Shown: piece after piece, positions 1-64,000 of the stretch
Numbering within the stretch: position 1 is the stretch's first letter
Layout: the number at the start of each line of letters is the position of its first letter
Assembly: GCA_012270065.1 (NCBI GenBank)
Contig: JAAXJB010000064.1
Coordinates: 72,053 to 136,052, forward strand
Direction: 5' to 3'
Length of the DNA stretch: 64,000 nucleotides
Source of the DNA: Rubripirellula sp.
Lineage (GTDB): Bacteria > Planctomycetota > Planctomycetia > Pirellulales > Pirellulaceae
The notes under the pieces: generated by a model
What the model was told of the DNA's origin: nothing
What the model saw: the letters and a program-made list of their open reading frames with translations, nothing else
Databases searched by the model: none
Position numbers and translations under genes: made by a program

Positions 1-188
1 TGAATTTGCACGATGCTGTGATCTCCAGTACGTGGGATCTCCAGTACGTGGGATCCCCAGTGCGTGATCACTTCCATTTGCGTCAGAAACTGCATTTCTA
101 TTTCTAAAACCGTTGGCCCTTCAGATTTACCGAGGGTGGATCTTGTCGCACATCGCAGATTTGACTAATTACCAAACAAAGTCGTTGA
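1..188. other. non-coding left edge
   Basis: No convincing reading frame is visible before the HEAT-repeat gene. The stretch holds a short tandem repeat (listed separately) and presumably the promoter and leader of the gene at 189; I see no clear -35/-10 pair. The end of an upstream gene could lie just outside the window. Confidence 0.5.
21..66. repeat. 16-bp tandem repeat, about 2.9 copies
   Basis: The unit ATCTCCAGTACGTGGG occurs at 21-36 and again, identically, at 37-52. A third, degenerate copy (ATCCCCAGTGCGTG) follows at 53-66. There are no spacers, so this is a simple tandem duplication and not a CRISPR. Its function is unknown; it lies about 120 bp upstream of the HEAT-repeat gene. 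Confidence 0.85.
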
Positions 189-761
189 TTGGCTGGAAAT
201 TTGGATCCTTTTCAGCCAAATCAAGGCCCGAAGCCCAATGACAGCAAAACACTGAATGAATGGCCTCTGATGAATTCTGCCACAGTGCTTCAACAACTGG
301 TGCATGGAACACCAAGCGAGCGTGCGGAAGCCGCAGAAAATCTTGCCCATCAAGGACCGGATGCTGCCTATGCCGTCAGTGCCCTGCTGGCCGCTTGCGA
401 GGACACAGAATCAGTCAGCACATGGGCCGTGGCTGCATTGGAAGAATTGGGGCCACCTCCTTTGTCGGCAATCACTGCTTTGGGTGACCTGGCTCAATCC
501 GACAAGCCGCTGACCGCCTATTGGGCAGTCACTTTGTTGGGTCGCGCAGGCCGGCAAGCAGCAGACTGCCAGGAAATTCTGGCAATTCTGTTAATGGGAA
601 CAAGTGAGCTTGCTTTGAGAGAAAAAGCTGCATGGGCACTCGGGCGCATGAAAGCAGATTCGCGAAAAGCAAAACTCGCCTTGCGAGTCGCAGCGCGCTC
701 ACCTGAGAAACGGCTATCGCGTATGGGCAGCGAAGCTTTGAAGCAGATCGAAAAAAAATAG
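189..761 (+). CDS. HEAT-repeat protein
   Basis: This 190-aa soluble protein is built from helical repeats. Several successive units show the HEAT/PBS-lyase pattern of an Ala-rich helix pair, for example 'ERAEAAENLAHQG', 'WAVAALEELG', 'YWAVTLLGRAG' and 'EKAAWALGRM'. Such proteins usually act as binding scaffolds, and no catalytic motif is visible. No signal peptide is seen. The frame opens with TTG at 189; the first in-frame ATG is at 270 and would remove 27 polar residues before the first repeat, so the start is uncertain. The EEP-family gene follows on the same strand after 43 bp and may be co-transcribed. The specific partner is unknown. Confidence 0.75.
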   Translation: MAGNLDPFQPNQGPKPNDSKTLNEWPLMNSATVLQQLVHGTPSERAEAAENLAHQGPDAAYAVSALLAACEDTESVSTWAVAALEELGPPPLSAITALGDLAQSDKPLTAYWAVTLLGRAGRQAADCQEILAILLMGTSELALREKAAWALGRMKADSRKAKLALRVAARSPEKRLSRMGSEALKQIEKK

Positions 762-804
762 AAACGTTCAATCATTCACGCGATCACGGGCATGGAGGCC
801 TGTC

Positions 805-1932
805 ATGGCTCGCAGGAAATCAAGATTCTCGGTGCTGACATGGCTACTGATCAGTGGCATTTCAGGTGGTGGTATCACCGGCTATTTGAAACCCAATGTG
901 CCACTCATTGGCCCCATGATCACCAAGCTGACCGCGAAAGGTGAAAGTGTCGCTCAGAACAGCGAAACACTTCTCACGAACTCCGCAAACAGCCTGCTTG
1001 GCAATCAATCATCCGGAAACCAGACGGCAGTGAGCGGTCGGCTTGCCTCGATGCAGCAACCCAACCAAGGTCAAGCACAAGGCTACATTACCGCTAATAC
1101 ATCGGCTGGCAGACAGAATACGGGAACGCTGCTAATCGCAAGCTTCAATATTCAAGTACTGGGACAATCCAAGATTTCAAAACCAGGCATGAAAGAAAAA
1201 CTGGCACACGTGATCAGGCAGTTCGATCTGGTTGCAATTCAGGAAGTACGTGCCAAAGCTGATAATGTAATTCCGGATCTGGTTTCTTCAATCAATGCCA
1301 ATGGCAGTCGGTACAACTTTGTCATCGGCCCCAGACTGGGGCGAAGCAATAGCAAAGAACAATACGCCTACGTGTTCAACACGAATACGGTCGAACACGA
1401 TCCATCTTCAGTAGGCACAATCAATGACCCGAATGACTTGCTGCATCGCGAACCGCTGGTGACGCGATTCCGTGCGCGAACACAGTCACCAGCGCAGGCG
1501 TTTACTTTCTGGATGGTCAACATTCACACCGACCCCGATGAAGTTCCGGAAGAAGTGGATGCTCTGGCAGATGTCTTTACAGTCATGCAACAGGCAAGAT
1601 CTGATGAAGACGATGTCATCCTGCTTGGTGACCTGAATGCCAATGAAAAACAGCTGGGAAGACTCGGTCGAATTCCAGGAATGCGTTGGACAGTGACTGG
1701 TGTGACAACGAACACACGCAAAACCAAGGCTTATGACAACATTCTTTTTCAGGGGCAGGCCACTCAGGAATACACTGGCCGGTGGGGAGTCTATGATTTG
1801 GAGAGAAACCTTGGATTAAGCCGTGATCAGGCTTTGCAGGTATCGGATCATTTGCCTGTATGGGCTGAATTCCGTGTTTGGGAAGCTCGCCAACCAACGC
1901 ATCCAACTGTTCGATCGCCGCTTTACAACTAG
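805..1932 (+). CDS. endonuclease/exonuclease/phosphatase (EEP) family protein, membrane-anchored
   Basis: This 375-aa protein has an N-terminal hydrophobic segment (about residues 9-27), a polar Gln/Asn/Ser-rich linker to about 105, and a DNase I-like EEP domain to the end. Visible EEP motifs are 'SFNIQ' (about 113-117), the metal-binding Glu in 'IQEVR' (E147), 'GDLNAN' (about 275-280) and the C-terminal 'SDHLPV' with its catalytic His (H349). Family members cleave phosphodiester or phosphomonoester bonds of DNA, RNA, phosphoinositides or sphingomyelin; the substrate cannot be read from the sequence. The anchor suggests that the domain acts outside the cytoplasmic membrane. The start ATG at 805 fits the signal/anchor. 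The next gene converges on it after about 140 bp. Confidence 0.85.
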   Translation: MARRKSRFSVLTWLLISGISGGGITGYLKPNVPLIGPMITKLTAKGESVAQNSETLLTNSANSLLGNQSSGNQTAVSGRLASMQQPNQGQAQGYITANTSAGRQNTGTLLIASFNIQVLGQSKISKPGMKEKLAHVIRQFDLVAIQEVRAKADNVIPDLVSSINANGSRYNFVIGPRLGRSNSKEQYAYVFNTNTVEHDPSSVGTINDPNDLLHREPLVTRFRARTQSPAQAFTFWMVNIHTDPDEVPEEVDALADVFTVMQQARSDEDDVILLGDLNANEKQLGRLGRIPGMRWTVTGVTTNTRKTKAYDNILFQGQATQEYTGRWGVYDLERNLGLSRDQALQVSDHLPVWAEFRVWEARQPTHPTVRSPLYN

Positions 1933-2070
1933 CTCGACTCGAGTCTACCCAGTCAGCAAGTGAATCATGAATATCGGCACTGCAAACAAAGCACGCTGTC
2001 CTTGACTTCCACGAGGCAATCAAGTCAACAGCCTCATATTTCAACCAAGACCGACAACGTCGCGCAGAAA

Positions 2071-3081
2071 TCAATTGTTTCTTTGGCGTTCATTCTGTTC
2101 GGTGGGGACCTTTTTGAGTCCATAGACCGGTGTCAGCTCCAATGACAACTTCAGGCGTTTTGCTTCCGTTGTCTGGCCTGCTGCCCGCAGTTTATCCATC
2201 AACAAACGGGTTGGCCCCGTCTGGACCGCCAAGGGAAGGGCATTGATCTGTTTTTCCCAGCCAGAGCGTGATGGAGCTACCTGATTTGGTGCGGCCATTC
2301 GCCAGGCCAGGATTCCGGCAAGCTGGGAAATCAACTGGGGAGCTTCGGGATCTTTCACCAAGTCATTCATGATCTGAAGCCCCTGACTGCGATCAACTGA
2401 CGACAATAACCAGCTCGCTGAAACCAGCCGTACAGCACTGGAAGGATCCTGAGCTCGCTGTTTGGCAACGCGAATCGATTCCGGTGTCTGAACGCCGCTT
2501 TCCCATGCAATCGGGAGCCAGGCAAGTACCATGGCCGGCAAGGGTCGACGATCCAATTGCCCTACCAGGTCCAGCGCAAGTTCAGCTCTGCCGATCTTCC
2601 ACGCACTGGTTGCCGACAACATCGTGAGCCATTGCTGTCGCCAGACTGCTGGTCGAGTTTTCAGTACAGCCGGCAAACCGGCAAGTGATTGGGCATACTG
2701 TCCCTGCTTGAAAAGGGTGAGCATTTCTTTTTCAAGATCGGAGATCTGATCGGGTTCGATCCACACGACCCTCGAACCAGAGACCACAATTTCCCTCGTT
2801 TGACCGTTACGGACAAAACGAAATTGCTGCGAATCGAAACCAATCACAGTTCCGGAAAAAACTTCAATATCACGGGGAAACCAGTTGCCCTGAGCAACCG
2901 TTGGAGGCGCCGGTTCCAGCCAGATACGCTCTTTGGCCGACACCACGTCAACTTTGACCGACGACAGAGCAACCAGCAAAAGTGAAGCTGCTTGAATCCG
3001 AAAATGGAAAAGCGACAGCATGCCAGAATTGGCATGCTTTCTGATTGCCAGAGACCGGGATTGTTCTCTCATCGTACTCAT
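2071..3081 (-). CDS. secreted protein of unknown function, coupled to a vWA gene
   Basis: This 336-aa protein has a long basic N-region and a hydrophobic core (about residues 29-45) ending near 'VVSAKE', consistent with an exported protein. After it comes a short region (about 75-110) that looks like a small beta domain, then an Ala/Leu-rich helical part with TPR/HEAT-like character ('QYAQSLAGLPAVL', 'WKIGRAELALDLVGQL'). No catalytic motif or named family is recognised. Its ATG overlaps the stop of the upstream vWA gene by 4 bp (3078-3081), so the two are probably translationally coupled and work together in the envelope. Confidence 0.7.
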   Translation of the reverse strand: MSTMREQSRSLAIRKHANSGMLSLFHFRIQAASLLLVALSSVKVDVVSAKERIWLEPAPPTVAQGNWFPRDIEVFSGTVIGFDSQQFRFVRNGQTREIVVSGSRVVWIEPDQISDLEKEMLTLFKQGQYAQSLAGLPAVLKTRPAVWRQQWLTMLSATSAWKIGRAELALDLVGQLDRRPLPAMVLAWLPIAWESGVQTPESIRVAKQRAQDPSSAVRLVSASWLLSSVDRSQGLQIMNDLVKDPEAPQLISQLAGILAWRMAAPNQVAPSRSGWEKQINALPLAVQTGPTRLLMDKLRAAGQTTEAKRLKLSLELTPVYGLKKVPTEQNERQRNN

Positions 3082-4154
3082 GGCAAATCTGCGGGCACGC
3101 CGGGGTCCGAATCACCAACCGCCGTTTGCAAACTGCGGACATCAACGTATTGATACTGCCCACGATTCTGCTTCGCCAGATCCCGGAGAAAAGTATCGGC
3201 AGGAGCTGCTGCCTCAGCACCAAACTCAATGGTATGAATCGTGGCGCCACTGGCATCAGCGAGAATTTTGATCTCTCTCAATTCACTATTCGACAACCGG
3301 GGAATCCTCGCATCGGTCAGAAAAAATACGACATCAGGTGACATCCGCAAGGCCATCTTCAAAGCTGACTCGTGCTCAGTTCCACCAAATGCCGAGATCG
3401 ACCGAATGTAATTCTCTGCCAGTGCAACGTAAGATTTATCTCCGGAAAACAATTGATCAGGTACACCGGCAAGCCGAAACGCCTGAGGTTTTTCATTGTA
3501 GAAGATGAGCTGAAAACTTTGGCGATCCGTCAGGCTTCTCAGGCTGCGAATCAGTTCCCTTTTGGCCGCACGAAGTGGTTTGCCTCCATAACCATTCATG
3601 CTATCGGAGCGATCAAACACATAAACAAACCGGGAACCACTTCCGGATACTCCGAAAACCATCGTGGTAGCTTCGGCGGAGTCACTTGTACGCTGAACTC
3701 CTGTCCCTGTTGAAAACGCATCTCCTGAAAGGTCAGTTTGTCCGGCCAAGCCATCACCGGATACTGGCTTGGGAATTGACTGCATCGATTCAAGCACGCC
3801 GGACAGATCAAGCGGCGGAGACAAATCGGCTGGCGGTGCTGCCGAGGATGCTGACAGACTGGTTGCCTGATCATTGGTCACCTCCTGTTGCGGCTCGACT
3901 ACCTCCTTGATTTCCTGATATCGGTCACGATCTGGCAGCCGGTGAACCAGGGCGATCCCAACAGGTCGATCCTCCACCCCATCTGTTCCGCGGGGTGTTT
4001 GGGACCAGATCAGGCCCAAAGCTGTCAACAGAATTACATGCAGGACGACCGACATCAGCAAGGCAGATCCCGTCCGTTCTGGCGGGACCATTTCCGCTAA
4101 ATCAGCGTTCATATCGGGCGTCGACGAGGTTTCAAGCGGTTCCATGGCATTCAT
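3078..4154 (-). CDS. membrane-anchored von Willebrand factor A (vWA) domain protein
   Basis: The product is about 358 aa. One transmembrane helix near residues 30-50 ('LLMSVVLHVILLTALGLI') is followed by a Pro/Ser-rich linker and a vWA domain. The MIDAS metal site is complete: 'FDRSDSM' gives DxSxS, 'GGTE' gives the Thr, and 'LTDARIP' gives the distal Asp. The topology places the vWA domain outside the cytoplasmic membrane. The frame can be extended to a TTG at 4175, but ATG at 4154 (or 4145) is the likelier start. The downstream secreted protein is coupled by a 4-bp overlap. A second protein of the same layout lies at 52994-54247. The ligand is unknown; vWA domains generally mediate metal-dependent protein binding. 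Confidence 0.82.
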   Translation of the reverse strand: MNAMEPLETSSTPDMNADLAEMVPPERTGSALLMSVVLHVILLTALGLIWSQTPRGTDGVEDRPVGIALVHRLPDRDRYQEIKEVVEPQQEVTNDQATSLSASSAAPPADLSPPLDLSGVLESMQSIPKPVSGDGLAGQTDLSGDAFSTGTGVQRTSDSAEATTMVFGVSGSGSRFVYVFDRSDSMNGYGGKPLRAAKRELIRSLRSLTDRQSFQLIFYNEKPQAFRLAGVPDQLFSGDKSYVALAENYIRSISAFGGTEHESALKMALRMSPDVVFFLTDARIPRLSNSELREIKILADASGATIHTIEFGAEAAAPADTFLRDLAKQNRGQYQYVDVRSLQTAVGDSDPGVPADLP

Positions 4155-4274
4155 TGTTCTAACCCATTTGAGCAAAAAGTGCGCTCATGTCGGCAAACAA
4201 TTCAGTGAGGACGCTTCTCAGAAGCCCATTTGCCAACTAATTTATGGCCGTACACATTTTCACAAAACCAATTT

Positions 4275-4289
4275 CCACCCTTTGGGTGG
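4275..4289 (+). promoter_or_regulatory. short hairpin upstream of metK
   Basis: A perfect 6-bp inverted repeat (CCACCC, loop TTT, GGGTGG) lies 21 bp before the likely GTG start of metK. It could affect initiation. I do not recognise a SAM-riboswitch architecture around it, and the hairpin may be chance. Confidence 0.35.
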
Positions 4290-4310
4290 TAGAGCTTGGA
4301 GAATCCCGTC

Positions 4311-5492
4311 GTGAGCAACGCTCGATATCTGTTTACTAGTGAATCCGTCAGCATGGGCCATCCTGACAAATTGGCGGACCGTATTTCTGATGGTATTCTT
4401 GACGCGCTGCTGGAACAGGATCCAAACAGCCGTGTCGCATGCGAAACAATGGTAACGACCGGAATGGCAGTGATTGCTGGTGAAATCTCTACCAACGCCC
4501 GGGTAAGTTACTCCGATGTCGTGCGGGAAGTCATCAACGAAGTTGGCTATACCGATGACCAGATGGGAATCTGTGGTGACACCTGTGCCGTCATGGTCTC
4601 CCTCGATACACAAAGCCCGGACATTGCTCAGGGAGTCGATTCGGATGACGCATCTGGAAAAGAAATCGGTGCTGGTGATCAAGGATTGATGTTCGGTTAT
4701 GCATGTAAAGATACTCCTGAACTGATGCCTCTCCCGATCGCACTTTCGCATCGGATCATCAATCGCATCACCGATGCCCGATTCAACAAGGAAGTTGACT
4801 GGCTGCGACCCGACAACAAAAGTCAGGTCACAGTCGAATATGAAGGCAATACGCCTGTTCGAATCGACACGGTTGTCGTCAGCGCACAGCACAGCCCGGA
4901 AGTTTCGAATGACGAAATCAAGTCATTCATCATCGAAAAGGTGATCAAGCCTTCGCTACCCTCCGAGCTGGACAAAGGTGATATCAATTATCACATCAAT
5001 CCAACTGGTAAATTTGTCGTTGGTGGACCTCATGGTGATTGTGGTCTGACAGGACGAAAAATCATTGTTGACACCTACGGTGGATGGGGTCGGCACGGTG
5101 GCGGAGCATTCAGTGGGAAAGACTCCACCAAGGTGGATCGGTCGGCAGCATACATGGCTCGCTACGTTGCCAAGAACATCGTGGCAGCTGGCTTGGCTGA
5201 ACGCTGTGAAGTCCAGCTCGCCTATGCCATCGGCGTCAGTGAGCCTGTGAGTGTACACGTCGACTGTGAAGGAACCGGCAAGATTGATGATGCCCAACTG
5301 TGCGAACTCGTTCGAGAACACTTTCCTTTGACACCCAAAGGAATCATTGAGCATCTTGAACTGCGACGTCCTGTCTTCCGTCAAACTACCGCTGGTGGCC
5401 ACTTCGGTCGGGAAGGCGAAGGTTTCACTTGGGAGCAGACAGACAAAGCCGAAGCCTTGGCAACGGCAGCCGGAATTGCAGCAACGGCCTAG
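4311..5492 (+). CDS. metK: S-adenosylmethionine synthase
   Basis: MetK makes S-adenosylmethionine from methionine and ATP in the cytoplasm. From the GTG at 4311 the product is about 393 aa, the normal family length. Recognisable parts are the N-terminal '[12 protein letters not shown]' nucleotide/metal motif (most bacteria have SEGHPDK), '[12 protein letters not shown]', the Gly-rich '[21 protein letters not shown]' region and 'GGGAFSGKD'. All are in order without interruption. A TTG at 4296 would add five residues; the GTG fits family starts better. The metallophosphoesterase gene follows after 3 bp, so the two probably form an operon. Confidence 0.97.
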
Positions 5493-5495
5493 GTT

Positions 5496-6326
5496 GTGCG
5501 GCTCGCATGGACAACCGATCTGCATCTGAATTCTGTTCCCACGCCAGCGTGGGAACAGTGGTTTCAGAACATCTCATCGCTGCAGCTCGATGGCCTGCTG
5601 ATCACTGGCGACATTTCTGAAGGCGATGATGTTATCAGGCAACTGCTGCGGTTTGTGGAGAGAAGCAACTTGCCCATCTATTTCGTGCTGGGCAACCACG
5701 ACTTTTATGGCAGTACAATTCAGGCCACACGGCAGAATTTGGTTCACTCGTGTCGTGAATCCAGTCAGCTGCACTATCTGACAGATCTGTCACCGATTCG
5801 GATTGCAAGCGGAGCCTACCTGTTGGGCGAAGATGGATGGGCCGATGGAACGGTTGGCAACTATGAACAATCGACCATTGAATTGAAAGACTTTCAACGC
5901 ATCGGCGATTTCGCGGCGACCGGACCTTCCTACTGGAAACACCAGCTTCAAAGAATCGGATCCGAATCCGCTCAACGATTGCGAATCAAACTGAACCAGT
6001 TACCACGGGATGCCAATCAGGTGCTGGTGCTTACCCATGTGCCGCCTTTTCGTGAAGCGTGCTGGTACGAGGGTCAAACAACGGACGACAATTGGGCGCC
6101 GTTCTTTGTAGCAGGGCAGATTGGCAACACCCTGACAGAATTCTGTCACCAACGACCCGAATGTAAAATCACCGTGCTGTGCGGACATACGCACCACGCT
6201 GGAGTCGCACAGATGTCTGATAATCTTCAGGTTTTCACAGGAGCAGCGACTTACGGACGACCGGAAATCGAAGCAACGATATCGGTCAGTGCAGATGCTC
6301 TCGAGTTGACACGACTCGCGCCCTGA
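5496..6326 (+). CDS. metallophosphoesterase (calcineurin-like)
   Basis: This 276-aa cytoplasmic protein carries the ordered metal-binding motifs of the calcineurin-like phosphoesterase fold: 'TDLHL' near the N-terminus, 'ITGDIS', 'VLGNHDFYG', 'LTHVPPF' and 'CGHTHHAG'. All predicted dinuclear metal ligands are present. Family members hydrolyse phosphomono- or diesters; the substrate is unknown. It starts with GTG 3 bp after the metK stop, indicating co-transcription and perhaps a link to nucleotide or SAM-related metabolism, though that link is only contextual. It converges on pepT. Confidence 0.88.
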   Translation: MRLAWTTDLHLNSVPTPAWEQWFQNISSLQLDGLLITGDISEGDDVIRQLLRFVERSNLPIYFVLGNHDFYGSTIQATRQNLVHSCRESSQLHYLTDLSPIRIASGAYLLGEDGWADGTVGNYEQSTIELKDFQRIGDFAATGPSYWKHQLQRIGSESAQRLRIKLNQLPRDANQVLVLTHVPPFREACWYEGQTTDDNWAPFFVAGQIGNTLTEFCHQRPECKITVLCGHTHHAGVAQMSDNLQVFTGAATYGRPEIEATISVSADALELTRLAP

Positions 6327-6401
6327 ACCTCCGGCAATCTGAACCTGATTGCTTTTGCACGTGAGCCTTCAACAGCGAGACCAACACCTCGTCGATCTGC
6401 A

Positions 6402-7667
6402 TCAACTTCGGTATTGGCTCCAAAGCGACAGTAGTTCCACCAAATGGTCAACCGCTGCAGACATTTCATCCAGACAGGCAAATTCGGTAACCGCGTGAAT
6501 GTTATGTTGACCACTGGAGAGGTTTGGAGTGGGTAATCCCTTCTCCGTCAATTGACTGCCATCAGTTCCACCCCGGATACTCTCGCTCCTGTATTCAATG
6601 CCCAGATTTTCAAACGCCTGCTGCGCAAGCGTTACTGCCTCAGGCAGATCTTTCAGACCATCCCGAAGATTCCGGTACTGCCTGACTATTTCCACGTTTG
6701 CCTTCAGTCCTGGCATCATCTTCACAACTTCGTCGGCTGTATCCTGAAGTTGCCGGGAATAAGCCGACAGATCCTCGGTTTCAAACGACCGCAGAATGAT
6801 TTCAACGGTCGCTTCTCCAACCCCACCCTCGATCACATACGGATGAATGAAACCTTCCCGTTTGTCCGTTGTTTCAGGTGAACAGGTATCACTGGGCAGT
6901 CTTGCCACAAAATCAGCAGCAGCTCTGACAGCATTCACCATGCGGTCCTTGGCAATGGAAGGATGGATGTTATGTCCTTCAAAGCGGACGGTCGCTGCAT
7001 CGGCTGAAAAAGTTTCTTCATCGATGATCGCAGCGCCACCGCCATCAAGTGTGTAGGCGACAGTGGCATCAAGTTTCTGCAAATCAATTTTGTCTGTACC
7101 ACGGCCAATTTCTTCATCGCACGTGAATAATACCTTGACTGGACCGTGTACCAGATGAGGATTTTCTACCAGAGTAGCAACCAACTCCATGATGATCGCA
7201 ACACCAGCTTTATCATCACCTCCCAACAAGGTTGATCCATCGGTCGTTACCAGAGTCATCCCAATCATCGATTGAAGGGCCGGACAGGAAGCAACATCAA
7301 TGACATTACCGGAAGGCAGTTGAATATCACCGCCAGCATAGGACCGAATCACCTGCGGTTTGACATGATCTCCGGGAGCTTCCGGAGACGTATCGAGATG
7401 GGCCACCAGCGCGACAGTTGGTCCCGATTCTCCATTGCTGGCGGGAACGGTGCCCCAGACCAGCGCATTTTCATCCTGGCAGGCATCTTCGATGGTCAGC
7501 TGACGTAATTCTTCCAACAGCAACTTACCCAATTCCCGTTGACCTGCTGAACTGGGATAGTCATCACTGCCCGGATCGGCTGAAGTTCCCACCTGTACGT
7601 AAGACAAAAATCGCTGAAGAAGTCTCTCTTGATTGATCTGAACGCGATCAGAAATGGTATCTGTCAT
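6402..7667 (-). CDS. pepT: peptidase T (tripeptide aminopeptidase)
   Basis: The 421-aa product matches M20B peptidase T in length and motifs: 'VAHLDTSPEAPG' (first zinc-ligand region), 'GDDKAG' (bridging Asp), 'CDEEIGRG' (catalytic Glu and ligand), 'DGGG', 'NIHPSIAKDRMVNA' and the C-terminal 'GQHNIHAVTEF' His. It removes N-terminal residues from tripeptides in the cytoplasm. The start ATG (7665-7667) lies inside a 17-bp tandem duplication. It is a single gene, convergent with the metallophosphoesterase and divergent from the exonuclease gene. Confidence 0.95.
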   Translation of the reverse strand: MTDTISDRVQINQERLLQRFLSYVQVGTSADPGSDDYPSSAGQRELGKLLLEELRQLTIEDACQDENALVWGTVPASNGESGPTVALVAHLDTSPEAPGDHVKPQVIRSYAGGDIQLPSGNVIDVASCPALQSMIGMTLVTTDGSTLLGGDDKAGVAIIMELVATLVENPHLVHGPVKVLFTCDEEIGRGTDKIDLQKLDATVAYTLDGGGAAIIDEETFSADAATVRFEGHNIHPSIAKDRMVNAVRAAADFVARLPSDTCSPETTDKREGFIHPYVIEGGVGEATVEIILRSFETEDLSAYSRQLQDTADEVVKMMPGLKANVEIVRQYRNLRDGLKDLPEAVTLAQQAFENLGIEYRSESIRGGTDGSQLTEKGLPTPNLSSGQHNIHAVTEFACLDEMSAAVDHLVELLSLWSQYRS

Positions 7668-7699
7668 GGTGTTTTGCAGAAAATGGTGTTTTGCAGAAA
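7666..7699. repeat. 17-bp perfect tandem duplication at the pepT start
   Basis: ATGGTGTTTTGCAGAAA occurs twice in a row, at 7666-7682 and 7683-7699. The first copy overlaps the complement of the pepT start codon, so the duplication sits in the pepT translation-initiation region and leader. It looks like recent slippage. Confidence 0.9.
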
Positions 7700-7810
7700 A
7701 CAGGGAAAGAAGACGGATGAATCCGCTACGTTAGAACACAGACCCGAAACGTTGTACATTGTGTCGCTGTGGCGGAAACTGGTTTTAACACATCACCGGG
7801 CAAGTAGAAG

Positions 7811-8650
7811 ATGAGCGAGAAAGTCGCACACCTCGTTTTTGACGTCGAGAGCATCTCCGACGGAGACCTGATCTCAAAAGTCCGCTACCCCGAGCAGGAT
7901 CTGACGCCCCGCGAAGCTATCGCAACTTATCAAGATGAATTGATGGAACAACGGGGGACTACCTTCATACCCCACACGTTCCAAATACCCATTGCAGTGG
8001 TGATTGCAAAAGTCGCGAAGAACCTGCAATTGCTGGATGTTGTGTCGATTGACGAACCCGAATTTCGTCCACATGTGATCACTGAAAACTTCTGGCGAGG
8101 ATGGGAAGCGTATCAACATCCCCAGTGGGTGACATTCAACGGACGTACATTCGATATCCCGTTGATGGAACTTGCCGCATTCCGGTACGGTGTCTCCTTA
8201 CCAGAATGGTTCAAATCAGATGGTTACAAATCGCCACGTAACCGATTCAATTCGACCGCTCATCTGGACCTTCAAGATGTTCTGACCAATCACGGCGCCG
8301 CTCGCTGCAATGGTGGTCTGAATCTCGTCGCACAATTGCTGGGTAAGCCCGGTAAAATGGGCCTGACCGGTGATAAAGTGCAGGAACAATGGGACGCTGG
8401 ACACAAAATGGCCATCAGTGATTATTGCCGCTGTGATGTGCTGGACACGTATTTTGTCTTTCTGCGAACCCAGGTCCTGACTGGAAAAATTACTCTGCAA
8501 GAGGAAAATGAACTCGTCACAGCAGCTAAGCACTGGATCCAACAAAGAGCAGACAAGTGCGAAGCATACGAATCCTATCTGGCCAGCTGGAGTGATTGGA
8601 CAAATCCGTGGGAATCCAATCCGCCAGATCAGAATTCACGTGAAACCTGA
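7811..8650 (+). CDS. predicted 3'-5' exonuclease, PolB-like (DEDDy)
   Basis: This 279-aa protein resembles the stand-alone PolB-type exonuclease family (Pfam DNA_pol_B_exo2). The three Exo motifs are visible: 'FDVES' (D11, E13), 'FNGRTFDIP' (Exo II Asp) and a C-terminal Y205-x3-D209 in 'YCRCDVLDTY', making it DEDDy. It would remove nucleotides from 3' ends of DNA in a two-metal reaction. There is no polymerase domain, so it may act in repair or with a partner polymerase. Its start is the ATG at 7811. The neighbours give no specific hint. Confidence 0.85.
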   Translation: MSEKVAHLVFDVESISDGDLISKVRYPEQDLTPREAIATYQDELMEQRGTTFIPHTFQIPIAVVIAKVAKNLQLLDVVSIDEPEFRPHVITENFWRGWEAYQHPQWVTFNGRTFDIPLMELAAFRYGVSLPEWFKSDGYKSPRNRFNSTAHLDLQDVLTNHGAARCNGGLNLVAQLLGKPGKMGLTGDKVQEQWDAGHKMAISDYCRCDVLDTYFVFLRTQVLTGKITLQEENELVTAAKHWIQQRADKCEAYESYLASWSDWTNPWESNPPDQNSRET

Positions 8651-8791
8651 TGTGAAACCGTACGTCAGCAGCGCGAATTCATCTTTACCTATTCGGTCTC
8701 ATCCCGCTATTGTCCGGAATGACGCCGAGTGTCATGAGAAGATGCTCGTCTCTCTTACCCGCGCTAACTTCTACTGATTCGAATTTCATCG

Positions 8792-11700
8792 ATGGCCGGA
8801 CACGGAAGTCTCTGCCCCCGCAATCCGATCTCAAAATCACCCTTCAAGGTGAACCGGTCAAAGTGTGGTCTGACTTGGATACGAGTCATCCTGTTCCCAC
8901 TGCTTGTTACCATGCTTGCAGGAGAACAGGTTTTCGCCAGTGATGCCGCACCCCAACTGTACACATCACAGAACCAGACTCTTGACGTCGCTCTGGATTT
9001 CGAATGGACGAGCCAGGATTCCCAGTATTGTCACTTGCGACTGAAATTGATGGATCAGTCAGCCGGTCATCAATGCGTGATCCGCAAAGTGGAAAACCTG
9101 TCGGATTCCGATGACACTGTTGCCGCATTCAATCTGACTGCGGATGGAAAACGACTGGACATTCAACCGCGCGGTCAAGTCAAGTCTGTTCGATTCCGCC
9201 TGTTCGTGCAGGGCACAAAAGATACACGCGTTACAGTTGATGTTCTGGCTGATCCACGCAATCCGGAAACAAGCCAATTTCAACGGAACCAGCGTGAGAT
9301 GAGTCTGAATGAAATTCTCAAAACTGGAACGCTTTCATCCGGAACTCCGATCACCAGCCCCGAAACTGGACAACCAAAGCCAACGTGGTCCATCAGACGC
9401 GCTGTTACGGACGAACTTCGGATTTCCGAACTCCCTGTAATCCCGATCTATGAACCGGGTGCGACACTGGAACTGACAGCTGCCATCAACGCAATGAACC
9501 GGCATTCATCGTCAGTTCTGACCTTGCACTATTCAATCATTCAGGTGTCCAGCCAAAAAACAATTGAACGACATAGGCGTTCAGTCAGTGTCAATACGGA
9601 GGGCAACAGCGAGACCATTCCGATCTCTGTTATCGTCCCCGATGCTCCCGGGGTATACGAAATAAGCTGTCATCTGAGTGAGGATGATGAGCGCATCTGG
9701 GACCGCTTGAGACGACGCGAATCCCGACTCCTGAAAACGGGACGTCCCTTCTTTGTTCTACCCGGAAAAGAGTCGACTACCTCCTTGTCGACAGAGTCCT
9801 GGACGACAGCTGGAACGATCAGACCATCGGAATCCACCTGGTCCGTGGGCCAATGGTTACCTAAAACGACAACACGCTTCATTCCCGGTGTCAATTCTGC
9901 TGAACCAACCAACCAGCTTGGAAAAACCCAACACGGAGACGAAACCGTCTCAATTCTGTCATCCGCGACCCCTTTTCAAGCCACTCTGCCAATTCTGACA
10001 CCCGGAAACCCACACAAAATTACACTTCGTTTGCCAGCAACGCAGAATGTCAAGCTCCAAATCCAAGTCGGCGGACTCTATGATCGAGATGACCCCGCTA
10101 CAGATTTCGTGCTCAATGACACAAAATCCATCGACTCGAATGAACAATGGCGAACTTGCACTTTCGTGCATTATCCTGCGAAAGATGACCAGATATGGCT
10201 CACGAATCTTTCAGAAGATGAATTGCTGATCGAGTCCATTGACGTGCAAGCCGGACCGCCTGCACTGACAAAATCTGCCAACAACGTGGTCGCCCAACCG
10301 GTTTTCAATCAGCATCGTACATCCATCCTGCATCTCGACGACATTGAATGGGTCGAATCGCTCTCCAAGGATGTAGCGACTGGGAATTCGTACGATGAGT
10401 TCGACATCCAGACCATTCAAGCCCTGAAACTCTGGGTTGCTTTGCATCGAATCTGTGATCTTGCCAAAGCCAATGGCATGAACGGAATCATGTTCCCGGC
10501 AAACACTGGTGGAAAGACCCTGTTTCAAACACGCAGCATGCTGCCGAGGAAAGATTCCCGATACCCGGAATCCAACCAGCTGGCCCTCGCAATTGCGTTG
10601 ATGGCCAACAAGGATCTGACCGCGCAAGTCAGACTTGACCCCAACTTTCAGCTTACACCTGTGGAGCAGGCGATACGCGAGAATCCCGATCTGATTCAAC
10701 AATTCACCAGAACGCAGAATCGTAATGTCTTTCAGTACAATCTGCTACATCCGCTCGTGCAGGACAACCTGCAGAAACTGGTCGCCGAGCTGACATTTCA
10801 ATGCAGTGATTTCGAACACTTCGCCGGGATCACGATCAACTGCGGATCCAACAGCCACCTGCAACCCATTCGGCAGATTTTCAGTGATGACGCAACTCTG
10901 ATCGCATTCGCTAAATCACTCAAGGTGAACGTAAATATCGAACAACTGCGTTCATGGTCGCAAACTGATGGCAGGTCTACCTATGAGAAATGGGTGATGC
11001 AAGCGACGAATCTCTGTTTCCAGCAACTGCAGAGCATTGATCCACAAATCTCACTCAACCTGCAGTTTGAACCGCATCAGAATTCGGCTCGAAAAACTGA
11101 CGCAGCTTCTTTGCTGACATTCCAACCGGACGAAACTTTCCCGGTTGCTATTGGACGGTCTTTTGCCTACCGCGAACCACCAGCGCTGGTACGCGAAATG
11201 CTACGTGTTCCGTCAAAAGTCAATGAGCCTGAATCCGGGGCAACCACGTTTTTCGATACGGCAATGCAGGTCAACCAAGTACCACTTGTTCAACCTGAGA
11301 GCGTCATTCTCGAGGATACTTGCCATCTCATTGAACGTCGTGATCCCGGCAATCTTGTGATCACGCTTCCCTTGCATGGTCGAGTATTACAGTCAGAGTT
11401 GGCAACTCTGCTGCAAACCTTTCAGGCGATGCCAAGAAAAGGGCTGGAGTCAGTGGAGGTAGCGAGCAAGGCCCAAAACGTGGTCTGCCTGAAACGCGTG
11501 CAGAGTGATGGGTACCTTTATCTGGCGTGTCTTTGTCTGACGCCTTGGGCAAACGATCTGGAAGTCAAAACCAGTCAACCGGTCGAGTGGGAACTGATTA
11601 GCGGAAATTCAAATGACTTTGAAATCGAAAAACTGGGCAAAACGACAGCAAGATTCAAAGTACCGGAAGGAAAGTTGATCCTGCTGCGTTCAAGACAGCC

Positions 11701-12553
11701 AGCTGCAGAAATTCAAATCGTATCATGTAAAACCCGGCTCAGTGGAGGATCTGAAACGCTGGCCGAGATCAAGAGCCAGGTCACGTTGATCGCTCAAAGA
11801 ATTGGAATCCTGTTCGACTTCGATTCATATGACGCCTTGAACAACGGGAGCTTCGAAAATGCAAACGGAATGGGATTGGTGGGATGGTTGCACGCCCAGC
11901 ATCCCGCAGGATGTGTTCGTGTCGACGATGCAAAGTCTCTTGCTGGAAAAAACTCGATTTTGCTTACTACCGAAACAAATACGACAGCAAGAACCTGGCT
12001 CGTGAGCGAAACCATCACGCCACCCGAATCGGGACGACTTGCAGTCTCCTTGGCGTGTCTGGCCGAAACGGGTCAGAACATCGGAACACACCGCCTGAGA
12101 GTATCACTTGAAGCCACAGTGGATGAAAAACCGGTCCGCTATTCAAGTGAATTCGATATCCCAAAAAACGGAAAATGGGGAAATCGGGAAGTACGCCTTG
12201 AAGCTCTCAACATCGATGCCAGCAAAATGCATTCCCTGCGACTTACCATTGACAGTCTTTCAAGTGGTCGCATCTGGATCGATGACATCCGGTTACATGA
12301 TCAGTTTCCCACGATCAGTGAACGCGATGAGCTGCAAAGCGAAGCTTTTCTGGCTGTTCAAGGCCTGCAAAAAAACAACCTTGCCCCGGCAGGTCGCCTG
12401 TTGCAAAACGGATGGGCACAACATCTATTGAAGTTGTCAGAGATACAGACGACAGCACCGGCAACAACAGAAGTGGACAAAACTGAGCCCCAGGATGCAC
12501 CGGGAATCGCCGAGCGTATCCGCGACTGGATTCCTCGAACCTTGCGTTTTTGA
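8792..12553 (+). CDS. large secreted protein with possible glycosidase-like barrel and C-terminal beta domain
   Basis: This 1253-aa exported protein has a hydrophobic signal at about residues 28-48 ending near 'QVFASDAA'. The first 450 residues look beta-rich. About 530-790 resembles a TIM-barrel of the glycoside-hydrolase-like (GHL10/DUF187) type, with 'ANGMNGIMFPAN', 'LAIALMANKDLTAQVRLD' and 'FAGITINCGSN'. About 1080-1190 looks like a jelly-roll carbohydrate-binding module ('NNGSFENANGMGLVGW' and 'GRIWIDDIRLHD'). I cannot point to certain catalytic acids, so enzymatic activity is not claimed. The signal sits unusually far from the start, so a later start is possible. The anchored protein at 12583 follows after 29 bp and is probably co-transcribed. 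Confidence 0.75.
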   Translation: MAGHGSLCPRNPISKSPFKVNRSKCGLTWIRVILFPLLVTMLAGEQVFASDAAPQLYTSQNQTLDVALDFEWTSQDSQYCHLRLKLMDQSAGHQCVIRKVENLSDSDDTVAAFNLTADGKRLDIQPRGQVKSVRFRLFVQGTKDTRVTVDVLADPRNPETSQFQRNQREMSLNEILKTGTLSSGTPITSPETGQPKPTWSIRRAVTDELRISELPVIPIYEPGATLELTAAINAMNRHSSSVLTLHYSIIQVSSQKTIERHRRSVSVNTEGNSETIPISVIVPDAPGVYEISCHLSEDDERIWDRLRRRESRLLKTGRPFFVLPGKESTTSLSTESWTTAGTIRPSESTWSVGQWLPKTTTRFIPGVNSAEPTNQLGKTQHGDETVSILSSATPFQATLPILTPGNPHKITLRLPATQNVKLQIQVGGLYDRDDPATDFVLNDTKSIDSNEQWRTCTFVHYPAKDDQIWLTNLSEDELLIESIDVQAGPPALTKSANNVVAQPVFNQHRTSILHLDDIEWVESLSKDVATGNSYDEFDIQTIQALKLWVALHRICDLAKANGMNGIMFPANTGGKTLFQTRSMLPRKDSRYPESNQLALAIALMANKDLTAQVRLDPNFQLTPVEQAIRENPDLIQQFTRTQNRNVFQYNLLHPLVQDNLQKLVAELTFQCSDFEHFAGITINCGSNSHLQPIRQIFSDDATLIAFAKSLKVNVNIEQLRSWSQTDGRSTYEKWVMQATNLCFQQLQSIDPQISLNLQFEPHQNSARKTDAASLLTFQPDETFPVAIGRSFAYREPPALVREMLRVPSKVNEPESGATTFFDTAMQVNQVPLVQPESVILEDTCHLIERRDPGNLVITLPLHGRVLQSELATLLQTFQAMPRKGLESVEVASKAQNVVCLKRVQSDGYLYLACLCLTPWANDLEVKTSQPVEWELISGNSNDFEIEKLGKTTARFKVPEGKLILLRSRQPAAEIQIVSCKTRLSGGSETLAEIKSQVTLIAQRIGILFDFDSYDALNNGSFENANGMGLVGWLHAQHPAGCVRVDDAKSLAGKNSILLTTETNTTARTWLVSETITPPESGRLAVSLACLAETGQNIGTHRLRVSLEATVDEKPVRYSSEFDIPKNGKWGNREVRLEALNIDASKMHSLRLTIDSLSSGRIWIDDIRLHDQFPTISERDELQSEAFLAVQGLQKNNLAPAGRLLQNGWAQHLLKLSEIQTTAPATTEVDKTEPQDAPGIAERIRDWIPRTLRF

Positions 12554-12582
12554 TCAACTGGCTGCCAAACAGGTAATCCACC

Positions 12583-13374
12583 ATGAACCGATGGATCAAA
12601 CGGATCGGCTTCACTGTTCTGGTGATTCTTGTACTTGTCTGTTTCGCAGTAATCTGGCTACTGGAACAGACGAAGATCGTTCCGGAATTCTACACGGAAG
12701 CAACGCAAAATCGCTCTGCAAATACTGAAGCCGCAAGCAAGGCACTGACGGCCAACGTCACGAAGCTGCAAAAGGATCTGGCGAGACCCGGGTTTTGGGA
12801 GGCAACCTTCAACGAGAGTGACATCAATGCATGGCTCATCGAACAGCTACCACTGAAATTTCAACAGCTCCAGAAGGCCGGGGCCAGAGATCCGAGAATC
12901 TGCATCAAGAACGAATACCTGCTGGCAGCGGCACGCTACTCCGATTCGACTCTGGATACAGTCCTTTCCTGCCGATTACAAATTGAATTGACAGAACAAC
13001 CAAACCTGCTTGCAGTCCATGTCAGTGAACTGAAAGCGGGTGCCGTGTCTATTCCGCTGAGTCAGTTCATCAATGAAGTCACTCAGGAAACTGACCAGAG
13101 TGGGGTTGATCTCCGCTGGGATCACACCGACGAAGGACCAATTGCTTTGATCCAAATACCCAGCGAGCATCCCGATTATGCTCATGGCCCTGTCATCATT
13201 GAATCAATCCGCTTCACCAACGGAGCAGTCATTCTTTCGGGTCGGACGGGTGAAAGAGCTGCAGGTTGTTATCAGCCAAGAAGCCCGATCTATCGCTTCG
13301 TGACCTATCATTCTGACGAAAATCGTAATTCAAAAGCTGGCTCGAAGTCCCGCTCAGTCCCCAAACGCCGTTGA
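12583..13374 (+). CDS. single-pass membrane protein of unknown function
   Basis: This 263-aa protein has an N-terminal transmembrane helix (residues about 9-29, 'FTVLVILVLVCFAVIWLL') followed by an extracytoplasmic domain of mixed alpha/beta appearance ending in a basic tail. I recognise no family. It follows the large secreted protein after 29 bp. Its 3' end overlaps the convergent LigD-like gene by 67 bp. Confidence 0.65.
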   Translation: MNRWIKRIGFTVLVILVLVCFAVIWLLEQTKIVPEFYTEATQNRSANTEAASKALTANVTKLQKDLARPGFWEATFNESDINAWLIEQLPLKFQQLQKAGARDPRICIKNEYLLAAARYSDSTLDTVLSCRLQIELTEQPNLLAVHVSELKAGAVSIPLSQFINEVTQETDQSGVDLRWDHTDEGPIALIQIPSEHPDYAHGPVIIESIRFTNGAVILSGRTGERAAGCYQPRSPIYRFVTYHSDENRNSKAGSKSRSVPKRR

Positions 13375-13742
13375 GTAATCTCCACTCGAGCGTATCGGGA
13401 ATCGCAATCCAGCTGCCACGCCAGACGCGCGTGAAAAGCCACGTCGCCTGATATTTTTTTCAAATGGGTGAACTCGCCAGCAAGTAGTCTTCGAACACTC
13501 CCTCGGCCCCCGCCAATTTCGCCTTCACGATCAAGGTAGATCAATCGGTGGTCAGGCAGTTGATGACAGGGCAGCTCGAATGAAGTCCCAAAGTCCGTCA
13601 CCACTTTCGTCGACCAGGTGGTAAGTGCTTCTCCTGACTCGAACAGCCAATCCAAATGCGTCTCTGTTGTTCGCATGAATTGTGGTCCAACCTCATGCAG
13701 AAGAACGACGAAACGTTGCGCAGAATCACTCTTATCAGTCAT
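13308..13742 (-). CDS. stand-alone LigD 3'-phosphoesterase-like domain protein
   Basis: This 144-aa protein resembles the N-terminal phosphoesterase domain of bacterial NHEJ ligase LigD. Signature parts are 'FVVLLHE', then 'THLDWLFESG', a Trp in 'LTTW', and 'PDHRLIYLDREGEIGGGRG'. By comparison with Pseudomonas LigD (His42, His48, Asp50, Arg52, His84, Tyr88), the three His, the Asp and the Tyr have counterparts, whereas the Arg52 position is Leu. In LigD this domain heals 3' ends by removing ribonucleosides and phosphates. No ligase, polymerase or Ku gene is nearby. Its 3' end overlaps the gene at 12583-13374 on the other strand. Confidence 0.7.
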   Translation of the reverse strand: MTDKSDSAQRFVVLLHEVGPQFMRTTETHLDWLFESGEALTTWSTKVVTDFGTSFELPCHQLPDHRLIYLDREGEIGGGRGSVRRLLAGEFTHLKKISGDVAFHARLAWQLDCDSRYARVEITQRRLGTERDFEPAFELRFSSE

Positions 13743-13823
13743 TTGTGATTTTCTACCCGTTCTGCTTCTTGATCGACCAGCTCGAAACCAATGTCATCAG
13801 ATGACACCCATTCAACAGCAGCA

Positions 13824-16235
13824 TCATGGTTTTGGTACTGCCTGATACTGGCTGAGAAACCGCTCATCCATCTTTTTTTGGGTAAGAAGAATGAATTGCG
13901 CTCGGCGATATGCTTCCTGCTTCTTCCCCATTCGCTGCAACACATCAATGGCCGACAGTTTTGCTTCATGCCAATTATCTGAACCCTGCGGCAAACCGGA
14001 AGCCAATTCATCCCAGAATCCGATTCCTGCCTCCTGCGCACCCCTGTTAGCCGTTCCCACCAGCATTTCAGCTGATGCTTTCAGCGACTGCAAGGGATTC
14101 TCTGACTTCTGATTCACCTCCTTGAGCACTTCGATTGCCCGATTGACATCATCGCTCCAAAGACACCGTTCTGCTAAAGCCATGGAAACGGGTGCAGCGT
14201 TCAACCAGTTCGTCAATATCGCAACCGTTCTTTTCCGCAAAGCTGGATCAGAACGGGCATCCTTCATGAGTCGCCGCTCCACCTGACCGAGTAAATCACC
14301 CGGTGGTTTTTGGCTGGGCAGCTTTCCACTGCGCCGAAATTCGAGCAGCGAATCAATGAATGGATCCTGTGGCAACTTATCCGGTCCGTTCGCCTGAAGA
14401 TTGCCAAGTTCAGAACGTTTGAGATACAAGCCACAGATCAGACGAAAGTAGCTTCGCATCGTCTCATTACTGGCGAGCCTGTTCATGGTGGCCAGGAACA
14501 ACTCTGTTGACTTCTGGCGATCAGATAAACTTGCCTGTCGACCACTCTCTGCGTTTGTTGGAACTGATTCTAACGCCGTATTCTGCAAAACCAGCAGCCA
14601 TGAGTCAGCGATCGTCTTTGCCAGGTCCTGATCAATGTTTCCCGCGTCAACACCTGAAAGAACAGAGGCTGCATCCAGATAACGTTTCTGTGATTTGAGA
14701 ATGTTCCCCAACCATGCGCGAATGGATCTGGAATTGGAACTGTCCGGCCACCGCTCCAGATTCATACTCAAAATCGATTCCAGCCGTTTCACGATCTGTG
14801 GGTCTGCAAGATCCTGTTTGGTGAGCAGGATGGCAGCCTGAAGATGTGTTGCCTGCGATTGTTTTGCGTCGGGTTTTGCCAACGATATGTTCTGCAGTAA
14901 ATCGATGGCATCATCCATCCGTTTGGCAGCCAGAAACGCAGCAGCCGCTTCAGCAACCCGCTTCATGGCACGATCAGGATCTCCTTCGGCTGCGGCCGCA
15001 GCTGCCAGCAGATCGCCAGCCCTGCTGGGATCGCCACGACGCAACCAATCCTGGCCCTGCGCTGCGATGAGTGAGGGATCCACTGTGGATGGTGACTGGC
15101 CAGTGGAATTCAGATGCGACAATGCAACAGCATCAGCACGACGTCGTGCGAACGGTCCACCTCGCCGTTGAATCGCATCCAGCCAATCACCAACACCACG
15201 CCCCTGATTGACCACCAACAGAAACTCCAGCCGGGCCAAATCCATCTCCGGCGCCTGTGGCGCCGCCTCCGGTACATCACCGAAATATTCGTTCAGCAGC
15301 TTTCGCCCCAGCTCGGTCTGACCCTGAGCAATGCACAACCTCACCTTGAGAGCCTGCAATCTGGTCGGGACCACACCATTGGACTGGAGCATCAATTCGT
15401 TCAACAAAGCATCACAACGTTCAAACTGTTTTGCTCTGAATACAGCTTCGATGCGTAATCTCTCAACTTCTTTTCGTGCCATGGTCCCAGCGGGCAAGCG
15501 ACCCATGGCATCATCAGCGACCTGCTCTGCTTTCGTAGCCGCAGCGATCGATTCCGCGCTACCGTCAGGGAACAGATCCGTTTGCACGAGAGCGAGTGTG
15601 ACCATTTTGATTTGAAGTTGCTGTCCAAGCCGATTCAAATCGGCGATCTTTCCCCGACTCCCGGCACTTCGATCCGATGCAAGGGCCGCTGTGCTTTCCT
15701 GAATTTCATCAACAAGCGTTGTCACATGGTTCATTGCCGTCAGCAGCCGTCTGGTGGCAAACTCCTGAACGTTTTCGTTACTTGGGGATACCACTGCTCG
15801 CAGCACACTATAAAGAGCGGCGGATTTCTCACTCTCCAGCAACTGTGCTTTTAAAAATAAAGCACGTGGGTGATCAGGATAGGCACGCAACAAGTCACTG
15901 ACAGGCTGCTGAACTTCAAGTAATTCTGCCTCGTCAAATGTACCGCGTATCATCTGCTGTGCTGTCAAAGTCTCTGACTGTCTGATCTTCCATCTGGCAG
16001 CTGAATCGCTCTGAAGCGGTATACCGCTTGATCGTAAACGGCAAAGCTCCAAAGCATCATCAAACCTTCCACGATCCAACAGAGCCTGAATCAGATCCTG
16101 ATCAAGATCCCGAGTCTTACGACCAACATCTGCGAATTTCTGATCAGCCAAAAGACTACGCCAACACGGGGTGCCAAACCACACAAGAAGCATGGCAAGC
16201 GTCAGCATGACTTTGCATTGTCCAAATCGAATCAT
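13824..16235 (-). CDS. secreted TPR-repeat protein
   Basis: This 803-aa protein has a signal peptide (about residues 8-31, 'VMLTLAMLLVWFGTPCW') and is otherwise almost entirely helical, with many 34-residue TPR-like units ('RFDDALELCRLRSSG', 'RAYPDHPRALFLKAQLLE', 'WLRRGDPSRAGDLLAAAAA'). It begins 2 bp after the second exbD gene and so belongs to that operon. ExbD-linked TPR proteins are common in planctomycetes and probably act as periplasmic scaffolds for a Tol/Exb-type energised complex; the exact role is inferred only. Confidence 0.8.
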   Translation of the reverse strand: MIRFGQCKVMLTLAMLLVWFGTPCWRSLLADQKFADVGRKTRDLDQDLIQALLDRGRFDDALELCRLRSSGIPLQSDSAARWKIRQSETLTAQQMIRGTFDEAELLEVQQPVSDLLRAYPDHPRALFLKAQLLESEKSAALYSVLRAVVSPSNENVQEFATRRLLTAMNHVTTLVDEIQESTAALASDRSAGSRGKIADLNRLGQQLQIKMVTLALVQTDLFPDGSAESIAAATKAEQVADDAMGRLPAGTMARKEVERLRIEAVFRAKQFERCDALLNELMLQSNGVVPTRLQALKVRLCIAQGQTELGRKLLNEYFGDVPEAAPQAPEMDLARLEFLLVVNQGRGVGDWLDAIQRRGGPFARRRADAVALSHLNSTGQSPSTVDPSLIAAQGQDWLRRGDPSRAGDLLAAAAAAEGDPDRAMKRVAEAAAAFLAAKRMDDAIDLLQNISLAKPDAKQSQATHLQAAILLTKQDLADPQIVKRLESILSMNLERWPDSSNSRSIRAWLGNILKSQKRYLDAASVLSGVDAGNIDQDLAKTIADSWLLVLQNTALESVPTNAESGRQASLSDRQKSTELFLATMNRLASNETMRSYFRLICGLYLKRSELGNLQANGPDKLPQDPFIDSLLEFRRSGKLPSQKPPGDLLGQVERRLMKDARSDPALRKRTVAILTNWLNAAPVSMALAERCLWSDDVNRAIEVLKEVNQKSENPLQSLKASAEMLVGTANRGAQEAGIGFWDELASGLPQGSDNWHEAKLSAIDVLQRMGKKQEAYRRAQFILLTQKKMDERFLSQYQAVPKP

Positions 16236-16237
16236 GC

Positions 16238-16681
16238 TTACTCCGGCTTCGCGGCGAAGAGCACGCGGTCGAGACCAGCGGCGCGTGCCGCATCATAAGC
16301 CTCCACAGCAATGTCCATGGTAACCTTTTCATCTGGATCAACGATCACTGGGGGTTGGACCCCCAGTGCAGTAATCTCAGTCAGCCGGGCTTTCAAATCA
16401 CTCATCTGCCCAAGCTCCTCCCCATTCAGAACAATTTGTACTCCTTCAGCCTGCCACAACAGCCGAATGATGATCTCATCAAACTTTTCGACTGGTGGCG
16501 TATCACTGGATTCTTCCGCCGCTCCCATGGGTAACTCAGCCAGCGAACCAGGCAAATCAAACTCGGGCAGTTCAAAGCTGGTTGTCCAGACAAAAAACAC
16601 GAGCAGCAGAAAAACCACGTCAATCATGGGGGTCATTTTCAATTCCAATGAATCATCATTGGAAGTGGGTGGCAATTTCAT
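16238..16681 (-). CDS. ExbD/TolR family biopolymer transport protein
   Basis: This 147-aa protein has the family layout: a short cytoplasmic N-terminus, then 'LKMTPMIDVVFLLLVFFVWTTSF' as the single transmembrane helix carrying the proton-relay Asp, then a periplasmic domain ending in 'GLDRVLFAAKPE'. ExbD/TolR subunits work with an ExbB/TolQ/MotA-type channel to transmit proton motive force to the envelope. Its start overlaps the stop of the upstream exbD by 4 bp (16678-16681). A long acidic loop (about 50-65) distinguishes it from its neighbour. Confidence 0.92.
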   Translation of the reverse strand: MKLPPTSNDDSLELKMTPMIDVVFLLLVFFVWTTSFELPEFDLPGSLAELPMGAAEESSDTPPVEKFDEIIIRLLWQAEGVQIVLNGEELGQMSDLKARLTEITALGVQPPVIVDPDEKVTMDIAVEAYDAARAAGLDRVLFAAKPE

Positions 16682-17100
16682 GGTCCGGCCCCCTCGCGAA
16701 CCGCAATGTTGGCATCCGTGATTCCAGCCAAGGCAGCCTCTCGAAGCAACGGTTCAACCTGTTGATACTCGACGGCACCATCTGTTCGAATGCGGATGGC
16801 TGCAGCCGAACCCTGCCGGGTCTTGAGGTCAGAAAAAATTGCCCGCAAGTTGGATAAATCGACGACATTCCCGGAAACCAGCCAACGTGCATCCTGATCG
16901 ACACTGATCGTCAATGGAGCTTTTTCTGGATCAACCGGATCAAACGTGGAAGCAACCGGCAGGTCCAGCGGTAACCGGTTTTCCTGCCGTGCGAGATGGC
17001 TGGAAACAAGAAAAAAAATGATCAACAGAAAAACCACGTCAATCATCGGAGTCATGTTGGCGCCAACACTGCGGCGATTTCCTTGATTGGGAATTTGCAT
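16678..17100 (-). CDS. ExbD/TolR family biopolymer transport protein
   Basis: This 140-aa protein starts at the ATG at 17100; the frame is open further upstream but that part overlaps the divergent methyltransferase and looks non-coding. The motif 'NMTPMIDVVFLLIIFFLVSSH' marks the transmembrane helix with the conserved Asp, and the C-terminal 'GITDANIAVREG' closes the periplasmic domain. It is the first gene of an operon with the second ExbD and the 803-aa TPR protein. No ExbB/TolQ partner gene lies in the window, so the channel subunit must be encoded elsewhere. Confidence 0.92.
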   Translation of the reverse strand: MQIPNQGNRRSVGANMTPMIDVVFLLIIFFLVSSHLARQENRLPLDLPVASTFDPVDPEKAPLTISVDQDARWLVSGNVVDLSNLRAIFSDLKTRQGSAAAIRIRTDGAVEYQQVEPLLREAALAGITDANIAVREGAGP

Positions 17101-17196
17101 TCTCCCATGGTACCTCACGATCGGGTTCCAATCCGATACCCTGTTACTCCTGAATTCTGCTTTTGCGACGGGTCCGAACGACTGGAACATGATTTC

Positions 17197-17799
17197 ATGG
17201 GCGAAAATACAACCTTCCTGAAGAACTTCCTGCGAAATCCAGGACAAGTGGGGGCGATCGCACCTAGCAGCAGCCATCTGGTCAAGATGATGGTGGACTG
17301 GTTTGAGTGGGAACGAATCCGCAATGTGGTTGAATTCGGACCTGGAACAGGTGTCTTCACCCGGGCCATCACTGAACGGCTCCACCCTGAAAGCAAGTTT
17401 TTCGCAGTCGAGAAATCCACTGAGATGGCAGAAGTCACACGAAACCGATGCCCCGAAATCAAGGTCTACAACGACAGCGTGACAAACATCGCTCAGCTCT
17501 GCGAGCAAGAGTCGATCGACAAGATTGATGCTGTGATCTGCGGACTGCCATGGGCCTCATTTCCCGAATCTCTTCAGACCGAAATCATGGAATCCATGTT
17601 GGCTGTGCTTGCCCCGAAAGCTCAATTCGCAACATTCGCTTATTGGCAGGGAGTCGTGCTTCCGGCTGGCATCCGCTTCAATCGAAGACTACGGAACACT
17701 TTTGCAAAGGTGGAACGAAGTCCAAGTGTCTGGCTGAACCTGCCGCCAGCTTTCGTTTACCGCTGTACGCAACCTTTTCTGCCGGAACCGGGCAAGTGA
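17197..17799 (+). CDS. class I SAM-dependent methyltransferase, phospholipid N-methyltransferase-like
   Basis: From the ATG at 17197 the product is 200 aa. It has 'FLRNPGQVGAIAPSS' near the N-terminus, typical of PmtA-like and KsgA-related methyltransferases, then the SAM-binding motif I 'VVEFGPGTGVFT', an acidic motif II 'FFAVEKS', and 'ICGLPWASFP' where rRNA dimethylases have NLPY. The likely reaction is methylation of phosphatidylethanolamine-type lipids, but a different substrate is possible. A start at 17107 is also open; the longer N-terminus looks unlike the family. It is divergent from the exbD operon. Confidence 0.8.
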   Translation: MGENTTFLKNFLRNPGQVGAIAPSSSHLVKMMVDWFEWERIRNVVEFGPGTGVFTRAITERLHPESKFFAVEKSTEMAEVTRNRCPEIKVYNDSVTNIAQLCEQESIDKIDAVICGLPWASFPESLQTEIMESMLAVLAPKAQFATFAYWQGVVLPAGIRFNRRLRNTFAKVERSPSVWLNLPPAFVYRCTQPFLPEPGK

Positions 17800-18300
17800 A
17801 AACATGCTTTCTCCGGGTTCCCGAAACAAACAGATTCAGTCGAAAGAGAAAACTCTGCTGAGTAATTTGGCATGCTGACTGGATGACTCCGATCATGCAT
17901 TCCACCCCACTGTCGATCCGTTTCAAATGCTGAACATCGCTCGTCGACAAACAACCGGGTTGGTCTTCCCATGCACACGGAATCACCCTCAAACGAAGCA
18001 GGCAATTCCCGTCATGTCCTTGATCATGAGCAACGACCCGGAAGGTCGATTCTACCCGAACCAGAATTGAGACAATTTTCCGCTGGATACGGACCCTGTA
18101 CTGACACGATCCCCTATCATGCACCAACGAAGGAATCATTCAGTGCGACTGGGAACATTGGCAGTATCCCACCAGTCAAATATCCAGCGTTGTCGATTTT
18201 CAGCAAGTTGACATTGGTGATTTGTAGCCGTTTTGGAATGACTGCGGTTACACTGTCAGTAACGTCCGTTCATCAAAAACCCATACGACCCATCATTCAC
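17800..18300. other. 501-bp stretch with no supported gene
   Basis: Frames are open here on both strands, but none has protein-like composition. The plus frame running into the cytochrome gene from 17971 has a signal peptide only from 18301. A TTGACA occurs at 18208-18213 but no good -10 follows at the right distance. No repeats, RNA gene or terminator are recognised. It probably holds the promoter of the PSD1/DUF1501 operon. Confidence 0.5.
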
Positions 18301-20667
18301 ATGCGCGGTTTTATTCCGATCATCATCATCGTTCTCACCTGCATCAGCGATATGCACTGCCATGCGGATGAGAGCCTTTCTTTCAATCGTGACATACGTC
18401 CCATTCTTTCGGACGCCTGTTTTTTTTGTCATGGTCCTGACGCAGAGCACCGCGAAGCCGACTTGCGACTCGACTTGGAGGAAACAGCAAAGCAGGGTGC
18501 CATTGAGTCCGGGAACGCAAAAGCGAGTGAGTTGATTGCAAGAATCACGTCAAACGATCCTGACGAAAGAATGCCTCCGCCGGAATCAGGGAAGAAACTG
18601 ACCCAGAAGCAGATGGATCTCTTGAGCCGCTGGATCGACCAAGGTGCGGTCTATGAGCCACACTGGGCCTACGTCGCACCTGAACCACATCCCGCTCCAG
18701 ACAACGGGAGTTCATGGCCCCGGGATCCGGTCGACGACCACATTCTGGCGAAACTGCCACCGGACTTGAATCAACCCTCGCCCGACAGTCCCCGGCACAC
18801 CCTGATTCGCAGGGTGACGTTTGACTTGACCGGACTGCCACCAACACCACAGGAAATTGCCACATTCATCGCCGATCAGGGACCATTGGCTTATGAAAGA
18901 GCGGTGGATCGTCTACTCGCATCGCCGGCTTTCGGAGAGCGGATGGCGACCTACTGGCTGGACCTCGTCCGCTATGCTGACACGGTGGGCTACCACGGCG
19001 ATCAGGATCATAACATCTCGCCTTACCGCGACTATGTCATTGACAGTTTCAATGATGATCTGCCATTCAATGAATTCACACGCCAACAGTTGGCAGGCGA
19101 TCTGCTAAGCAACCCGACACTGTCACAACAAATCGCGACTGGATACAACCGGCTTTTGCAAACCACGCATGAAGGAGGATTGCAGCCCAAAGAGTATCTT
19201 TCCATTTATGCAGCGGACCGGATCCGAAATGTCTCCGCAGTCTGGATGGGAGCCACAATAGGATGCGCCCAATGCCACGATCACAAGTACGATCCCTTTT
19301 CCAGCAGAGATTTCTATTCAATGGTGGCTTTTTTTGCTGACATTGACGAACAGCAGCATTTCAAGGTCGGCACGAATTCGCTGCCAACGAAACGACCGCC
19401 CGAAATCTCGGTAGGAATCCGCTGGCAACGCGAGCGGGCAAATGAAATAGAATCCCAATTGAAGGTTCTGAGAGGTCAACTCAAGACGAGTACTTCTGAT
19501 CAGGCTGCCGAGGTCAGCAGCAGAATCACGGAATACGAGAATGAACTCAAGACTCTGAAGGCATCGCATCGTCTCACCATGGTTACCAAATCAGTGGCTC
19601 CGAGACAGATTCGGATTCTCCCGAGAGGGGACTGGTTGGATGAAAGTGGACCGATCGTCGAGCCAGCAATACCAGCCTTTCTGGGAAAGCTCGACACGAA
19701 GGGAAAACGAGCAACCCGACTCGATCTTGCCAACTGGCTTCTCGATGTCGACAACGGAATCGGCGGGCTGACTGCCCGAGTCTTTGTGAACCGCTTTTGG
19801 TACCTCCTTTTTGGACGTGGCATCTCGCCATCTCTCGGCGATTTTGGCGGCCAGGGACAACCTCCCAATCACCCCGAAATGCTCGACCAACTTGCTTTGG
19901 ACTTCATTCAGGATGACTGGAGCGTGAAGAGGATGATGCGGCGTCTTGTTCTGTCCCGCACCTATCAACAAGCCTCCGATACAACAGAAAAGCAACTGCG
20001 TGAAGATCCTTACAATCAATGGTTTGGGCGGCAATCACGTTATCGGATGCCAGCCGAAATGGTACGTGACAACGTGCTGTCGGTAAGCAATCTTCTCGTT
20101 CATACCGTCGGAGGGTCGAGTGTCAAACCAATGCAACCCACCGGCTACTATCGTCATCTGAATTTTCCAAAACGTGTTTACACACCTCACCTGGACCAAC
20201 GGCAATATCGCCGCGGAGTATACGTCCACTGGCAAAGACAGTTTCTGCACCCAATGCTGAAAGCACTGGACGCACCAAGCCGCGAAGAGTGCACTGCGCA
20301 AAGGGCGCGATCCAATACGCCACTGGAAGCCCTTGTCCTACTCAATGACCCCGCCATGGTTGACGCTGCGGTGGCTTTTGCCAGCAGTCTGCTGACGGTT
20401 CAGGAGGAGGAACCGGAAACCAGAATCCAGCGGGCGTTTGAATTGACGGTCTCACGGAAACCAGATGCATTCGAACTTGATGCGCTTCTGAAGCTACTGG
20501 AATCCGAAATCCGGCATTACCGTGTCCAACCCGACGATGCAGAAACACTGCTGAAATCGGTTGACAGGAATATTGACATCGGATCCCTCAATCCGACGGA
20601 ACTTGCTGCCTGGACTACCATCACCCGCGCTCTGCTGAATCTGCAGGAAACCGTTACCCGATACTAA
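18301..20667 (+). CDS. planctomycete cytochrome C (PSD1) / DUF1549 / DUF1553 protein
   Basis: From the ATG at 18301 the product is 788 aa with a signal peptide (residues about 1-21). A single haem-c motif C40-F-F-C43-H44 lies in the PSD1 domain. Then come the DUF1549 region (about 140-350, including 'RYADTVGYHGDQ' and 'GCAQCHDHKYDPF') and the DUF1553 region (about 440-700, including 'RVFVNRFWYLLFGRGI' and 'ERAFELTVSRKP'-like C-terminal sequence). Such proteins are expanded in Planctomycetes and usually paired with DUF1501 proteins, as here. The biochemical role is unsettled; a link to extracellular polysaccharide or sulfated-substrate degradation has been proposed from context. Confidence 0.93.
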   Translation: MRGFIPIIIIVLTCISDMHCHADESLSFNRDIRPILSDACFFCHGPDAEHREADLRLDLEETAKQGAIESGNAKASELIARITSNDPDERMPPPESGKKLTQKQMDLLSRWIDQGAVYEPHWAYVAPEPHPAPDNGSSWPRDPVDDHILAKLPPDLNQPSPDSPRHTLIRRVTFDLTGLPPTPQEIATFIADQGPLAYERAVDRLLASPAFGERMATYWLDLVRYADTVGYHGDQDHNISPYRDYVIDSFNDDLPFNEFTRQQLAGDLLSNPTLSQQIATGYNRLLQTTHEGGLQPKEYLSIYAADRIRNVSAVWMGATIGCAQCHDHKYDPFSSRDFYSMVAFFADIDEQQHFKVGTNSLPTKRPPEISVGIRWQRERANEIESQLKVLRGQLKTSTSDQAAEVSSRITEYENELKTLKASHRLTMVTKSVAPRQIRILPRGDWLDESGPIVEPAIPAFLGKLDTKGKRATRLDLANWLLDVDNGIGGLTARVFVNRFWYLLFGRGISPSLGDFGGQGQPPNHPEMLDQLALDFIQDDWSVKRMMRRLVLSRTYQQASDTTEKQLREDPYNQWFGRQSRYRMPAEMVRDNVLSVSNLLVHTVGGSSVKPMQPTGYYRHLNFPKRVYTPHLDQRQYRRGVYVHWQRQFLHPMLKALDAPSREECTAQRARSNTPLEALVLLNDPAMVDAAVAFASSLLTVQEEEPETRIQRAFELTVSRKPDAFELDALLKLLESEIRHYRVQPDDAETLLKSVDRNIDIGSLNPTELAAWTTITRALLNLQETVTRY

Positions 20668-20725
20668 CAGGCCAGAGCCACCACTCTCGCAATCGCATTT
20701 CCATCTCTGGTCCAAAGCCATACTC

Positions 20726-22150
20726 ATGACACAGCATTCAAATCTGACCAACCGACGTGCTTTCCTTTCGAACAATGGAGTCGCTTTGGGTAGTGCTGCT
20801 CTGGCCTCTCTGCTGTCAGACGACTCCACTGCAGCTGACCGGGTCAACGCCAGTGCGAGAACAGACTTGCCACACCATCTGGGAAAGGCCAAACGCGTCA
20901 TCTTCCTCTGCATGGCTGGTGGTCCATCCCATCTGGAAACCTTCGATTACAAACCGGAACTTCAGAAGCTTGATGGTCAACCGATGCCAGATTCCTACAC
21001 TGCTGGCCAACCGATCGCGCAGCTGCAGGGAAAAGAACTGAAATGCCAGGGTCATTTGACCAAGTTCGCACAGTACGGACAGTCGGGTCAATGGATCAGT
21101 GACTTTCTGCCCTATCACCAGAAAATGGCTGATGAAATCTGTGTCATCCGATCCATGGTGACGGAACAAATCAATCACGATCCAGCTCATACGTTCATGA
21201 ATACGGGAACGGCTATCAGTGGCCGACCATCGATGGGATCATGGGTCACCTATGGTCTGGGCAGCGAAAGCGAAGACCTGCCCGGATTCGTCGTGCTCAC
21301 CAGTGTGGGTGGTCGTAATCCACAGCCCATCGCGTCACGGCAATGGTCGGCAGGATTCCTTCCAAGCCGGTATCAGGGAGTCGAGTTCAGTGGCAGTGGA
21401 CAACCGGTGAACTACGTCGACGCTCCTCAGGGCATCAAACGCGAACAGCAACAGCGGCTGATTGATACCATTGGCCAGCTCAACCAACATCGCTTGAAAC
21501 CAACAGGAGATCCGGAAATCGAAACCCGTCTGGCGAACTATGAAATGGCATTTCGCATGCAGACGTCAGTGCCCGAACTGGCAGACGTGTCAGATGAACC
21601 GCAACACGTTCTGGACATGTACGGTGCTAAACCCGGAGATGGTTCCTACGCATCCAACTGCCTGCTTGCACGGAGACTTGCTGAACGCGGTGTTCGCTTC
21701 ATTCAGCTTTACCACCGGGGATGGGATCACCATGGCGGGCTTGAACGATACATGGACATTTGCTGCGGTTTGACAGATCGGCCAACATGGGCCCTGCTGA
21801 CCGATTTGAAACAGCGTGACATGCTCAAAGACACCTTGATCATCTGGGGTGGAGAGTTTGGTCGAACCCCCATGTTCCAGGGAAAAGGTGGCGCAGGACG
21901 TGATCATCATATCAAGGGATTCTCAATGTGGATGGCCGGTGGAGGTATCAAGCCCGGATCCAGCTATGGTGCCACTGATGATCTTGGTTATCACGCCGTA
22001 GATGATGTCGTGCATGTCCGGGACCTGCATGCCACCATGTTGCATCAACTGGGTATCAATCACCGCAACTTCACACATAAATTCCAGGGACTGGACATGA
22101 AGCTGACAGGTGTTGAACCAGCGCGGGTCATCCGGCCAATCATCACGTGA
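20726..22150 (+). CDS. DUF1501 protein with Tat signal
   Basis: This 474-aa protein starts with a twin-arginine signal ('NRRAFLSNNGVALGSAALASL'), so it is exported folded. The body shows the DUF1501 marks 'FLCMAGGPSHLETFDYKPEL', 'FIQLYHRGWDHHGG' and 'IWGGEFGRTPM' with the His/Asp-rich 'GAGRDHHIKGFSMWMAGGGI'; the family belongs to the alkaline-phosphatase/sulfatase-like superfamily. It lies 58 bp after the PSD1/DUF1553 gene and forms the usual two-gene unit with it. The substrate is unknown. Confidence 0.93.
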   Translation: MTQHSNLTNRRAFLSNNGVALGSAALASLLSDDSTAADRVNASARTDLPHHLGKAKRVIFLCMAGGPSHLETFDYKPELQKLDGQPMPDSYTAGQPIAQLQGKELKCQGHLTKFAQYGQSGQWISDFLPYHQKMADEICVIRSMVTEQINHDPAHTFMNTGTAISGRPSMGSWVTYGLGSESEDLPGFVVLTSVGGRNPQPIASRQWSAGFLPSRYQGVEFSGSGQPVNYVDAPQGIKREQQQRLIDTIGQLNQHRLKPTGDPEIETRLANYEMAFRMQTSVPELADVSDEPQHVLDMYGAKPGDGSYASNCLLARRLAERGVRFIQLYHRGWDHHGGLERYMDICCGLTDRPTWALLTDLKQRDMLKDTLIIWGGEFGRTPMFQGKGGAGRDHHIKGFSMWMAGGGIKPGSSYGATDDLGYHAVDDVVHVRDLHATMLHQLGINHRNFTHKFQGLDMKLTGVEPARVIRPIIT

Positions 22151-22211
22151 AAGCGAACCTTCAAGGTGCCCCTCAGCGGTGGCAATGCCATCCTCATCCT
22201 GCACGCTGGAA

Positions 22212-22961
22212 TCAGCGCTTCAACTCACTTGCTGATTCAGGATCAAGTACAAAAGTCAGGTTCGAATGTCCCTGCAACAATGAGGCCGGATTCCCGGGAT
22301 CAGAGGGTTCTTCGATCGCTACCCGAATGGCCTTGGCTTTCGCTTTCCCCGTCGCCATCAATATGATTCGACGGGATTCAAGGATCGTCCCGATACCCAT
22401 GGTGATGGCATGTCTGGGAACTTCTGCGGCTGAATTGAAAAACCGGGAATTGGCTTCAATCGTATCCTCTGTCAAATCCACTTGCCGCGTGCGACTGTCA
22501 ATGGCTGAACCAGGCTCATTGAAGGCGATGTGCCCATTGTTGCCAATTCCCAGCAACTGAAGGTCTATTCCGCCAGCTTGCCGGATTCGCTCCTCATAAT
22601 CCCGGACATGTTCTGGAATGTTCGCCGCAAGGCCATTTGGAACATGCGTCCGTTCACGCACCACGTTAACATGGTCAAACAGTTGTTGCTGCATGAAATA
22701 CCGATAACTCTGATCGTGCTCCGGCCCCAAACCGATGTACTCATCAAGGTTGAAGGTGGTCACGTCGGAAAAATCGAGCTGGCCGGCTCGATGTCGATTC
22801 ACCAGCAGGCGATAAACTCCAATCGGTGTACTGCCGGTTGCCAACCCAAGCACACCTGCAGGTTTTTCACGAAGCGTCTCCTGCATCAAGTCTGCCGTAC
22901 AACGAGCAGCATCTTCCTGATCAGAAGCAATCAATATCCTTGGTTGGTTAACCCTGGTCAT
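22212..22961 (-). CDS. nagB: glucosamine-6-phosphate deaminase
   Basis: The 249-aa product converts glucosamine-6-phosphate to fructose-6-phosphate and ammonia. Visible motifs are 'LGLATGSTPIGVY' (phosphate binding), 'NLDEYIGL' (catalytic Asp) and 'GIGNNGHIAFNEPGS' (ring-opening His and partner Glu). The Asn after GIGN matches the Bacillus-type enzymes, where E. coli has Asp. At about 249 aa it lacks the E. coli-type C-terminal extension. It overlaps the upstream HD gene by 4 bp (22958-22961) and is the last gene of a three-gene minus-strand operon. Confidence 0.95.
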   Translation of the reverse strand: MTRVNQPRILIASDQEDAARCTADLMQETLREKPAGVLGLATGSTPIGVYRLLVNRHRAGQLDFSDVTTFNLDEYIGLGPEHDQSYRYFMQQQLFDHVNVVRERTHVPNGLAANIPEHVRDYEERIRQAGGIDLQLLGIGNNGHIAFNEPGSAIDSRTRQVDLTEDTIEANSRFFNSAAEVPRHAITMGIGTILESRRIILMATGKAKAKAIRVAIEEPSDPGNPASLLQGHSNLTFVLDPESASELKR

Positions 22962-24313
22962 ACAACATCCTGTTCCAATAAAGCCGCAGAAGCCAACAAT
23001 TCATCAGTCCAATCACGGGGTCCCAAAACCTGGCGCAGAGGTAACCGTAAATCATCTCGAACAAATACCCGTACCTGTTTGACCTGATTATCAAATTGCC
23101 TGCTCGCCAACGCTGATGCAACCGGTGATACATCACCCAAGGTACGAATCGTCCCGTCCCGACCGAGTACATCTACATCGATATCGACTTCCAGTTTGAC
23201 GGGCGGTGCATCCAGCAGGATATCTGCCGGGTGAATGGGAATCCCTGTTCTGCTGGAAATTCTCTCGGCAAGCTTCTCGGAACATGCGACCAACCACCAA
23301 TAAGGCTTGCGAGCCACGGACTGGTGTACCTCAGAACCATCAACCACGTTGAATTCCGCAATCCGTTTGTAAAGTCGGCGACGCGCACCGAACAGTCCCT
23401 CGGCAAGCGGCTCCGCAACACTTCCCTCCGCAGCACGTCTCAACATTGCTACCCATGCAGCATCATCAAGACCCAGTGTTGATGGCAGATCTATCCGGTT
23501 CTGGAGCAGGAAGACACACCGCTGCAGCATGGCAGTGGCCGATCTGACGGCATGGTGCCAGTAAACTTCACTGAACATGACATAACGTGAGAACACCATC
23601 ATTTCTGCAGCTGTACGACCTTTGTCCATGATCGCCAACCGCGATGTAGCCGCATTGAAACAAAGCGAACTGATCAATCGACCAGCATCAAAGTTTCTTC
23701 CATAGGGTACACCAGCATGCAGACTGTCTCGCTGAAGGTAATCAAGCTTGTCAATATCGACCGGACCACTGATACAGCTGCGCAGGAAATGGCATGCTTC
23801 CTTTTCCGTCGCTTGAGACGGATCCGGCAATTCAGATTCAAGCAGCGAAAGCACTTGAGATGAATCGCATTGCCAGTCCTGCTCAATGCAATCTGCGAGG
23901 CCAGTGTTGTTGATAATCTGTCGGATACGCGATTCATGTTCACCGAGCTCTCCGATTTCCATGTCTTCAATCGGGTGACAATACGGCCAGTGACCCACAT
24001 CGTGAATCAGTGCAGCAACTACAAAAGCTTCTGCCATTGCAGGGCTGATTCGTTGCGTGAACTCGGTATCGGATGAAAACCTTGCTAACACCCGTAAAGC
24101 GTTGTGGTACACACCCAGCGAATGTTCAAGACGCGAATGTGTAGCGCCCGGATAAACCAGCGACACCATTCCAAGCTGGCTGATGGACGCCAATCGCCTC
24201 ATGGGTGCCAGATCAAGAATCCGGCGTACACGATCTGAAACCGGTACATCCTGCGCTGGTGGGATTCGCACAAGTGATCCGATTCGGTGCAGAGCAACTA
24301 CTTCTGGCAACAT
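22958..24313 (-). CDS. HD-domain phosphohydrolase (COG1078/SAMHD1-like)
   Basis: From ATG 24313 the product is 451 aa. It shows 'YPGATHSRLEHSLGVYH' with the first metal His, 'ALIHDVGHWPYCHP' with the HD pair, and 'DIDKLDYLQRDSLHAGVPYG', a hallmark of the dNTP triphosphohydrolase-like HD family COG1078. Such enzymes hydrolyse dNTPs or other phosphoesters; the substrate is not certain. The frame extends to a TTG at 24361. It overlaps nagB by 4 bp and follows the zinc-ribbon membrane protein by about 60 bp, indicating one transcript. Confidence 0.88.
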   Translation of the reverse strand: MLPEVVALHRIGSLVRIPPAQDVPVSDRVRRILDLAPMRRLASISQLGMVSLVYPGATHSRLEHSLGVYHNALRVLARFSSDTEFTQRISPAMAEAFVVAALIHDVGHWPYCHPIEDMEIGELGEHESRIRQIINNTGLADCIEQDWQCDSSQVLSLLESELPDPSQATEKEACHFLRSCISGPVDIDKLDYLQRDSLHAGVPYGRNFDAGRLISSLCFNAATSRLAIMDKGRTAAEMMVFSRYVMFSEVYWHHAVRSATAMLQRCVFLLQNRIDLPSTLGLDDAAWVAMLRRAAEGSVAEPLAEGLFGARRRLYKRIAEFNVVDGSEVHQSVARKPYWWLVACSEKLAERISSRTGIPIHPADILLDAPPVKLEVDIDVDVLGRDGTIRTLGDVSPVASALASRQFDNQVKQVRVFVRDDLRLPLRQVLGPRDWTDELLASAALLEQDVV

Positions 24314-24375
24314 GGACGGGCAGTGTGGCTGGAGGTGGGAAGGAGCCGGTCGTGCCAGCAAGTGTAGATCCAGTA

Positions 24376-25065
24376 CTACGTGCTTGTATACAGGCTCAGG
24401 CCGCTAATCACCGCCAGGATGACCGTCACGATGAAGTAAAGACCCGCGAGTGTCAGCCCATTGACGGGTTCCAAATCGAAAGTTGCGGCTGACGCAAGCG
24501 TCCCCAAACCGATCATCACGATCAGCACAATACCAAAACTCAGATAGCCCATCTCTGTTGGGGAATCCAACTCGAGCACATAACTGGGGACAAAACAGTA
24601 GACCAACCATAAAGCGGCCAGAATGACGGACAGAATCAATATCCTGTTCCGTAAATCCGCTCCCACGTAGGGTTCCAATTCCGAATCACGGACAAAACTG
24701 TAACCAGACCAGATCAATGGCGGAGCGAGAAGAAGGGCCCCAAGTGCAAGAATGTAAACGGGGATCGTTTCCATTCCCCAACGTAAACCGATTGCGGCTG
24801 AAAGAGCCAACAAAATTGCCCCGAATGTGATGAACATACCCTTTCGGGTCACATCAGTTTCGGTACGCTTCAGGGGCTTGAGAATACTCACGCCCTGCCG
24901 ATCTTTGGGAGCACCATCATCTGGTGCATGAATGACAACTTCTTCGGAAGCGTCGGGCACCTTGATCTGCTTTTTGCAATTCGGACAGGGTCCAGTCTTG
25001 CCAGCAAATTTATCGCTAACCTGGAAACGCTTCAGACAACTTGGACAGGTGACTTGAATCGGCAT
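24376..25065 (-). CDS. zinc-ribbon multi-pass membrane protein
   Basis: This 229-aa protein begins with a zinc ribbon of two CxxC pairs ('CPSCLKRFQVSDKFAGK' then 'CPNCKKQIKVPD', residues 8-39), followed by a linker (about 40-72) and about five to six hydrophobic helices to the C-terminus. Planctomycetes have many membrane proteins with this ribbon. Function unknown; the ribbon may bind metal, nucleic acid or protein on the cytoplasmic side. Its ATG (25063-25065) overlaps the ATG of the divergent trmL gene (25064-25066), so the two genes share all upstream sequence. Confidence 0.8.
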   Translation of the reverse strand: MPIQVTCPSCLKRFQVSDKFAGKTGPCPNCKKQIKVPDASEEVVIHAPDDGAPKDRQGVSILKPLKRTETDVTRKGMFITFGAILLALSAAIGLRWGMETIPVYILALGALLLAPPLIWSGYSFVRDSELEPYVGADLRNRILILSVILAALWLVYCFVPSYVLELDSPTEMGYLSFGIVLIVMIGLGTLASAATFDLEPVNGLTLAGLYFIVTVILAVISGLSLYTST

Positions 25066-25729
25066 GAATGAACAACAAGGCCCGAGTGAAGAGTCTCAAT
25101 TCGCAGGCGATGGGACTCACGCTGCGTCACAGAACAGTTTGTCAGGTAAACACATGGCCCCGCAACCCGAGGGCCAAATCGAACCGAAAATACCTGACAT
25201 CCACCATGATACCCAAGCCACCAAAGAAACGTGCAGCCCCGGGAGCAAAGAAAACGAACCCGCTGCGCATGTGGTGCTCTACCAGCCCGAGATCCCCCAG
25301 AATACCGGAAACATAGGACGTACCTGTGTTGCAGTGAATGCAAAACTGTGGATTGTCCGCCCCGCAGCCTTTCAGTTGGACGACGCCAAACTGCGACGAG
25401 CCGGACTCGACTATTGGGCCCACTTGGAACGGGGAGATGCCGTCAATTGGGATGATCTGGTAACCCAGCTCCACCCCCGGCCGATGTACTTTCTATCGAG
25501 ATTCGCCAAAAGAACAATTTGGGAAGCTGACTTCCGTCTTGGCGACGTGTTCGTTTTCGGACGCGAAACTTCAGGTTTGCCGGCATCAATCCTCGATCCC
25601 GAGGACCCCCGAGCACTTCGATTACCAACATCAGAACATGTTCGCAGCCTGAACCTCGCTACAACCGCCGGTATTGTGCTGTACGAACATCAACGACAAA
25701 CCAGTGAGCATCGCAGAGGATCCCAATAG
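25064..25729 (+). CDS. trmL: tRNA (cytidine(34)-2'-O)-methyltransferase, SPOUT class
   Basis: The 221-aa frame contains a complete TrmL/YibK SPOUT domain from about residue 67: 'LYQPEIPQNTGNIGRTC', 'RRAGLDYWAHL', 'FGRETSGLP' and the SAM-binding knot 'HVRSLNLATTAGIVLYE'. TrmL 2'-O-methylates the wobble base of certain leucine tRNAs. The first ~66 residues are a polar extension not usual in this roughly 155-aa family; a later start (ATG 25154, or GTG codons just before the domain) would remove part or all of it. It heads a plus operon and diverges from the zinc-ribbon gene with overlapping ATG codons if the first start is used. Confidence 0.92.
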   Translation: MNEQQGPSEESQFAGDGTHAASQNSLSGKHMAPQPEGQIEPKIPDIHHDTQATKETCSPGSKENEPAAHVVLYQPEIPQNTGNIGRTCVAVNAKLWIVRPAAFQLDDAKLRRAGLDYWAHLERGDAVNWDDLVTQLHPRPMYFLSRFAKRTIWEADFRLGDVFVFGRETSGLPASILDPEDPRALRLPTSEHVRSLNLATTAGIVLYEHQRQTSEHRRGSQ

Positions 25730-25802
25730 TCAGATTTTCCCGCCTCGTCGTTACTGCAACCAGAGATTAGACTGGAACGGAACCAAGCCTTCGAGTCTGT
25801 CC

Positions 25803-26099
25803 ATGAATCAAACTTCATCACATCGCCGACCTCCTCAGATCAGCATCGCTTTCATGATGATGTTGATGTTGATTTTCTCGTTCATCTCAGCTGGACTGTT
25901 TTACGCTTCTCGCGTGCCAGCCATTCAGAATGAGATCTCGATGTTCATGACGGGACAAGTGACTGATGGCTCGGAAGAAGAAGCTGGACGAATGGCACAG
26001 ATTGCGTTTGTCATGTTCACATACACGTCTCCATTGCTGCTCGCTGGTGCCATTTCCATCAGCGTGACTGCCCTGCGTTGGTATGAACGCCGCAGATGA
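25803..26099 (+). CDS. small two-helix membrane protein
   Basis: This 98-aa protein starts at ATG 25803. It has two predicted transmembrane helices (about 15-38, Met-rich 'FMMMLMLIFSFISAGLFY', and about 68-88) separated by an acidic loop. I recognise no family. Its stop overlaps the start of the RsmB-like gene by 4 bp (26096-26099), so it is coupled to an RNA-modification operon. Confidence 0.7.
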   Translation: MNQTSSHRRPPQISIAFMMMLMLIFSFISAGLFYASRVPAIQNEISMFMTGQVTDGSEEEAGRMAQIAFVMFTYTSPLLLAGAISISVTALRWYERRR

Positions 26100-27454
26100 G
26101 TCATACCGGTCCTGAATTTTCGCTGGAACAAGTCCGTGACGCTCTGGGCCAGATACCTTGTCCCGGTTCCGTGAAGGACTTCTCCGAGGCAATGACTCAA
26201 ACATGGCACAACGTGATCCGACATCGGCGCGAGATTGCGCCATCCGAGCTTCCTGTTCCCAGCACCGCGGTCGATTGGTATGGCCTTGGACGTCGACCGG
26301 ATAAAAATGCAGGCTCACCAGCCCGCAGTGTGGCCTATGCCTGCAGCGACTTTTTCATCCAGGATGCCGGATCATTACTCGCGCTTGCCGTGGCCGGAGC
26401 AGATGGAGAAGGGCTTCGCGGCAAAACTGTGTGCGACCTGTGCGCGGCCCCCGGGGGAAAGGCCTCCGCTCTGCTGGAAGCAGTCACTGACATCGAAATC
26501 GAGTCGCGCGGATTTGTACTTGCCAACGAAGTTATCCGTAATCGGGTTGCCCCATTGAAGCTGAATCTGGCTCGTACCGGTTCTGATTGCTATGCCATTT
26601 CCAGTCTGGATCCTGAAAAGCTTGCCCACCAACTTTCGCAGAGTTTCGATTTGGTTCTGGTTGACGCACCCTGCAGTGGCCAGGCAATGATGTCACGCGG
26701 AAAACAGAATCCATCGTCGCTGTCAGCCAACCAGATACAGCACAACGCATCACGACAACAACGGATTCTCGAAGCTGCTGCAAAACTGGTTCGCGATGGC
26801 GGGCACCTGGTGTACAGCACGTGCACATTCGCAGAAGCCGAAAATGAAGCCCAAATACGTTGGCTGATAAAAAAGGGAATCGCAGAACCTAGACCTGTTT
26901 CTGGTCTGCAGCATCATGAAACCGATCCAGCATGCTATCGCTGCTGGCCACATCTTCATGAATGTGCCGGCAGTTTTGCAGCCTCCCTGACGATTCGACA
27001 TCGTGAACCACCCGGGTCTACACGCAAAAAATGGAAAAAAAAGCCAGACCGCATTCCCGTCGATTTGAACCACTGGTACACGCAATCCTCGTTCGGGTCA
27101 CGCCACCACACAAAAGATTCCGTCATTCTGGGGTTCAGTCCATTTGCGCCCGAATGGACTGAAACGGTTGCCATCGCTGGTCCTGAACTGGCACACCGGG
27201 CGGGACAGACCTGGAAGCCGGCACACGCTGGCGCCTTGCGAAGATCGGCCGCAGTCAAACCCCTCAACAGAATCCAGGTTGACCGCACAGCATGCAAACA
27301 GTTCATGCGAGGGGAACCAATCCCCATGAACGCAAACGGCTGGAATGCTATCGAGCTCGATGGCAGACCCTTGGGATGGGTAAAAGCGAACGGCAGAATC
27401 GGTAAGAACCACCTTCCGGCTGGTGCTCGGATGACTGGCGAGCTTACAACGTGA
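26096..27454 (+). CDS. RsmB/RsmF-type RNA m5C methyltransferase
   Basis: This 452-aa protein carries the NOL1/NOP2/Sun methyltransferase core: SAM motif 'VCDLCAAPGGKASALLEA', motif IV 'VDAPCSGQAMMSRG' and motif VI 'YSTCTFAEAENEAQIRWL', with both conserved Cys residues. The long C-terminal part ending in 'LDGRPLGWVKANG' resembles the PUA-like RNA-binding region of RsmF (YebU), which methylates C1407 of 16S rRNA in E. coli. rRNA is the probable target, although the exact cytidine cannot be read. It is coupled to both neighbours by 4-bp overlaps and lies in an operon with trmL, another RNA methyltransferase. Confidence 0.9.
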   Translation: MSHTGPEFSLEQVRDALGQIPCPGSVKDFSEAMTQTWHNVIRHRREIAPSELPVPSTAVDWYGLGRRPDKNAGSPARSVAYACSDFFIQDAGSLLALAVAGADGEGLRGKTVCDLCAAPGGKASALLEAVTDIEIESRGFVLANEVIRNRVAPLKLNLARTGSDCYAISSLDPEKLAHQLSQSFDLVLVDAPCSGQAMMSRGKQNPSSLSANQIQHNASRQQRILEAAAKLVRDGGHLVYSTCTFAEAENEAQIRWLIKKGIAEPRPVSGLQHHETDPACYRCWPHLHECAGSFAASLTIRHREPPGSTRKKWKKKPDRIPVDLNHWYTQSSFGSRHHTKDSVILGFSPFAPEWTETVAIAGPELAHRAGQTWKPAHAGALRRSAAVKPLNRIQVDRTACKQFMRGEPIPMNANGWNAIELDGRPLGWVKANGRIGKNHLPAGARMTGELTT

Positions 27455-28716
27455 TCCCTGCCTTTTCTCATCGAGTAGCCGCGCGTCTGCCTGTTTTCTA
27501 TGGCTATGTCATGATTCCCGTAGCAATGCTACTGCAGATTGCAACCAGTCCCGGCCAGACATTTGCCATCAGTGCTTTCACTCCCCACCTACGCACTGCA
27601 ATCGCACTCAGTGACAGTCAGCTTTCTCTGGCCTACATGTTGGGTACGTTGCTCGCGGCATTTCCTCTCATGTTGGTCGGCCCGTTATCAGATCGTTATG
27701 GTTTGCAGAGAATCAGTTTTGTTACGGTTTGCATGCTCGCAGCGGCCTGTTTCTTTGCTTCCAGAGTCACTGATTTCTACTCGCTACTGGCTGCATTTTT
27801 TCTGCTTCGTTTTCTGGGACAGGGATCGCTTTCACTGCTCAGCGGGAATGCGATTTCAATGTGGTTTCGCGATCGCATTGGTAGAGTTTCCGCTGTCATG
27901 AGTGTTGGTACCGCTGTTGCATTTGCATGGATTCCCCAGTGGATCCACAGTTGCATCGCAATGACCGGTTGGCGAGGCACTTTTCAATGGTTGTCAATCA
28001 TTGTCGCAGTGACCATGCTTCCAATGGTGGTTTTTCTATTTTGCAATCGACCTGAAGACATTGGTCAAACCGTTGATGGAACCGGCAAATCCAAATCTGA
28101 ACAGGAAACCGACACCAGTTTACCGACCCCACCATGCATGAATCTTCGGCAAGCCATTCGCTGTCGCGCATTCCCGATCCTTGCCGGCTGCAATACGGTC
28201 TGGGCGATGGCAGGAACAGGTATCGTCTTTTATCTGTTCACCCTATGCGACGATTTGGGTTTTACGGCCAGCGTTCCGACCAGCCTTTTCAAGACATTGG
28301 GATTGACGATGTTAGCCACACAGTTGGTTGGTGGGGTACTGGCTGACTTCTTGCCTCTCAACCGCCTGCTTGCCATTGGAACCATCATGATCAGTGCCGG
28401 TTTGTGGGCTGTTGCGTTCGGTCAAACCGAAACCGCTTTGCACTCATTTGCAGCATCATTTGGGGCAGGGCAGGGCATGTTGCTGGCAGTGGGCAATGTC
28501 ATCTGGGTCCGTTACTTCGGCCGAACCCATCTGGGATCAATCCGTGGAACGGTCTGGTGTTGCACGGTAGCCGGCAGCGGGTGTGGCCCCCTGTTCATGG
28601 GTGTTGCACGCGATTTCCATGGTAATTTTGATCCGGCACTGTATTTCTTTCTTGGTTTGATGACCTTCCTCTCAGTGCTCGCTTTTCTGGCAACATCCCC
28701 AAGCCGAGCGGAATGA
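27451..28716 (+). CDS. MFS transporter
   Basis: This 421-aa protein has about 12 hydrophobic helices. Between helices 2 and 3 stands the MFS signature 'GPLSDRYGLQRISF'. Its overall pattern ('YGYVMIPVAMLLQIATSPGQTFAIS' at the N-terminus) is like the oxalate/formate or monocarboxylate-type MFS proteins, but the substrate is not assignable. A central cytoplasmic loop is rich in charged residues (about 205-230). Its GTG start overlaps the previous stop (GTGA, 27451-27454). Confidence 0.88.
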   Translation: MIPAFSHRVAARLPVFYGYVMIPVAMLLQIATSPGQTFAISAFTPHLRTAIALSDSQLSLAYMLGTLLAAFPLMLVGPLSDRYGLQRISFVTVCMLAAACFFASRVTDFYSLLAAFFLLRFLGQGSLSLLSGNAISMWFRDRIGRVSAVMSVGTAVAFAWIPQWIHSCIAMTGWRGTFQWLSIIVAVTMLPMVVFLFCNRPEDIGQTVDGTGKSKSEQETDTSLPTPPCMNLRQAIRCRAFPILAGCNTVWAMAGTGIVFYLFTLCDDLGFTASVPTSLFKTLGLTMLATQLVGGVLADFLPLNRLLAIGTIMISAGLWAVAFGQTETALHSFAASFGAGQGMLLAVGNVIWVRYFGRTHLGSIRGTVWCCTVAGSGCGPLFMGVARDFHGNFDPALYFFLGLMTFLSVLAFLATSPSRAE

Positions 28717-28961
28717 GGCGGCTAATTTCTTGCCTCTTTCATGGATTTATTTCGATCGAAACATGCAATGCCGGTTCGATCCTCGCTAATCTGAAGTTTT
28801 TCCGGAATTGTGTTCGCCACTGCGATGATGAAACGTCTTTCAAGTGTGTGAAGTTCATTCCGGGAGCTTCCTTTTCAATTTTATCTGGCAGTCTCATGAT
28901 TCCATTCGCAAACAACTCCCATGACTGGAGACGGAATTCCTCTCCCCCCGATACGAAACCC

Positions 28962-29555
28962 ATGTTCGACCGAAGAGAATGGTTGTCAACGGTTTCACTT
29001 CTGTGGATGCTTCTTGTGCCTCTTGTACTTGGGTGTTCAAAGGAAGAAATGAGTCAGGCCTTGGAATCGGCCAAGTCAAAAACCAAGGCAATGACGGCCT
29101 CGGCGGTGGAAGCAGTGGAAGACAAACTGCCAGAATCAGGTTCAATCACCTTGGACCGAACCCCCCAACCCGTGACCATCTCACAAGCCGATATCACCCT
29201 GATTTCCGTTGGAGATGGAAGACCCAATGTTGTACAGATCACTTCTTACAACCCCAGCAGTGCTTCGCGGAGTTATCCAGCCCTGCTTTTGCATGGCATC
29301 ACAAACCTTTCCACTGCATCGAGTCTGGAAGGAGAAAAGATCGCATGTGATTTGTATCTTCAGGAAAGCGAAACGTCGCCCATAACAATGACAGAACCAG
29401 GACACGCCATCGTGGTTGATTTTCAGCAATACAACTCTGTTGAGAATACACTGACGGCAAATCTCGGAGTGATCTCATTACGTGGGTCTGATGACAGTGT
29501 TATGGAAATATCTGGTGGCAAAGTACTGGCAGTCATTCGTGGGGAGAACAAATAA
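28962..29555 (+). CDS. predicted lipoprotein of unknown function
   Basis: From ATG 28962 the product is 197 aa. The N-terminus has a basic start, a hydrophobic stretch and a lipobox 'LVLGC' with the lipidated Cys near residue 25. An Ala/Lys/Glu-rich helix follows, then a beta-rich domain (about 60-195). No known family is recognised. The frame is open upstream to 28713, but that part lacks a signal and looks non-coding. The next gene begins 1 bp after its stop. Confidence 0.75.
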   Translation: MFDRREWLSTVSLLWMLLVPLVLGCSKEEMSQALESAKSKTKAMTASAVEAVEDKLPESGSITLDRTPQPVTISQADITLISVGDGRPNVVQITSYNPSSASRSYPALLLHGITNLSTASSLEGEKIACDLYLQESETSPITMTEPGHAIVVDFQQYNSVENTLTANLGVISLRGSDDSVMEISGGKVLAVIRGENK

Positions 29556-29556
29556 C

Positions 29557-31437
29557 ATGTTCAATTTTTGTCAGACACGTACATCAGGAACTGGATCCCG
29601 ATTTTTCACCTTTGCCTCGTTGTTGATCGCATCCGTCCTGGTCAGTTGCGTCACGTCTTTTGACAAAGTCATCGCCCAGAATGCGATGCCGCCTCTGAAG
29701 ACACACGCCACCATCGATGGTGCGAAGACATTGGCCGATGATCTGCATCAGATCTATCTGGAAGAGTTGGCCATCGTCACGCGCATGTATGAAAAACGGA
29801 ATGATCCAGCAAGTTTCTCAGACCGTCAGATTTCAAAGTCCGCCGCTCGACTTTGGAAAGCCAGACGCGATGCAAAAGTGCTCGAATTGATGTCCGAACC
29901 CATCGGTGCCGATTTGGCGCGCAAGCTGTTCATGCTTGCTGTGCAAGTTGATCAATTTGGATTGTCATATTCGAGGACTCCCCGCGGAAGCCAGATGATG
30001 TCCAAACTCATCACCCGACTCCAACGTGAGTCACCACGCTTCCAGAAATTTCTGCAACAGGCTTCAAACAGCCTGCAAACCGGAGGCGACCCGGAAGTAT
30101 TCATACAACAGATGGAAGCTCGGGGCATGCAGATGCGCGAATCACTGGTTTTCTTCCGTCCTACCGAACACAAGAAGTATCTCTTCAATTTTGAATCACT
30201 TTTAAACAGCGGAGATGTGCGGAACCATAAGCTGAAAAGAGCACAGTACCTTCAACAGGCAAACGCAAAGATGAAGGCCGAGCTTGCTGAAGCTGCCACT
30301 GCCCAAACTGAAATGAAGCGCATCAGTCAGGAGCTGAAAGAAAAAGGGGCAGCAACACTTGATGGTGAGGTGAAGATTGGTAGCAAAGAGGTTTTTTCAC
30401 ACGTTGCTAAACTGTGGAATGGAGGATCAGCCAATTTGATCCGCGCGAATGCTCTTCAATGGATGATTACAAACAAACCAGACAATGGACAATCCGCTGA
30501 AACTGAAAAACTGAAGAAGACTGCACTGACTGCACTTGCCAGTGTGATTGAGTCACTGGCAGAACACACAGATCCTGTGCAAATCCCGGAACTTTATACC
30601 GATTTGCTTTACCAAATCAGTCTGCTGGACCACCGAACCACGGGACTGCATCAGGTTTCGACAGAATGCGAGAACGCTCTGCAGCAGCTTGCCCGAAAGA
30701 ACCCGGAATTTGCTGAGCGGATTGAAGCGTATACTCGAGCTACCTCTGAACCCCTGAAATGGAGGAGCCGTTTTGCGTCTGCGCAGGCAAGCTTTCTTTC
30801 CACCAAGTATCCGGCTGCGGATGCACTGCTGGATTCCCGAGGCCCAACGGACACTGGCAATCGCCCAAACTTTGCCAGACGATCTGGGGGAGAAACCCGG
30901 ATGGTTTCACCGTCTTTCAACGAGCCCGCCGATTGGATGCTCGATGAAACAGGCAAAAGACTGGCAGGGAAATCGATCAAGGAAGATCATCTGATACGGC
31001 TTGCCCAAGGCAGCCCAACTGCAATCATCCAGTTCAGAAAGGGACACTACGCAAATGTCGCCATGAATCTATCGCCTGAAAATGAAATTGCTGCCCTGAA
31101 AAAATCATTGTTGGTCAACGATGAACACCGTGCTCTTTCTTTCGCAGCCATGGATGCCATTTCATCAGCAGAAATGCAGGATTATGTTTCCATAGGGGGC
31201 ATGATCCAGAAGATTCATCTTGAATCTTTGCTCACACGTTTCATCGCGTTCCCCAATGGTGCAATTGCGCTTGTACCTCTTGGGGGACTGCCACAACCCA
31301 ACAGCACTCTGACCCCCATGGAACAGACTTGTTGGCGTTTGGATGTCATGCCCAAATGGGCGCATCACCGATATTTCACAGTCCGCTCGGCAGTTACAAA
31401 ACCACTGGAATCAAAGACAGCTCAAGCAACAAACTGA
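29557..31437 (+). CDS. large secreted protein of unknown function
   Basis: From ATG 29557 the product is 626 aa with an N-terminal signal (about residues 14-40, 'FASLLIASVLVSCVTSF', cleavage near 'VIAQNA'). The rest is mainly helical ('QYLQQANAKMKAELAEAATA' and similar). No family or active site is recognised. It begins 1 bp after the lipoprotein stop, so the two form an envelope-protein operon. A longer N-terminus from 29482 overlaps the lipoprotein gene and is unlikely. Confidence 0.75.
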   Translation: MFNFCQTRTSGTGSRFFTFASLLIASVLVSCVTSFDKVIAQNAMPPLKTHATIDGAKTLADDLHQIYLEELAIVTRMYEKRNDPASFSDRQISKSAARLWKARRDAKVLELMSEPIGADLARKLFMLAVQVDQFGLSYSRTPRGSQMMSKLITRLQRESPRFQKFLQQASNSLQTGGDPEVFIQQMEARGMQMRESLVFFRPTEHKKYLFNFESLLNSGDVRNHKLKRAQYLQQANAKMKAELAEAATAQTEMKRISQELKEKGAATLDGEVKIGSKEVFSHVAKLWNGGSANLIRANALQWMITNKPDNGQSAETEKLKKTALTALASVIESLAEHTDPVQIPELYTDLLYQISLLDHRTTGLHQVSTECENALQQLARKNPEFAERIEAYTRATSEPLKWRSRFASAQASFLSTKYPAADALLDSRGPTDTGNRPNFARRSGGETRMVSPSFNEPADWMLDETGKRLAGKSIKEDHLIRLAQGSPTAIIQFRKGHYANVAMNLSPENEIAALKKSLLVNDEHRALSFAAMDAISSAEMQDYVSIGGMIQKIHLESLLTRFIAFPNGAIALVPLGGLPQPNSTLTPMEQTCWRLDVMPKWAHHRYFTVRSAVTKPLESKTAQATN

Positions 31438-31440
31438 TTT

Positions 31441-32922
31441 TCAGCGGTTCGGATCATCCGAGCTGTTATCGGAAGCTCCATCACGAATGGAATTTGCGTC
31501 GCTGGTTGAACCGTGATCCAGACGACGTGACCCGGCGCGACGCGCTTCCTCTGCGTGTTCCTGACCCGCGGCTTTCCCCATTGCATTGACGAGTACCTGC
31601 TTCAAAGAAGATCCTCCCTGCTCCTCGTCTGACTCGTGATCGCCCCATCGCTGCGAGCGACGGATCTTTTGCCACAGATTACGTGCATCTTCCACCGTTT
31701 CGGTAAATGAGATTTCCTCATCGATACTCAGCGAATCAAGGAAGTTCGAACGCGCGGAATCAAAGTGAGCCGCCCGAAACCGTTGGATGACGCGTCCCAC
31801 CTCGTCGATGACATCCTGTTTCTGCTTTTGAGAATCACGACGAAGTCGGGTAGCCTCCTCCAGATCTCCGCGATCTGACTCCACCCCGGCGAGTCGGGCT
31901 ACAATCTGATCATCCAGCACATCATCGGCGGTTGCTGCTGCCCGCTTTTTCAAATCAGTTGATTTGAAGCTGACGAGCTTTTTCCTGAACACTTCGATCG
32001 CTTTCTGATAGTAGGAACCTCTTGGGTCGGCGATGTCGGACAGAAGCTGATCCGTTTCCCTGATTGACTCCAGAATAAACTCCATCGATTGAACGCTCTG
32101 AGCGCGCTCACGAGTCAACTGTTCAGTCAGTCTGATTTTCTCTGGCAGGTCAAAAGCGGTAGCAACCTTGTCCCGTTTGCGCTCGAGCTCATCCATCACC
32201 ACATTGAATGCACTGCGATCGTCAGCGATGATTTTCCGCATCTGATCGGGCGTCTGCTTCAAGAAATCGTAACCTTGTTTTGCTTTCGTGAAACCAATGT
32301 ATCGTGCGAGCCAACGATCGATGCGGCGTGTCAATCCACGACTGCGATATTCGCTCTCCCCATAGTTACGGTCGTACAGATACTTGAATAATGCACTGCT
32401 TTGATAGGCGGGCAGTTTTCGGACGGCGTCCTGATCAATTTCGTGAAGATTCAATTCTGCTCTTTGCAGTGCTACTTCAGCAGCAGCAGCGCGATCTGCC
32501 AACTGAACAAAACTGGAATCTTCCTGCAGACGCGACTCAACCACCGCTGATATCTCATTCTGTTCTGCCACAGCAGCATCCAGGGCACCGCCCTCTTTTT
32601 CCAACCTCTGTTCCGTTGCATCCCGGTTTCCCTGCAGCTGTATCAGTTTGTCACTCAACAAACGATTATCATCTTCCTTCTGCAGAAGAATTTCTGAAAA
32701 CTCCTGCTGAACCTCTCGCCATGTTGAATCAATAGCATCTGCTGTCAATTCAGGGAGATAATGTTCAGCAAGACTGCGCAGTGCTTCATCACGTTCAGCA
32801 TCCAACTGCTGATGTTGCTCGTCTACGCCTTTCATACCAAGACGTTCGTTTTCCAATTGCTCGGACAAACGTTTGTGCGCATCCATCAGTTGTTGATACA
32901 CAGCAGGACCGGGAATCGACAT
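31441..32922 (-). CDS. long coiled-coil cytoplasmic protein, partner of a TelA-like module
   Basis: This 493-aa protein has no signal or membrane helix. Residues about 10-160 form a coiled coil. A conserved-looking core follows at about 170-255 ('FKYLYDRNYGESEYRSRG' then 'RRIDRWLARYIGFTKAKQGYDFL'), then more helix, and a polar acidic tail (about 430-493). I do not assign a named family. It is downstream of, and probably co-transcribed with, the small tail-anchored protein at 32951, and divergent from the TelA-like gene. Confidence 0.75.
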   Translation of the reverse strand: MSIPGPAVYQQLMDAHKRLSEQLENERLGMKGVDEQHQQLDAERDEALRSLAEHYLPELTADAIDSTWREVQQEFSEILLQKEDDNRLLSDKLIQLQGNRDATEQRLEKEGGALDAAVAEQNEISAVVESRLQEDSSFVQLADRAAAAEVALQRAELNLHEIDQDAVRKLPAYQSSALFKYLYDRNYGESEYRSRGLTRRIDRWLARYIGFTKAKQGYDFLKQTPDQMRKIIADDRSAFNVVMDELERKRDKVATAFDLPEKIRLTEQLTRERAQSVQSMEFILESIRETDQLLSDIADPRGSYYQKAIEVFRKKLVSFKSTDLKKRAAATADDVLDDQIVARLAGVESDRGDLEEATRLRRDSQKQKQDVIDEVGRVIQRFRAAHFDSARSNFLDSLSIDEEISFTETVEDARNLWQKIRRSQRWGDHESDEEQGGSSLKQVLVNAMGKAAGQEHAEEARRAGSRRLDHGSTSDANSIRDGASDNSSDDPNR

Positions 32923-32950
32923 CTACCAAGTAACCTTGAATTACGGAGCT

Positions 32951-33373
32951 TTAAAGAAACAGCAACAAAAGGCCACCGACAACAGTCGCAACCGCTGTAG
33001 TCGCGAGCATCAAACGACCGCGATAAACCCAGCAGTGCGCTAAAAGGGACTGAAAGCCCGGCTGAGGATCTTCATAACTGTGAACGGACTCAAAGAACTG
33101 CTCAATCGCAAGCTCTATTTCAGCTTCGGTGACATCGTCGCCAGACATGCGAGCCGTGCGTACAAGTTTATCGCGTAACTGTTTCCTCAGATCGTCACGA
33201 CGAAACATCTCCTCGGCTGTCTCGCGCTGGTCCCGCATTTCTCGAGCCACATCCATGACTCTCAATGTTTCTTGAAGAGATAGATTCTCCTCTGGCAACA
33301 AGCTGGTCTTCCTGCGATCAACGTTTGAGGATCGCATGGATGCGTTTGCTTGGGCCTGTGACTGGTTAGCCAT
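32951..33373 (-). CDS. small C-terminally anchored protein, DUF6384-like
   Basis: From ATG 33373 the product is 140 aa. A polar N-terminus leads to 'LSLQETLRVMDVAREMRDQRE', then 'RTARMSGDDVTEAEIELAIEQFFES' and 'HCWVYRG', and ends in one transmembrane helix with no residues beyond it ('MLATTAVATVVGGLLLLFL'). The protein would face the cytoplasm as a tail-anchored protein. It resembles, from memory, the DUF6384 family; this needs a profile search. The frame opens 69 bases further upstream to 33442. It lies 28 bp ahead of the coiled-coil gene and diverges from the TelA-like gene. Confidence 0.7.
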   Translation of the reverse strand: MANQSQAQANASMRSSNVDRRKTSLLPEENLSLQETLRVMDVAREMRDQRETAEEMFRRDDLRKQLRDKLVRTARMSGDDVTEAEIELAIEQFFESVHSYEDPQPGFQSLLAHCWVYRGRLMLATTAVATVVGGLLLLFL

Positions 33374-33596
33374 GATCTTCGCAGGTGGGTTTGGAGGGTC
33401 CTGACCAGTGATTAGTCTATTCAATTGGCTCGTTTTACGCATTCGGGGAGTGCGAAAAGTCCGACTTCACCGGAAATGGCCCTGATCAACGTCTAGCTGA
33501 TTGCAGCAACACGAATCACGCGCTAATCTAATATCCGTTGAGAACTTGCGGAAAAATCGCTGCTCCAACAGACCATTTCCCGGAGAATTTGCTGCC

Positions 33597-34826
33597 ATGT
33601 CAGACCAAGCACAACAACCTGCCCCTGAACCAGATGCATCGAGTACCAAAGCCCAGAACTCCACCTCCATGCACAAATATCTGGGGCGGGCAGTCAATGT
33701 CTTGAAAGAATTTGGCATCAACAGTTCAGAAACGGCGCCGCAGGAACTCATCGGACTGCTGGAAAGTGTGAAGCATCTGGACGAACCCAAAGTTCTTGCG
33801 ATCGCTGATGTCATCCAGCACATGAGTGCGTTCAATGCCCTCGTGCGCGAAAACGTCGAGGGAATCTCTGTGGGTGACCGTTACATGAATATCACCCAGA
33901 TGTTCGATTCGATCCGCGAAGACAGTAAACGATTAATCAACCAGCTGGATGATGGAAAAATCAGTGGCACTGAAAAAGTGTCGAACTGGTGGATGAAGAT
34001 GCGACGGGGAACACCCAGTGATCGCTTTGAAAAGATCATTGAGGTTTACGGTGAAGTTGCAAAAGATACGAAAGAGCAACTGAAACGTGAAGAAACCATC
34101 ATGGAGGGCTACATTGACTTTCGCTTTGCCCTGAAAGAAGCAGAAATTCTTTCACGAGATCTTTATCAGGCGCAGGAACCAGTTCTCGAACAGGCCAAGG
34201 CTGCCCTGAGTAAGACCCAGGATGATCTGGACGCCTATACCGGTGATGATGAGAGTGAAAAGAGCAAACTCGAACTGGCAAGGGACGAAGCCCGTTACGC
34301 CTATGAAAAGGAAGACGCAACTTTCCAGTTGCTAAAGGATATCGCCGAGAATCTCGAGGTCGGCTATGACGTCGGTGAAACCCTGATCACCAAGCTGAAA
34401 CAGACCCACGACGTCAAGGAAAGAGTCTATCGAAGGTCTGTCACCTTCTTCACGACGAACGAACACGTTTTTACCATCCTCGGAACGGTCTACACCAGCC
34501 AACATGGACTGCATGAAGTCACACAGGCAACCGAAGCAATGAAAACGGGAGTCAACAAGGGACTTGAAGACATCGCTGATCTGGGAAGGGAATTGGAACG
34601 CGCCGCATTGAAAGCAGGATATGGCAGTACCATCAACCCCGAATCCGTGCAAAAACTCGTCGACGCGATCAGCGGCTTTCAGGTTGAATCACTTGAAATG
34701 ATTGCTGATCTGAGAAAAGAGTCTGAAGAAAGCGCCAAGGAAATACGCAAGACCGTCGAAGAAGGCAAACAGAAATATCAGGAAACACTCGCTCGACACG
34801 CGCGTGGTGAAAGCCTGAGACCCTGA
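33597..34826 (+). CDS. TelA-like helical protein
   Basis: From ATG 33597, preceded by GGAGAA, the product is 409 aa, soluble and almost entirely helical. Its layout resembles TelA/YceH (toxic anion resistance): an N-terminal region 'GISVGDRYMNITQMFDSI', a long helix near 165-200 ('EEGYIDF'-like 'MEGYIDFRFALKEAE'), then a C-terminal region (about 285-400) with 'HVFTILGTVYTSQ', 'GVNKGLEDIADLGREL' and 'EEGKQKYQETLARHA' in the order and spacing of the TelA C-terminus. Sequence identity is low, so this is a structural-pattern guess. It is divergent from two coiled-coil genes with about 220 bp between starts. Confidence 0.6.
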   Translation: MSDQAQQPAPEPDASSTKAQNSTSMHKYLGRAVNVLKEFGINSSETAPQELIGLLESVKHLDEPKVLAIADVIQHMSAFNALVRENVEGISVGDRYMNITQMFDSIREDSKRLINQLDDGKISGTEKVSNWWMKMRRGTPSDRFEKIIEVYGEVAKDTKEQLKREETIMEGYIDFRFALKEAEILSRDLYQAQEPVLEQAKAALSKTQDDLDAYTGDDESEKSKLELARDEARYAYEKEDATFQLLKDIAENLEVGYDVGETLITKLKQTHDVKERVYRRSVTFFTTNEHVFTILGTVYTSQHGLHEVTQATEAMKTGVNKGLEDIADLGRELERAALKAGYGSTINPESVQKLVDAISGFQVESLEMIADLRKESEESAKEIRKTVEEGKQKYQETLARHARGESLRP

Positions 34827-35220
34827 ACGGTCACCTGCTGATGGCAAACCGGAACAGCAACAAGCCGGTAATGAATCCTTTGTCAGGCTCCACCCATCAT
34901 GAGTCACCAATCCATGTGGTGTGATTTACGATATGGAATCCTGTCATGCCCATCTGATTGGATGCCAAACCGGTAAGCCGGTTGATCATTCCGAAATGAA
35001 AAAAAATCCGGCTCGCCAACCTTGGGCAACAGCGCACCATTGTCTGAACTGTTACGCAAGCTCATCGAGAAGGCAAAGAAAACACGCGTCGATATTCAAC
35101 TGGTTCGTTTTGAGAATCAACGAAAAGTCCCACTTCGCGGATCTGATGGCCTACCGTTCCAATTTCTGAAAGAATACGCCGGGCAACAGGATCCATGATT
35201 CCAAGTGAAGGAAAGGTGTT
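34827..35220. other. 394-bp interval, mostly unassigned
   Basis: Between the TelA-like gene and the oxidoreductase gene I see a short perfect hairpin AACCGG-TAAG-CCGGTT at 34968-34983 and a possible small frame at 35040-35198 (listed separately). No promoter pair or U-tract terminator stands out. Confidence 0.45.
35040..35198 (+). CDS. possible small protein (52 aa), no ATG start
   Basis: A frame opening with TTG at 35040 encodes 52 residues of protein-like composition: a basic amphipathic helix ('SELLRKLIEKAKKTRVDIQ') followed by 'VRFENQRKVPLRGSDG' and 'FQFLKEYAGQQDP'. It ends 22-25 bp before the oxidoreductase start. There is no ATG and no clear ribosome site; another TTG lies 21 bases upstream. 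It could be a real short gene, the 3' remnant of a decayed one, or chance. Confidence 0.3.
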   Translation: MSELLRKLIEKAKKTRVDIQLVRFENQRKVPLRGSDGLPFQFLKEYAGQQDP

Positions 35221-35223
35221 GTG

Positions 35224-37419
35224 ATGAAGGTTGGCAGTGGAGGAGGATTTCGAGCGATCCACTACACCTGGAAAAAAGGACGGGAAGCAGGTGGCCTGCT
35301 GAAACTTTATAAGGCCATGCGCACGCGGAATTCCTGCAAAACCTGCGCACTGGGAATGGGTGGTCAGAAAGGAGGGATGGTCAATGAAACCGGATCGTTT
35401 CCCGAAGTATGCAAAAAATCACTTCAAGCCATGGTTGCCGACATGCAACCGGGAATCGAGCCTGTGTTCTGGCAACAGAACACTATCGAGGACTTGAAAC
35501 GCCTTTCACCGCGTGAATTGGAGAATCTCGGGCGCCTCATTCACCCCATCCGCTACCGCAAAGGCAATACTCACTTCGAAACAGTCACTTGGCAGGAAGC
35601 TTATGAGTCGATTGTCGGAAAGCTAAGGCAAACGGAAGCGGATCGCTCTTTTTGGTATTTCAGCGGGCGAAGCAGCAATGAAGCTGGTTTTCTGTTGCAA
35701 CTCATGGCACGGGTGTACGGTACCAACAACGTCAACAACTGCAGCTATTACTGCCATCAGGCCAGCGGAGTTGGGCTGCAGTCGGCGGTGGGAAGTGGAA
35801 CAGCCACCATTGTTCTTGAAGATGTCGATCAAGCAGACTGCATTTTTGTGATCGGTGGTAACCCCGCAAGCAATCATCCACGCCTGATGACCAGCTTGAT
35901 GCATCTGCGGCGGCGCGGCGGAAAAGTCGTGGTGATCAATCCGGTACGCGAAACCGGCATGGTGAAGTTTCGCGTTCCAAGTGATCCTGTTTCGCTTTTA
36001 AAAGGATCAAAGATTGCCAGCCATTACATCCAACCCCACATCGGCGGTGACCTGGCACTCCTGTGGGGAATCGCGAAAGCTGTCAAACAACTGGATGCGT
36101 TGGATGACGACTACCTTCAGAAATATTGCAGTGACGTTGATCAGTGGCGACAGCGCGTCGAAGAAATAACGTGGGAGGAAATCGAGACTAAATCGGGTGT
36201 ACCGCGGAGCGAAGTTGAGGACATCGCCCGTGTTTATGCCAGTTCAAAACGGTGCGTGTTTGCATGGACGATGGGCATCACCCATCACGCACATGGGGTT
36301 CAGAATGTTCAAGCCATTGCAAATCTGGCTCTCTGTCGGGGCATGGTTGGAAGGGCCGGATGTGGCCTGATGCCGATTCGTGGTCACAGCAACGTGCAAG
36401 GAATCGGCAGCGTCGGTGTGACCCCAAAACTGAAGACACAGATTTTTGATGCCCTGCAAAAGAAATATCAGCTCCAGTTACCTACTTCTATTGGAAAAGA
36501 CACCCTCGAGTGCATGGAAGCAGCGAGCAGATACGAGTTGTCGTTCGGATTTTCACTTGGTGGCAATCTGTTTGGTTCCAATCCTGATTCCGGATTCGCG
36601 GCGGAAGCGCTTTCGCGTCTGGACATGAGCGTCATGTTGAGCACCACGATGAATACGGGCCATGTGAATGGTCTTGCCGCTGAAACCTACATTCTTCCTG
36701 TCCTCGCCCGTGATGAAGAACCCACACCGACGACCCAGGAATCCATGTTCAATTATGTGCGGCTGAGCGATGGAGGCCCCAGAAGGCTGCCGGGTCCACG
36801 GAGCGAAGTCGAGGTCATTGCCGAACTTGGGAAGCGTCTGCTGCCTGAGGCTCAAGGGATTGCCTGGCAGAAAATGCAGGAAACCAGCACCATCCGGCAG
36901 TGGATCGCCGATGTAATTCCCGGATATGAACAGATTGCAGATATCGACAAGACAGGCAAGGAATTTCAGATTGGTGGACGTACCTTCCACGAACCGCAAT
37001 TTGCCACAAATGATGGGCTGGCAAATCTGCATACGCATTCCATTCCGGATCTCAACGGTCGGCAGGATCAGGAATTACGCCTGATGACAGTCCGAAGTGA
37101 GGGACAGTTCAATACAGTGGTATACGAAGAAGAGGACCTTTACCGGAATCAGAAACACCGCGATGTAATCCTGATTCACCCCGATGACCTTCAACGGCTT
37201 GGGCTTGAACATGAAGATCGCGTGGAAGTTCAAAGTAAGACTGGTGTTCTTTCCAATATCCAGGCAAGAAGCTACGAATCGATACGGCCGGGCAATGCCC
37301 TGATGTACTTCCCAGAAGCCAATATTCTCGTTTCTCGGCATACAGATCCGAGCAGCAAAACACCAGCCTTCAAAGGCGTGGTTGTTCGAGTCGTGCCCAT
37401 TCCAAATCAGCCCGGCTGA
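35224..37419 (+). CDS. FdhF/YdeP-type molybdopterin oxidoreductase
   Basis: The product is about 731 aa (a GTG one codon earlier is possible; GGAAAGG lies just upstream). It matches the YdeP-like 'alpha subunit' family of bis-MGD oxidoreductases: 'SCKTCALGMGGQKGGM' near residues 36-51, 'DRSFWYFSGRSSNEAG', a Cys at the expected Mo-ligand position in 'NNCSYYCHQASG', 'IFVIGGNPASNHPR', 'MPIRGHSNVQGIGSVG' and the C-terminal molydopterin-binding domain ('HRDVILIHPDDLQRLGL'). There is no N-terminal 4Fe-4S CxxCxxxC cluster motif of the formate dehydrogenase type. The substrate is unknown; E. coli YdeP is linked to acid resistance. No Tat signal is seen, so it is cytoplasmic. Confidence 0.92.
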   Translation: MKVGSGGGFRAIHYTWKKGREAGGLLKLYKAMRTRNSCKTCALGMGGQKGGMVNETGSFPEVCKKSLQAMVADMQPGIEPVFWQQNTIEDLKRLSPRELENLGRLIHPIRYRKGNTHFETVTWQEAYESIVGKLRQTEADRSFWYFSGRSSNEAGFLLQLMARVYGTNNVNNCSYYCHQASGVGLQSAVGSGTATIVLEDVDQADCIFVIGGNPASNHPRLMTSLMHLRRRGGKVVVINPVRETGMVKFRVPSDPVSLLKGSKIASHYIQPHIGGDLALLWGIAKAVKQLDALDDDYLQKYCSDVDQWRQRVEEITWEEIETKSGVPRSEVEDIARVYASSKRCVFAWTMGITHHAHGVQNVQAIANLALCRGMVGRAGCGLMPIRGHSNVQGIGSVGVTPKLKTQIFDALQKKYQLQLPTSIGKDTLECMEAASRYELSFGFSLGGNLFGSNPDSGFAAEALSRLDMSVMLSTTMNTGHVNGLAAETYILPVLARDEEPTPTTQESMFNYVRLSDGGPRRLPGPRSEVEVIAELGKRLLPEAQGIAWQKMQETSTIRQWIADVIPGYEQIADIDKTGKEFQIGGRTFHEPQFATNDGLANLHTHSIPDLNGRQDQELRLMTVRSEGQFNTVVYEEEDLYRNQKHRDVILIHPDDLQRLGLEHEDRVEVQSKTGVLSNIQARSYESIRPGNALMYFPEANILVSRHTDPSSKTPAFKGVVVRVVPIPNQPG

Positions 37420-37554
37420 ACCCGCAGCGCGTGTTTCACGCAATCCCAGTGAAACAGCCTGTCGGAATTTAACGTCGACGTGTCGTATCAATTCCTGCTA
37501 TTGGAAGGATTCTGGCTCTGGATACCGTTGCGCGCCTGGCGCAACCCCGCGAAG

Positions 37555-40134
37555 ATGGAACCTTCAATGATCGACCTGCCTGGTATTTCTGTTCAATTTC
37601 TGGGTATGCCTCTGTCGTCTGCCGCACTTTTCCTGTTAGCAGGGCTGCTACTCGGTCATCTGCTCTGGTATCGGGAGCGCAGCAAGAAAAGCTCTGATGA
37701 ACCGGAACTGGAATCACGCTACATCAAACTCCGGAGTTCACTCAAACAGCGCAAGGTGCAACTCAGGGAACTGCAAAAACAGCATGAATCCGTAAGCGAG
37801 GATTTGACCATCCTTCAAAAGGCACACTCGACCCTTCGATCCAAGAATAAGCGACTGGAACAGCTTTCGAGAAGTTCGCGGGACGAATTGAACGAGTTCC
37901 GCCATGCGCTCAACGATACTGAAATAAAACTGGCGAGTGAAGAAAAAAGAAACCAGACAGTGATCGGTCAATTGCAGGAGTTGATCGAGACGAATACAAA
38001 TCTCGTCAGCGAAAATAAAAACCATCAACACGGCTTTCAGCTGCTGGAGAAGCAATATCAGGAGTGTCTGGCAGACCTTGAAGCAACTCATGTTGAAATC
38101 GCAAAGTTGCAACAGCGTGCCGATGAAACCGAAACGGAGTCGAAACAGCAACAGCAGTTGATCAGCGATCTGGAGCAACGAAACATCGTTCAGGATGGAA
38201 CGCTGAAAGAAACAGAGGAAGCATTGCAAAGAACCCAACAGGATCTGGTAGCAAGATGCAAAGACCTTGATGCTATTCAGATTGATCGAGAGCAGTTGGA
38301 AGAAAACGTGCAGCAGCAGCACAAAAAGATCAACGAGCTTGAAACCGATCTTGAAATGGCAACCCGGATTCAGATGGAGCGGGATGAGTTCGCAAATGAT
38401 CTGGCTGAGGCTGCAAACTCACTGTCAGAACAAAGACAGACACTCGAGCAATGTGAAGCCACACTTGAGCAGAAAAATGCACAAATCCACGACATGGAAA
38501 AATCCATCGAGACAACCACGCTGCAACTGGCGGAAGTTCAGAAACACCGGCTGCAACTGGAGCAATTCAATGAGGCCTGCCAAAACCGCCTTGATGAACT
38601 GGAAAGTCTATTCAATGAAAAGTCAACAGAATGCCAGAGTCTCTCAATAGCACTGGGGACCGCTCGAGTCGAACAGACAGAAGCACAGGACCAAATCCAG
38701 ATTCTGCTCAATGATCAGAAACAGGCCAAAACGAGGCAGACTGTCCTACGTACCAAAATCACTGATTTACAGAGACTTGTCGAACAGCAGGAACAGCAAC
38801 TTCATGACGTGAATGCTCTTCGTGAAGAAGCAAATGCCCAGACACTTGAACTTTCCCAAACCAGAAAAGAACTGGCCAATGAAACTGCGAACGTTGCAAA
38901 ACTGCAACAACAGCTGGCTGCATGGACTGAAAATCACCAACAGTTGGAAACAGCACAAGCCACGATACAACAATACCATCACCGCAATTCAGCCAACGAA
39001 AGCGTGATTCTTCAGCAGGAAGCCCAGATCACAACGCTGAGACAGAGAGCCAGCGATTTGGAAAATCTGGAATCTGGACTTAAACTCAAACAGGCTGAAG
39101 TCGAACAAGCCACCAGTGAAATTGAAATTCAAAAGGGAAACGTCCTGAAAGTCGATCAAGCACTTCAAGACAATGAGGCCGAACTGGCTTCTGCCATTGC
39201 CGAAATCCATCTGATGGAAAAACGGATTGAAACAATGTCCGAAGAGTTTGTCTCACTTGCAACGGATAATGAACTGTTATCCGCTGACCACAAGCAATCT
39301 GCCAGCGAAATAATCCAACTGCGGGCCAAGCTGGAAGAATTCCAATCGAGTCATCAGTTGCTCGAAAAATCCACCATGGAGTTACTGACAGTCCAGCAAG
39401 AACGTGATCAGCTGGTCAAAACAAGAGATGGTCTCGAAGCAACAGTCAGTCGACTCGGTAATCAGATCACGACCCATCTCACTGAAACCAGAGAGATCAG
39501 GGAATGTCTATCACAGAAAACGGAGGAGTACAGGAAACAGGAAGAAGGTTTTCACCAGGCGGTCGCTTCCCGGGAAGCGACAATCGCTGAATTGAAACTA
39601 CAACTTGATGACAGAATAAAACAGCATGATGCTGCTGTTGATGACTTGGCGATGAAAACTGTCACAATGGACGATCAGCAACTGAAGATCGAACAATTGA
39701 CGAGTGCACTCGAAAACATGGAGAGTGCTCACGAGGAAACGGAAAAGCTCGAAGCCGGAATACAGGAGCTTGAAAAACAGCATCAAGAACTGATCCATGA
39801 TTACAACCTCGGAAAAAACCGGATTGCCGAACAAAACCACGAAATGGAAAAACTGACAGCAGAACTCAAGACTCTCGAATCAGATCGAGTCGAGCGCGAT
39901 CAACTGCAATTGGAAGTTACAGAATTGAAATCGCATATCGAGTGTCTGCGCGAAGAACTGGAAGACAGTCTGGACAGCAACGCTCAAGGGCAGGACCGTT
40001 TGCGCAACCTCGAAAACCAGTTACACGAGCACGTCCAGAAGATTCGAGAACTGCGTCGGCATCGTAGTTCCCCATCTTCGGGTGAAACCGACAGTCCCGT
40101 CATCAAGCCCGAATCCGATCGCAAAGCTGCTTGA
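37555..40134 (+). CDS. membrane-anchored giant coiled-coil protein
   Basis: From ATG 37555 the product is about 859 aa (GTG 37480 and ATG 37567 are alternatives). One transmembrane helix near residues 17-37 ('SSAALFLLAGLLLGHLLWY') is followed by a basic stretch, and then about 780 residues of nearly unbroken coiled coil rich in Glu, Gln, Leu and Lys, with repeated heptads such as 'LEQCEATLEQKNAQIHDMEK'. A short polar tail ends it. The topology puts the rod in the cytoplasm. No SMC-type ATPase head is present. Such a rod could be a scaffold for cell shape, nucleoid or membrane organisation, but that is inference. Eukaryotic-like similarity would be compositional only. Confidence 0.8.
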   Translation: MEPSMIDLPGISVQFLGMPLSSAALFLLAGLLLGHLLWYRERSKKSSDEPELESRYIKLRSSLKQRKVQLRELQKQHESVSEDLTILQKAHSTLRSKNKRLEQLSRSSRDELNEFRHALNDTEIKLASEEKRNQTVIGQLQELIETNTNLVSENKNHQHGFQLLEKQYQECLADLEATHVEIAKLQQRADETETESKQQQQLISDLEQRNIVQDGTLKETEEALQRTQQDLVARCKDLDAIQIDREQLEENVQQQHKKINELETDLEMATRIQMERDEFANDLAEAANSLSEQRQTLEQCEATLEQKNAQIHDMEKSIETTTLQLAEVQKHRLQLEQFNEACQNRLDELESLFNEKSTECQSLSIALGTARVEQTEAQDQIQILLNDQKQAKTRQTVLRTKITDLQRLVEQQEQQLHDVNALREEANAQTLELSQTRKELANETANVAKLQQQLAAWTENHQQLETAQATIQQYHHRNSANESVILQQEAQITTLRQRASDLENLESGLKLKQAEVEQATSEIEIQKGNVLKVDQALQDNEAELASAIAEIHLMEKRIETMSEEFVSLATDNELLSADHKQSASEIIQLRAKLEEFQSSHQLLEKSTMELLTVQQERDQLVKTRDGLEATVSRLGNQITTHLTETREIRECLSQKTEEYRKQEEGFHQAVASREATIAELKLQLDDRIKQHDAAVDDLAMKTVTMDDQQLKIEQLTSALENMESAHEETEKLEAGIQELEKQHQELIHDYNLGKNRIAEQNHEMEKLTAELKTLESDRVERDQLQLEVTELKSHIECLREELEDSLDSNAQGQDRLRNLENQLHEHVQKIRELRRHRSSPSSGETDSPVIKPESDRKAA

Positions 40135-40370
40135 TGACCCATTCAAATTGAAACAGATGATTCCCAAACGAATCATTGCCCGGTGGAATGGACAGCCGCG
40201 AATACCGTTTTGCCAACCACCAAGTCAGTTTCAGGCATTGACGGCAATCCACAGACAGCCTGCCTTGTCTTGACCTCAGTAACCTGGAGAGAGCCGCGCG
40301 GAAGATTCGTTGTCTGGATCCCCAATGCTGCCACTGGGTACCATTGCGTGTTCCGCCAATCAAACCTGGA

Positions 40371-41484
40371 TCATGATTCCTGGGATGTCTTTCCTGCTTT
40401 CAAGCGAAGAAATGCGTCAAAGAATCCCTGAAGCTCGCTTCCATCAAGCACGCTGTTGAAATTGCCAACATAGTGTCCAGTACGGGAATCCTTGACCCGT
40501 TGGTCCGGATGAAGGAAATAGTTCCGAATTTGACTTCCAAAGCCGGTACGCGCCTGCGTTTCATATTTCTTGGCTTCTTCGGCTTCGCGTTTTTCTTCTT
40601 CAAGCCGCGCCATTTTTGCCCGCAACATTTTCCACGCAGTCGCTCTGTTCTGATGTTGACTACGTTCATTCTGACATTGAACAACCGTGTTGGTAGGGAT
40701 ATGCGTCAATCTGATCGCGCTGTCAGTCTTATTGACATGCTGACCACCGGCGCCTCCAGCACGGTAACGATCTTCCCTCACGTCTTTCTCTTCAATATCC
40801 ACCTCAATTGAATCATCAATTTCTGGTGACACACTGACTGCTGCAAAGCTGGTTTGTCGTTTTCCCTCACTGTTGAAAGGACTGATTCTCACCAGCCGGT
40901 GCATGCCTTCTTCACCCTTGAGGTAGCCGTAGGCCATCGGACCACGCACAGCAATGGAAGCATGATTGATGCCGGCCTCTTCATTTTCCTGCCGATCAAG
41001 CAGGTCAATGCTGTAACCTTCACTCACAGCCCACGCTGAATACATGCGCAACATCATGTCTGCCCAGTCGTTGGCGTCAGTTCCACCATCCCGGGCATTG
41101 ATCGACAGGATCGCACCGGCCGAATCATTGGGACCATTGAGAAGTGCTTTGAGTTCAAGTTCTTCCAGAATCTTTTCCAGACGGACAATCTCACCCGTCA
41201 CCTCTTCAGCAATCGACTCGTCCTCTTCTGCCATCTCAAATAGCGCAGCGAGGTCTTCAACGGATGAAGTCAGTTCATCCATAGGACCTACGATGGATTT
41301 GAGCGATTTGAGATCCGAGACGGTTTTTTGCGCCGAATCGTTATCGTCCCAAAAGCCGGGATCCCCCATTTTCACTTCAATTCGCTTGATTTCTTCCTGT
41401 TTGGAAGCGTAGTCAAAGAGAGTCTCCGAGCTGTTTCAGACGCTCGTGAATCTCATTACTGCGATTAACCAATTCAGCATCCAT
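40371..41484 (-). CDS. prfB: peptide chain release factor 2, made by programmed +1 frameshift
   Basis: RF2 reads UAA and UGA stop codons. The gene is in two frames. The first starts at ATG 41484 and encodes 23 residues ('MDAELVNRSNEIHERLKQL...') ending at an in-frame TGA (41413-41415). The second frame continues with 'DYASKQEEIKRIE' and the rest of RF2, including 'SPF' (stop-codon recognition) and 'GGAGGQHVNKTDSAIR' (peptide release), giving about 370 aa, normal for RF2. The junction reads CTT TGA C, as in the autoregulated E. coli gene, preceded by GGAG five bases upstream. Low RF2 favours frameshifting. ATG 41502 is an alternative start. It converges on the coiled-coil gene and diverges from mnmA. 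Confidence 0.95.
41412..41428 (-). promoter_or_regulatory. prfB programmed +1 frameshift site
   Basis: On the minus strand the sequence reads CGGAG-ACTCT-CTT-TGA-C. CTT TGA C is the conserved RF2 slippery site, and GGAG is a Shine-Dalgarno-like stimulator. The spacer (5 nt) is 2 nt longer than in E. coli. The TGA is 41413-41415. Confidence 0.9.
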
Positions 41485-41639
41485 TCTCGTCACGGTCTCC
41501 ATGCGTATGATGGTAAGGGTGGAAATTCGGTCGCGGCGACAATCGAAAACAGCAGCAATCGAAAACTGATGAATGGCAATAGCCCCCTCGCAAAGGCGAT
41601 GGGATCCAATCGAAACCAATCACTGGAGTTGAAATATAC

Positions 41640-42779
41640 ATGGCCCGAGTCGTTCTCGCGATGAGTGGAGGCGTGGATTCCAGCGTCGCTGCCCACTTGC
41701 TCCTGAAATCCGGTCATGAAGTGATTGGTGTTTTCATGCGCCATGGGGAAGAATCCAGTCAGGCTTGTCGAGTGGAAGAGGGAAAAACCAGCCTTCCCGT
41801 TCTCAGTGGAATGGCTCAGGGCAGAGCCGACCACAAACAGGGATGCTGCACGGCATCGGATGCAGCTGATGCTCGACGCGTGGCCTCTCGCATGAACATT
41901 CCGTTCTATGCTTTGGATCTGCAGGAAGATTTCCGCCGCATTGTCGACTATTTTGTGGACGATTATCTGGAAGGTCGTACGCCCAATCCATGCGTAAGAT
42001 GCAACCAGTGGATCAAATTTGGACGACTCTTCGACTACGCCGATGGTGTCGATGCTGAGTTCGTTGCCACAGGCCACTATGCCCGGAAAATATCGAGTCC
42101 CGGGAATCCAAATTCACACGAACTTCATCGAGGCCTCGATTCCCGAAAAGATCAGTCCTACGCGCTGTTTGGCATCAGGCCCGACTTGCTTGCCCGCATG
42201 CTGCTGCCGGTCGGTGGCTTCGAAAAACCCAGAATCCGTGAAATCGCCGAAAATCTGGAGCTTGGAGTCGCTGGCAAAAAAGACAGTCAGGAAATCTGCT
42301 TTGTGACGCAAGGCCACCACAGTGACTTTGTTCGAGCCCGAGAACCGCAACGGGCCGCGAACACCAGTGGTCAAATTGTGACCACTGACGGTGAAATAGT
42401 CGGACAACACGCTGGCTATGAAGCTTTTACGATCGGACAACGCAAAGGATTGGGGGTAGCCATGGGTACACCCTTTTTCGTGACTGAGATCAACCCCGAA
42501 ACCAATCAAGTCGTGATCGGGTCGAAAGAACAGCTGGCAAAGCCGGGCCTGACGGCCAATGACGCAAATTGGCTGGTAGAACCATCAACCCTGCCGCGTC
42601 AGGTCTCCGTCCAGATTCGCTACAACGCTCCACCACAGCCAGCAGAAATCCGGCTGGATCCTGATGACCAAACCCGTTTTTCTGCAGTTTTTGCGCAGCC
42701 ACAACTGGCAATCGCTCCCGGTCAAGCAGCGGTTGTCTACGATGGCACCCGGGTTCTCGGCGGCGGTTGGATCGTTTGA
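41640..42779 (+). CDS. mnmA: tRNA-specific 2-thiouridylase
   Basis: The 379-aa product thiolates U34 of Lys, Glu and Gln tRNAs. It shows the PP-loop 'AMSGGVDSSVAAHLL', the catalytic Cys motif 'NPCVRCNQWIKF', 'ATGHYARK', 'KDQSYALFGI' and 'KKDSQEICFVTQG' with the second Cys, then the C-terminal beta domain. An insertion of about 25 residues after 'RHGEESS' (about 37-62), with 'KQGCCTASDAADARRVA' following, is like other planctomycete/cyanobacterial forms. The persulfide would come from a cysteine desulfurase such as the one at the right edge. It diverges from prfB. Confidence 0.96.
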   Translation: MARVVLAMSGGVDSSVAAHLLLKSGHEVIGVFMRHGEESSQACRVEEGKTSLPVLSGMAQGRADHKQGCCTASDAADARRVASRMNIPFYALDLQEDFRRIVDYFVDDYLEGRTPNPCVRCNQWIKFGRLFDYADGVDAEFVATGHYARKISSPGNPNSHELHRGLDSRKDQSYALFGIRPDLLARMLLPVGGFEKPRIREIAENLELGVAGKKDSQEICFVTQGHHSDFVRAREPQRAANTSGQIVTTDGEIVGQHAGYEAFTIGQRKGLGVAMGTPFFVTEINPETNQVVIGSKEQLAKPGLTANDANWLVEPSTLPRQVSVQIRYNAPPQPAEIRLDPDDQTRFSAVFAQPQLAIAPGQAAVVYDGTRVLGGGWIV

Positions 42780-43067
42780 ACCCGCTCCAGCATGGGTTTT
42801 CTGTCACACACTTACCGTCCCACCTGCGGTATGTTTGAACCACCTGTCAAAGGAAAGGGTGACGTCATAACCCCACCACATGGCACAATTGATTGGGGTC
42901 ATCGACCGGTATCCTTCCGAAAAACGTTTGCCGTGAACCGTTCTCAAGATTACAGTTTGGGTGATTAATCAACACAACTTTTCTGGGCCCATTGCCTGCT
43001 GTGTGCAAAACACCGTTGCCCGTTTTGAGGCCCCATCTACATCTTTCTGGGGGAGGATGCTTCCGCG

Positions 43068-43856
43068 ATGAAAACATATGCATTGACCACCATGGCACTT
43101 GCCTTGGCAGCTCTGAGCAGTCTTGGCATGGCGCCCGCCCATGCCCAAAGTTCAAGTGCTATCCTGGCCGAAACCTACGGTGAGGGTGTACACGCCTACA
43201 ACAGTGGGCGGCTGAGTGATGCTCTCAACTTCTTTTCCCTTGCAATCGACAACGGAAGCCAGGATCCGCGAGTCTTCTACTATCGCGGAATCGTCAATCA
43301 GGTCTCAGGACGACCGGAAGACGCCGAGAAGGACTGGCAGGCTGGGGCCGTCATTGAAGCGTTAGCCGGATCCAATCCATCGATTGGTCGTTCGTTGGCA
43401 AGGTATCAAGGTACTGGTCGGATCCAACTTGAAAAGATCCGCCAGGCGGCACGCATCAAGGCTCTTGCTGAGGCAAACGCAAGATCGAAACAACGTTATG
43501 GTGAAATTGGTGCCACACCGGAAAACGCAGGAGCTTTTAAGCCGGCACCTCGCGTCCGACCCCAAGCGGTGGTTCCCCCACCAAAACCACCAGTGGCAAC
43601 CAACCCATTTGCCTCTGGCACACTCGGGCAGGGTACTGCAGAGAAAATGGACAATGATGCTCTGGCCGGTGCCATGAAAGAGCCTTTTGATGAAAAGCCT
43701 AAGCCAGCAGCTGGCGCGGCACCTGCTGCCGCTGGTGGTGGTGATCCATTTGGTGGTGGAGGTGCGGCCGGTGGCGGTGCTGACCCATTCGGTGGTGGAG
43801 GTGCGGCCGGTGGCGGTGCTGACCCATTCGGCGGCAGCAATCCATTCGGAAACTGA
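43068..43856 (+). CDS. secreted TPR-like protein with Gly-rich repeat tail
   Basis: This 262-aa protein has a signal peptide (cleavage near 'HAQSS', about residue 25), then one or two TPR-like units ('YNSGRLSDALNFFSLAIDNG', 'YYRGIVNQVSGRPEDAEKDW', about 40-95), a basic helix, a Pro-rich linker and a tail of repeated 'GGGGAAGGGADPFGG' ending in 'NPFGN'. A GGGGGAGG ribosome site precedes the ATG, one of the few strong ones in the window. A strong terminator follows. Function unknown; the tail may be a flexible or sticky surface segment. Confidence 0.8.
   Translation: MKTYALTTMALALAALSSLGMAPAHAQSSSAILAETYGEGVHAYNSGRLSDALNFFSLAIDNGSQDPRVFYYRGIVNQVSGRPEDAEKDWQAGAVIEALAGSNPSIGRSLARYQGTGRIQLEKIRQAARIKALAEANARSKQRYGEIGATPENAGAFKPAPRVRPQAVVPPPKPPVATNPFASGTLGQGTAEKMDNDALAGAMKEPFDEKPKPAAGAAPAAAGGGDPFGGGGAAGGGADPFGGGGAAGGGADPFGGSNPFGN
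43752..43829 (+). repeat. 39-bp in-frame tandem repeat in the Gly-rich tail
   Basis: Two identical 39-bp copies lie at 43752-43790 and 43791-43829, flanked by partial copies. Each encodes 13 residues (GGGGAAGGGADPF). Exact identity at the DNA level points to recent expansion by slippage, so copy number may vary between strains. Confidence 0.92.
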
Positions 43857-43894
43857 TTCTGTCCGACAAAAGACGATCATCCGGAACAACAATC

Positions 43895-43933
43895 GACGGC
43901 GAACAGATTTCACTGTTCGCCGTCTTTTTTTTT
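43895..43933 (+). terminator. Rho-independent terminator
   Basis: A perfect 12-bp stem (GACGGCGAACAG and CTGTTCGCCGTC, loop ATTTCA) is followed by nine T. It lies 39 bp after the stop of the Gly-rich protein gene and should end its transcript. Confidence 0.95.
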
Positions 43934-44060
43934 GGATCCGAATTGAACTACACTTCCTTCGCAACTCGAAACAAAAGCTCTGTTCTTGTCCTTCATTGCA
44001 TTCGTGGAATGCTTCCGAACGACCTTTCTTCTGACAACCTCTTAACACAATGGGTCTGAC

Positions 44061-44741
44061 ATGATTCGATTCCTGTACCTCGGCATGGTCTTTTGTGGCA
44101 TGGTCATTTGTCTGATGAGTCAGTCATCAGCTCAAAATCAGAAAACCAAATCACCGAAAGGGGTCGCCATCGCCAACCAGGGAACACCTGTCATTGATGC
44201 AGAAATTGATGATAGCTGGAAGAAATGCCCAAAGTTCCGCGTCAACCAACCCATCGCCGAATTGCTGGAAATTGACGCCAAAGAAATGGCAACAGCTACG
44301 GTTAGGTTGTTATGGGATGAAAAACATCTTTACGTACTGTGGGTTGTCAAAGACTCGATGTTATCTGCAGAAGCTGGTGACGATTGGGCTCAAGATTCAG
44401 TGGAACTGTTTCTGGACCAGAATCAGGCGAAATCCACCACCTACGAAGCTGATGATGCGCAGTACCGGGTCAATTATGAAGGCAGGATCTCAGGACAGGG
44501 CACTGGTTACGCAGAAACGGACATCAAGGCCGTCACAAAAAAGAACAAAATGGGATACATCGTTGAAATGGCGATTCGAACCCATGCTGCCGACATGAAG
44601 TCAGGTACCACGATGGGAATCGAATTCCAAGTCAATGACGAGCGTGATCGTGCACAACGTGATGCAATCGCAAAATGGTTCCACACCGAGGATGACTCGT
44701 GGAATGACACATCCACGTTTGGAACGATCCAGCTGAAGTAG
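44061..44741 (+). CDS. secreted CBM9-like domain protein
   Basis: This 226-aa protein has a signal peptide (about residues 1-25, 'MVICLMSQSSAQN') and one CBM9-like/DUF1083 beta-sandwich: 'IDAEIDDSWKKCP', 'VRLLWDEKHLYVLWVVKD', 'DSVELFLDQNQ' and 'MGIEFQVNDE' are typical. Such domains bind sugars or haem-like groups in secreted enzymes; here it stands alone. It has its own leader after the terminator at 43933. Ligand unknown. Confidence 0.88.
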   Translation: MIRFLYLGMVFCGMVICLMSQSSAQNQKTKSPKGVAIANQGTPVIDAEIDDSWKKCPKFRVNQPIAELLEIDAKEMATATVRLLWDEKHLYVLWVVKDSMLSAEAGDDWAQDSVELFLDQNQAKSTTYEADDAQYRVNYEGRISGQGTGYAETDIKAVTKKNKMGYIVEMAIRTHAADMKSGTTMGIEFQVNDERDRAQRDAIAKWFHTEDDSWNDTSTFGTIQLK

Positions 44742-44844
44742 TTGCCGGTATCCAGCCCTCACCTGACATGCCAGGTCTGCAGCCAATCCTGCATGTTTGG
44801 CGAATAATGCCATCTCACGCACGGAAACCGGAACCACAGTCTGA

Positions 44845-44873
44845 CAGGCTGGTATCGTTTACCGACCAGCCTG
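44845..44873. terminator. inverted repeat between convergent genes, possible terminator
   Basis: A perfect 9-bp inverted repeat (CAGGCTGGT ... ACCAGCCTG) with an 11-nt loop lies between the convergent CBM9 and symporter genes. There is no T-tract on either side, so termination is only suggested by position. Confidence 0.45.
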
Positions 44874-44885
44874 CGGCAAAGGCAT

Positions 44886-46484
44886 TCAATCAAAAAACTT
44901 TGCCAACTTTTCCTCACTTGGTTTTGCTGTGCAAAGCGAAACCAAAACCATGGTGACAGCTGAACTGATCATCATTGCAACCACTGGCATGATTTCATAA
45001 CTCTCACCACCAATCGGCAGTTTCAGCACGAATTTGCTGAGTCCACCCTGCTCGATTGGTACTTGTGAACCTTGATAGAACAGGATGCACCAACTGGTGA
45101 TCGCTGCAAATATGCCGCTGATTGCACCCGCTGCGCTCAAGCCACGCCAATACAAGGCCGCGACCACAATAGGGAACAGTGCGGTAAATCCACTGAAGCA
45201 CCAGACACCCAGAGCAAACACGCTACGCACATTACCGAGGCTGAGAAAGTAGGTCAAAACCACGATTCCTATGATAAAGAACCGAGTGAACATGACCTGC
45301 TGACGGTCGCTGAATCTCTCTTTTCCGGCGACATGGGTCACGATGTCGTTGGTGAATATCGTGCCGATGCACAGGAACTGACTGTCCAGACTGGACATGA
45401 TCGCCGCCAAAATACCAGCAGCAAGAAACCCTCCTAAAATCGGGCCCGTCTGGGTCTTCACCAGAAACGGCAAAATGGTATTGGGATTGGCCGGCAGGTT
45501 CATGCTCGCGGGTAACCCAGTCGCCCAGATGCCAACCAAAACACATGGCACCCACACAACCATGATGAAGAACGGATGACAGACAACAGGCAATTTGAAA
45601 GAGCTGGAACTCTTGGCTGTCATCCAATGCTGAAACAGATGCGGAAACATTCCAACTGAAAGAGGAATGAGAAGGTAGGTGAAGAATTTGGTCTTACTCA
45701 TCTCTGACCGTGTCACCTTATCCTCTGGAATTGAGTCTGCCAGAACCCTGAGATTTTCCAGAAGGGATTCCTGCCCACCCAGTTTGTTCGCAATCACAAA
45801 GAAAGTAACAACACCCAAAACCATGAAAACCAGAGTTTGAAATGTGTTGGCCCAGGTCGTGCCACGCATGCCACCAAAAAAGACGTAAATCAGAACGACA
45901 ATGCAAATGACCATCGATCCCAGCCAAGGTGGTACACCACCATGCAAAGCCCGATTGATATTCCCGTCTGCATCAAAGGACTGAAAAAGTGCGAGGTCGG
46001 GCGCCAAGCCAGCAGTCAACGACTGTACCACCGCACCTCCACTGATTACACCAATCAACAAATAGGGAACCACGAGCCCAACGAGGATAGGAAACAACAG
46101 ATAACCAACAAAATCACTGTCGAGGCGATCTCGGAAGAACTCAATTTGAGTCGTGTACTTGTAACGACGTGCCAATTTCCAAACCTTGACACCGATCAGG
46201 AAAAAACACAATGAATGGATGATCCCACTGCTACTGGCAAGCATGCCATAAACACCCACCCCTTCACGAAATGCCTCACCGCTACTGCCAACCAGGGCAA
46301 ACGCTGTCATCGTCGTTCCGAAGATGCTCATCAAAAGCAGGAACGGACCTATCGAGTGACTGGCTACCTGATAATCCTCCTTGGTGCCCTTGAACAAACG
46401 ACTCGAGAAGAGTCCCAGACCCAGAAGCAAACCGAGGTAAACAAGGATGATGATGAGTTGGGGTAAACCTGGATGTTCCATCAT
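44886..46484 (-). CDS. sodium:solute symporter (SSS family)
   Basis: This 532-aa protein has about 13 hydrophobic helices and family marks such as 'FGTTMTAFALVGSSGEAFREG', 'VFFGGMRGTTWANTFQTL' and 'AAGILAAIMSSLDSQFLCIGTIFTND'. It should couple Na+ influx to uptake of an organic solute; the substrate (sugar, proline, pantothenate or other) is not readable. Its start overlaps the stop of the upstream DUF3311 gene by 4 bp, a common pairing for this subgroup. Confidence 0.92.
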   Translation of the reverse strand: MMEHPGLPQLIIILVYLGLLLGLGLFSSRLFKGTKEDYQVASHSIGPFLLLMSIFGTTMTAFALVGSSGEAFREGVGVYGMLASSSGIIHSLCFFLIGVKVWKLARRYKYTTQIEFFRDRLDSDFVGYLLFPILVGLVVPYLLIGVISGGAVVQSLTAGLAPDLALFQSFDADGNINRALHGGVPPWLGSMVICIVVLIYVFFGGMRGTTWANTFQTLVFMVLGVVTFFVIANKLGGQESLLENLRVLADSIPEDKVTRSEMSKTKFFTYLLIPLSVGMFPHLFQHWMTAKSSSSFKLPVVCHPFFIMVVWVPCVLVGIWATGLPASMNLPANPNTILPFLVKTQTGPILGGFLAAGILAAIMSSLDSQFLCIGTIFTNDIVTHVAGKERFSDRQQVMFTRFFIIGIVVLTYFLSLGNVRSVFALGVWCFSGFTALFPIVVAALYWRGLSAAGAISGIFAAITSWCILFYQGSQVPIEQGGLSKFVLKLPIGGESYEIMPVVAMMISSAVTMVLVSLCTAKPSEEKLAKFFD

Positions 46485-46729
46485 TCGCCTCCCTCATGAT
46501 CTTCCAGGTCATCGGGCAGAGGCCATGCGATGCATGTCGCCAAAAACCAGGTACCTACCGCCGCCAGAGAAATGCAAGCATGCCAGAAAAGCGCGATAGG
46601 AATGAAGCCAAAGACCAGTGTGGCATCGGTCCAAAACCAGTTGTCTTGATGCAGGATGAGTAACAGCAAAACGAGACCAGCGATGATCAGCGGCCCTGCG
46701 GGCTTGGAAGTTTTCATCGGTTGCGTCAT
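46481..46729 (-). CDS. DUF3311 small membrane protein, symporter partner
   Basis: This 82-aa protein has two transmembrane helices (about 13-30 and 36-64) and an acidic C-terminus. Size, helix layout and position directly before a sodium:solute symporter gene with a 4-bp overlap fit the DUF3311 accessory family (YhdT-like with PanF-type symporters). It probably helps assembly or activity of the symporter; no direct evidence. Confidence 0.8.
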   Translation of the reverse strand: MTQPMKTSKPAGPLIIAGLVLLLLILHQDNWFWTDATLVFGFIPIALFWHACISLAAVGTWFLATCIAWPLPDDLEDHEGGE

Positions 46730-46964
46730 GGGAATGGGGAAATCTAGGGTAGGAAAACGGGTTCTGGGCGATGCAAATGCTCGCTACCAGATGGGAGCAG
46801 TGTAGTTCACAGCAAGGCAAGACAAAATTAGGCTCACGACACCAAGAGCAAGCGTACGATACCGGACAAGGGTGAATATGCTGTCATGAGAGTCCAACTC
46901 GTGGCAAAAGATTGACTTCGATCGAGTAGAGTAAACCGAAGAGAAAACTGTAAAAGGCGTATTT

Positions 46965-48770
46965 TTGGATACTTGGGAAGCATGGTTGACCATCGGCGTG
47001 GCCTGCACATTGCTGGTTGGTTTGGCGGTGCGCGTGGCGGCAACCGATCTTTTAGCACTGTTTTGCCTCGGGATTCTCGTCCTTGTTCAGAACATTACCG
47101 GATCGGAAGCACTGCCGACACCTGAGCAGGCAGTGGCGGGGTTTGGTAATCAGGGCCTGATCACGATTGCACTTCTGTTTGCTGTTGTTGCCGGCTTGGA
47201 GTGCACTGGTGGCACTGAACTGGCAACTGGCTGGTTCCTTAATCAGGCCAAAAACGTGACGGCTGCCCAAACCCGCCTGTTTGTTCCCGTGGCTGTCTTG
47301 AGTGGTTTTCTGAACAATACGCCGGTTGTGGTGGCGTTGATGCCCGTGGTGAACGATCTGGCGAAGCGCATTTCGGCCAGTACGAGTCGCCTGTTGTTGC
47401 CTCTGAGTTATGCGGCAATCCTCGGTGGCATGTGCACCTTGATTGGCACCAGTACCAACCTGATCATTGCCGACCTGAATACTCAGGCCATCGCTGGTGG
47501 CAGCATCTCTGAACCGCTTCACTTCTTTTCACCAGCCGCTGTTGGACTTCCAGCAACAATCATCGGCTTGATCTACATGATGATTGCATCACGGTGGTTA
47601 TTGCCAGAGCGACGGCCGGCTGTCAGCGTCAGTGACGACCCCCGTCAATACACGGTCGAAATGCAAGTGGATCCGACTGGCCCTCTTGTGGGCCGCAGTA
47701 TCGAAGACGCGGGGCTACGTCACCTTCCAGGGCTGTACATCGCTGAAATTCAGCGCGAAGACGGTGTCATCGCAGCAGCCAAACCGAACGAGCGACTGCG
47801 GCCGGATGATGTGTTGATTCTGGTAGGCGCGCTGGAAAGTGTTGTTGATCTCCGAAAGATCCGTGGTTTGACCATCCCCGATGATCAGGCGCGAAAACTG
47901 GAAGTACCGGCGTGGCGGCGAACACTCGTCGAAGCGGTCGTCAGCACGCGTTGTGGTTTGCTTGGGAAAACCATCCGGGAAGGACAGTTTCGATCTCATT
48001 ACAACGCAGCTGTGGTCGCGGTTGCACGTGGCGATAAACGATTGACAGGCAAACTCGGAGACGTACGTCTGGAGGTCGGAGATGTATTGCTGCTCGAGGC
48101 CTCACCCTCATTCCTGCATCGACGTCGTGAATCTCCTGATTTCTTCCTCGTCAGTGCTGTTGAGCAGGGTACCGTCCGCCGCCCTGAAAAAGCATGGATT
48201 TCCATTACGATTCTGCTGGCCATGATCCTGACTGCCACGACCACCGGGGTTTCGATCCTGACAGCTGCATTGTTGGCTGCAGTCGCCATGGTTGCCTTTC
48301 GCTGTTGCACCACGGGTGAAGCAAGACGAAGCGTTGACTGGTCTGTTCTGATCGTCATCGGAGCCGCAATCGGCATTGGAATGGCAATGCAGCAAAGTCA
48401 GGCCGCTCAGGGAATTGCCAACGGATTACTGAGCCTTGCCGGAGAAAACCCGTTTTTCGCACTGGCAGCAGTCTATCTGGCAACCATGCTGTGCACCGAA
48501 TTGATCACGAACAACGCCGCAGCAGTTCTGATGTTCCCGATCGCTCTAGAAACCGCCATGGGCCTGGACTGCAATCCAACCTCCTTTGTCATCGCGGTCA
48601 TGATTGCCGCTTCGGCAAGTTTTCTTACCCCATTCGGCTATCAAACCAATCTGATGGTTTATGGCGTTGGGGGTTACCGGTTCTTTGATTATGTCCGGTT
48701 TGGCTTGCCTTTGAGCGTCATTGTTTTCATGGTCACGATGCTGGTGGTACCGCAAGTCTGGCCACTGTGA
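46965..48770 (+). CDS. SLC13/DASS-type permease with two TrkA-C domains
   Basis: This 601-aa protein has about 10-12 transmembrane helices arranged in two halves around two cytoplasmic TrkA-C (RCK_C) domains at about 225-290 ('GRSIEDAGLRHLPGLYIAEI') and 325-385 ('GKTIREGQFRSHYNAAVVAV'). Motifs 'SGFLNNTPVVVALMP', 'LIGTSTNLIIADL' and 'ELITNNAAAVLMFPIAL' are the paired SNT-like substrate/Na+ sites of the DASS family. Substrates of such proteins are sulfate, phosphate or dicarboxylates; which applies here is unknown. The start is a TTG at 46965, with the protein beginning just before the first helix. Confidence 0.9.
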   Translation: MDTWEAWLTIGVACTLLVGLAVRVAATDLLALFCLGILVLVQNITGSEALPTPEQAVAGFGNQGLITIALLFAVVAGLECTGGTELATGWFLNQAKNVTAAQTRLFVPVAVLSGFLNNTPVVVALMPVVNDLAKRISASTSRLLLPLSYAAILGGMCTLIGTSTNLIIADLNTQAIAGGSISEPLHFFSPAAVGLPATIIGLIYMMIASRWLLPERRPAVSVSDDPRQYTVEMQVDPTGPLVGRSIEDAGLRHLPGLYIAEIQREDGVIAAAKPNERLRPDDVLILVGALESVVDLRKIRGLTIPDDQARKLEVPAWRRTLVEAVVSTRCGLLGKTIREGQFRSHYNAAVVAVARGDKRLTGKLGDVRLEVGDVLLLEASPSFLHRRRESPDFFLVSAVEQGTVRRPEKAWISITILLAMILTATTTGVSILTAALLAAVAMVAFRCCTTGEARRSVDWSVLIVIGAAIGIGMAMQQSQAAQGIANGLLSLAGENPFFALAAVYLATMLCTELITNNAAAVLMFPIALETAMGLDCNPTSFVIAVMIAASASFLTPFGYQTNLMVYGVGGYRFFDYVRFGLPLSVIVFMVTMLVVPQVWPL

Positions 48771-48828
48771 GGCTCCATGTTTCTTCTCCATTTGATCCCG
48801 TTGATCCACAAGCTGCTTCGAGCAGCCA

Positions 48829-51800
48829 ATGCCATCCCCCATTGATCCTGTCGCGATTGGCGATCACCACGCTATGAAATTCCGTCCGCAGAGCCCCTCT
48901 CTCCGAGCAACACCACCGGCTGACCATCAACGGGATTCAGAAGAGCAGCATCCAGCACTGGAACTGCGGCTCGAAAATGCCATGCGAGTCGATCAGTACC
49001 GGTTGAAACGACTCCGGAAAAAACTGGCACCTGATGACTTCCAGAGCCAACTCGGCAAATCTGTCCACCTGCATGCTGCCCGACAGGCTGCCAGGCCATG
49101 CATTGATTATTCCCCTGAATTACCAATCAGCCAACATCGGACGCAGTTGATAGAACTCATTCAACAGCGGCAGGTGACGGTCGTTTGCGGCGAAACCGGA
49201 AGTGGAAAAAGCACGCAACTGCCCAAGATTCTGCTGGAGTCAGGGCTGGGTCGGCAAGCCATGATCGGTCATACACAACCGCGCCGGTTGGCTGCTCGAA
49301 GTATCGCTACCCGACTCGCTGAAGAACTTCAGACCCCGCTGGGGGAACTGGTGGGCTATCAGGTTCGGTTCGGAGATCAGACGAGTGAACGGACGCTGGT
49401 CAAGTCCATGACGGACGGGATTCTGCTGGCGGAAACCCAATCTGATCGATTCCTTGATGCTTATGATGCAATCATCATTGACGAGGCACACGAACGCTCA
49501 CTCAACATTGATTTTCTGTTGGGTTACCTCCGCCGCCTGCAGGGAAAGCGAAGCGATCTCAAAATCATCATCACTTCAGCGACAATCGATGCCGAACGGT
49601 TTGCCGAACACTTTTCCGATGAACTGGGCCCTGCTCCCATCGTGAACGTGGAAGGACGTGGGTACCCGGTTGAAATGGTGTACCTGCCCTGGGAAGACAT
49701 CATCGATGATGAAACCGGTAATTACGATCTTGCCCGGCATGTGATCAGCGGAATCGAAAACGCGGCACGAAATGGAGCAGGCGACATGCTTGTATTCCTC
49801 CCGACAGAACGCGACATCCGCGAAGTATCGCACCGTGTTGGATCGCACTACCACCGCCTCGGTCTGGAAAAACAGGTCGACTTACTGCCTCTTTACGCTC
49901 GCCTTCCTCAAGCCGAACAGCAACGTATTTTTCATCCTCAAGGAGGGAAGCGTCGGATCATATTCGCGACAAACGTTGCTGAAAGTTCCCTGACAGTGCC
50001 GGGGATCAGCTATGTCATCGATTCGGGAACAGCGCGTATCAGCCGCTACAGTCCTCGAAGTAAAATGCAACGCCTGCCGATCGAGGCGATCAGCCGTGCC
50101 AGCGCAGACCAGCGCGCGGGCAGATGCGGTCGCATCGGACCAGGATTATGTGTGCGACTCTATTCCAAAGATGACTATGAGGCACGAGACGAATTCACGA
50201 CACCAGAAATAAGACGTACCAATCTGGCCTCCGTCGTATTGCAAACCAAGGTATTGAAGCTTGGAAAGCTGGAAGAATTTCCTCTACTCGATCCGCCTCG
50301 ACCCGAGGCAATACGGGAAGGAACCCGCACACTATTTGAACTGGGAGCGTTGGACGACAAACAGCAACTGACTGAAACAGGAATCCGGTTGGGACAATTT
50401 CCAGTTGATCCCCGCGTTGGCCGAATGATCATCGCCGCTGACGAAAATGGCGTGTTGGCCGAAGTGCTTCCCATTGCTGCCGCACTTGAAATCCAGGACC
50501 CCCGCGATCGACCGCCTGAGAAGAAACAGGCCGCAGATGAAGCTCACGCAATGTTTGCAGATGAGCGAAGTGATTTTCTGTCTTATCTGAGATTATGGCG
50601 TTACTACGACCAGGCCCGGACTGAACACAGTCGAAACCGGCTTACGCGTGTTCTACGCCAGCAGTTCCTATCACCCAACCGGATGCGGGAATGGTCGGAC
50701 GTTTACCGACAGCTACGGGAGATGGTTTTGTCAGTCAGGTCCAAAGGACGAAAACACAAAAAGAAAAAATTGATTCCCGCCATCCAGTACAGCGAAAATC
50801 CGTCACTGGTCGTAGACGAAGACAGATACACAGCTATTCACCAATCATTGATGACTGGTTTGCTGTCGAGCATTGCCATGGTTGGAGACCGGAATGAATA
50901 CACCGGAGCAGGCGGATTGAAGTTGTTCCTCTGGCCGGGAAGCAGTGTTTCCAATTCCAAACCGAAATGGATCATTGCTGGTGAACTGGTTGAAACATCA
51001 CGACAATTCGCTCGAACAGTTGCCCGTATCGAACCGGGATGGATAGAAAAAACGGCAAAACATCTCCTCAAACGAAACCATCAAGATCCTCATTGGAGTC
51101 AAAAAGCTGGTGGAGCCTTCTGCTATGAAAACCTTTTTCTGTTCGGGCTTCCTGTCATCACCCGAAGACGTGTTCCTCTGCCACCTCTGGACCCAATCAC
51201 TGCTCGAAATCTTTTGATTGATCATGGTCTGGTTGAACGACTCTTGAACACGAAAGCAAAATTCATCGCACATAACAACGCAGTGTTAGATGCGATTGAA
51301 AAACTCGCAGCGAAAACAAGAAAACGAGAGTATGTTGTTGACAGCTATCAACTTGCAAGGTTCTATCAGGCCAGACTGCCTGACAATATCGTTGATCGTG
51401 GACGCTTGGAAAAACTTGATCGGGAAGCCGTCGCACCAACGTGGTCAAAAAACCAAATCGATACCACTTGGGTTACCAGAGCCCTCGCGGAACCTGATCA
51501 ACTGACTGATTCCACCAATCTCTACATGCGTCCAACCGACGTTCTTGACATTGAATACCAGAACGTAATCGCCGATCAATTTCCTGACATGTTGAATGTG
51601 GGAAATTCGAAATTGCCTCTCGACTACCGTTTTGAACCAGGTTCAGAGAGGGATGGTGTGAGCATGACTGTGCATCAGTCTGCATTATCACAAATCAGTG
51701 ATGACCGTCTTGGATGGCTGGTACCGGGTCTACTTGAACCCAAGTTGATCAGCATGATCAAATCACTGCCCAAAAGAATCCGGCGAAACCTCGTACCGGC

Positions 51801-52947
51801 AGCCGATGTTGCAAAGAAAATTGCCATTGAACTGGAGTCGGAGTTCGGAAATGTGCCATTCATGGCAGCCGTCTGTTCAGCCATGACGCGGCATGCCGAG
51901 ATTCCAATCCATGCTGACGACTTTCAAACTGAAAAGATGGCAGATCATTTCAGAATGCTTGTGAAAGTGGTAGACGATGAGGGGGAGACAATTGCCCACG
52001 GCAGAGAACTTGCCGAGTTGCAACAGCAATTTGATCATTCGATAACCAAAACTGAAGACGCTGGTATCGAACCAGCTGATGAAACATGGACGCGTACTTC
52101 ACTGACAGACTTCGATATTGATATTCTGCCAACCGAAGTTGTGCGGCTGCGAGGTGGAGTGCAGGTCGCCCAGTATCCTGGCTTCCTGATCAATGACAAC
52201 TCGGTCGCGACAGACCTGTTTCCGGATCAACTGACTGCCGAAACCACGATTCGAAATGGAGTAACACGGCTTTATGCCCTTGTCGAAAGGAAAGAACTCC
52301 GGAATCAGGTGCGCTGGTTGCCAGATCTGCAGGCGATCAAAGTCAAGCTTTCTGGCCTGATTACAGTCGACACATTTGAAAATTCGCTCATTGACCTGCT
52401 TGCAAGGATAGCATTTGTTGAAAACCTTCCTGTTGTTCGCACACAAGACGAGTTCAATTTGCGACGACAGAACCGCGGACACCGAATTGCGATTGCTACT
52501 CAGGATGTTGCTGGTTGGCTTAACAGATTTGCTGATCATGCATTCACTGTCCGCCGGTCACTTGAAAATATACGGGGCAATGTCCGGATGACAGAGATCC
52601 ATGACGACGTTCAACGCCAATTCAAGTGGCTGATCTATCCGGGTTTTCTTTCCTGTACACCGTGGCAGTGGCTCAAACATTACCCCCGATACATGCAGGG
52701 AATCACTTATCGCCTTGATAAACTGCTCAGTGGATCGGGAGCACGTGACAGCGACTCACTACAAATCATCACGGAATTGAACTATCGTTGGCTCCAGAAT
52801 ATCCCTGAAAAGGATCAGAATCCGGCTCATCAGGCTACTTCTGAATTCCGCTGGATGATGGAAGAATTACGGGTGAGTCTTTTTGCGCAACCGTTGGGAA
52901 CATCTGTCAAAGTCTCCCCGCAAAGATGTGAGAAATTGTTACGATAA
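48829..52947 (+). CDS. hrpA: ATP-dependent RNA helicase HrpA
   Basis: The 1372-aa product is a full-length DEAH-box helicase like E. coli HrpA (about 1300 aa). Walker A 'GETGSGKSTQ' (121-130), 'DEAHERSLNID' (about 219), 'TSATID', 'ATNVAESSLTVPG' and 'QRAGRCGR' are in order, followed by HA2/OB-fold domains and the long HrpA-specific C-terminal region (DUF3418). HrpA rescues stalled or collided ribosomes and acts in RNA processing. The N-terminus (about 1-90) is more variable and a start at residue 16 (ATG 48874) is possible. The vWA gene follows after 46 bp. Confidence 0.96.
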   Translation: MPSPIDPVAIGDHHAMKFRPQSPSLRATPPADHQRDSEEQHPALELRLENAMRVDQYRLKRLRKKLAPDDFQSQLGKSVHLHAARQAARPCIDYSPELPISQHRTQLIELIQQRQVTVVCGETGSGKSTQLPKILLESGLGRQAMIGHTQPRRLAARSIATRLAEELQTPLGELVGYQVRFGDQTSERTLVKSMTDGILLAETQSDRFLDAYDAIIIDEAHERSLNIDFLLGYLRRLQGKRSDLKIIITSATIDAERFAEHFSDELGPAPIVNVEGRGYPVEMVYLPWEDIIDDETGNYDLARHVISGIENAARNGAGDMLVFLPTERDIREVSHRVGSHYHRLGLEKQVDLLPLYARLPQAEQQRIFHPQGGKRRIIFATNVAESSLTVPGISYVIDSGTARISRYSPRSKMQRLPIEAISRASADQRAGRCGRIGPGLCVRLYSKDDYEARDEFTTPEIRRTNLASVVLQTKVLKLGKLEEFPLLDPPRPEAIREGTRTLFELGALDDKQQLTETGIRLGQFPVDPRVGRMIIAADENGVLAEVLPIAAALEIQDPRDRPPEKKQAADEAHAMFADERSDFLSYLRLWRYYDQARTEHSRNRLTRVLRQQFLSPNRMREWSDVYRQLREMVLSVRSKGRKHKKKKLIPAIQYSENPSLVVDEDRYTAIHQSLMTGLLSSIAMVGDRNEYTGAGGLKLFLWPGSSVSNSKPKWIIAGELVETSRQFARTVARIEPGWIEKTAKHLLKRNHQDPHWSQKAGGAFCYENLFLFGLPVITRRRVPLPPLDPITARNLLIDHGLVERLLNTKAKFIAHNNAVLDAIEKLAAKTRKREYVVDSYQLARFYQARLPDNIVDRGRLEKLDREAVAPTWSKNQIDTTWVTRALAEPDQLTDSTNLYMRPTDVLDIEYQNVIADQFPDMLNVGNSKLPLDYRFEPGSERDGVSMTVHQSALSQISDDRLGWLVPGLLEPKLISMIKSLPKRIRRNLVPAADVAKKIAIELESEFGNVPFMAAVCSAMTRHAEIPIHADDFQTEKMADHFRMLVKVVDDEGETIAHGRELAELQQQFDHSITKTEDAGIEPADETWTRTSLTDFDIDILPTEVVRLRGGVQVAQYPGFLINDNSVATDLFPDQLTAETTIRNGVTRLYALVERKELRNQVRWLPDLQAIKVKLSGLITVDTFENSLIDLLARIAFVENLPVVRTQDEFNLRRQNRGHRIAIATQDVAGWLNRFADHAFTVRRSLENIRGNVRMTEIHDDVQRQFKWLIYPGFLSCTPWQWLKHYPRYMQGITYRLDKLLSGSGARDSDSLQIITELNYRWLQNIPEKDQNPAHQATSEFRWMMEELRVSLFAQPLGTSVKVSPQRCEKLLR

Positions 52948-52993
52948 AAAGTGACACCAAGACTTTTACACTACCACTAACCATGATTATCCC

Positions 52994-54247
52994 ATGGTCT
53001 TTGAAGACCTTGATAATGAAGATCTCAAGAGTAAGCGTCACTTGATACCCTTGGTAACATCCTTGATGTTACATGCGGTTCTGGCGTTCATTCTATGGTC
53101 GTTGGTGTTTGGAATCGAATCCGCAAAATCCATTCGACTCACTGCCTCTCTCAGCACCCCCAGCAGCACTGTCTCTCTGAAAGTACGCGAGACGGTACAA
53201 CCGGTCAGTCCCGTGACAGTCGATGGCAATCAGCCAGCGAAGTCGAGTGATTCCGCCATCGAGGAAATGCTTGTGGAAATCCTGGCGGATCGGGTGATCG
53301 AAGATCCGGAACAAACGGAAAACGCTGATGACGCGGATCAGGATCTCAAATCCAAGCCCGTTGCAGATTTTTTCGGGGCAGAAGCCGTCGGCAACAGATT
53401 TGTTTTCATCATCGATAATTCCTACAGCATGGATGCTCGAAACATGGAAAGATATCAACGAGCCAAAGATGAGCTGATCCGTTCCATCTCCAATTTGAAG
53501 GATTTTCAGAGTTACTGCATATTTCTGTTTTCCTGGCATACCAGGTCGATGGCATATACACGAACACCTGTCTGGATCAAAGCTGAAAATCAACACATCA
53601 AAAAACTGGAATACTGGCTGAACGATACTCAACTTGATTCCGGTACTGATCCGCGATTGGCGTTGTCGCTGGCCAACGCGATGAATCCTGATGCAATCTT
53701 CCTTTTATCAGATGGTCAATTCAATCACCCCACAACGCCATTGCCAGATACAGGTTGGTTGCTTCCCGATGGTACGCGTTCCCACATGAATGTACTGGAT
53801 GGGATTAACAAGTTGATGTCCTCGATTCCCATTCATACGATTTCGTTTGAGAACCCTTTCACGAGGGTTTCAATGGAACAAATTGCAAAAGCCAGCGGAG
53901 GTTCCTATCGTTACATCAAGACCCAGTCAATAACGCCAGTTGATTCAAAACGCTTTCTCAAAGAAGTCCAACGGATCGAGCAGCTGAAGATAAAAGCTCC
54001 GGAAATCCGGTCAGAACTGCAACGCCGGATGTCCATCGCTCGCGGCTTGATAGCGGATGGCGAATTCGCTTTTGCAGAGTACATCGCAAGACCGATACGG
54101 AATGCCGACGCTGCCGATATCAACAATCCGGTTCTGCGTCAGATCCTGCTCGATATTCTTGACGACGAACTAGGTGAAACCCGGCTGGAGAATCTTCAAC
54201 TCAGCTCCGAAGTGGAACAATGGATCCGGCAGCACAAATCCGAATGA
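52994..54247 (+). CDS. membrane-anchored vWA domain protein
   Basis: This 417-aa protein has a short cytoplasmic N-terminus, one transmembrane helix (about 20-38, 'VTSLMLHAVLAFILWSLVF'), a polar linker, and a vWA domain from about 130. The MIDAS is complete: 'IDNSYSM' (DxSxS), 'SGTDPRLAL' (Thr) and 'LSDGQF' (Asp). A helical C-terminal part (about 330-417) follows. It shares helix position, linker and the 'RFVF/YIxD' plus 'RAKxELIRS' core with the protein at 3078-4154, so the two look like paralogues. Ligand unknown. Confidence 0.85.
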   Translation: MVFEDLDNEDLKSKRHLIPLVTSLMLHAVLAFILWSLVFGIESAKSIRLTASLSTPSSTVSLKVRETVQPVSPVTVDGNQPAKSSDSAIEEMLVEILADRVIEDPEQTENADDADQDLKSKPVADFFGAEAVGNRFVFIIDNSYSMDARNMERYQRAKDELIRSISNLKDFQSYCIFLFSWHTRSMAYTRTPVWIKAENQHIKKLEYWLNDTQLDSGTDPRLALSLANAMNPDAIFLLSDGQFNHPTTPLPDTGWLLPDGTRSHMNVLDGINKLMSSIPIHTISFENPFTRVSMEQIAKASGGSYRYIKTQSITPVDSKRFLKEVQRIEQLKIKAPEIRSELQRRMSIARGLIADGEFAFAEYIARPIRNADAADINNPVLRQILLDILDDELGETRLENLQLSSEVEQWIRQHKSE

Positions 54248-54279
54248 AGGTGTTTGATTAGCAACCTTGTCACACCATT

Positions 54280-54717
54280 TCAGCAATCGACAAGATGGTG
54301 GTGCATCTTCCAGTGGGTGATTCCAACCTCCATGAATGGATCTCCCACAGTCTGATAACCCAGACGCTGGTAAAAAGGAATCGCTTTCTCCCGTGCATTC
54401 AGTTGTATTTTCTGAATTCCACGTTTGACCAGCGTCGATTCAATCTGGCGTATGAGGTTTGTTCCGAGACCCTGTCGCTGACGATGTTCGGTAACAGCCA
54501 TTTGTCGGAGTTTCACTTCATCGTTACAGATGGGAACAATCACTGCGCAGGCACATACTTCCCCGTTTTCAACCAATACAAAATGGAATTCTGCGGACTC
54601 CTCTTCCAGTTCCTCAGACGTAAAGCTCAATCCAAGGGGTGCTCTCAGCAACCGGTCCCGGAGTTCGATTTCCTGCCGGTAAAGGTTGCTATTCCACTCT
54701 ATCTCTAAAAAATCCAT
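54280..54717 (-). CDS. GNAT-family N-acetyltransferase
   Basis: This 145-aa protein has the GNAT fold order: 'ELRDRLLRAPLGL', beta strand 'EVCACAVIVPI', acetyl-CoA motif A 'LRQMAVTEHRQRQGLGTNLI' with the Q/RxxGxG/A loop, and 'IPFYQRLGYQTVG' with 'THWKMHHHL' at the end. It transfers an acetyl group from acetyl-CoA to an amine; the acceptor is unknown. It is a single gene convergent with the vWA gene. Confidence 0.9.
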   Translation of the reverse strand: MDFLEIEWNSNLYRQEIELRDRLLRAPLGLSFTSEELEEESAEFHFVLVENGEVCACAVIVPICNDEVKLRQMAVTEHRQRQGLGTNLIRQIESTLVKRGIQKIQLNAREKAIPFYQRLGYQTVGDPFMEVGITHWKMHHHLVDC

Positions 54718-54974
54718 CGATTATCTTTCACAACATCAGCCACTGAGTGAATCTGAAATCCGGTCTTCCGGATTGCTGGCAGTAAGGGAAACAGTTTCAC
54801 AGCACACAGATGTGAACTTTCGATCAACGTCACAATCGTCGGAACGTCTGAAAAGTGTATACAGAAATGCGTCGTTTACTAAGATGATTTTCGTCCCGGC
54901 ATTTTGATGCTCCATTTATTCTGTGGCTGCGTTTTTTCCAGCCATTCCATGTCCAACTCCATTACAAGTCTTGC

Positions 54975-56885
54975 ATGTCAAACCCTCTCGTTGAACAGAA
55001 TCCCGATCCTGACCGTTACTTTGATGAACTTGAATACTGGTTGGAACTGGAGGGGGAAGCAGAGCGGGAACGCATGGCGCGGCGGAGGCGAATTCGCTCT
55101 CAAACACACATTGAAAAAACCGGAGAAACCCTGATCGGATTGCAGATGCAGGATCATCGGACCGGTTTGGCAGGCCGGTTACTGCTTGATTTTGGCAAAC
55201 CGGGAGCAACTTCTCTGCCCATGAATCGACTTAAAGTCGGTTCTCCCGTGGTGGTGTCTGATAACGATAATCCAGCAGACAAAGGAGTCGCAGGTGTCAT
55301 CAGTCGTCGGAAACACCAGACCATTCAGGTTGCTACCGATGTCTGGCCGGAGGGAAAGGTCCATCGGATCGACCTTTCGCCTGATGAAACCACCAGAAGA
55401 CGACAATCCGCAGCGATGGCAAAAGCCCGGCTGGCGAGTGGACGCACCGCTAAGCTGAGAGATATTTTGCTGGGAAACAGGGAAATGCGATTCAGTCCGA
55501 TCCCGCATAACATCAAGTGTCTCACCACACTCAATCCACCCCAAATCGATGCTGTTCAATTTGGTCTTGCTGCCAAAGATGTTGCGGTGATTCATGGACC
55601 ACCAGGAACCGGAAAAACAACAACACTGGCTGAACTGATATTTCAAGCAGTGCAAAGCGGCCAAAAAGTACTCGCCTGCGCGCCAAGTAATACTGCCGTC
55701 GATAATCTGCTTGAAAAACTTGTTGGGCTCATACCCGCTGTCGTGAGAGTCGGACATCCCGCTCGTGTTTTTGAGGCGCTGCGAGGCCACACCCTGGATG
55801 AACTGGTTGATCATGATCCATCTACCGAAGTCATTCGGGATATGCGTCGCGAAGTCAAGGAATTGATCCGCATCGCAGAGAAAGGATTCCGTTCCCGGGA
55901 TGGTTACAGACGAAGACGCGAACTGTTTGCAGAAGCTGGTCAACTTCGTGGACAGATCCGATCGCTGGAAAAAACCGTGATACGCAATGTGATTGATTCA
56001 GCAGATGTCATTTGTACGACCACCACCATTGACGATGATCTCCTGAATGATCTCACATTCGATCTGGTGGTGATTGACGAAGCATGCCAATGCACACTAC
56101 CGAGCGTCTGGCAGGCTGTTCTCCGTGCCGAAAAAATCGTCCTTGCTGGTGATCACTGCCAACTGCCTCCCACCGTTCTGAGTGATCGGGCTGCTGCAAG
56201 AGGAATGAAGAATTCTCTGATGCAAAGATTGATTGAACGTGACGGTGAGTCCATTCTTCGGCAACTGACGGTCCAATACCGGATGCATGAATCCATCATG
56301 AATTTTTCTTCCAATGCTTTTTATGATGGAAAGCTCATTGCCGATGTTTCCATCAAAAGGCACAGACTTTGTGACTTGCCTGATGTAGTTGAACTACCGT
56401 TGACCACGTTACCAGTCGAATTCATTGACACAGCAGGCGCCGAATTTGACGAACAGATGGAACCCGATGGTGAAAGTAAACTCAACCCAGGTGAAGCCCG
56501 CCTTGTCGTTCAATTGGTAGGTGAGCTTATTGAAGCAGGCATTTCACCAGCTGAGATTGGCGTCATTGCACCCTACGCTGCCCAAGTCCGACTCCTCCGC
56601 GGTCAACTCAATGTGATCGGACTTGAAATCGATACCGTTGATGGTTTTCAGGGACGTGAGAAAGAGGTGATCATCTTCACGATGGTCAGGAGCAATGAAA
56701 GACGGGAAATCGGCTTTCTGGCTGATACTCGACGAACCAATGTGGCACTCACCCGAGCACGAAGAAAGCTGATCGTCATTGGGGACAGCGCCACCCTTGC
56801 GGCCCATCGGTTCTACGAGGGCATGCTGGAGAACTTTGAATCGCTCAATGCCTATCGATCTGTTTGGGAATTCCCGGATATCTGA
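54975..56885 (+). CDS. SF1 helicase, UPF1/IGHMBP2-like
   Basis: This 636-aa protein carries an N-terminal beta-barrel-like region (about 50-140) and a superfamily 1B helicase core: Walker A 'HGPPGTGKTTTLAEL' (about 207-218), 'APSNTAVDNLLEKL', Walker B 'VVIDEACQC' (DEAC instead of DEAQ order), 'LAGDHCQLPPTV', 'VQYRMHESIMNF', 'DGFQGREKEVIIFTMVRSN' and 'NVALTRARRKLIVIGD'. These match the UPF1/Dna2/IGHMBP2-type 5'-3' helicases. It would unwind RNA or DNA with ATP. It stands alone after a 257-bp spacer. Confidence 0.93.
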   Translation: MSNPLVEQNPDPDRYFDELEYWLELEGEAERERMARRRRIRSQTHIEKTGETLIGLQMQDHRTGLAGRLLLDFGKPGATSLPMNRLKVGSPVVVSDNDNPADKGVAGVISRRKHQTIQVATDVWPEGKVHRIDLSPDETTRRRQSAAMAKARLASGRTAKLRDILLGNREMRFSPIPHNIKCLTTLNPPQIDAVQFGLAAKDVAVIHGPPGTGKTTTLAELIFQAVQSGQKVLACAPSNTAVDNLLEKLVGLIPAVVRVGHPARVFEALRGHTLDELVDHDPSTEVIRDMRREVKELIRIAEKGFRSRDGYRRRRELFAEAGQLRGQIRSLEKTVIRNVIDSADVICTTTTIDDDLLNDLTFDLVVIDEACQCTLPSVWQAVLRAEKIVLAGDHCQLPPTVLSDRAAARGMKNSLMQRLIERDGESILRQLTVQYRMHESIMNFSSNAFYDGKLIADVSIKRHRLCDLPDVVELPLTTLPVEFIDTAGAEFDEQMEPDGESKLNPGEARLVVQLVGELIEAGISPAEIGVIAPYAAQVRLLRGQLNVIGLEIDTVDGFQGREKEVIIFTMVRSNERREIGFLADTRRTNVALTRARRKLIVIGDSATLAAHRFYEGMLENFESLNAYRSVWEFPDI

Positions 56886-56997
56886 AGATCTCGACAAAGG
56901 GGTCAGCTTGGCAGTTGGCTGAAAACTGACACGACGCTGCTGCAATCTGCCAAATCACCTTGATTTTGGGACCGCTGTGGGCGTAAACACTGTTTTT

Positions 56998-57585
56998 ATG
57001 GAACTAAAACATTACGCAACGTGCATTTGGCCCGGACTCGCCGAACTCTGGTGGCGTGGGCGATTGTCCGCGCTTCCGGCCGCGATTGCTTTTACGCTCG
57101 TCGTCAACCTGATTCTGGTTGCCAGGTACATTTACCCCGGTTGGATTCATGCTGGTTTGGTCTCGTTGACATTCTGGGGTGGCCTGATCGCGTTGTTTTT
57201 TTACATCATCCGAACTGCTCGCGAGCTTCCCGCACTGATCAATCCTCGTGACATTTCCGAGAGACCCGATCAGTTCCCGGATGCAAGAATGGCATATCTC
57301 AGCGGAAAATGGGAAGAAGCTGAGGGGTTGCTCACCGATGTGCTAGCAATAGAACCGCGTGATCCACCGGCACTTCTGCTTCTCACTGGTGTCTACCGCC
57401 ACACGGGACGGTTGGAGGCTGCCCAGTTACTGCTACGCGAAATATCCCGGCTGGAAATTGCCGATGATTGGTCACTCGAAATCGAGACCGAATCCGAACG
57501 CTGGAAACGAGCAGCCGCGGCCAAAGAGTCACAGGACGACCCAGAACCAGAAAACCACGTGTCTGATCGGACTGATGCTGCCTAA
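56998..57585 (+). CDS. membrane protein with a cytoplasmic TPR domain
   Basis: From ATG 56998 (GTG 56977 is possible) the product is about 195 aa. Two transmembrane helices (about 25-47 and 52-74) are followed by TPR-like units ('AYLSGKWEEAEGLLTDVLAIEP', 'LLTGVYRHTGRLEAAQLLLREI', about 93-150) and an acidic tail. The TPR part faces the cytoplasm and could bind protein partners. No family is recognised. It follows the helicase gene after 112 bp. Confidence 0.75.
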   Translation: MELKHYATCIWPGLAELWWRGRLSALPAAIAFTLVVNLILVARYIYPGWIHAGLVSLTFWGGLIALFFYIIRTARELPALINPRDISERPDQFPDARMAYLSGKWEEAEGLLTDVLAIEPRDPPALLLLTGVYRHTGRLEAAQLLLREISRLEIADDWSLEIETESERWKRAAAAKESQDDPEPENHVSDRTDAA

Positions 57586-58024
57586 ATGACAGAATAAAAG
57601 CTTGAAATGGGCAATGCTTGCCGGCAGAAAACAATATCAGGCAACGAAAAACCACGATTTCCGACGATCATCGCAAGTTTTCGGTAAATCGCACGCAAAA
57701 GCTCCTATCCCCGCTTCTCGCCGTAACCGATAGAATCACGCTAAGCTGGTTGGAACACCATGGAGGCAGAGAAGTCAGGTCCAGAACCAAAATCAGGATG
57801 TGGGAATACTGGGAAGTGGCGTACGGTTTGCTGGGGTATTCGTCCAGAAGTCAATCGTTCGCCAATTTGACAGCACTCATCGCCGATTATCAGCTGCAAA
57901 GCTGACTGGTCCTTTTGAGTTCATTCTCGAAAGCATCGGTTCGCCGAGTAAAGACAAACGACCTACCGTGGAGTCACCCACTCCCGACCGCGTCAGATAT
58001 GACAAGGGTAATTAGAGACAACAT
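57586..58024. other. 439-bp clpC leader/promoter region
   Basis: No supported gene lies here. A possible sigma-70-like pair is TTGACA at 57867-57872 and TATCAG at 57888-57893, with a short 15-bp spacer, so it is weak. I looked for a CIRCE element (TTAGCACTC-N9-GAGTGCTAA) and found none. The remainder shows no repeat or RNA gene. Confidence 0.5.
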
Positions 58025-60661
58025 ATGTACGAAAGATTTACAGATCGCGCTCGTAAGGTCATGCAGCTGGCTAATCAGGAGGCTCAGCGGTTCAACCACG
58101 AGTACATCGGCACCGAACACATTCTGCTGGGCCTTGTGAAAGAAGGCAGTGGCGTCGCTGCCAACGTACTGAAGAATCTTGAAGTTGATCTGCGAAAGAT
58201 CCGTCTCGAGGTCGAAAAACTGGTTCAAAGTGGCCCCGAAATGGTCACCGTCGGAAAACTGCCACAAACACCACGAGCAAAGAAAGTCATCGAGTATTCG
58301 ATGGAAGAAGCTCGTAATCTCAATCACAGCTATGTTGGCACGGAACACATTTTGCTGGGTTTGTTGCGTGAGCAGGAAGGTGTCGCTGCACAGGTTCTGA
58401 TGAACCTTGGCTTGAAACTGGAAGATGTTCGTGAAGAAGTACTGAACCTGCTTGGTCATGGCCTGGAAGGTGCAGAAGTCGGCGAACGCGGTGGGCGTGC
58501 TGGCGAAAGTGAAAGCCCTTCCAGCTCCGGCAAAAGTGGAAAGAGCAAAACCCCTGCACTGGACAGCTTTGGCCGTGACCTGACTGAGCTGGCCAAGAAG
58601 GGTGAATTGGACCCGGTCATTGGTCGAGCCCGCGAAATTGAGCGTGCAATTCAAATTCTTTGTCGACGCACCAAGAACAACCCCGTTCTGTTGGGTGAAG
58701 CCGGTGTTGGTAAAACAGCCATCGTTGAAGGATTCGCACAACGCGTGATTGCGGGAGAAGTGCCCGAGATACTTGCTGAAAAACGGATTGTAGTACTCGA
58801 TCTCGCAATGATGGTTGCCGGTACGAAGTATCGCGGTCAATTCGAAGAACGAATCAAAGCGGTCATGACCGAAGTACGACGCGTCAAAAACACGATCCTT
58901 TTCATCGATGAGCTTCACACTCTGGTCGGTGCTGGAGGAGCAGAAGGTGCAATTGATGCCGCCAACGTGCTGAAACCGGCACTTGCCCGCGGTGAAATCC
59001 AGTGCATTGGTGCCACAACCCTGGATGAATATCGAAAATACATCGAAAAAGACAACGCCTTGGCCCGGCGTTTCCAGGAAATCATCGTGGAACCCACTGG
59101 CAAGGATGAAACCGTTGAAATTCTTAAAGGGCTGAGAGGCAGATACGAAGAACATCACCGTGTGCAGTTCACGGATGATGCGGTCGTAGCTGCTGTAGAA
59201 ATGAGCGAAAGATATATCACGGCTCGTTGTCTTCCCGATAAAGCCATTGATGTGATTGATGAAGCGGGTGCACGAGTCCGTCTCCGAACAATGACACGTC
59301 CACCGGATCTGAAAGAAATCGACGAAGAAGTCGAAACACTCAACAAGGAAAAAGAAGACGCCGTCGCTAATCAGGACTTTGAAAAGGCAGCGAATCTGCG
59401 CGATCAAGCCGAAAAACTGCGCAAGAAGAAAGATCAGATTACGCAGGAATGGCGGGATAAGAGTCAGCAGACCGATGGAGTGGTTGACGAAGAAATCATT
59501 GCTGAAGTTGTCAGCAAAATGACGGGTATCCCGCTGACCCGTTTGTCAACTGAAGACAGTTTGCGTCTGATGCAGATGGAAGAAGAACTCCACAAACGCG
59601 TTGTCAGCCAGGATGCTGCTGTGACTGCAGTATCCAAAGCTGTTCGACGGAGCAGAAGTGGCTTGAAAGACCCCCGGCGACCCACGGGATCATTCATTTT
59701 TGCTGGCCCAACCGGTGTTGGTAAAACACTGCTTGCCAAAGCACTGGCAGAGTACATGTTCGGGGATTCCGAGGCGCTCGTGCATATCGATATGAGCGAG
59801 TACATGGAAAAACACAATGTCAGTCGTCTGATCGGTGCTCCTCCCGGTTTCGTTGGTTACGAAGAGGGCGGCCAACTGACAGAAAAAATCCGACGACGTC
59901 CCTACGCTGTTGTACTCTTTGATGAGATCGAAAAAGCACATCCCGATGTTTTCAACATGATGCTGCAAGTCATGGAAGAAGGAAGATTGACAGACTCCTT
60001 TGGACGTAACGTCGACTTCAGGAACACAATTCTCATCATGACCACCAACGCCGGTGCAGAAGCAATCAAGAACGAATCAGCGTTCGGTTTCCAGAAACCG
60101 GATGGTGATGCCAGCTATGATTCCATGAAACAGCGGGTCATGGATCAAATTGAAAGAGTATTCCGACCTGAGTTTCTTAACCGACTCGATGATACCATCA
60201 TTTTCCGTCACCTCACTAAAGATGATCTCAAGAACGTCATCGACTACGAACTGGCCAAAGTACGTGAAAGATTGCTTGATCGTGGTCTGGCAATTGAGTT
60301 GACCGATGAAGCAAAAGAATTCCTCGTCACCAAAGGAAGCAATCTCGATTACGGGGCTCGGCCACTTCGCAGGGCTTTGGAACAGAGAATCGAGGATCCA
60401 CTCAGTGAAGAGCTGTTGCGTGGCGCATTCGAAGGCAATGACACGATCGTAGTCTCCGGTGTGCTGGAAAACGCCGATGGAGATCGAGTCGACCTCAAGG
60501 ATGTCACCACCAACGAAGACGGCAAAATGCACGACCCGGATGGAAAACGGGTGAAAATCATCCGACTCGAGTTCAGTGGCGAAACGCGTGGAGCCGCCGA
60601 TGACGGCGAACCTGTCAGTGCAGGTGTCACCGAAGGCGATGAATCCGAAAGCGAAGGCTGA
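58025..60661 (+). CDS. clpC: ATP-dependent Clp protease ATP-binding subunit ClpC
   Basis: The 878-aa product is a Hsp100 unfoldase with the ClpC order: two N-terminal Clp-N repeats (about 1-150, '[16 protein letters not shown]' and '[16 protein letters not shown]'), AAA-1 with '[14 protein letters not shown]' (about 224), a UVR motif (about 440-475, '[20 protein letters not shown]'), AAA-2 with '[14 protein letters not shown]' (about 560) and a C-terminal acidic tail. It feeds damaged or regulatory proteins to ClpP. ClpP and the McsAB regulators are not in the window. The ATG at 58025 fits. A strong terminator follows. Confidence 0.97.
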
Positions 60662-60689
60662 ATCGGAAGATAGTCCAATCGACTTCTCG

Positions 60690-60720
60690 AAGCGGCGAAC
60701 TTTGATTCGCCGCTTTTTTT
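60690..60720 (+). terminator. Rho-independent terminator of clpC
   Basis: A perfect 10-bp stem (AAGCGGCGAA and TTCGCCGCTT, loop CTTTGA) runs into a T-tract (60714-60720). It lies 28 bp after the clpC stop. Read from the dnaN side it has no T-tract, so it should work in one direction. Confidence 0.93.
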
Positions 60721-60808
60721 ATGGATGTGTTCCAGGAACTTCCAGAGTCAACTTTGTTTGAAGCTGCGCCAATGCCTGATGAATCACATGAATACCGATC
60801 CGCAAGTC

Positions 60809-61927
60809 CTAACGATCTCGAGCCATTGGCATGATGACGTATCCGTAACCATCATCGGTTGTCAGCAGAGCAGGTGCCGAGCCCGATTCGATTTCCATCG
60901 TGAAATTCACTTCGTTATCCAACACTTTGCAGAAATCAGCCAGGTAACGATGATCCATCGTCATCGTGATTGACTCTCCGTCATATGAAATTGGCAATTC
61001 AATTTGTGACTCCCCGATCTCGGCAGTGCTGGCTTCCAATTTCAAAGTTCCATCAGCAAACGTAAAATCAATGCCACGACTTTCATGGTCGGTCACAATC
61101 GCTGCCTGACGTAAAGCGGCGAAAAGAGGACCGATACTGATATCCAATTGAACTGCATTCTCCCGGCTCGGAAACACCTGCCTCCAATTCGGATATCGGC
61201 CTTCAACCAGACGAGAATAAATGACAGCCTGGGGTGTGCGGACCATCAGGTCATTATTTCTGGCAGCTACATCCACGGTTTCATCTTTGTCATTCAACGC
61301 CCGCTCAATCAACTGAATCGCTCGAGTCGGAACAATGGTACTGGAGCCAGTCGTTTGATGATCACCAACTGATTCACCAGTTCCTTCCATGCGTGCCAAT
61401 CGGCGTCCGTCAGTCCCCACCGCTGTGACTCTGGTGTCTTCCATTTCCAGAAGAACACCGCCCAGTGCAAATCGACTGCTGTCCGAATCAGTTGCGAATA
61501 CCGTGCGTTTCACCATTTCGCGAAATAGTCGCGTCGGTATCACGTGGTACTTGTCTTCATCAAAACCAGTAACGCTTGGAAACTCATCCGGGTTGTTCCC
61601 TGGCAGTTTGAACTTGCTACGTTTGCCCTTCACGCGAATTCCTGACTCGTCGGTCTCGAATTCCAACTCTTCATCGTTGTTCTCGCGAAGAATCGCCATG
61701 GTACGTTGAACTGGCAACAAGGCCGTGCCCTCCGTTTCAACGGTCACACCCTCTTCCAGGTCCAGTCGGATCCCAACTTCCATGTCCGTTGCTGTCAGGG
61801 TGATTTTTCCACCAGCAGCAGTGACCTTTACATTCTGCAAAATCTCTTTTGGTGACCGAGCCGGCGCAATGCTGGCTGCAAGAGCGAACGCGTTTGTCAG
61901 TGATTCTCGTTGGCAGGTGATCTTCAT
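60809..61927 (-). CDS. dnaN: DNA polymerase III beta subunit (sliding clamp)
   Basis: The 372-aa product has the normal clamp length and three repeated domains. Marks are the N-terminal 'MKITCQRESLTNAFALAA', 'ALLPVQRTMAILREN', 'VGTDGRRLARMEG', 'YPNWRQVFPS' and the C-terminal 'YVIMPMARDR', close to the canonical MPMR(L/I). It encircles DNA and tethers the polymerase. It is on the same strand as dnaA and separated from it by 396 bp, converging on clpC. Confidence 0.97.
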   Translation of the reverse strand: MKITCQRESLTNAFALAASIAPARSPKEILQNVKVTAAGGKITLTATDMEVGIRLDLEEGVTVETEGTALLPVQRTMAILRENNDEELEFETDESGIRVKGKRSKFKLPGNNPDEFPSVTGFDEDKYHVIPTRLFREMVKRTVFATDSDSSRFALGGVLLEMEDTRVTAVGTDGRRLARMEGTGESVGDHQTTGSSTIVPTRAIQLIERALNDKDETVDVAARNNDLMVRTPQAVIYSRLVEGRYPNWRQVFPSRENAVQLDISIGPLFAALRQAAIVTDHESRGIDFTFADGTLKLEASTAEIGESQIELPISYDGESITMTMDHRYLADFCKVLDNEVNFTMEIESGSAPALLTTDDGYGYVIMPMARDR

Positions 61928-62323
61928 GGAAATGCAAACCGATACCGTGGAAGTTCTCTATCAATCAGGTTTGCATGTTGTACCCCGTTGTTGCGTGTCT
62001 TGCATGGGGACAGACAAGCTTCAAAGTTGGGGTTTTGGCTTTTGCTCTTTGCTATCAATTAATTTTATCTATCGTCGTCATCGTAACCCTTGGCAAAAGT
62101 CTGTTACAAAACAGCATTATCAGAATCTAAACGCTTACAGGATATTGATTTACGACCGAGAGAAGACAGTGGAAAACCTGTTAGTGAAGTGTCGTGGAAG
62201 TGTTGTAAAGCAAGCCAATATTGAACACGGGGTGACATCAGGTTCTGGTGGACATCAAAACTCTGGCTCGAGTTACACCATCGAACGAACAGGTCCGGAA
62301 CACTTTATCCACCTCAGAAAAAG
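61928..62323. other. dnaA-dnaN spacer, candidate replication origin
   Basis: This 396-bp gap has no credible gene. It holds an AT-rich stretch (about 62030-62075), a near-consensus DnaA box TTATCCACC at 62305-62313, a weaker minus-strand box TTTTCCACT at 62168-62176, and a small palindrome CTGTT-ACAA-AACAG at 62101-62114. Many bacteria have oriC in this spacer, but only two imperfect boxes are seen, so the call is tentative. The dnaN promoter should also lie here. Confidence 0.4.
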
Positions 62324-63427
62324 TCATGTGTCGTTGAATTTTTCACTGATTTCTGCTGCCGCGAGTTGTAATTCAGTATCAGTTTCGAGCAGCAATTCTG
62401 TCTTTCGGATCGCGTGGAGAACCGTGGTGTGATCCCGGCCTCCGAAGTATTCGCCGATTTGGTGCATGCTTTTCGCTGTCATTTTTCTGGCAAGAAACAT
62501 CCCCAGTGATCTTGCTCGAACGAGATTCTGTTTTCGTGAGCTACTGCGAACTTCTGTGATTTTGAGACGAAAATATCTGGCAACGGTCGTGCCGATCGAA
62601 GCCAGTGAGACCTCTTCACGTTCACCAACGACGGTAACAGCGGACGAAACAGCGTCTTCGTCGGGTTTTGTACCGTGCATTCGGCACCAAAGAGCGATCT
62701 GTTTCAGGGCAGCTTCGAGTGAACGTGTTGGCAACTTGGGCTCCAGTTTACGATCCAGCAGATCGAACAGAGTTGGATTCATAGGCAAATCCAGATGCAC
62801 GGCCAACTCGCGAAGCAACTGGGACCGGGCAGCCGTTGCGGGCAATTCGAGAGGGATTGTCAGTCCGGGCAGCACTCGACTTACCAGAAGTGGCCTCATC
62901 CCGCGAATTTCCGAGGGCAGCCGCTTACACGTCAACAAGGTTGGAAATCCGCGACTCACTCTCTCTTCTATTCTGGCAGCCAGTTCATCCTGAGCAGCGA
63001 GTTTGTCATTGATCAAATGCAGATCATCAATGACCAGAATGGGTGCTTCATTGAGTTCCTGGCGTAGAGGCGGAAGATCATCTGCACCCACAGCCTCGGC
63101 ATAAAGCCTCGCAAAATCTACAGCTGGGTAATACAGCACCGGTTTCGGCTCCCCGGTTTCAGAGCGGCTTGATTCTCTGGCTGCAAGATGCAGAGCAATG
63201 GCTGTTTTGCCGCAACCGCTGGGACCGATCAGCAACAGAGGATTGCCCAACTCGAATACCGAGGTCTGCGCGCAGGCTACAAAATGAACCATCCGATTTT
63301 CATCGCCGGCGATGAAATAAGGCAGGCTTCCGCTGGGAACAGGTGCTGGTCGTTTCCGCTGGCGAACCAGAGGACGCTCTAGCGGAAATGAATGAACCGT
63401 GGTGGATGGATTAGTCGCGGTGGACAT
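62324..63427 (-). CDS. dnaA: chromosomal replication initiator DnaA, short form
   Basis: The 367-aa product is about 80-100 residues shorter than usual. The AAA+ domain starts near residue 37 ('YFIAGDENRMVHFVA'), so domain I (DnaB/DiaA binding) and the linker II are missing. Walker A is 'GPSGCGKT' (68-75), Walker B 'LVIDDLHLI' (DD at 134-135). In box VII only one Arg of the RLxSR pair remains ('LLVSR'). Sensor II is 'TRSLEAALKQ'. Domain IV ends with the DNA-binding signature 'GGRDHTTVLHAI' (about 329-340), which is intact. It opens the origin by binding DnaA boxes. The start ATG at 63427 has no in-frame extension with domain-I-like sequence. Confidence 0.93.
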   Translation of the reverse strand: MSTATNPSTTVHSFPLERPLVRQRKRPAPVPSGSLPYFIAGDENRMVHFVACAQTSVFELGNPLLLIGPSGCGKTAIALHLAARESSRSETGEPKPVLYYPAVDFARLYAEAVGADDLPPLRQELNEAPILVIDDLHLINDKLAAQDELAARIEERVSRGFPTLLTCKRLPSEIRGMRPLLVSRVLPGLTIPLELPATAARSQLLRELAVHLDLPMNPTLFDLLDRKLEPKLPTRSLEAALKQIALWCRMHGTKPDEDAVSSAVTVVGEREEVSLASIGTTVARYFRLKITEVRSSSRKQNLVRARSLGMFLARKMTAKSMHQIGEYFGGRDHTTVLHAIRKTELLLETDTELQLAAAEISEKFNDT

Positions 63428-63520
63428 GAAAGGTGGCTCAGAGGTGGGCGAACGAGACCTTCTCGTTTGAACAGTCCCTCCATTCTACGAACCAATCCGT
63501 GGAAAGCGAGCAATATCATG
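63428..63520. promoter_or_regulatory. dnaA upstream region
   Basis: This 93-bp gap separates the cysteine desulfurase gene from dnaA on the minus strand and should hold the dnaA leader. No strong promoter pair is obvious. A perfect DnaA box lies just upstream, inside the end of the desulfurase gene, so dnaA may be autoregulated. Confidence 0.45.
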
Positions 63521-64000
63521 CTAGTTATCCACATTTTTATTATGTCGTAACCTACTGTAAACATTGGATATACGTACAATTGCCCGGTCAATTTCTTCCA
63601 TTGTGGAAAACTTGGAGACACCAAAGCGGAGCGTTGACTCAACCTCCTCGTTGCTGCGGCCCATGGCGATCAGAACGTGACTCGGTGGACTGCTGCCGCT
63701 GCTGCAAGCGGAGCCACTGCTGCAGGCAATACCGGCCATATCCAATGCCATCAGCATCGACTGCCGATCCGTTTTCAGAAACGAAATGGAGCTTGTTCCG
63801 GGCAAGCGGTCGTGCGTTTTTCCCTGGATGACCAGATCGGGATGCTGGTTGATCAACCCTTGTTCGAGGCGGTCGCGCAACCTGCGGCAATGTTCAGCGG
63901 ATGATTCCATTTCATCGACAGCCAATTTCAATGCTTCAGACATCGCGACAACCAAAGCCACTGGTTCTGTACCGGGACGGGTCTCGAGTTGTTGTTCACC
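63521..64000 (-). CDS. cysteine desulfurase (NifS/IscS family), 3' part only
   Basis: The frame enters from the right edge of the window, so only the C-terminal 159 residues are seen. They include 'GEQQLETRPGTEP' (counterpart of the GGGQExGxRxGTxN motif), 'LPGTSSISFL' and the catalytic loop 'GIACSSGSACSSGSSPPSHVL' with the persulfide Cys, then 'LRFGVSKFSTMEEIDRAI'. The PLP-dependent enzyme takes sulfur from cysteine for Fe-S clusters and thiolated tRNA; it could supply MnmA. The N-terminal half with the PLP lysine lies outside. The stop is at 63521-63523. Confidence 0.93.
   Translation of the reverse strand, partial: GEQQLETRPGTEPVALVVAMSEALKLAVDEMESSAEHCRRLRDRLEQGLINQHPDLVIQGKTHDRLPGTSSISFLKTDRQSMLMALDMAGIACSSGSACSSGSSPPSHVLIAMGRSNEEVESTLRFGVSKFSTMEEIDRAIVRISNVYSRLRHNKNVDN
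63525..63533 (+). promoter_or_regulatory. perfect DnaA box TTATCCACA
   Basis: The 9-mer matches the consensus DnaA box exactly. It overlaps the last codons of the cysteine desulfurase gene and lies 98 bp upstream of the dnaA start. It may serve dnaA autoregulation or be part of an origin; a chance occurrence of one 9-mer in 64 kb is possible, but its position makes it notable. Confidence 0.65.

Follow-up and report, generated by a model that had tools for sequence, protein, structure and literature searches.

A co-occurring three-gene trio with a tail-anchored DUF6384 protein in Rubripirellula, and its possible role as a membrane-anchored scaffold

The window, a stretch of 64,000 nucleotides from Rubripirellula sp. 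(contig JAAXJB010000064.1, positions 72,053 to 136,052), carries three genes that were delineated in a preliminary description and whose positions we confirm. Gene A (33597..34826, plus strand) encodes a 409-aa helical protein without a transmembrane segment and with a weak TelA-like profile. Gene B (32951..33373, minus strand) encodes a 140-aa short form of DUF6384 made up of an N-domain and a C-terminal membrane anchor, the hydrophobic tail lying at 32954..33019 on the same strand (residues 142-163 of the 163-aa form). Gene C (31441..32922, minus strand) encodes a 493-aa coiled-coil protein that has a conserved central block and lacks a Gly/Phe C-terminal tail. A and B-C diverge from a shared upstream region (33374..33596), in which blocks at 33414-33458 and 33517-33533 are conserved among seven aligned sequences.

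Start codons were compared in an alignment of seven sequences, namely the window and six close relatives. The raw reading frame of gene A starts at a TTG (33501) and yields 409 aa from the ATG at 33597; gene B gives 140 aa from the ATG at 33373, within a 163-aa frame starting at an ATG at 33442. The alignment keeps the ATG at 33597 as well as that at 33373, and length differences disrupt the reading frame upstream of 33373, so these two starts, chosen in the preliminary description, are preferable. A conserved GGAGAA precedes the gene A ATG. All three genes evolve as proteins: amino acid identity to three relatives is 0.87-0.92 for A, 0.72-0.78 for B and 0.65-0.71 for C, and dN/dS is 0.03-0.11 for B and C. 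For gene A, dN is 0.05-0.07 and dS is saturated, leaving the ratio not computable.

The 140-aa product of gene B matches Pfam DUF6384 (PF19911), a family of unknown function, above the family's curated threshold (38.8 bits versus 25, E 7.7e-10) over positions 5-110 of 308, and its single hydrophobic segment lies at the very end; it is a tail-anchored DUF6384 protein, as had been supposed. DUF6384 was matched by all 11 family members scanned (E ≤ 0.1). The window's B differs from full forms, which continue beyond the anchor into a further domain ending in GxITxW. In short forms, K+R before versus after the membrane segment is 2.90 versus 0.17, with the higher value before it in 29 of 30 proteins; in those with the C-terminal domain (n=44) it is 3.52 versus 2.43, with more before in 25, fewer in 4 and equal numbers in 15. 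This charge distribution suggests that the N-domain lies in the cytosol, the bias being weak in full forms. For the structure search we used a full-length B from Roseibium (locus L138) rather than the short B of the window, and Foldseek found nothing in the PDB at E ≤ 0.001. Its beta-rich C-terminal domain had no clear match, most rows covering the preceding three-helix stretch, an absence that does not by itself establish a new fold.

Neither A nor C contains a hydrophobic segment in a 19-residue hydropathy scan, and profile scans found no recognised enzyme domain in either. The gene A family has motifs of its own, including FFxTNExVFT and KAGYGxT, and its invariant columns hold neither Cys nor His, which makes tellurite redox chemistry unlikely. 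The A profile gave three chance matches to PDB sequences (best E 0.28). The central block of C reads LFxYL...YR.RGL.R..D.W.AR...Y.FL, and C matched coiled coils among PDB sequences (best E 0.01). Single-sequence searches of the trio against Pfam, NCBIfam, PADLOC and PHROGs returned, besides B as DUF6384, matches that either missed the cut-off or were isolated and weak, RovC, Drt3a, Herpes_UL36 and DUF3802 among them, and these were dropped; in PADLOC nothing was convincing for the trio (best E 0.0062).

Full-form C proteins end in a Gly/Phe tail resembling GGxFxTGxGF. We observed, as a new finding, that this tail and the C-terminal domain of DUF6384 are mostly kept or lost together, and the window's trio is a member of a clade that lost both. 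Such joint loss would be odd if the two lay on opposite sides of the membrane. Across 75 loci, 42 have both, 26 neither, 2 the domain only and 5 the tail only; the tail was called by a hydrophobic residue in the last three positions plus at least three G/S/T in the last nine, a rule fixed after the ends were seen, so that the counts are descriptive. Two duplicate loci (L067 and G315) were dropped, before which the same rule gave 42 both, 27 neither, 2 domain only and 6 tail only (n=77), and four loci with a truncated, broken or miscalled C (L066, L109, L124 and L099) were left out. A first rule (B of at least 280 aa; C ending in F or Y) had given 36, 29, 7 and 6 in the same order (n=78), and a second (domain by profile, tail by regular expression), which missed ends of the RGFTNGRGF type, 37, 34, 9 and 1 (n=81). 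As a side observation on the final rule, L075 and L084 are apparent false positives, and in L110 and L168 a tail is still recognisable by eye.

Of 392 genomes from the phylum, 11 carry gene A, and these same 11 also carry B and C; they are spread patchily over nine genera and five families, and the proposal that they belong to one system is almost certainly correct. They are arranged as an A-B-C cluster or as a divergent pair of A and B-C, and are sometimes dispersed; among 19 genomes searched whose A locus is without C, 16 carry C elsewhere and 3 show none. Two C matches were not counted as members, one in G018 (E 4.6e-4) and one in G083 (E 5.5e-4) that runs antisense to a 347-aa frame, presumably a peptidase; nor were four DUF6384 matches below cut-off inside frames of 775-1486 aa. 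Beyond Planctomycetota, the trio recurs in DPANN archaea, Alpha- and Gammaproteobacteria, megaplasmids (including that of Methylorubrum extorquens AM1) and the jumbo phage phiR1-37, which encodes it as g190-g192 and was the sole match in a scan of viral contigs. Of the 11 plasmid matches, 10 loci were retrieved, and every one of them holds A-B-C, as does the phage. With the trio of Enterobacteriaceae bacterium B14 as query, blastn, which may miss diverged copies, found nothing in E. coli genomes at the DNA level. Two archaeal copies adjoin archaeal-type genes (L21e, Rpb4 and DKCLD-type TruB; S24e), so peptidoglycan or LPS is hardly the target. The annotated neighbours scanned at L138 and L141 are housekeeping genes, with no defence island; only one plasmid copy has a type IV CRISPR gene in its vicinity, ~5 kb away. 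We found no paper on the trio in the open literature searched, and a term search of the main text of PMC13030884 returned no mention of g190-g192.

A close parallel is KlaA-KlaB-KlaC (FiwB) of RK2-type plasmids, likewise three genes for soluble proteins plus one membrane protein. KlaC-type proteins, however, have 3-7 hydrophobic segments versus one in B, KlaC shows no profile similarity to B, and C shows none that convinces to KlaA or TelA (best KlaA-C 2.6%). Fertility inhibition requires KlaA, KlaB and KlaC together, according to a passage of PMC5696584. Parts of PMC7824862 describe TelA as building sub-membrane structures that bar the entry of phage or xenobiotics, and place the Ter system also on large phages and plasmids, where the trio is found too. 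A Lactococcus orf53-telA-telB-telC locus is linked to tellurite, its protein functions being called uncharacterised in the portion of PMC13109727 that treats it.

A stress or envelope role for the trio, as put forward in the preliminary description, is conjectural; the three components would act together at the cytoplasmic membrane. B probably anchors A and C: its presumably cytosolic N-domain would be the dock on which both assemble into a coiled-coil scaffold beneath the membrane. The C tail and the B C-terminal domain would act as a pair in full forms. By analogy with KlaA-KlaB(TelA)-KlaC and phage TelA, the scaffold might shield or close the membrane against foreign DNA, phage or toxic compounds. 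Taken whole, a membrane-anchored A-B-C scaffold working like Kla/TelA modules in protection or exclusion is quite possible, if short of probable; that the scaffold is protective we put forward tentatively, from the same analogy. It seems rather unlikely that the trio is an enzyme-less three-protein membrane exclusion or protection machine in which the C-terminal codes of B (GxITxW) and C (GGxFxTGxGF-like) cooperate in assembly and disappeared jointly from the window's lineage.

Alternatively, A could be a genuine TelA that has diverged strongly, in which case the trio would be an offshoot of the Ter/Tel stress systems that has exchanged its partners; we consider this improbable. A resembles TelA (PF05816), or KlaB of IncP plasmids, in its length and all-helical make-up, but has its own motifs and different partners. 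With larger profiles the two align collinearly over their full length (14% local, 33.8% global; global P 7.6e-5, score 25.6, reversed control 8.0), and 0 of 100 block shuffles reached this score, yet for match-column scores the gap between the best shuffles and the real alignment was at most 0.3 units. Small profiles scored 0.8% and still larger sequence sets 7.3% and 17.9%, so that similarity did not increase, against 97-98% in the same set-up for the positive control KlaA, a TelA paralogue. Three TelA-named entries are among the best 50 viral structures for the A model (Foldseek ranks 13, 31 and 33), at E values of only 0.035-0.12, and the TelA profile had no match among PDB sequences at E ≤ 0.1. 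A does not match Pfam TelA at E ≤ 1, and for 25 members of its family TelA is not among 25 families listed of 31 (E ≤ 0.1), the 6 further families matching one member each with best E ≥ 0.071. TelA gave no match in the window's own genome, is above cut-off in 0 of 246 phylum genomes and is present in only 1 of 17 trio hosts. Two copies on Pseudomonas megaplasmids have StiP and related genes nearby, and three of seven plasmid records searched have TerD elsewhere, but TerD occurs in only 4 of 28 host genomes or records overall. The earlier remark that no TerD accompanies the trio stands in the planctomycete hosts (0 of 11), of which 8 have TerC-family genes, the nearest ~34 kb from any trio gene; the 10 proteins scanned in the window, trio included, contain no Ter-type family. 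The evidence that A is related to TelA is no more than suggestive, a borderline profile signal near the edge of its controls. By the preliminary description, its reading would be refuted if a TelA match and co-occurrence were both lacking; as co-occurrence is very strong, it is not refuted, but its phrase "Ter-independent variant" is unsupported as it presumes a TelA/Ter origin.

Just as improbable is a structural housekeeping scaffold, organising cell shape, envelope or nucleoid at the membrane with no protective role. Helical and coiled-coil proteins without an enzyme domain, the housekeeping neighbours at the loci scanned and purifying selection would all fit it, but the very patchy distribution, which varies even within one genus (g2 has two genomes with all three genes and at least one with none), and the copies on megaplasmids and in a phage argue against it. 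A ClyA-type tripartite pore-forming system, suggested by the three components and by ClyA-type pore formers filling 13 of the best 14 rows in a structure comparison of the A model (Z 10.8-13.1), is very unlikely: helical-bundle Z scores below ~13 may reflect a common arrangement only, Foldseek gave the A model no PDB match at E ≤ 0.001, A and C have no hydrophobic 19-residue segment, and the loop joining the two longest helices (~residues 213-219) is hydrophilic. That the genes are three unrelated neighbours might be read from their scattering in G087, G105 and G365, but these genomes still hold all three, and 66 of the 87 loci have A, B and C side by side; co-occurrence refutes this reading, to which we give virtually no weight.

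Should the membrane-anchored scaffold prove true, genes now labelled "hypothetical" or, in plasmid relatives of A, "cell surface protein" and "merozoite surface protein 3b" would be one mobile system present in bacteria, archaea and a virus. DUF6384 would be linked to two new partner families, and a way would open into the long-standing question of how TelA/Kla modules act at the membrane. Phage phiR1-37 and the M. extorquens AM1 megaplasmid would offer compact, testable copies of the system.

The three genes occupy the following positions in the window, which belongs to a 7.0 Mb genome (G000): A at 33597-34826 on the plus strand (409 aa), B at 32951-33373 on the minus strand (140 aa; a short-form DUF6384 protein, PF19911), and C at 31441-32922 on the minus strand (493 aa). 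The open reading frames found agree with the preliminary description in all three positions. B and C lie on the same strand with a gap of 28 bases, and A is divergent from B, their starts separated by 223 bases. Both A and B keep their ATG start codon across seven aligned sequences (the window and six relatives), and the same sequences share two conserved blocks in the A/B spacer (33414-33458 and 33517-33533), possibly promoters or an operator. Selection at the protein level is evident on A, B and C. The nearest named A relatives among the matches listed, which may omit records very close to the window's own genome, are Rhodopirellula MAGs with at most 92% identity, pointing to a planctomycete probably of the Pirellulaceae. 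Outside the module, 35221-40134 encodes a 732-aa molybdopterin oxidoreductase and, after it, a coiled-coil-like protein of 884 aa.

The proposal that the three genes form one system was borne out by their distribution. Using single-sequence queries against 119 Planctomycetota genomes, we found A in four; DUF6384 scored above cut-off in the same four, and C matched in these four and in one further genome whose match was rejected. A wider set of 392 phylum genomes yielded A in 11, DUF6384 in 11 above cut-off (15 at E <= 0.001) and C in 12, one of them marginal. All three are present in an identical set of 11 genomes, with A and C profiles built from four of these 11 and an independent DUF6384 model. 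These hosts are spread over nine genera and five families; one genus (g2) includes two genomes with the full trio and at least one (G024) without any of it. Five of the 11 have a same-strand A-B-C cluster (G096, G137, G194, G290, G383), two share the divergent layout (G000, G315), one has A/B divergent with C on a separate contig (G274), and in three all the genes lie apart (G087, G105, G365). Three Rhodopirellula-type genomes (G402, G403, G404, sources of loci L079, L080 and L085) each encode two C homologues, the second with a lower score and in a 638-661-aa frame.

A search of genome contigs returned at least 457 A relatives, of which the best 80 were examined: 68 belong to Planctomycetota by title or placement, eight are titled Woesearchaeota, Pacearchaeota or archaeon, three are Alphaproteobacteria and one is Enterobacteriaceae. 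Together with seven plasmid loci these make 87 loci (L062 and L067 are duplicates), with A, B and C together in 66, A and B in 10 and A alone in 11. Searching 19 genomes from the 21 incomplete loci recovered C in 16, leaving three in which it was not found; the remaining two loci, L095 and L113, appear to lie in G365 and G087, and both of these genomes have C. A is divergent from B in all eight archaeal loci, six of which hold the full trio. A check for archaeal-type flanks covered two of the eight, L129 and L131, whose neighbours, taken together, include genes for L21e, Rpb4, DKCLD-type TruB and S24e; a topoisomerase gene flanks L135. Eleven plasmid records matched, and all 10 fetched carry A-B-C, including pMPPla107, pBASL58 and the AM1 megaplasmid. 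A few genes from the trio, two Pseudomonas megaplasmids (L144, L148) encode StiP, peptidyl-tRNA hydrolase and dCTP deaminase, and a third plasmid (L145) has dCTP deaminase nearby. On the Pseudomonas aeruginosa PA83 plasmid (L143), the type IV CRISPR gene csf2 is annotated ~5 kb downstream.

The only phage matches were two records, both of the jumbo phage phiR1-37, in which the module spans L151:8995-12826 (AJ972879.2 128018-131849). Here g190 matches A (5.3e-138) and g191 matches B (1e-44); g192 matches C with a weak score (6.1e-5), but has the family tail (GGGGFSSSDSF) and sits in the right place. The record gives g190-g192 no product name, nor does it class any of them as a structural protein, a label that it applies to g174, g176, g178 and g196.

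An AlphaFold2 model of A from a 36-sequence alignment is all helix (mean pLDDT 72.8, pTM 0.62). Residues 301-347 are well conserved and modeled with low confidence, and may be a partner-binding part. There is no Cys or His among the invariant columns, and searches of structure libraries turned up nothing at E <= 0.001. In a second structure comparison ClyA-type proteins filled 13 of the 14 top rows at Z 10.8-13.1, approximately the range in which the tool cautions about helical bundles. Full-form B, for which the L138 protein was modeled (mean pLDDT 86.3, pTM 0.60), has an N-domain followed by a single membrane segment, a helical stretch and a beta-rich domain ending in GxITxW; window B terminates with the membrane segment. 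Charge bias predicts that the N-domain is inside, clearly in short forms and more weakly in full forms (n = 44: 25 for, 4 against, 15 equal). C is a coiled-coil protein whose central block is conserved, and most full-form C proteins carry a terminal Gly/Ser/Phe tail, for example GGGFRTGGGF.

The C-terminal domain of B and the tail of C tend to be present or absent together: among 75 distinct loci, 42 have both, 26 neither, five the tail only and two the domain only (42, 27, 6 and 2 in a 77-locus version). Because locus counts track relatedness, they represent few independent loss events. On the A tree, both were lost on one shared branch leading to 31 tips, window included, and regained together in two (G365, L091); if no regain is assumed, more than one shared loss is needed. 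The domain was lost and the tail kept in L103 and in the single genome behind G315 and L120; L136 joins them on score alone. The tail alone changed in L168, L110, L075 and L084, partly as artefacts of the tail rule. If the B N-domain is inside, the B C-terminal domain would be outside and the C tail inside, leaving direct domain-tail contact unexplained.

The preliminary description had also likened A to TelA (PF05816), a kinship that our profile comparisons make suggestive. Pfam gave no TelA match for window A, nor for 25 A members among the 25 of 31 matched families listed. With hhalign, 25 x 6 sequences gave 0.8%, and a 43 x 13 comparison, which drew on 40 of the 43, gave 14% locally (P 0.002, 283 columns) and 33.8% globally (P 7.6e-5, 355 columns), the alignment being collinear across nearly the full length. 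In a match-column version the real scores were 30.5 local and 25.5 global, against 18.6 and 8.0 for a reversed control and means of 20.1 and 6.3 for 100 block shuffles, whose maxima reached 30.3 and 25.2. Larger sets (88 x 15) dropped to 7.3% and 17.9%, whereas the positive control, KlaA versus TelA in the same set-up, reached 97-98%. TelA was above cut-off in none of 246 phylum genomes and absent from 16 of 17 trio hosts examined. Five plasmid TelA loci (L152, L154, L156, L169, L170) hold a recurrent trio of their own: a ~240-270-aa TelA paralogue (97-98% profile probability against TelA as a set), TelA itself, and a protein of ~320-350 aa that contains 3-4 hydrophobic segments. Four of the five loci also have lepB nearby.

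Window A and C have no convincing Pfam or NCBIfam match, their relatives no convincing Pfam match, and we found no paper on DUF6384 or on the trio in the open-access literature, which was the scope of the search. No convincing match to a catalytic family emerged for any of the three proteins, which points to a scaffold and away from an enzyme, and the presence of the trio in archaea disfavours peptidoglycan or LPS as its target. The closest functional picture is the Kla/TelA module: KlaA, KlaB and KlaC are each needed for one fertility-inhibition phenotype (PMC5696584), and TelA is said to belong to sub-membrane structures that keep phage or xenobiotic from entering (PMC7824862). Judging by its anatomy, B probably anchors A and C beneath the membrane, and by analogy with Kla/TelA the A-B-C assembly may close or protect it. 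The patchy distribution of the trio and its carriage on plasmids and phage favour a conditional benefit.
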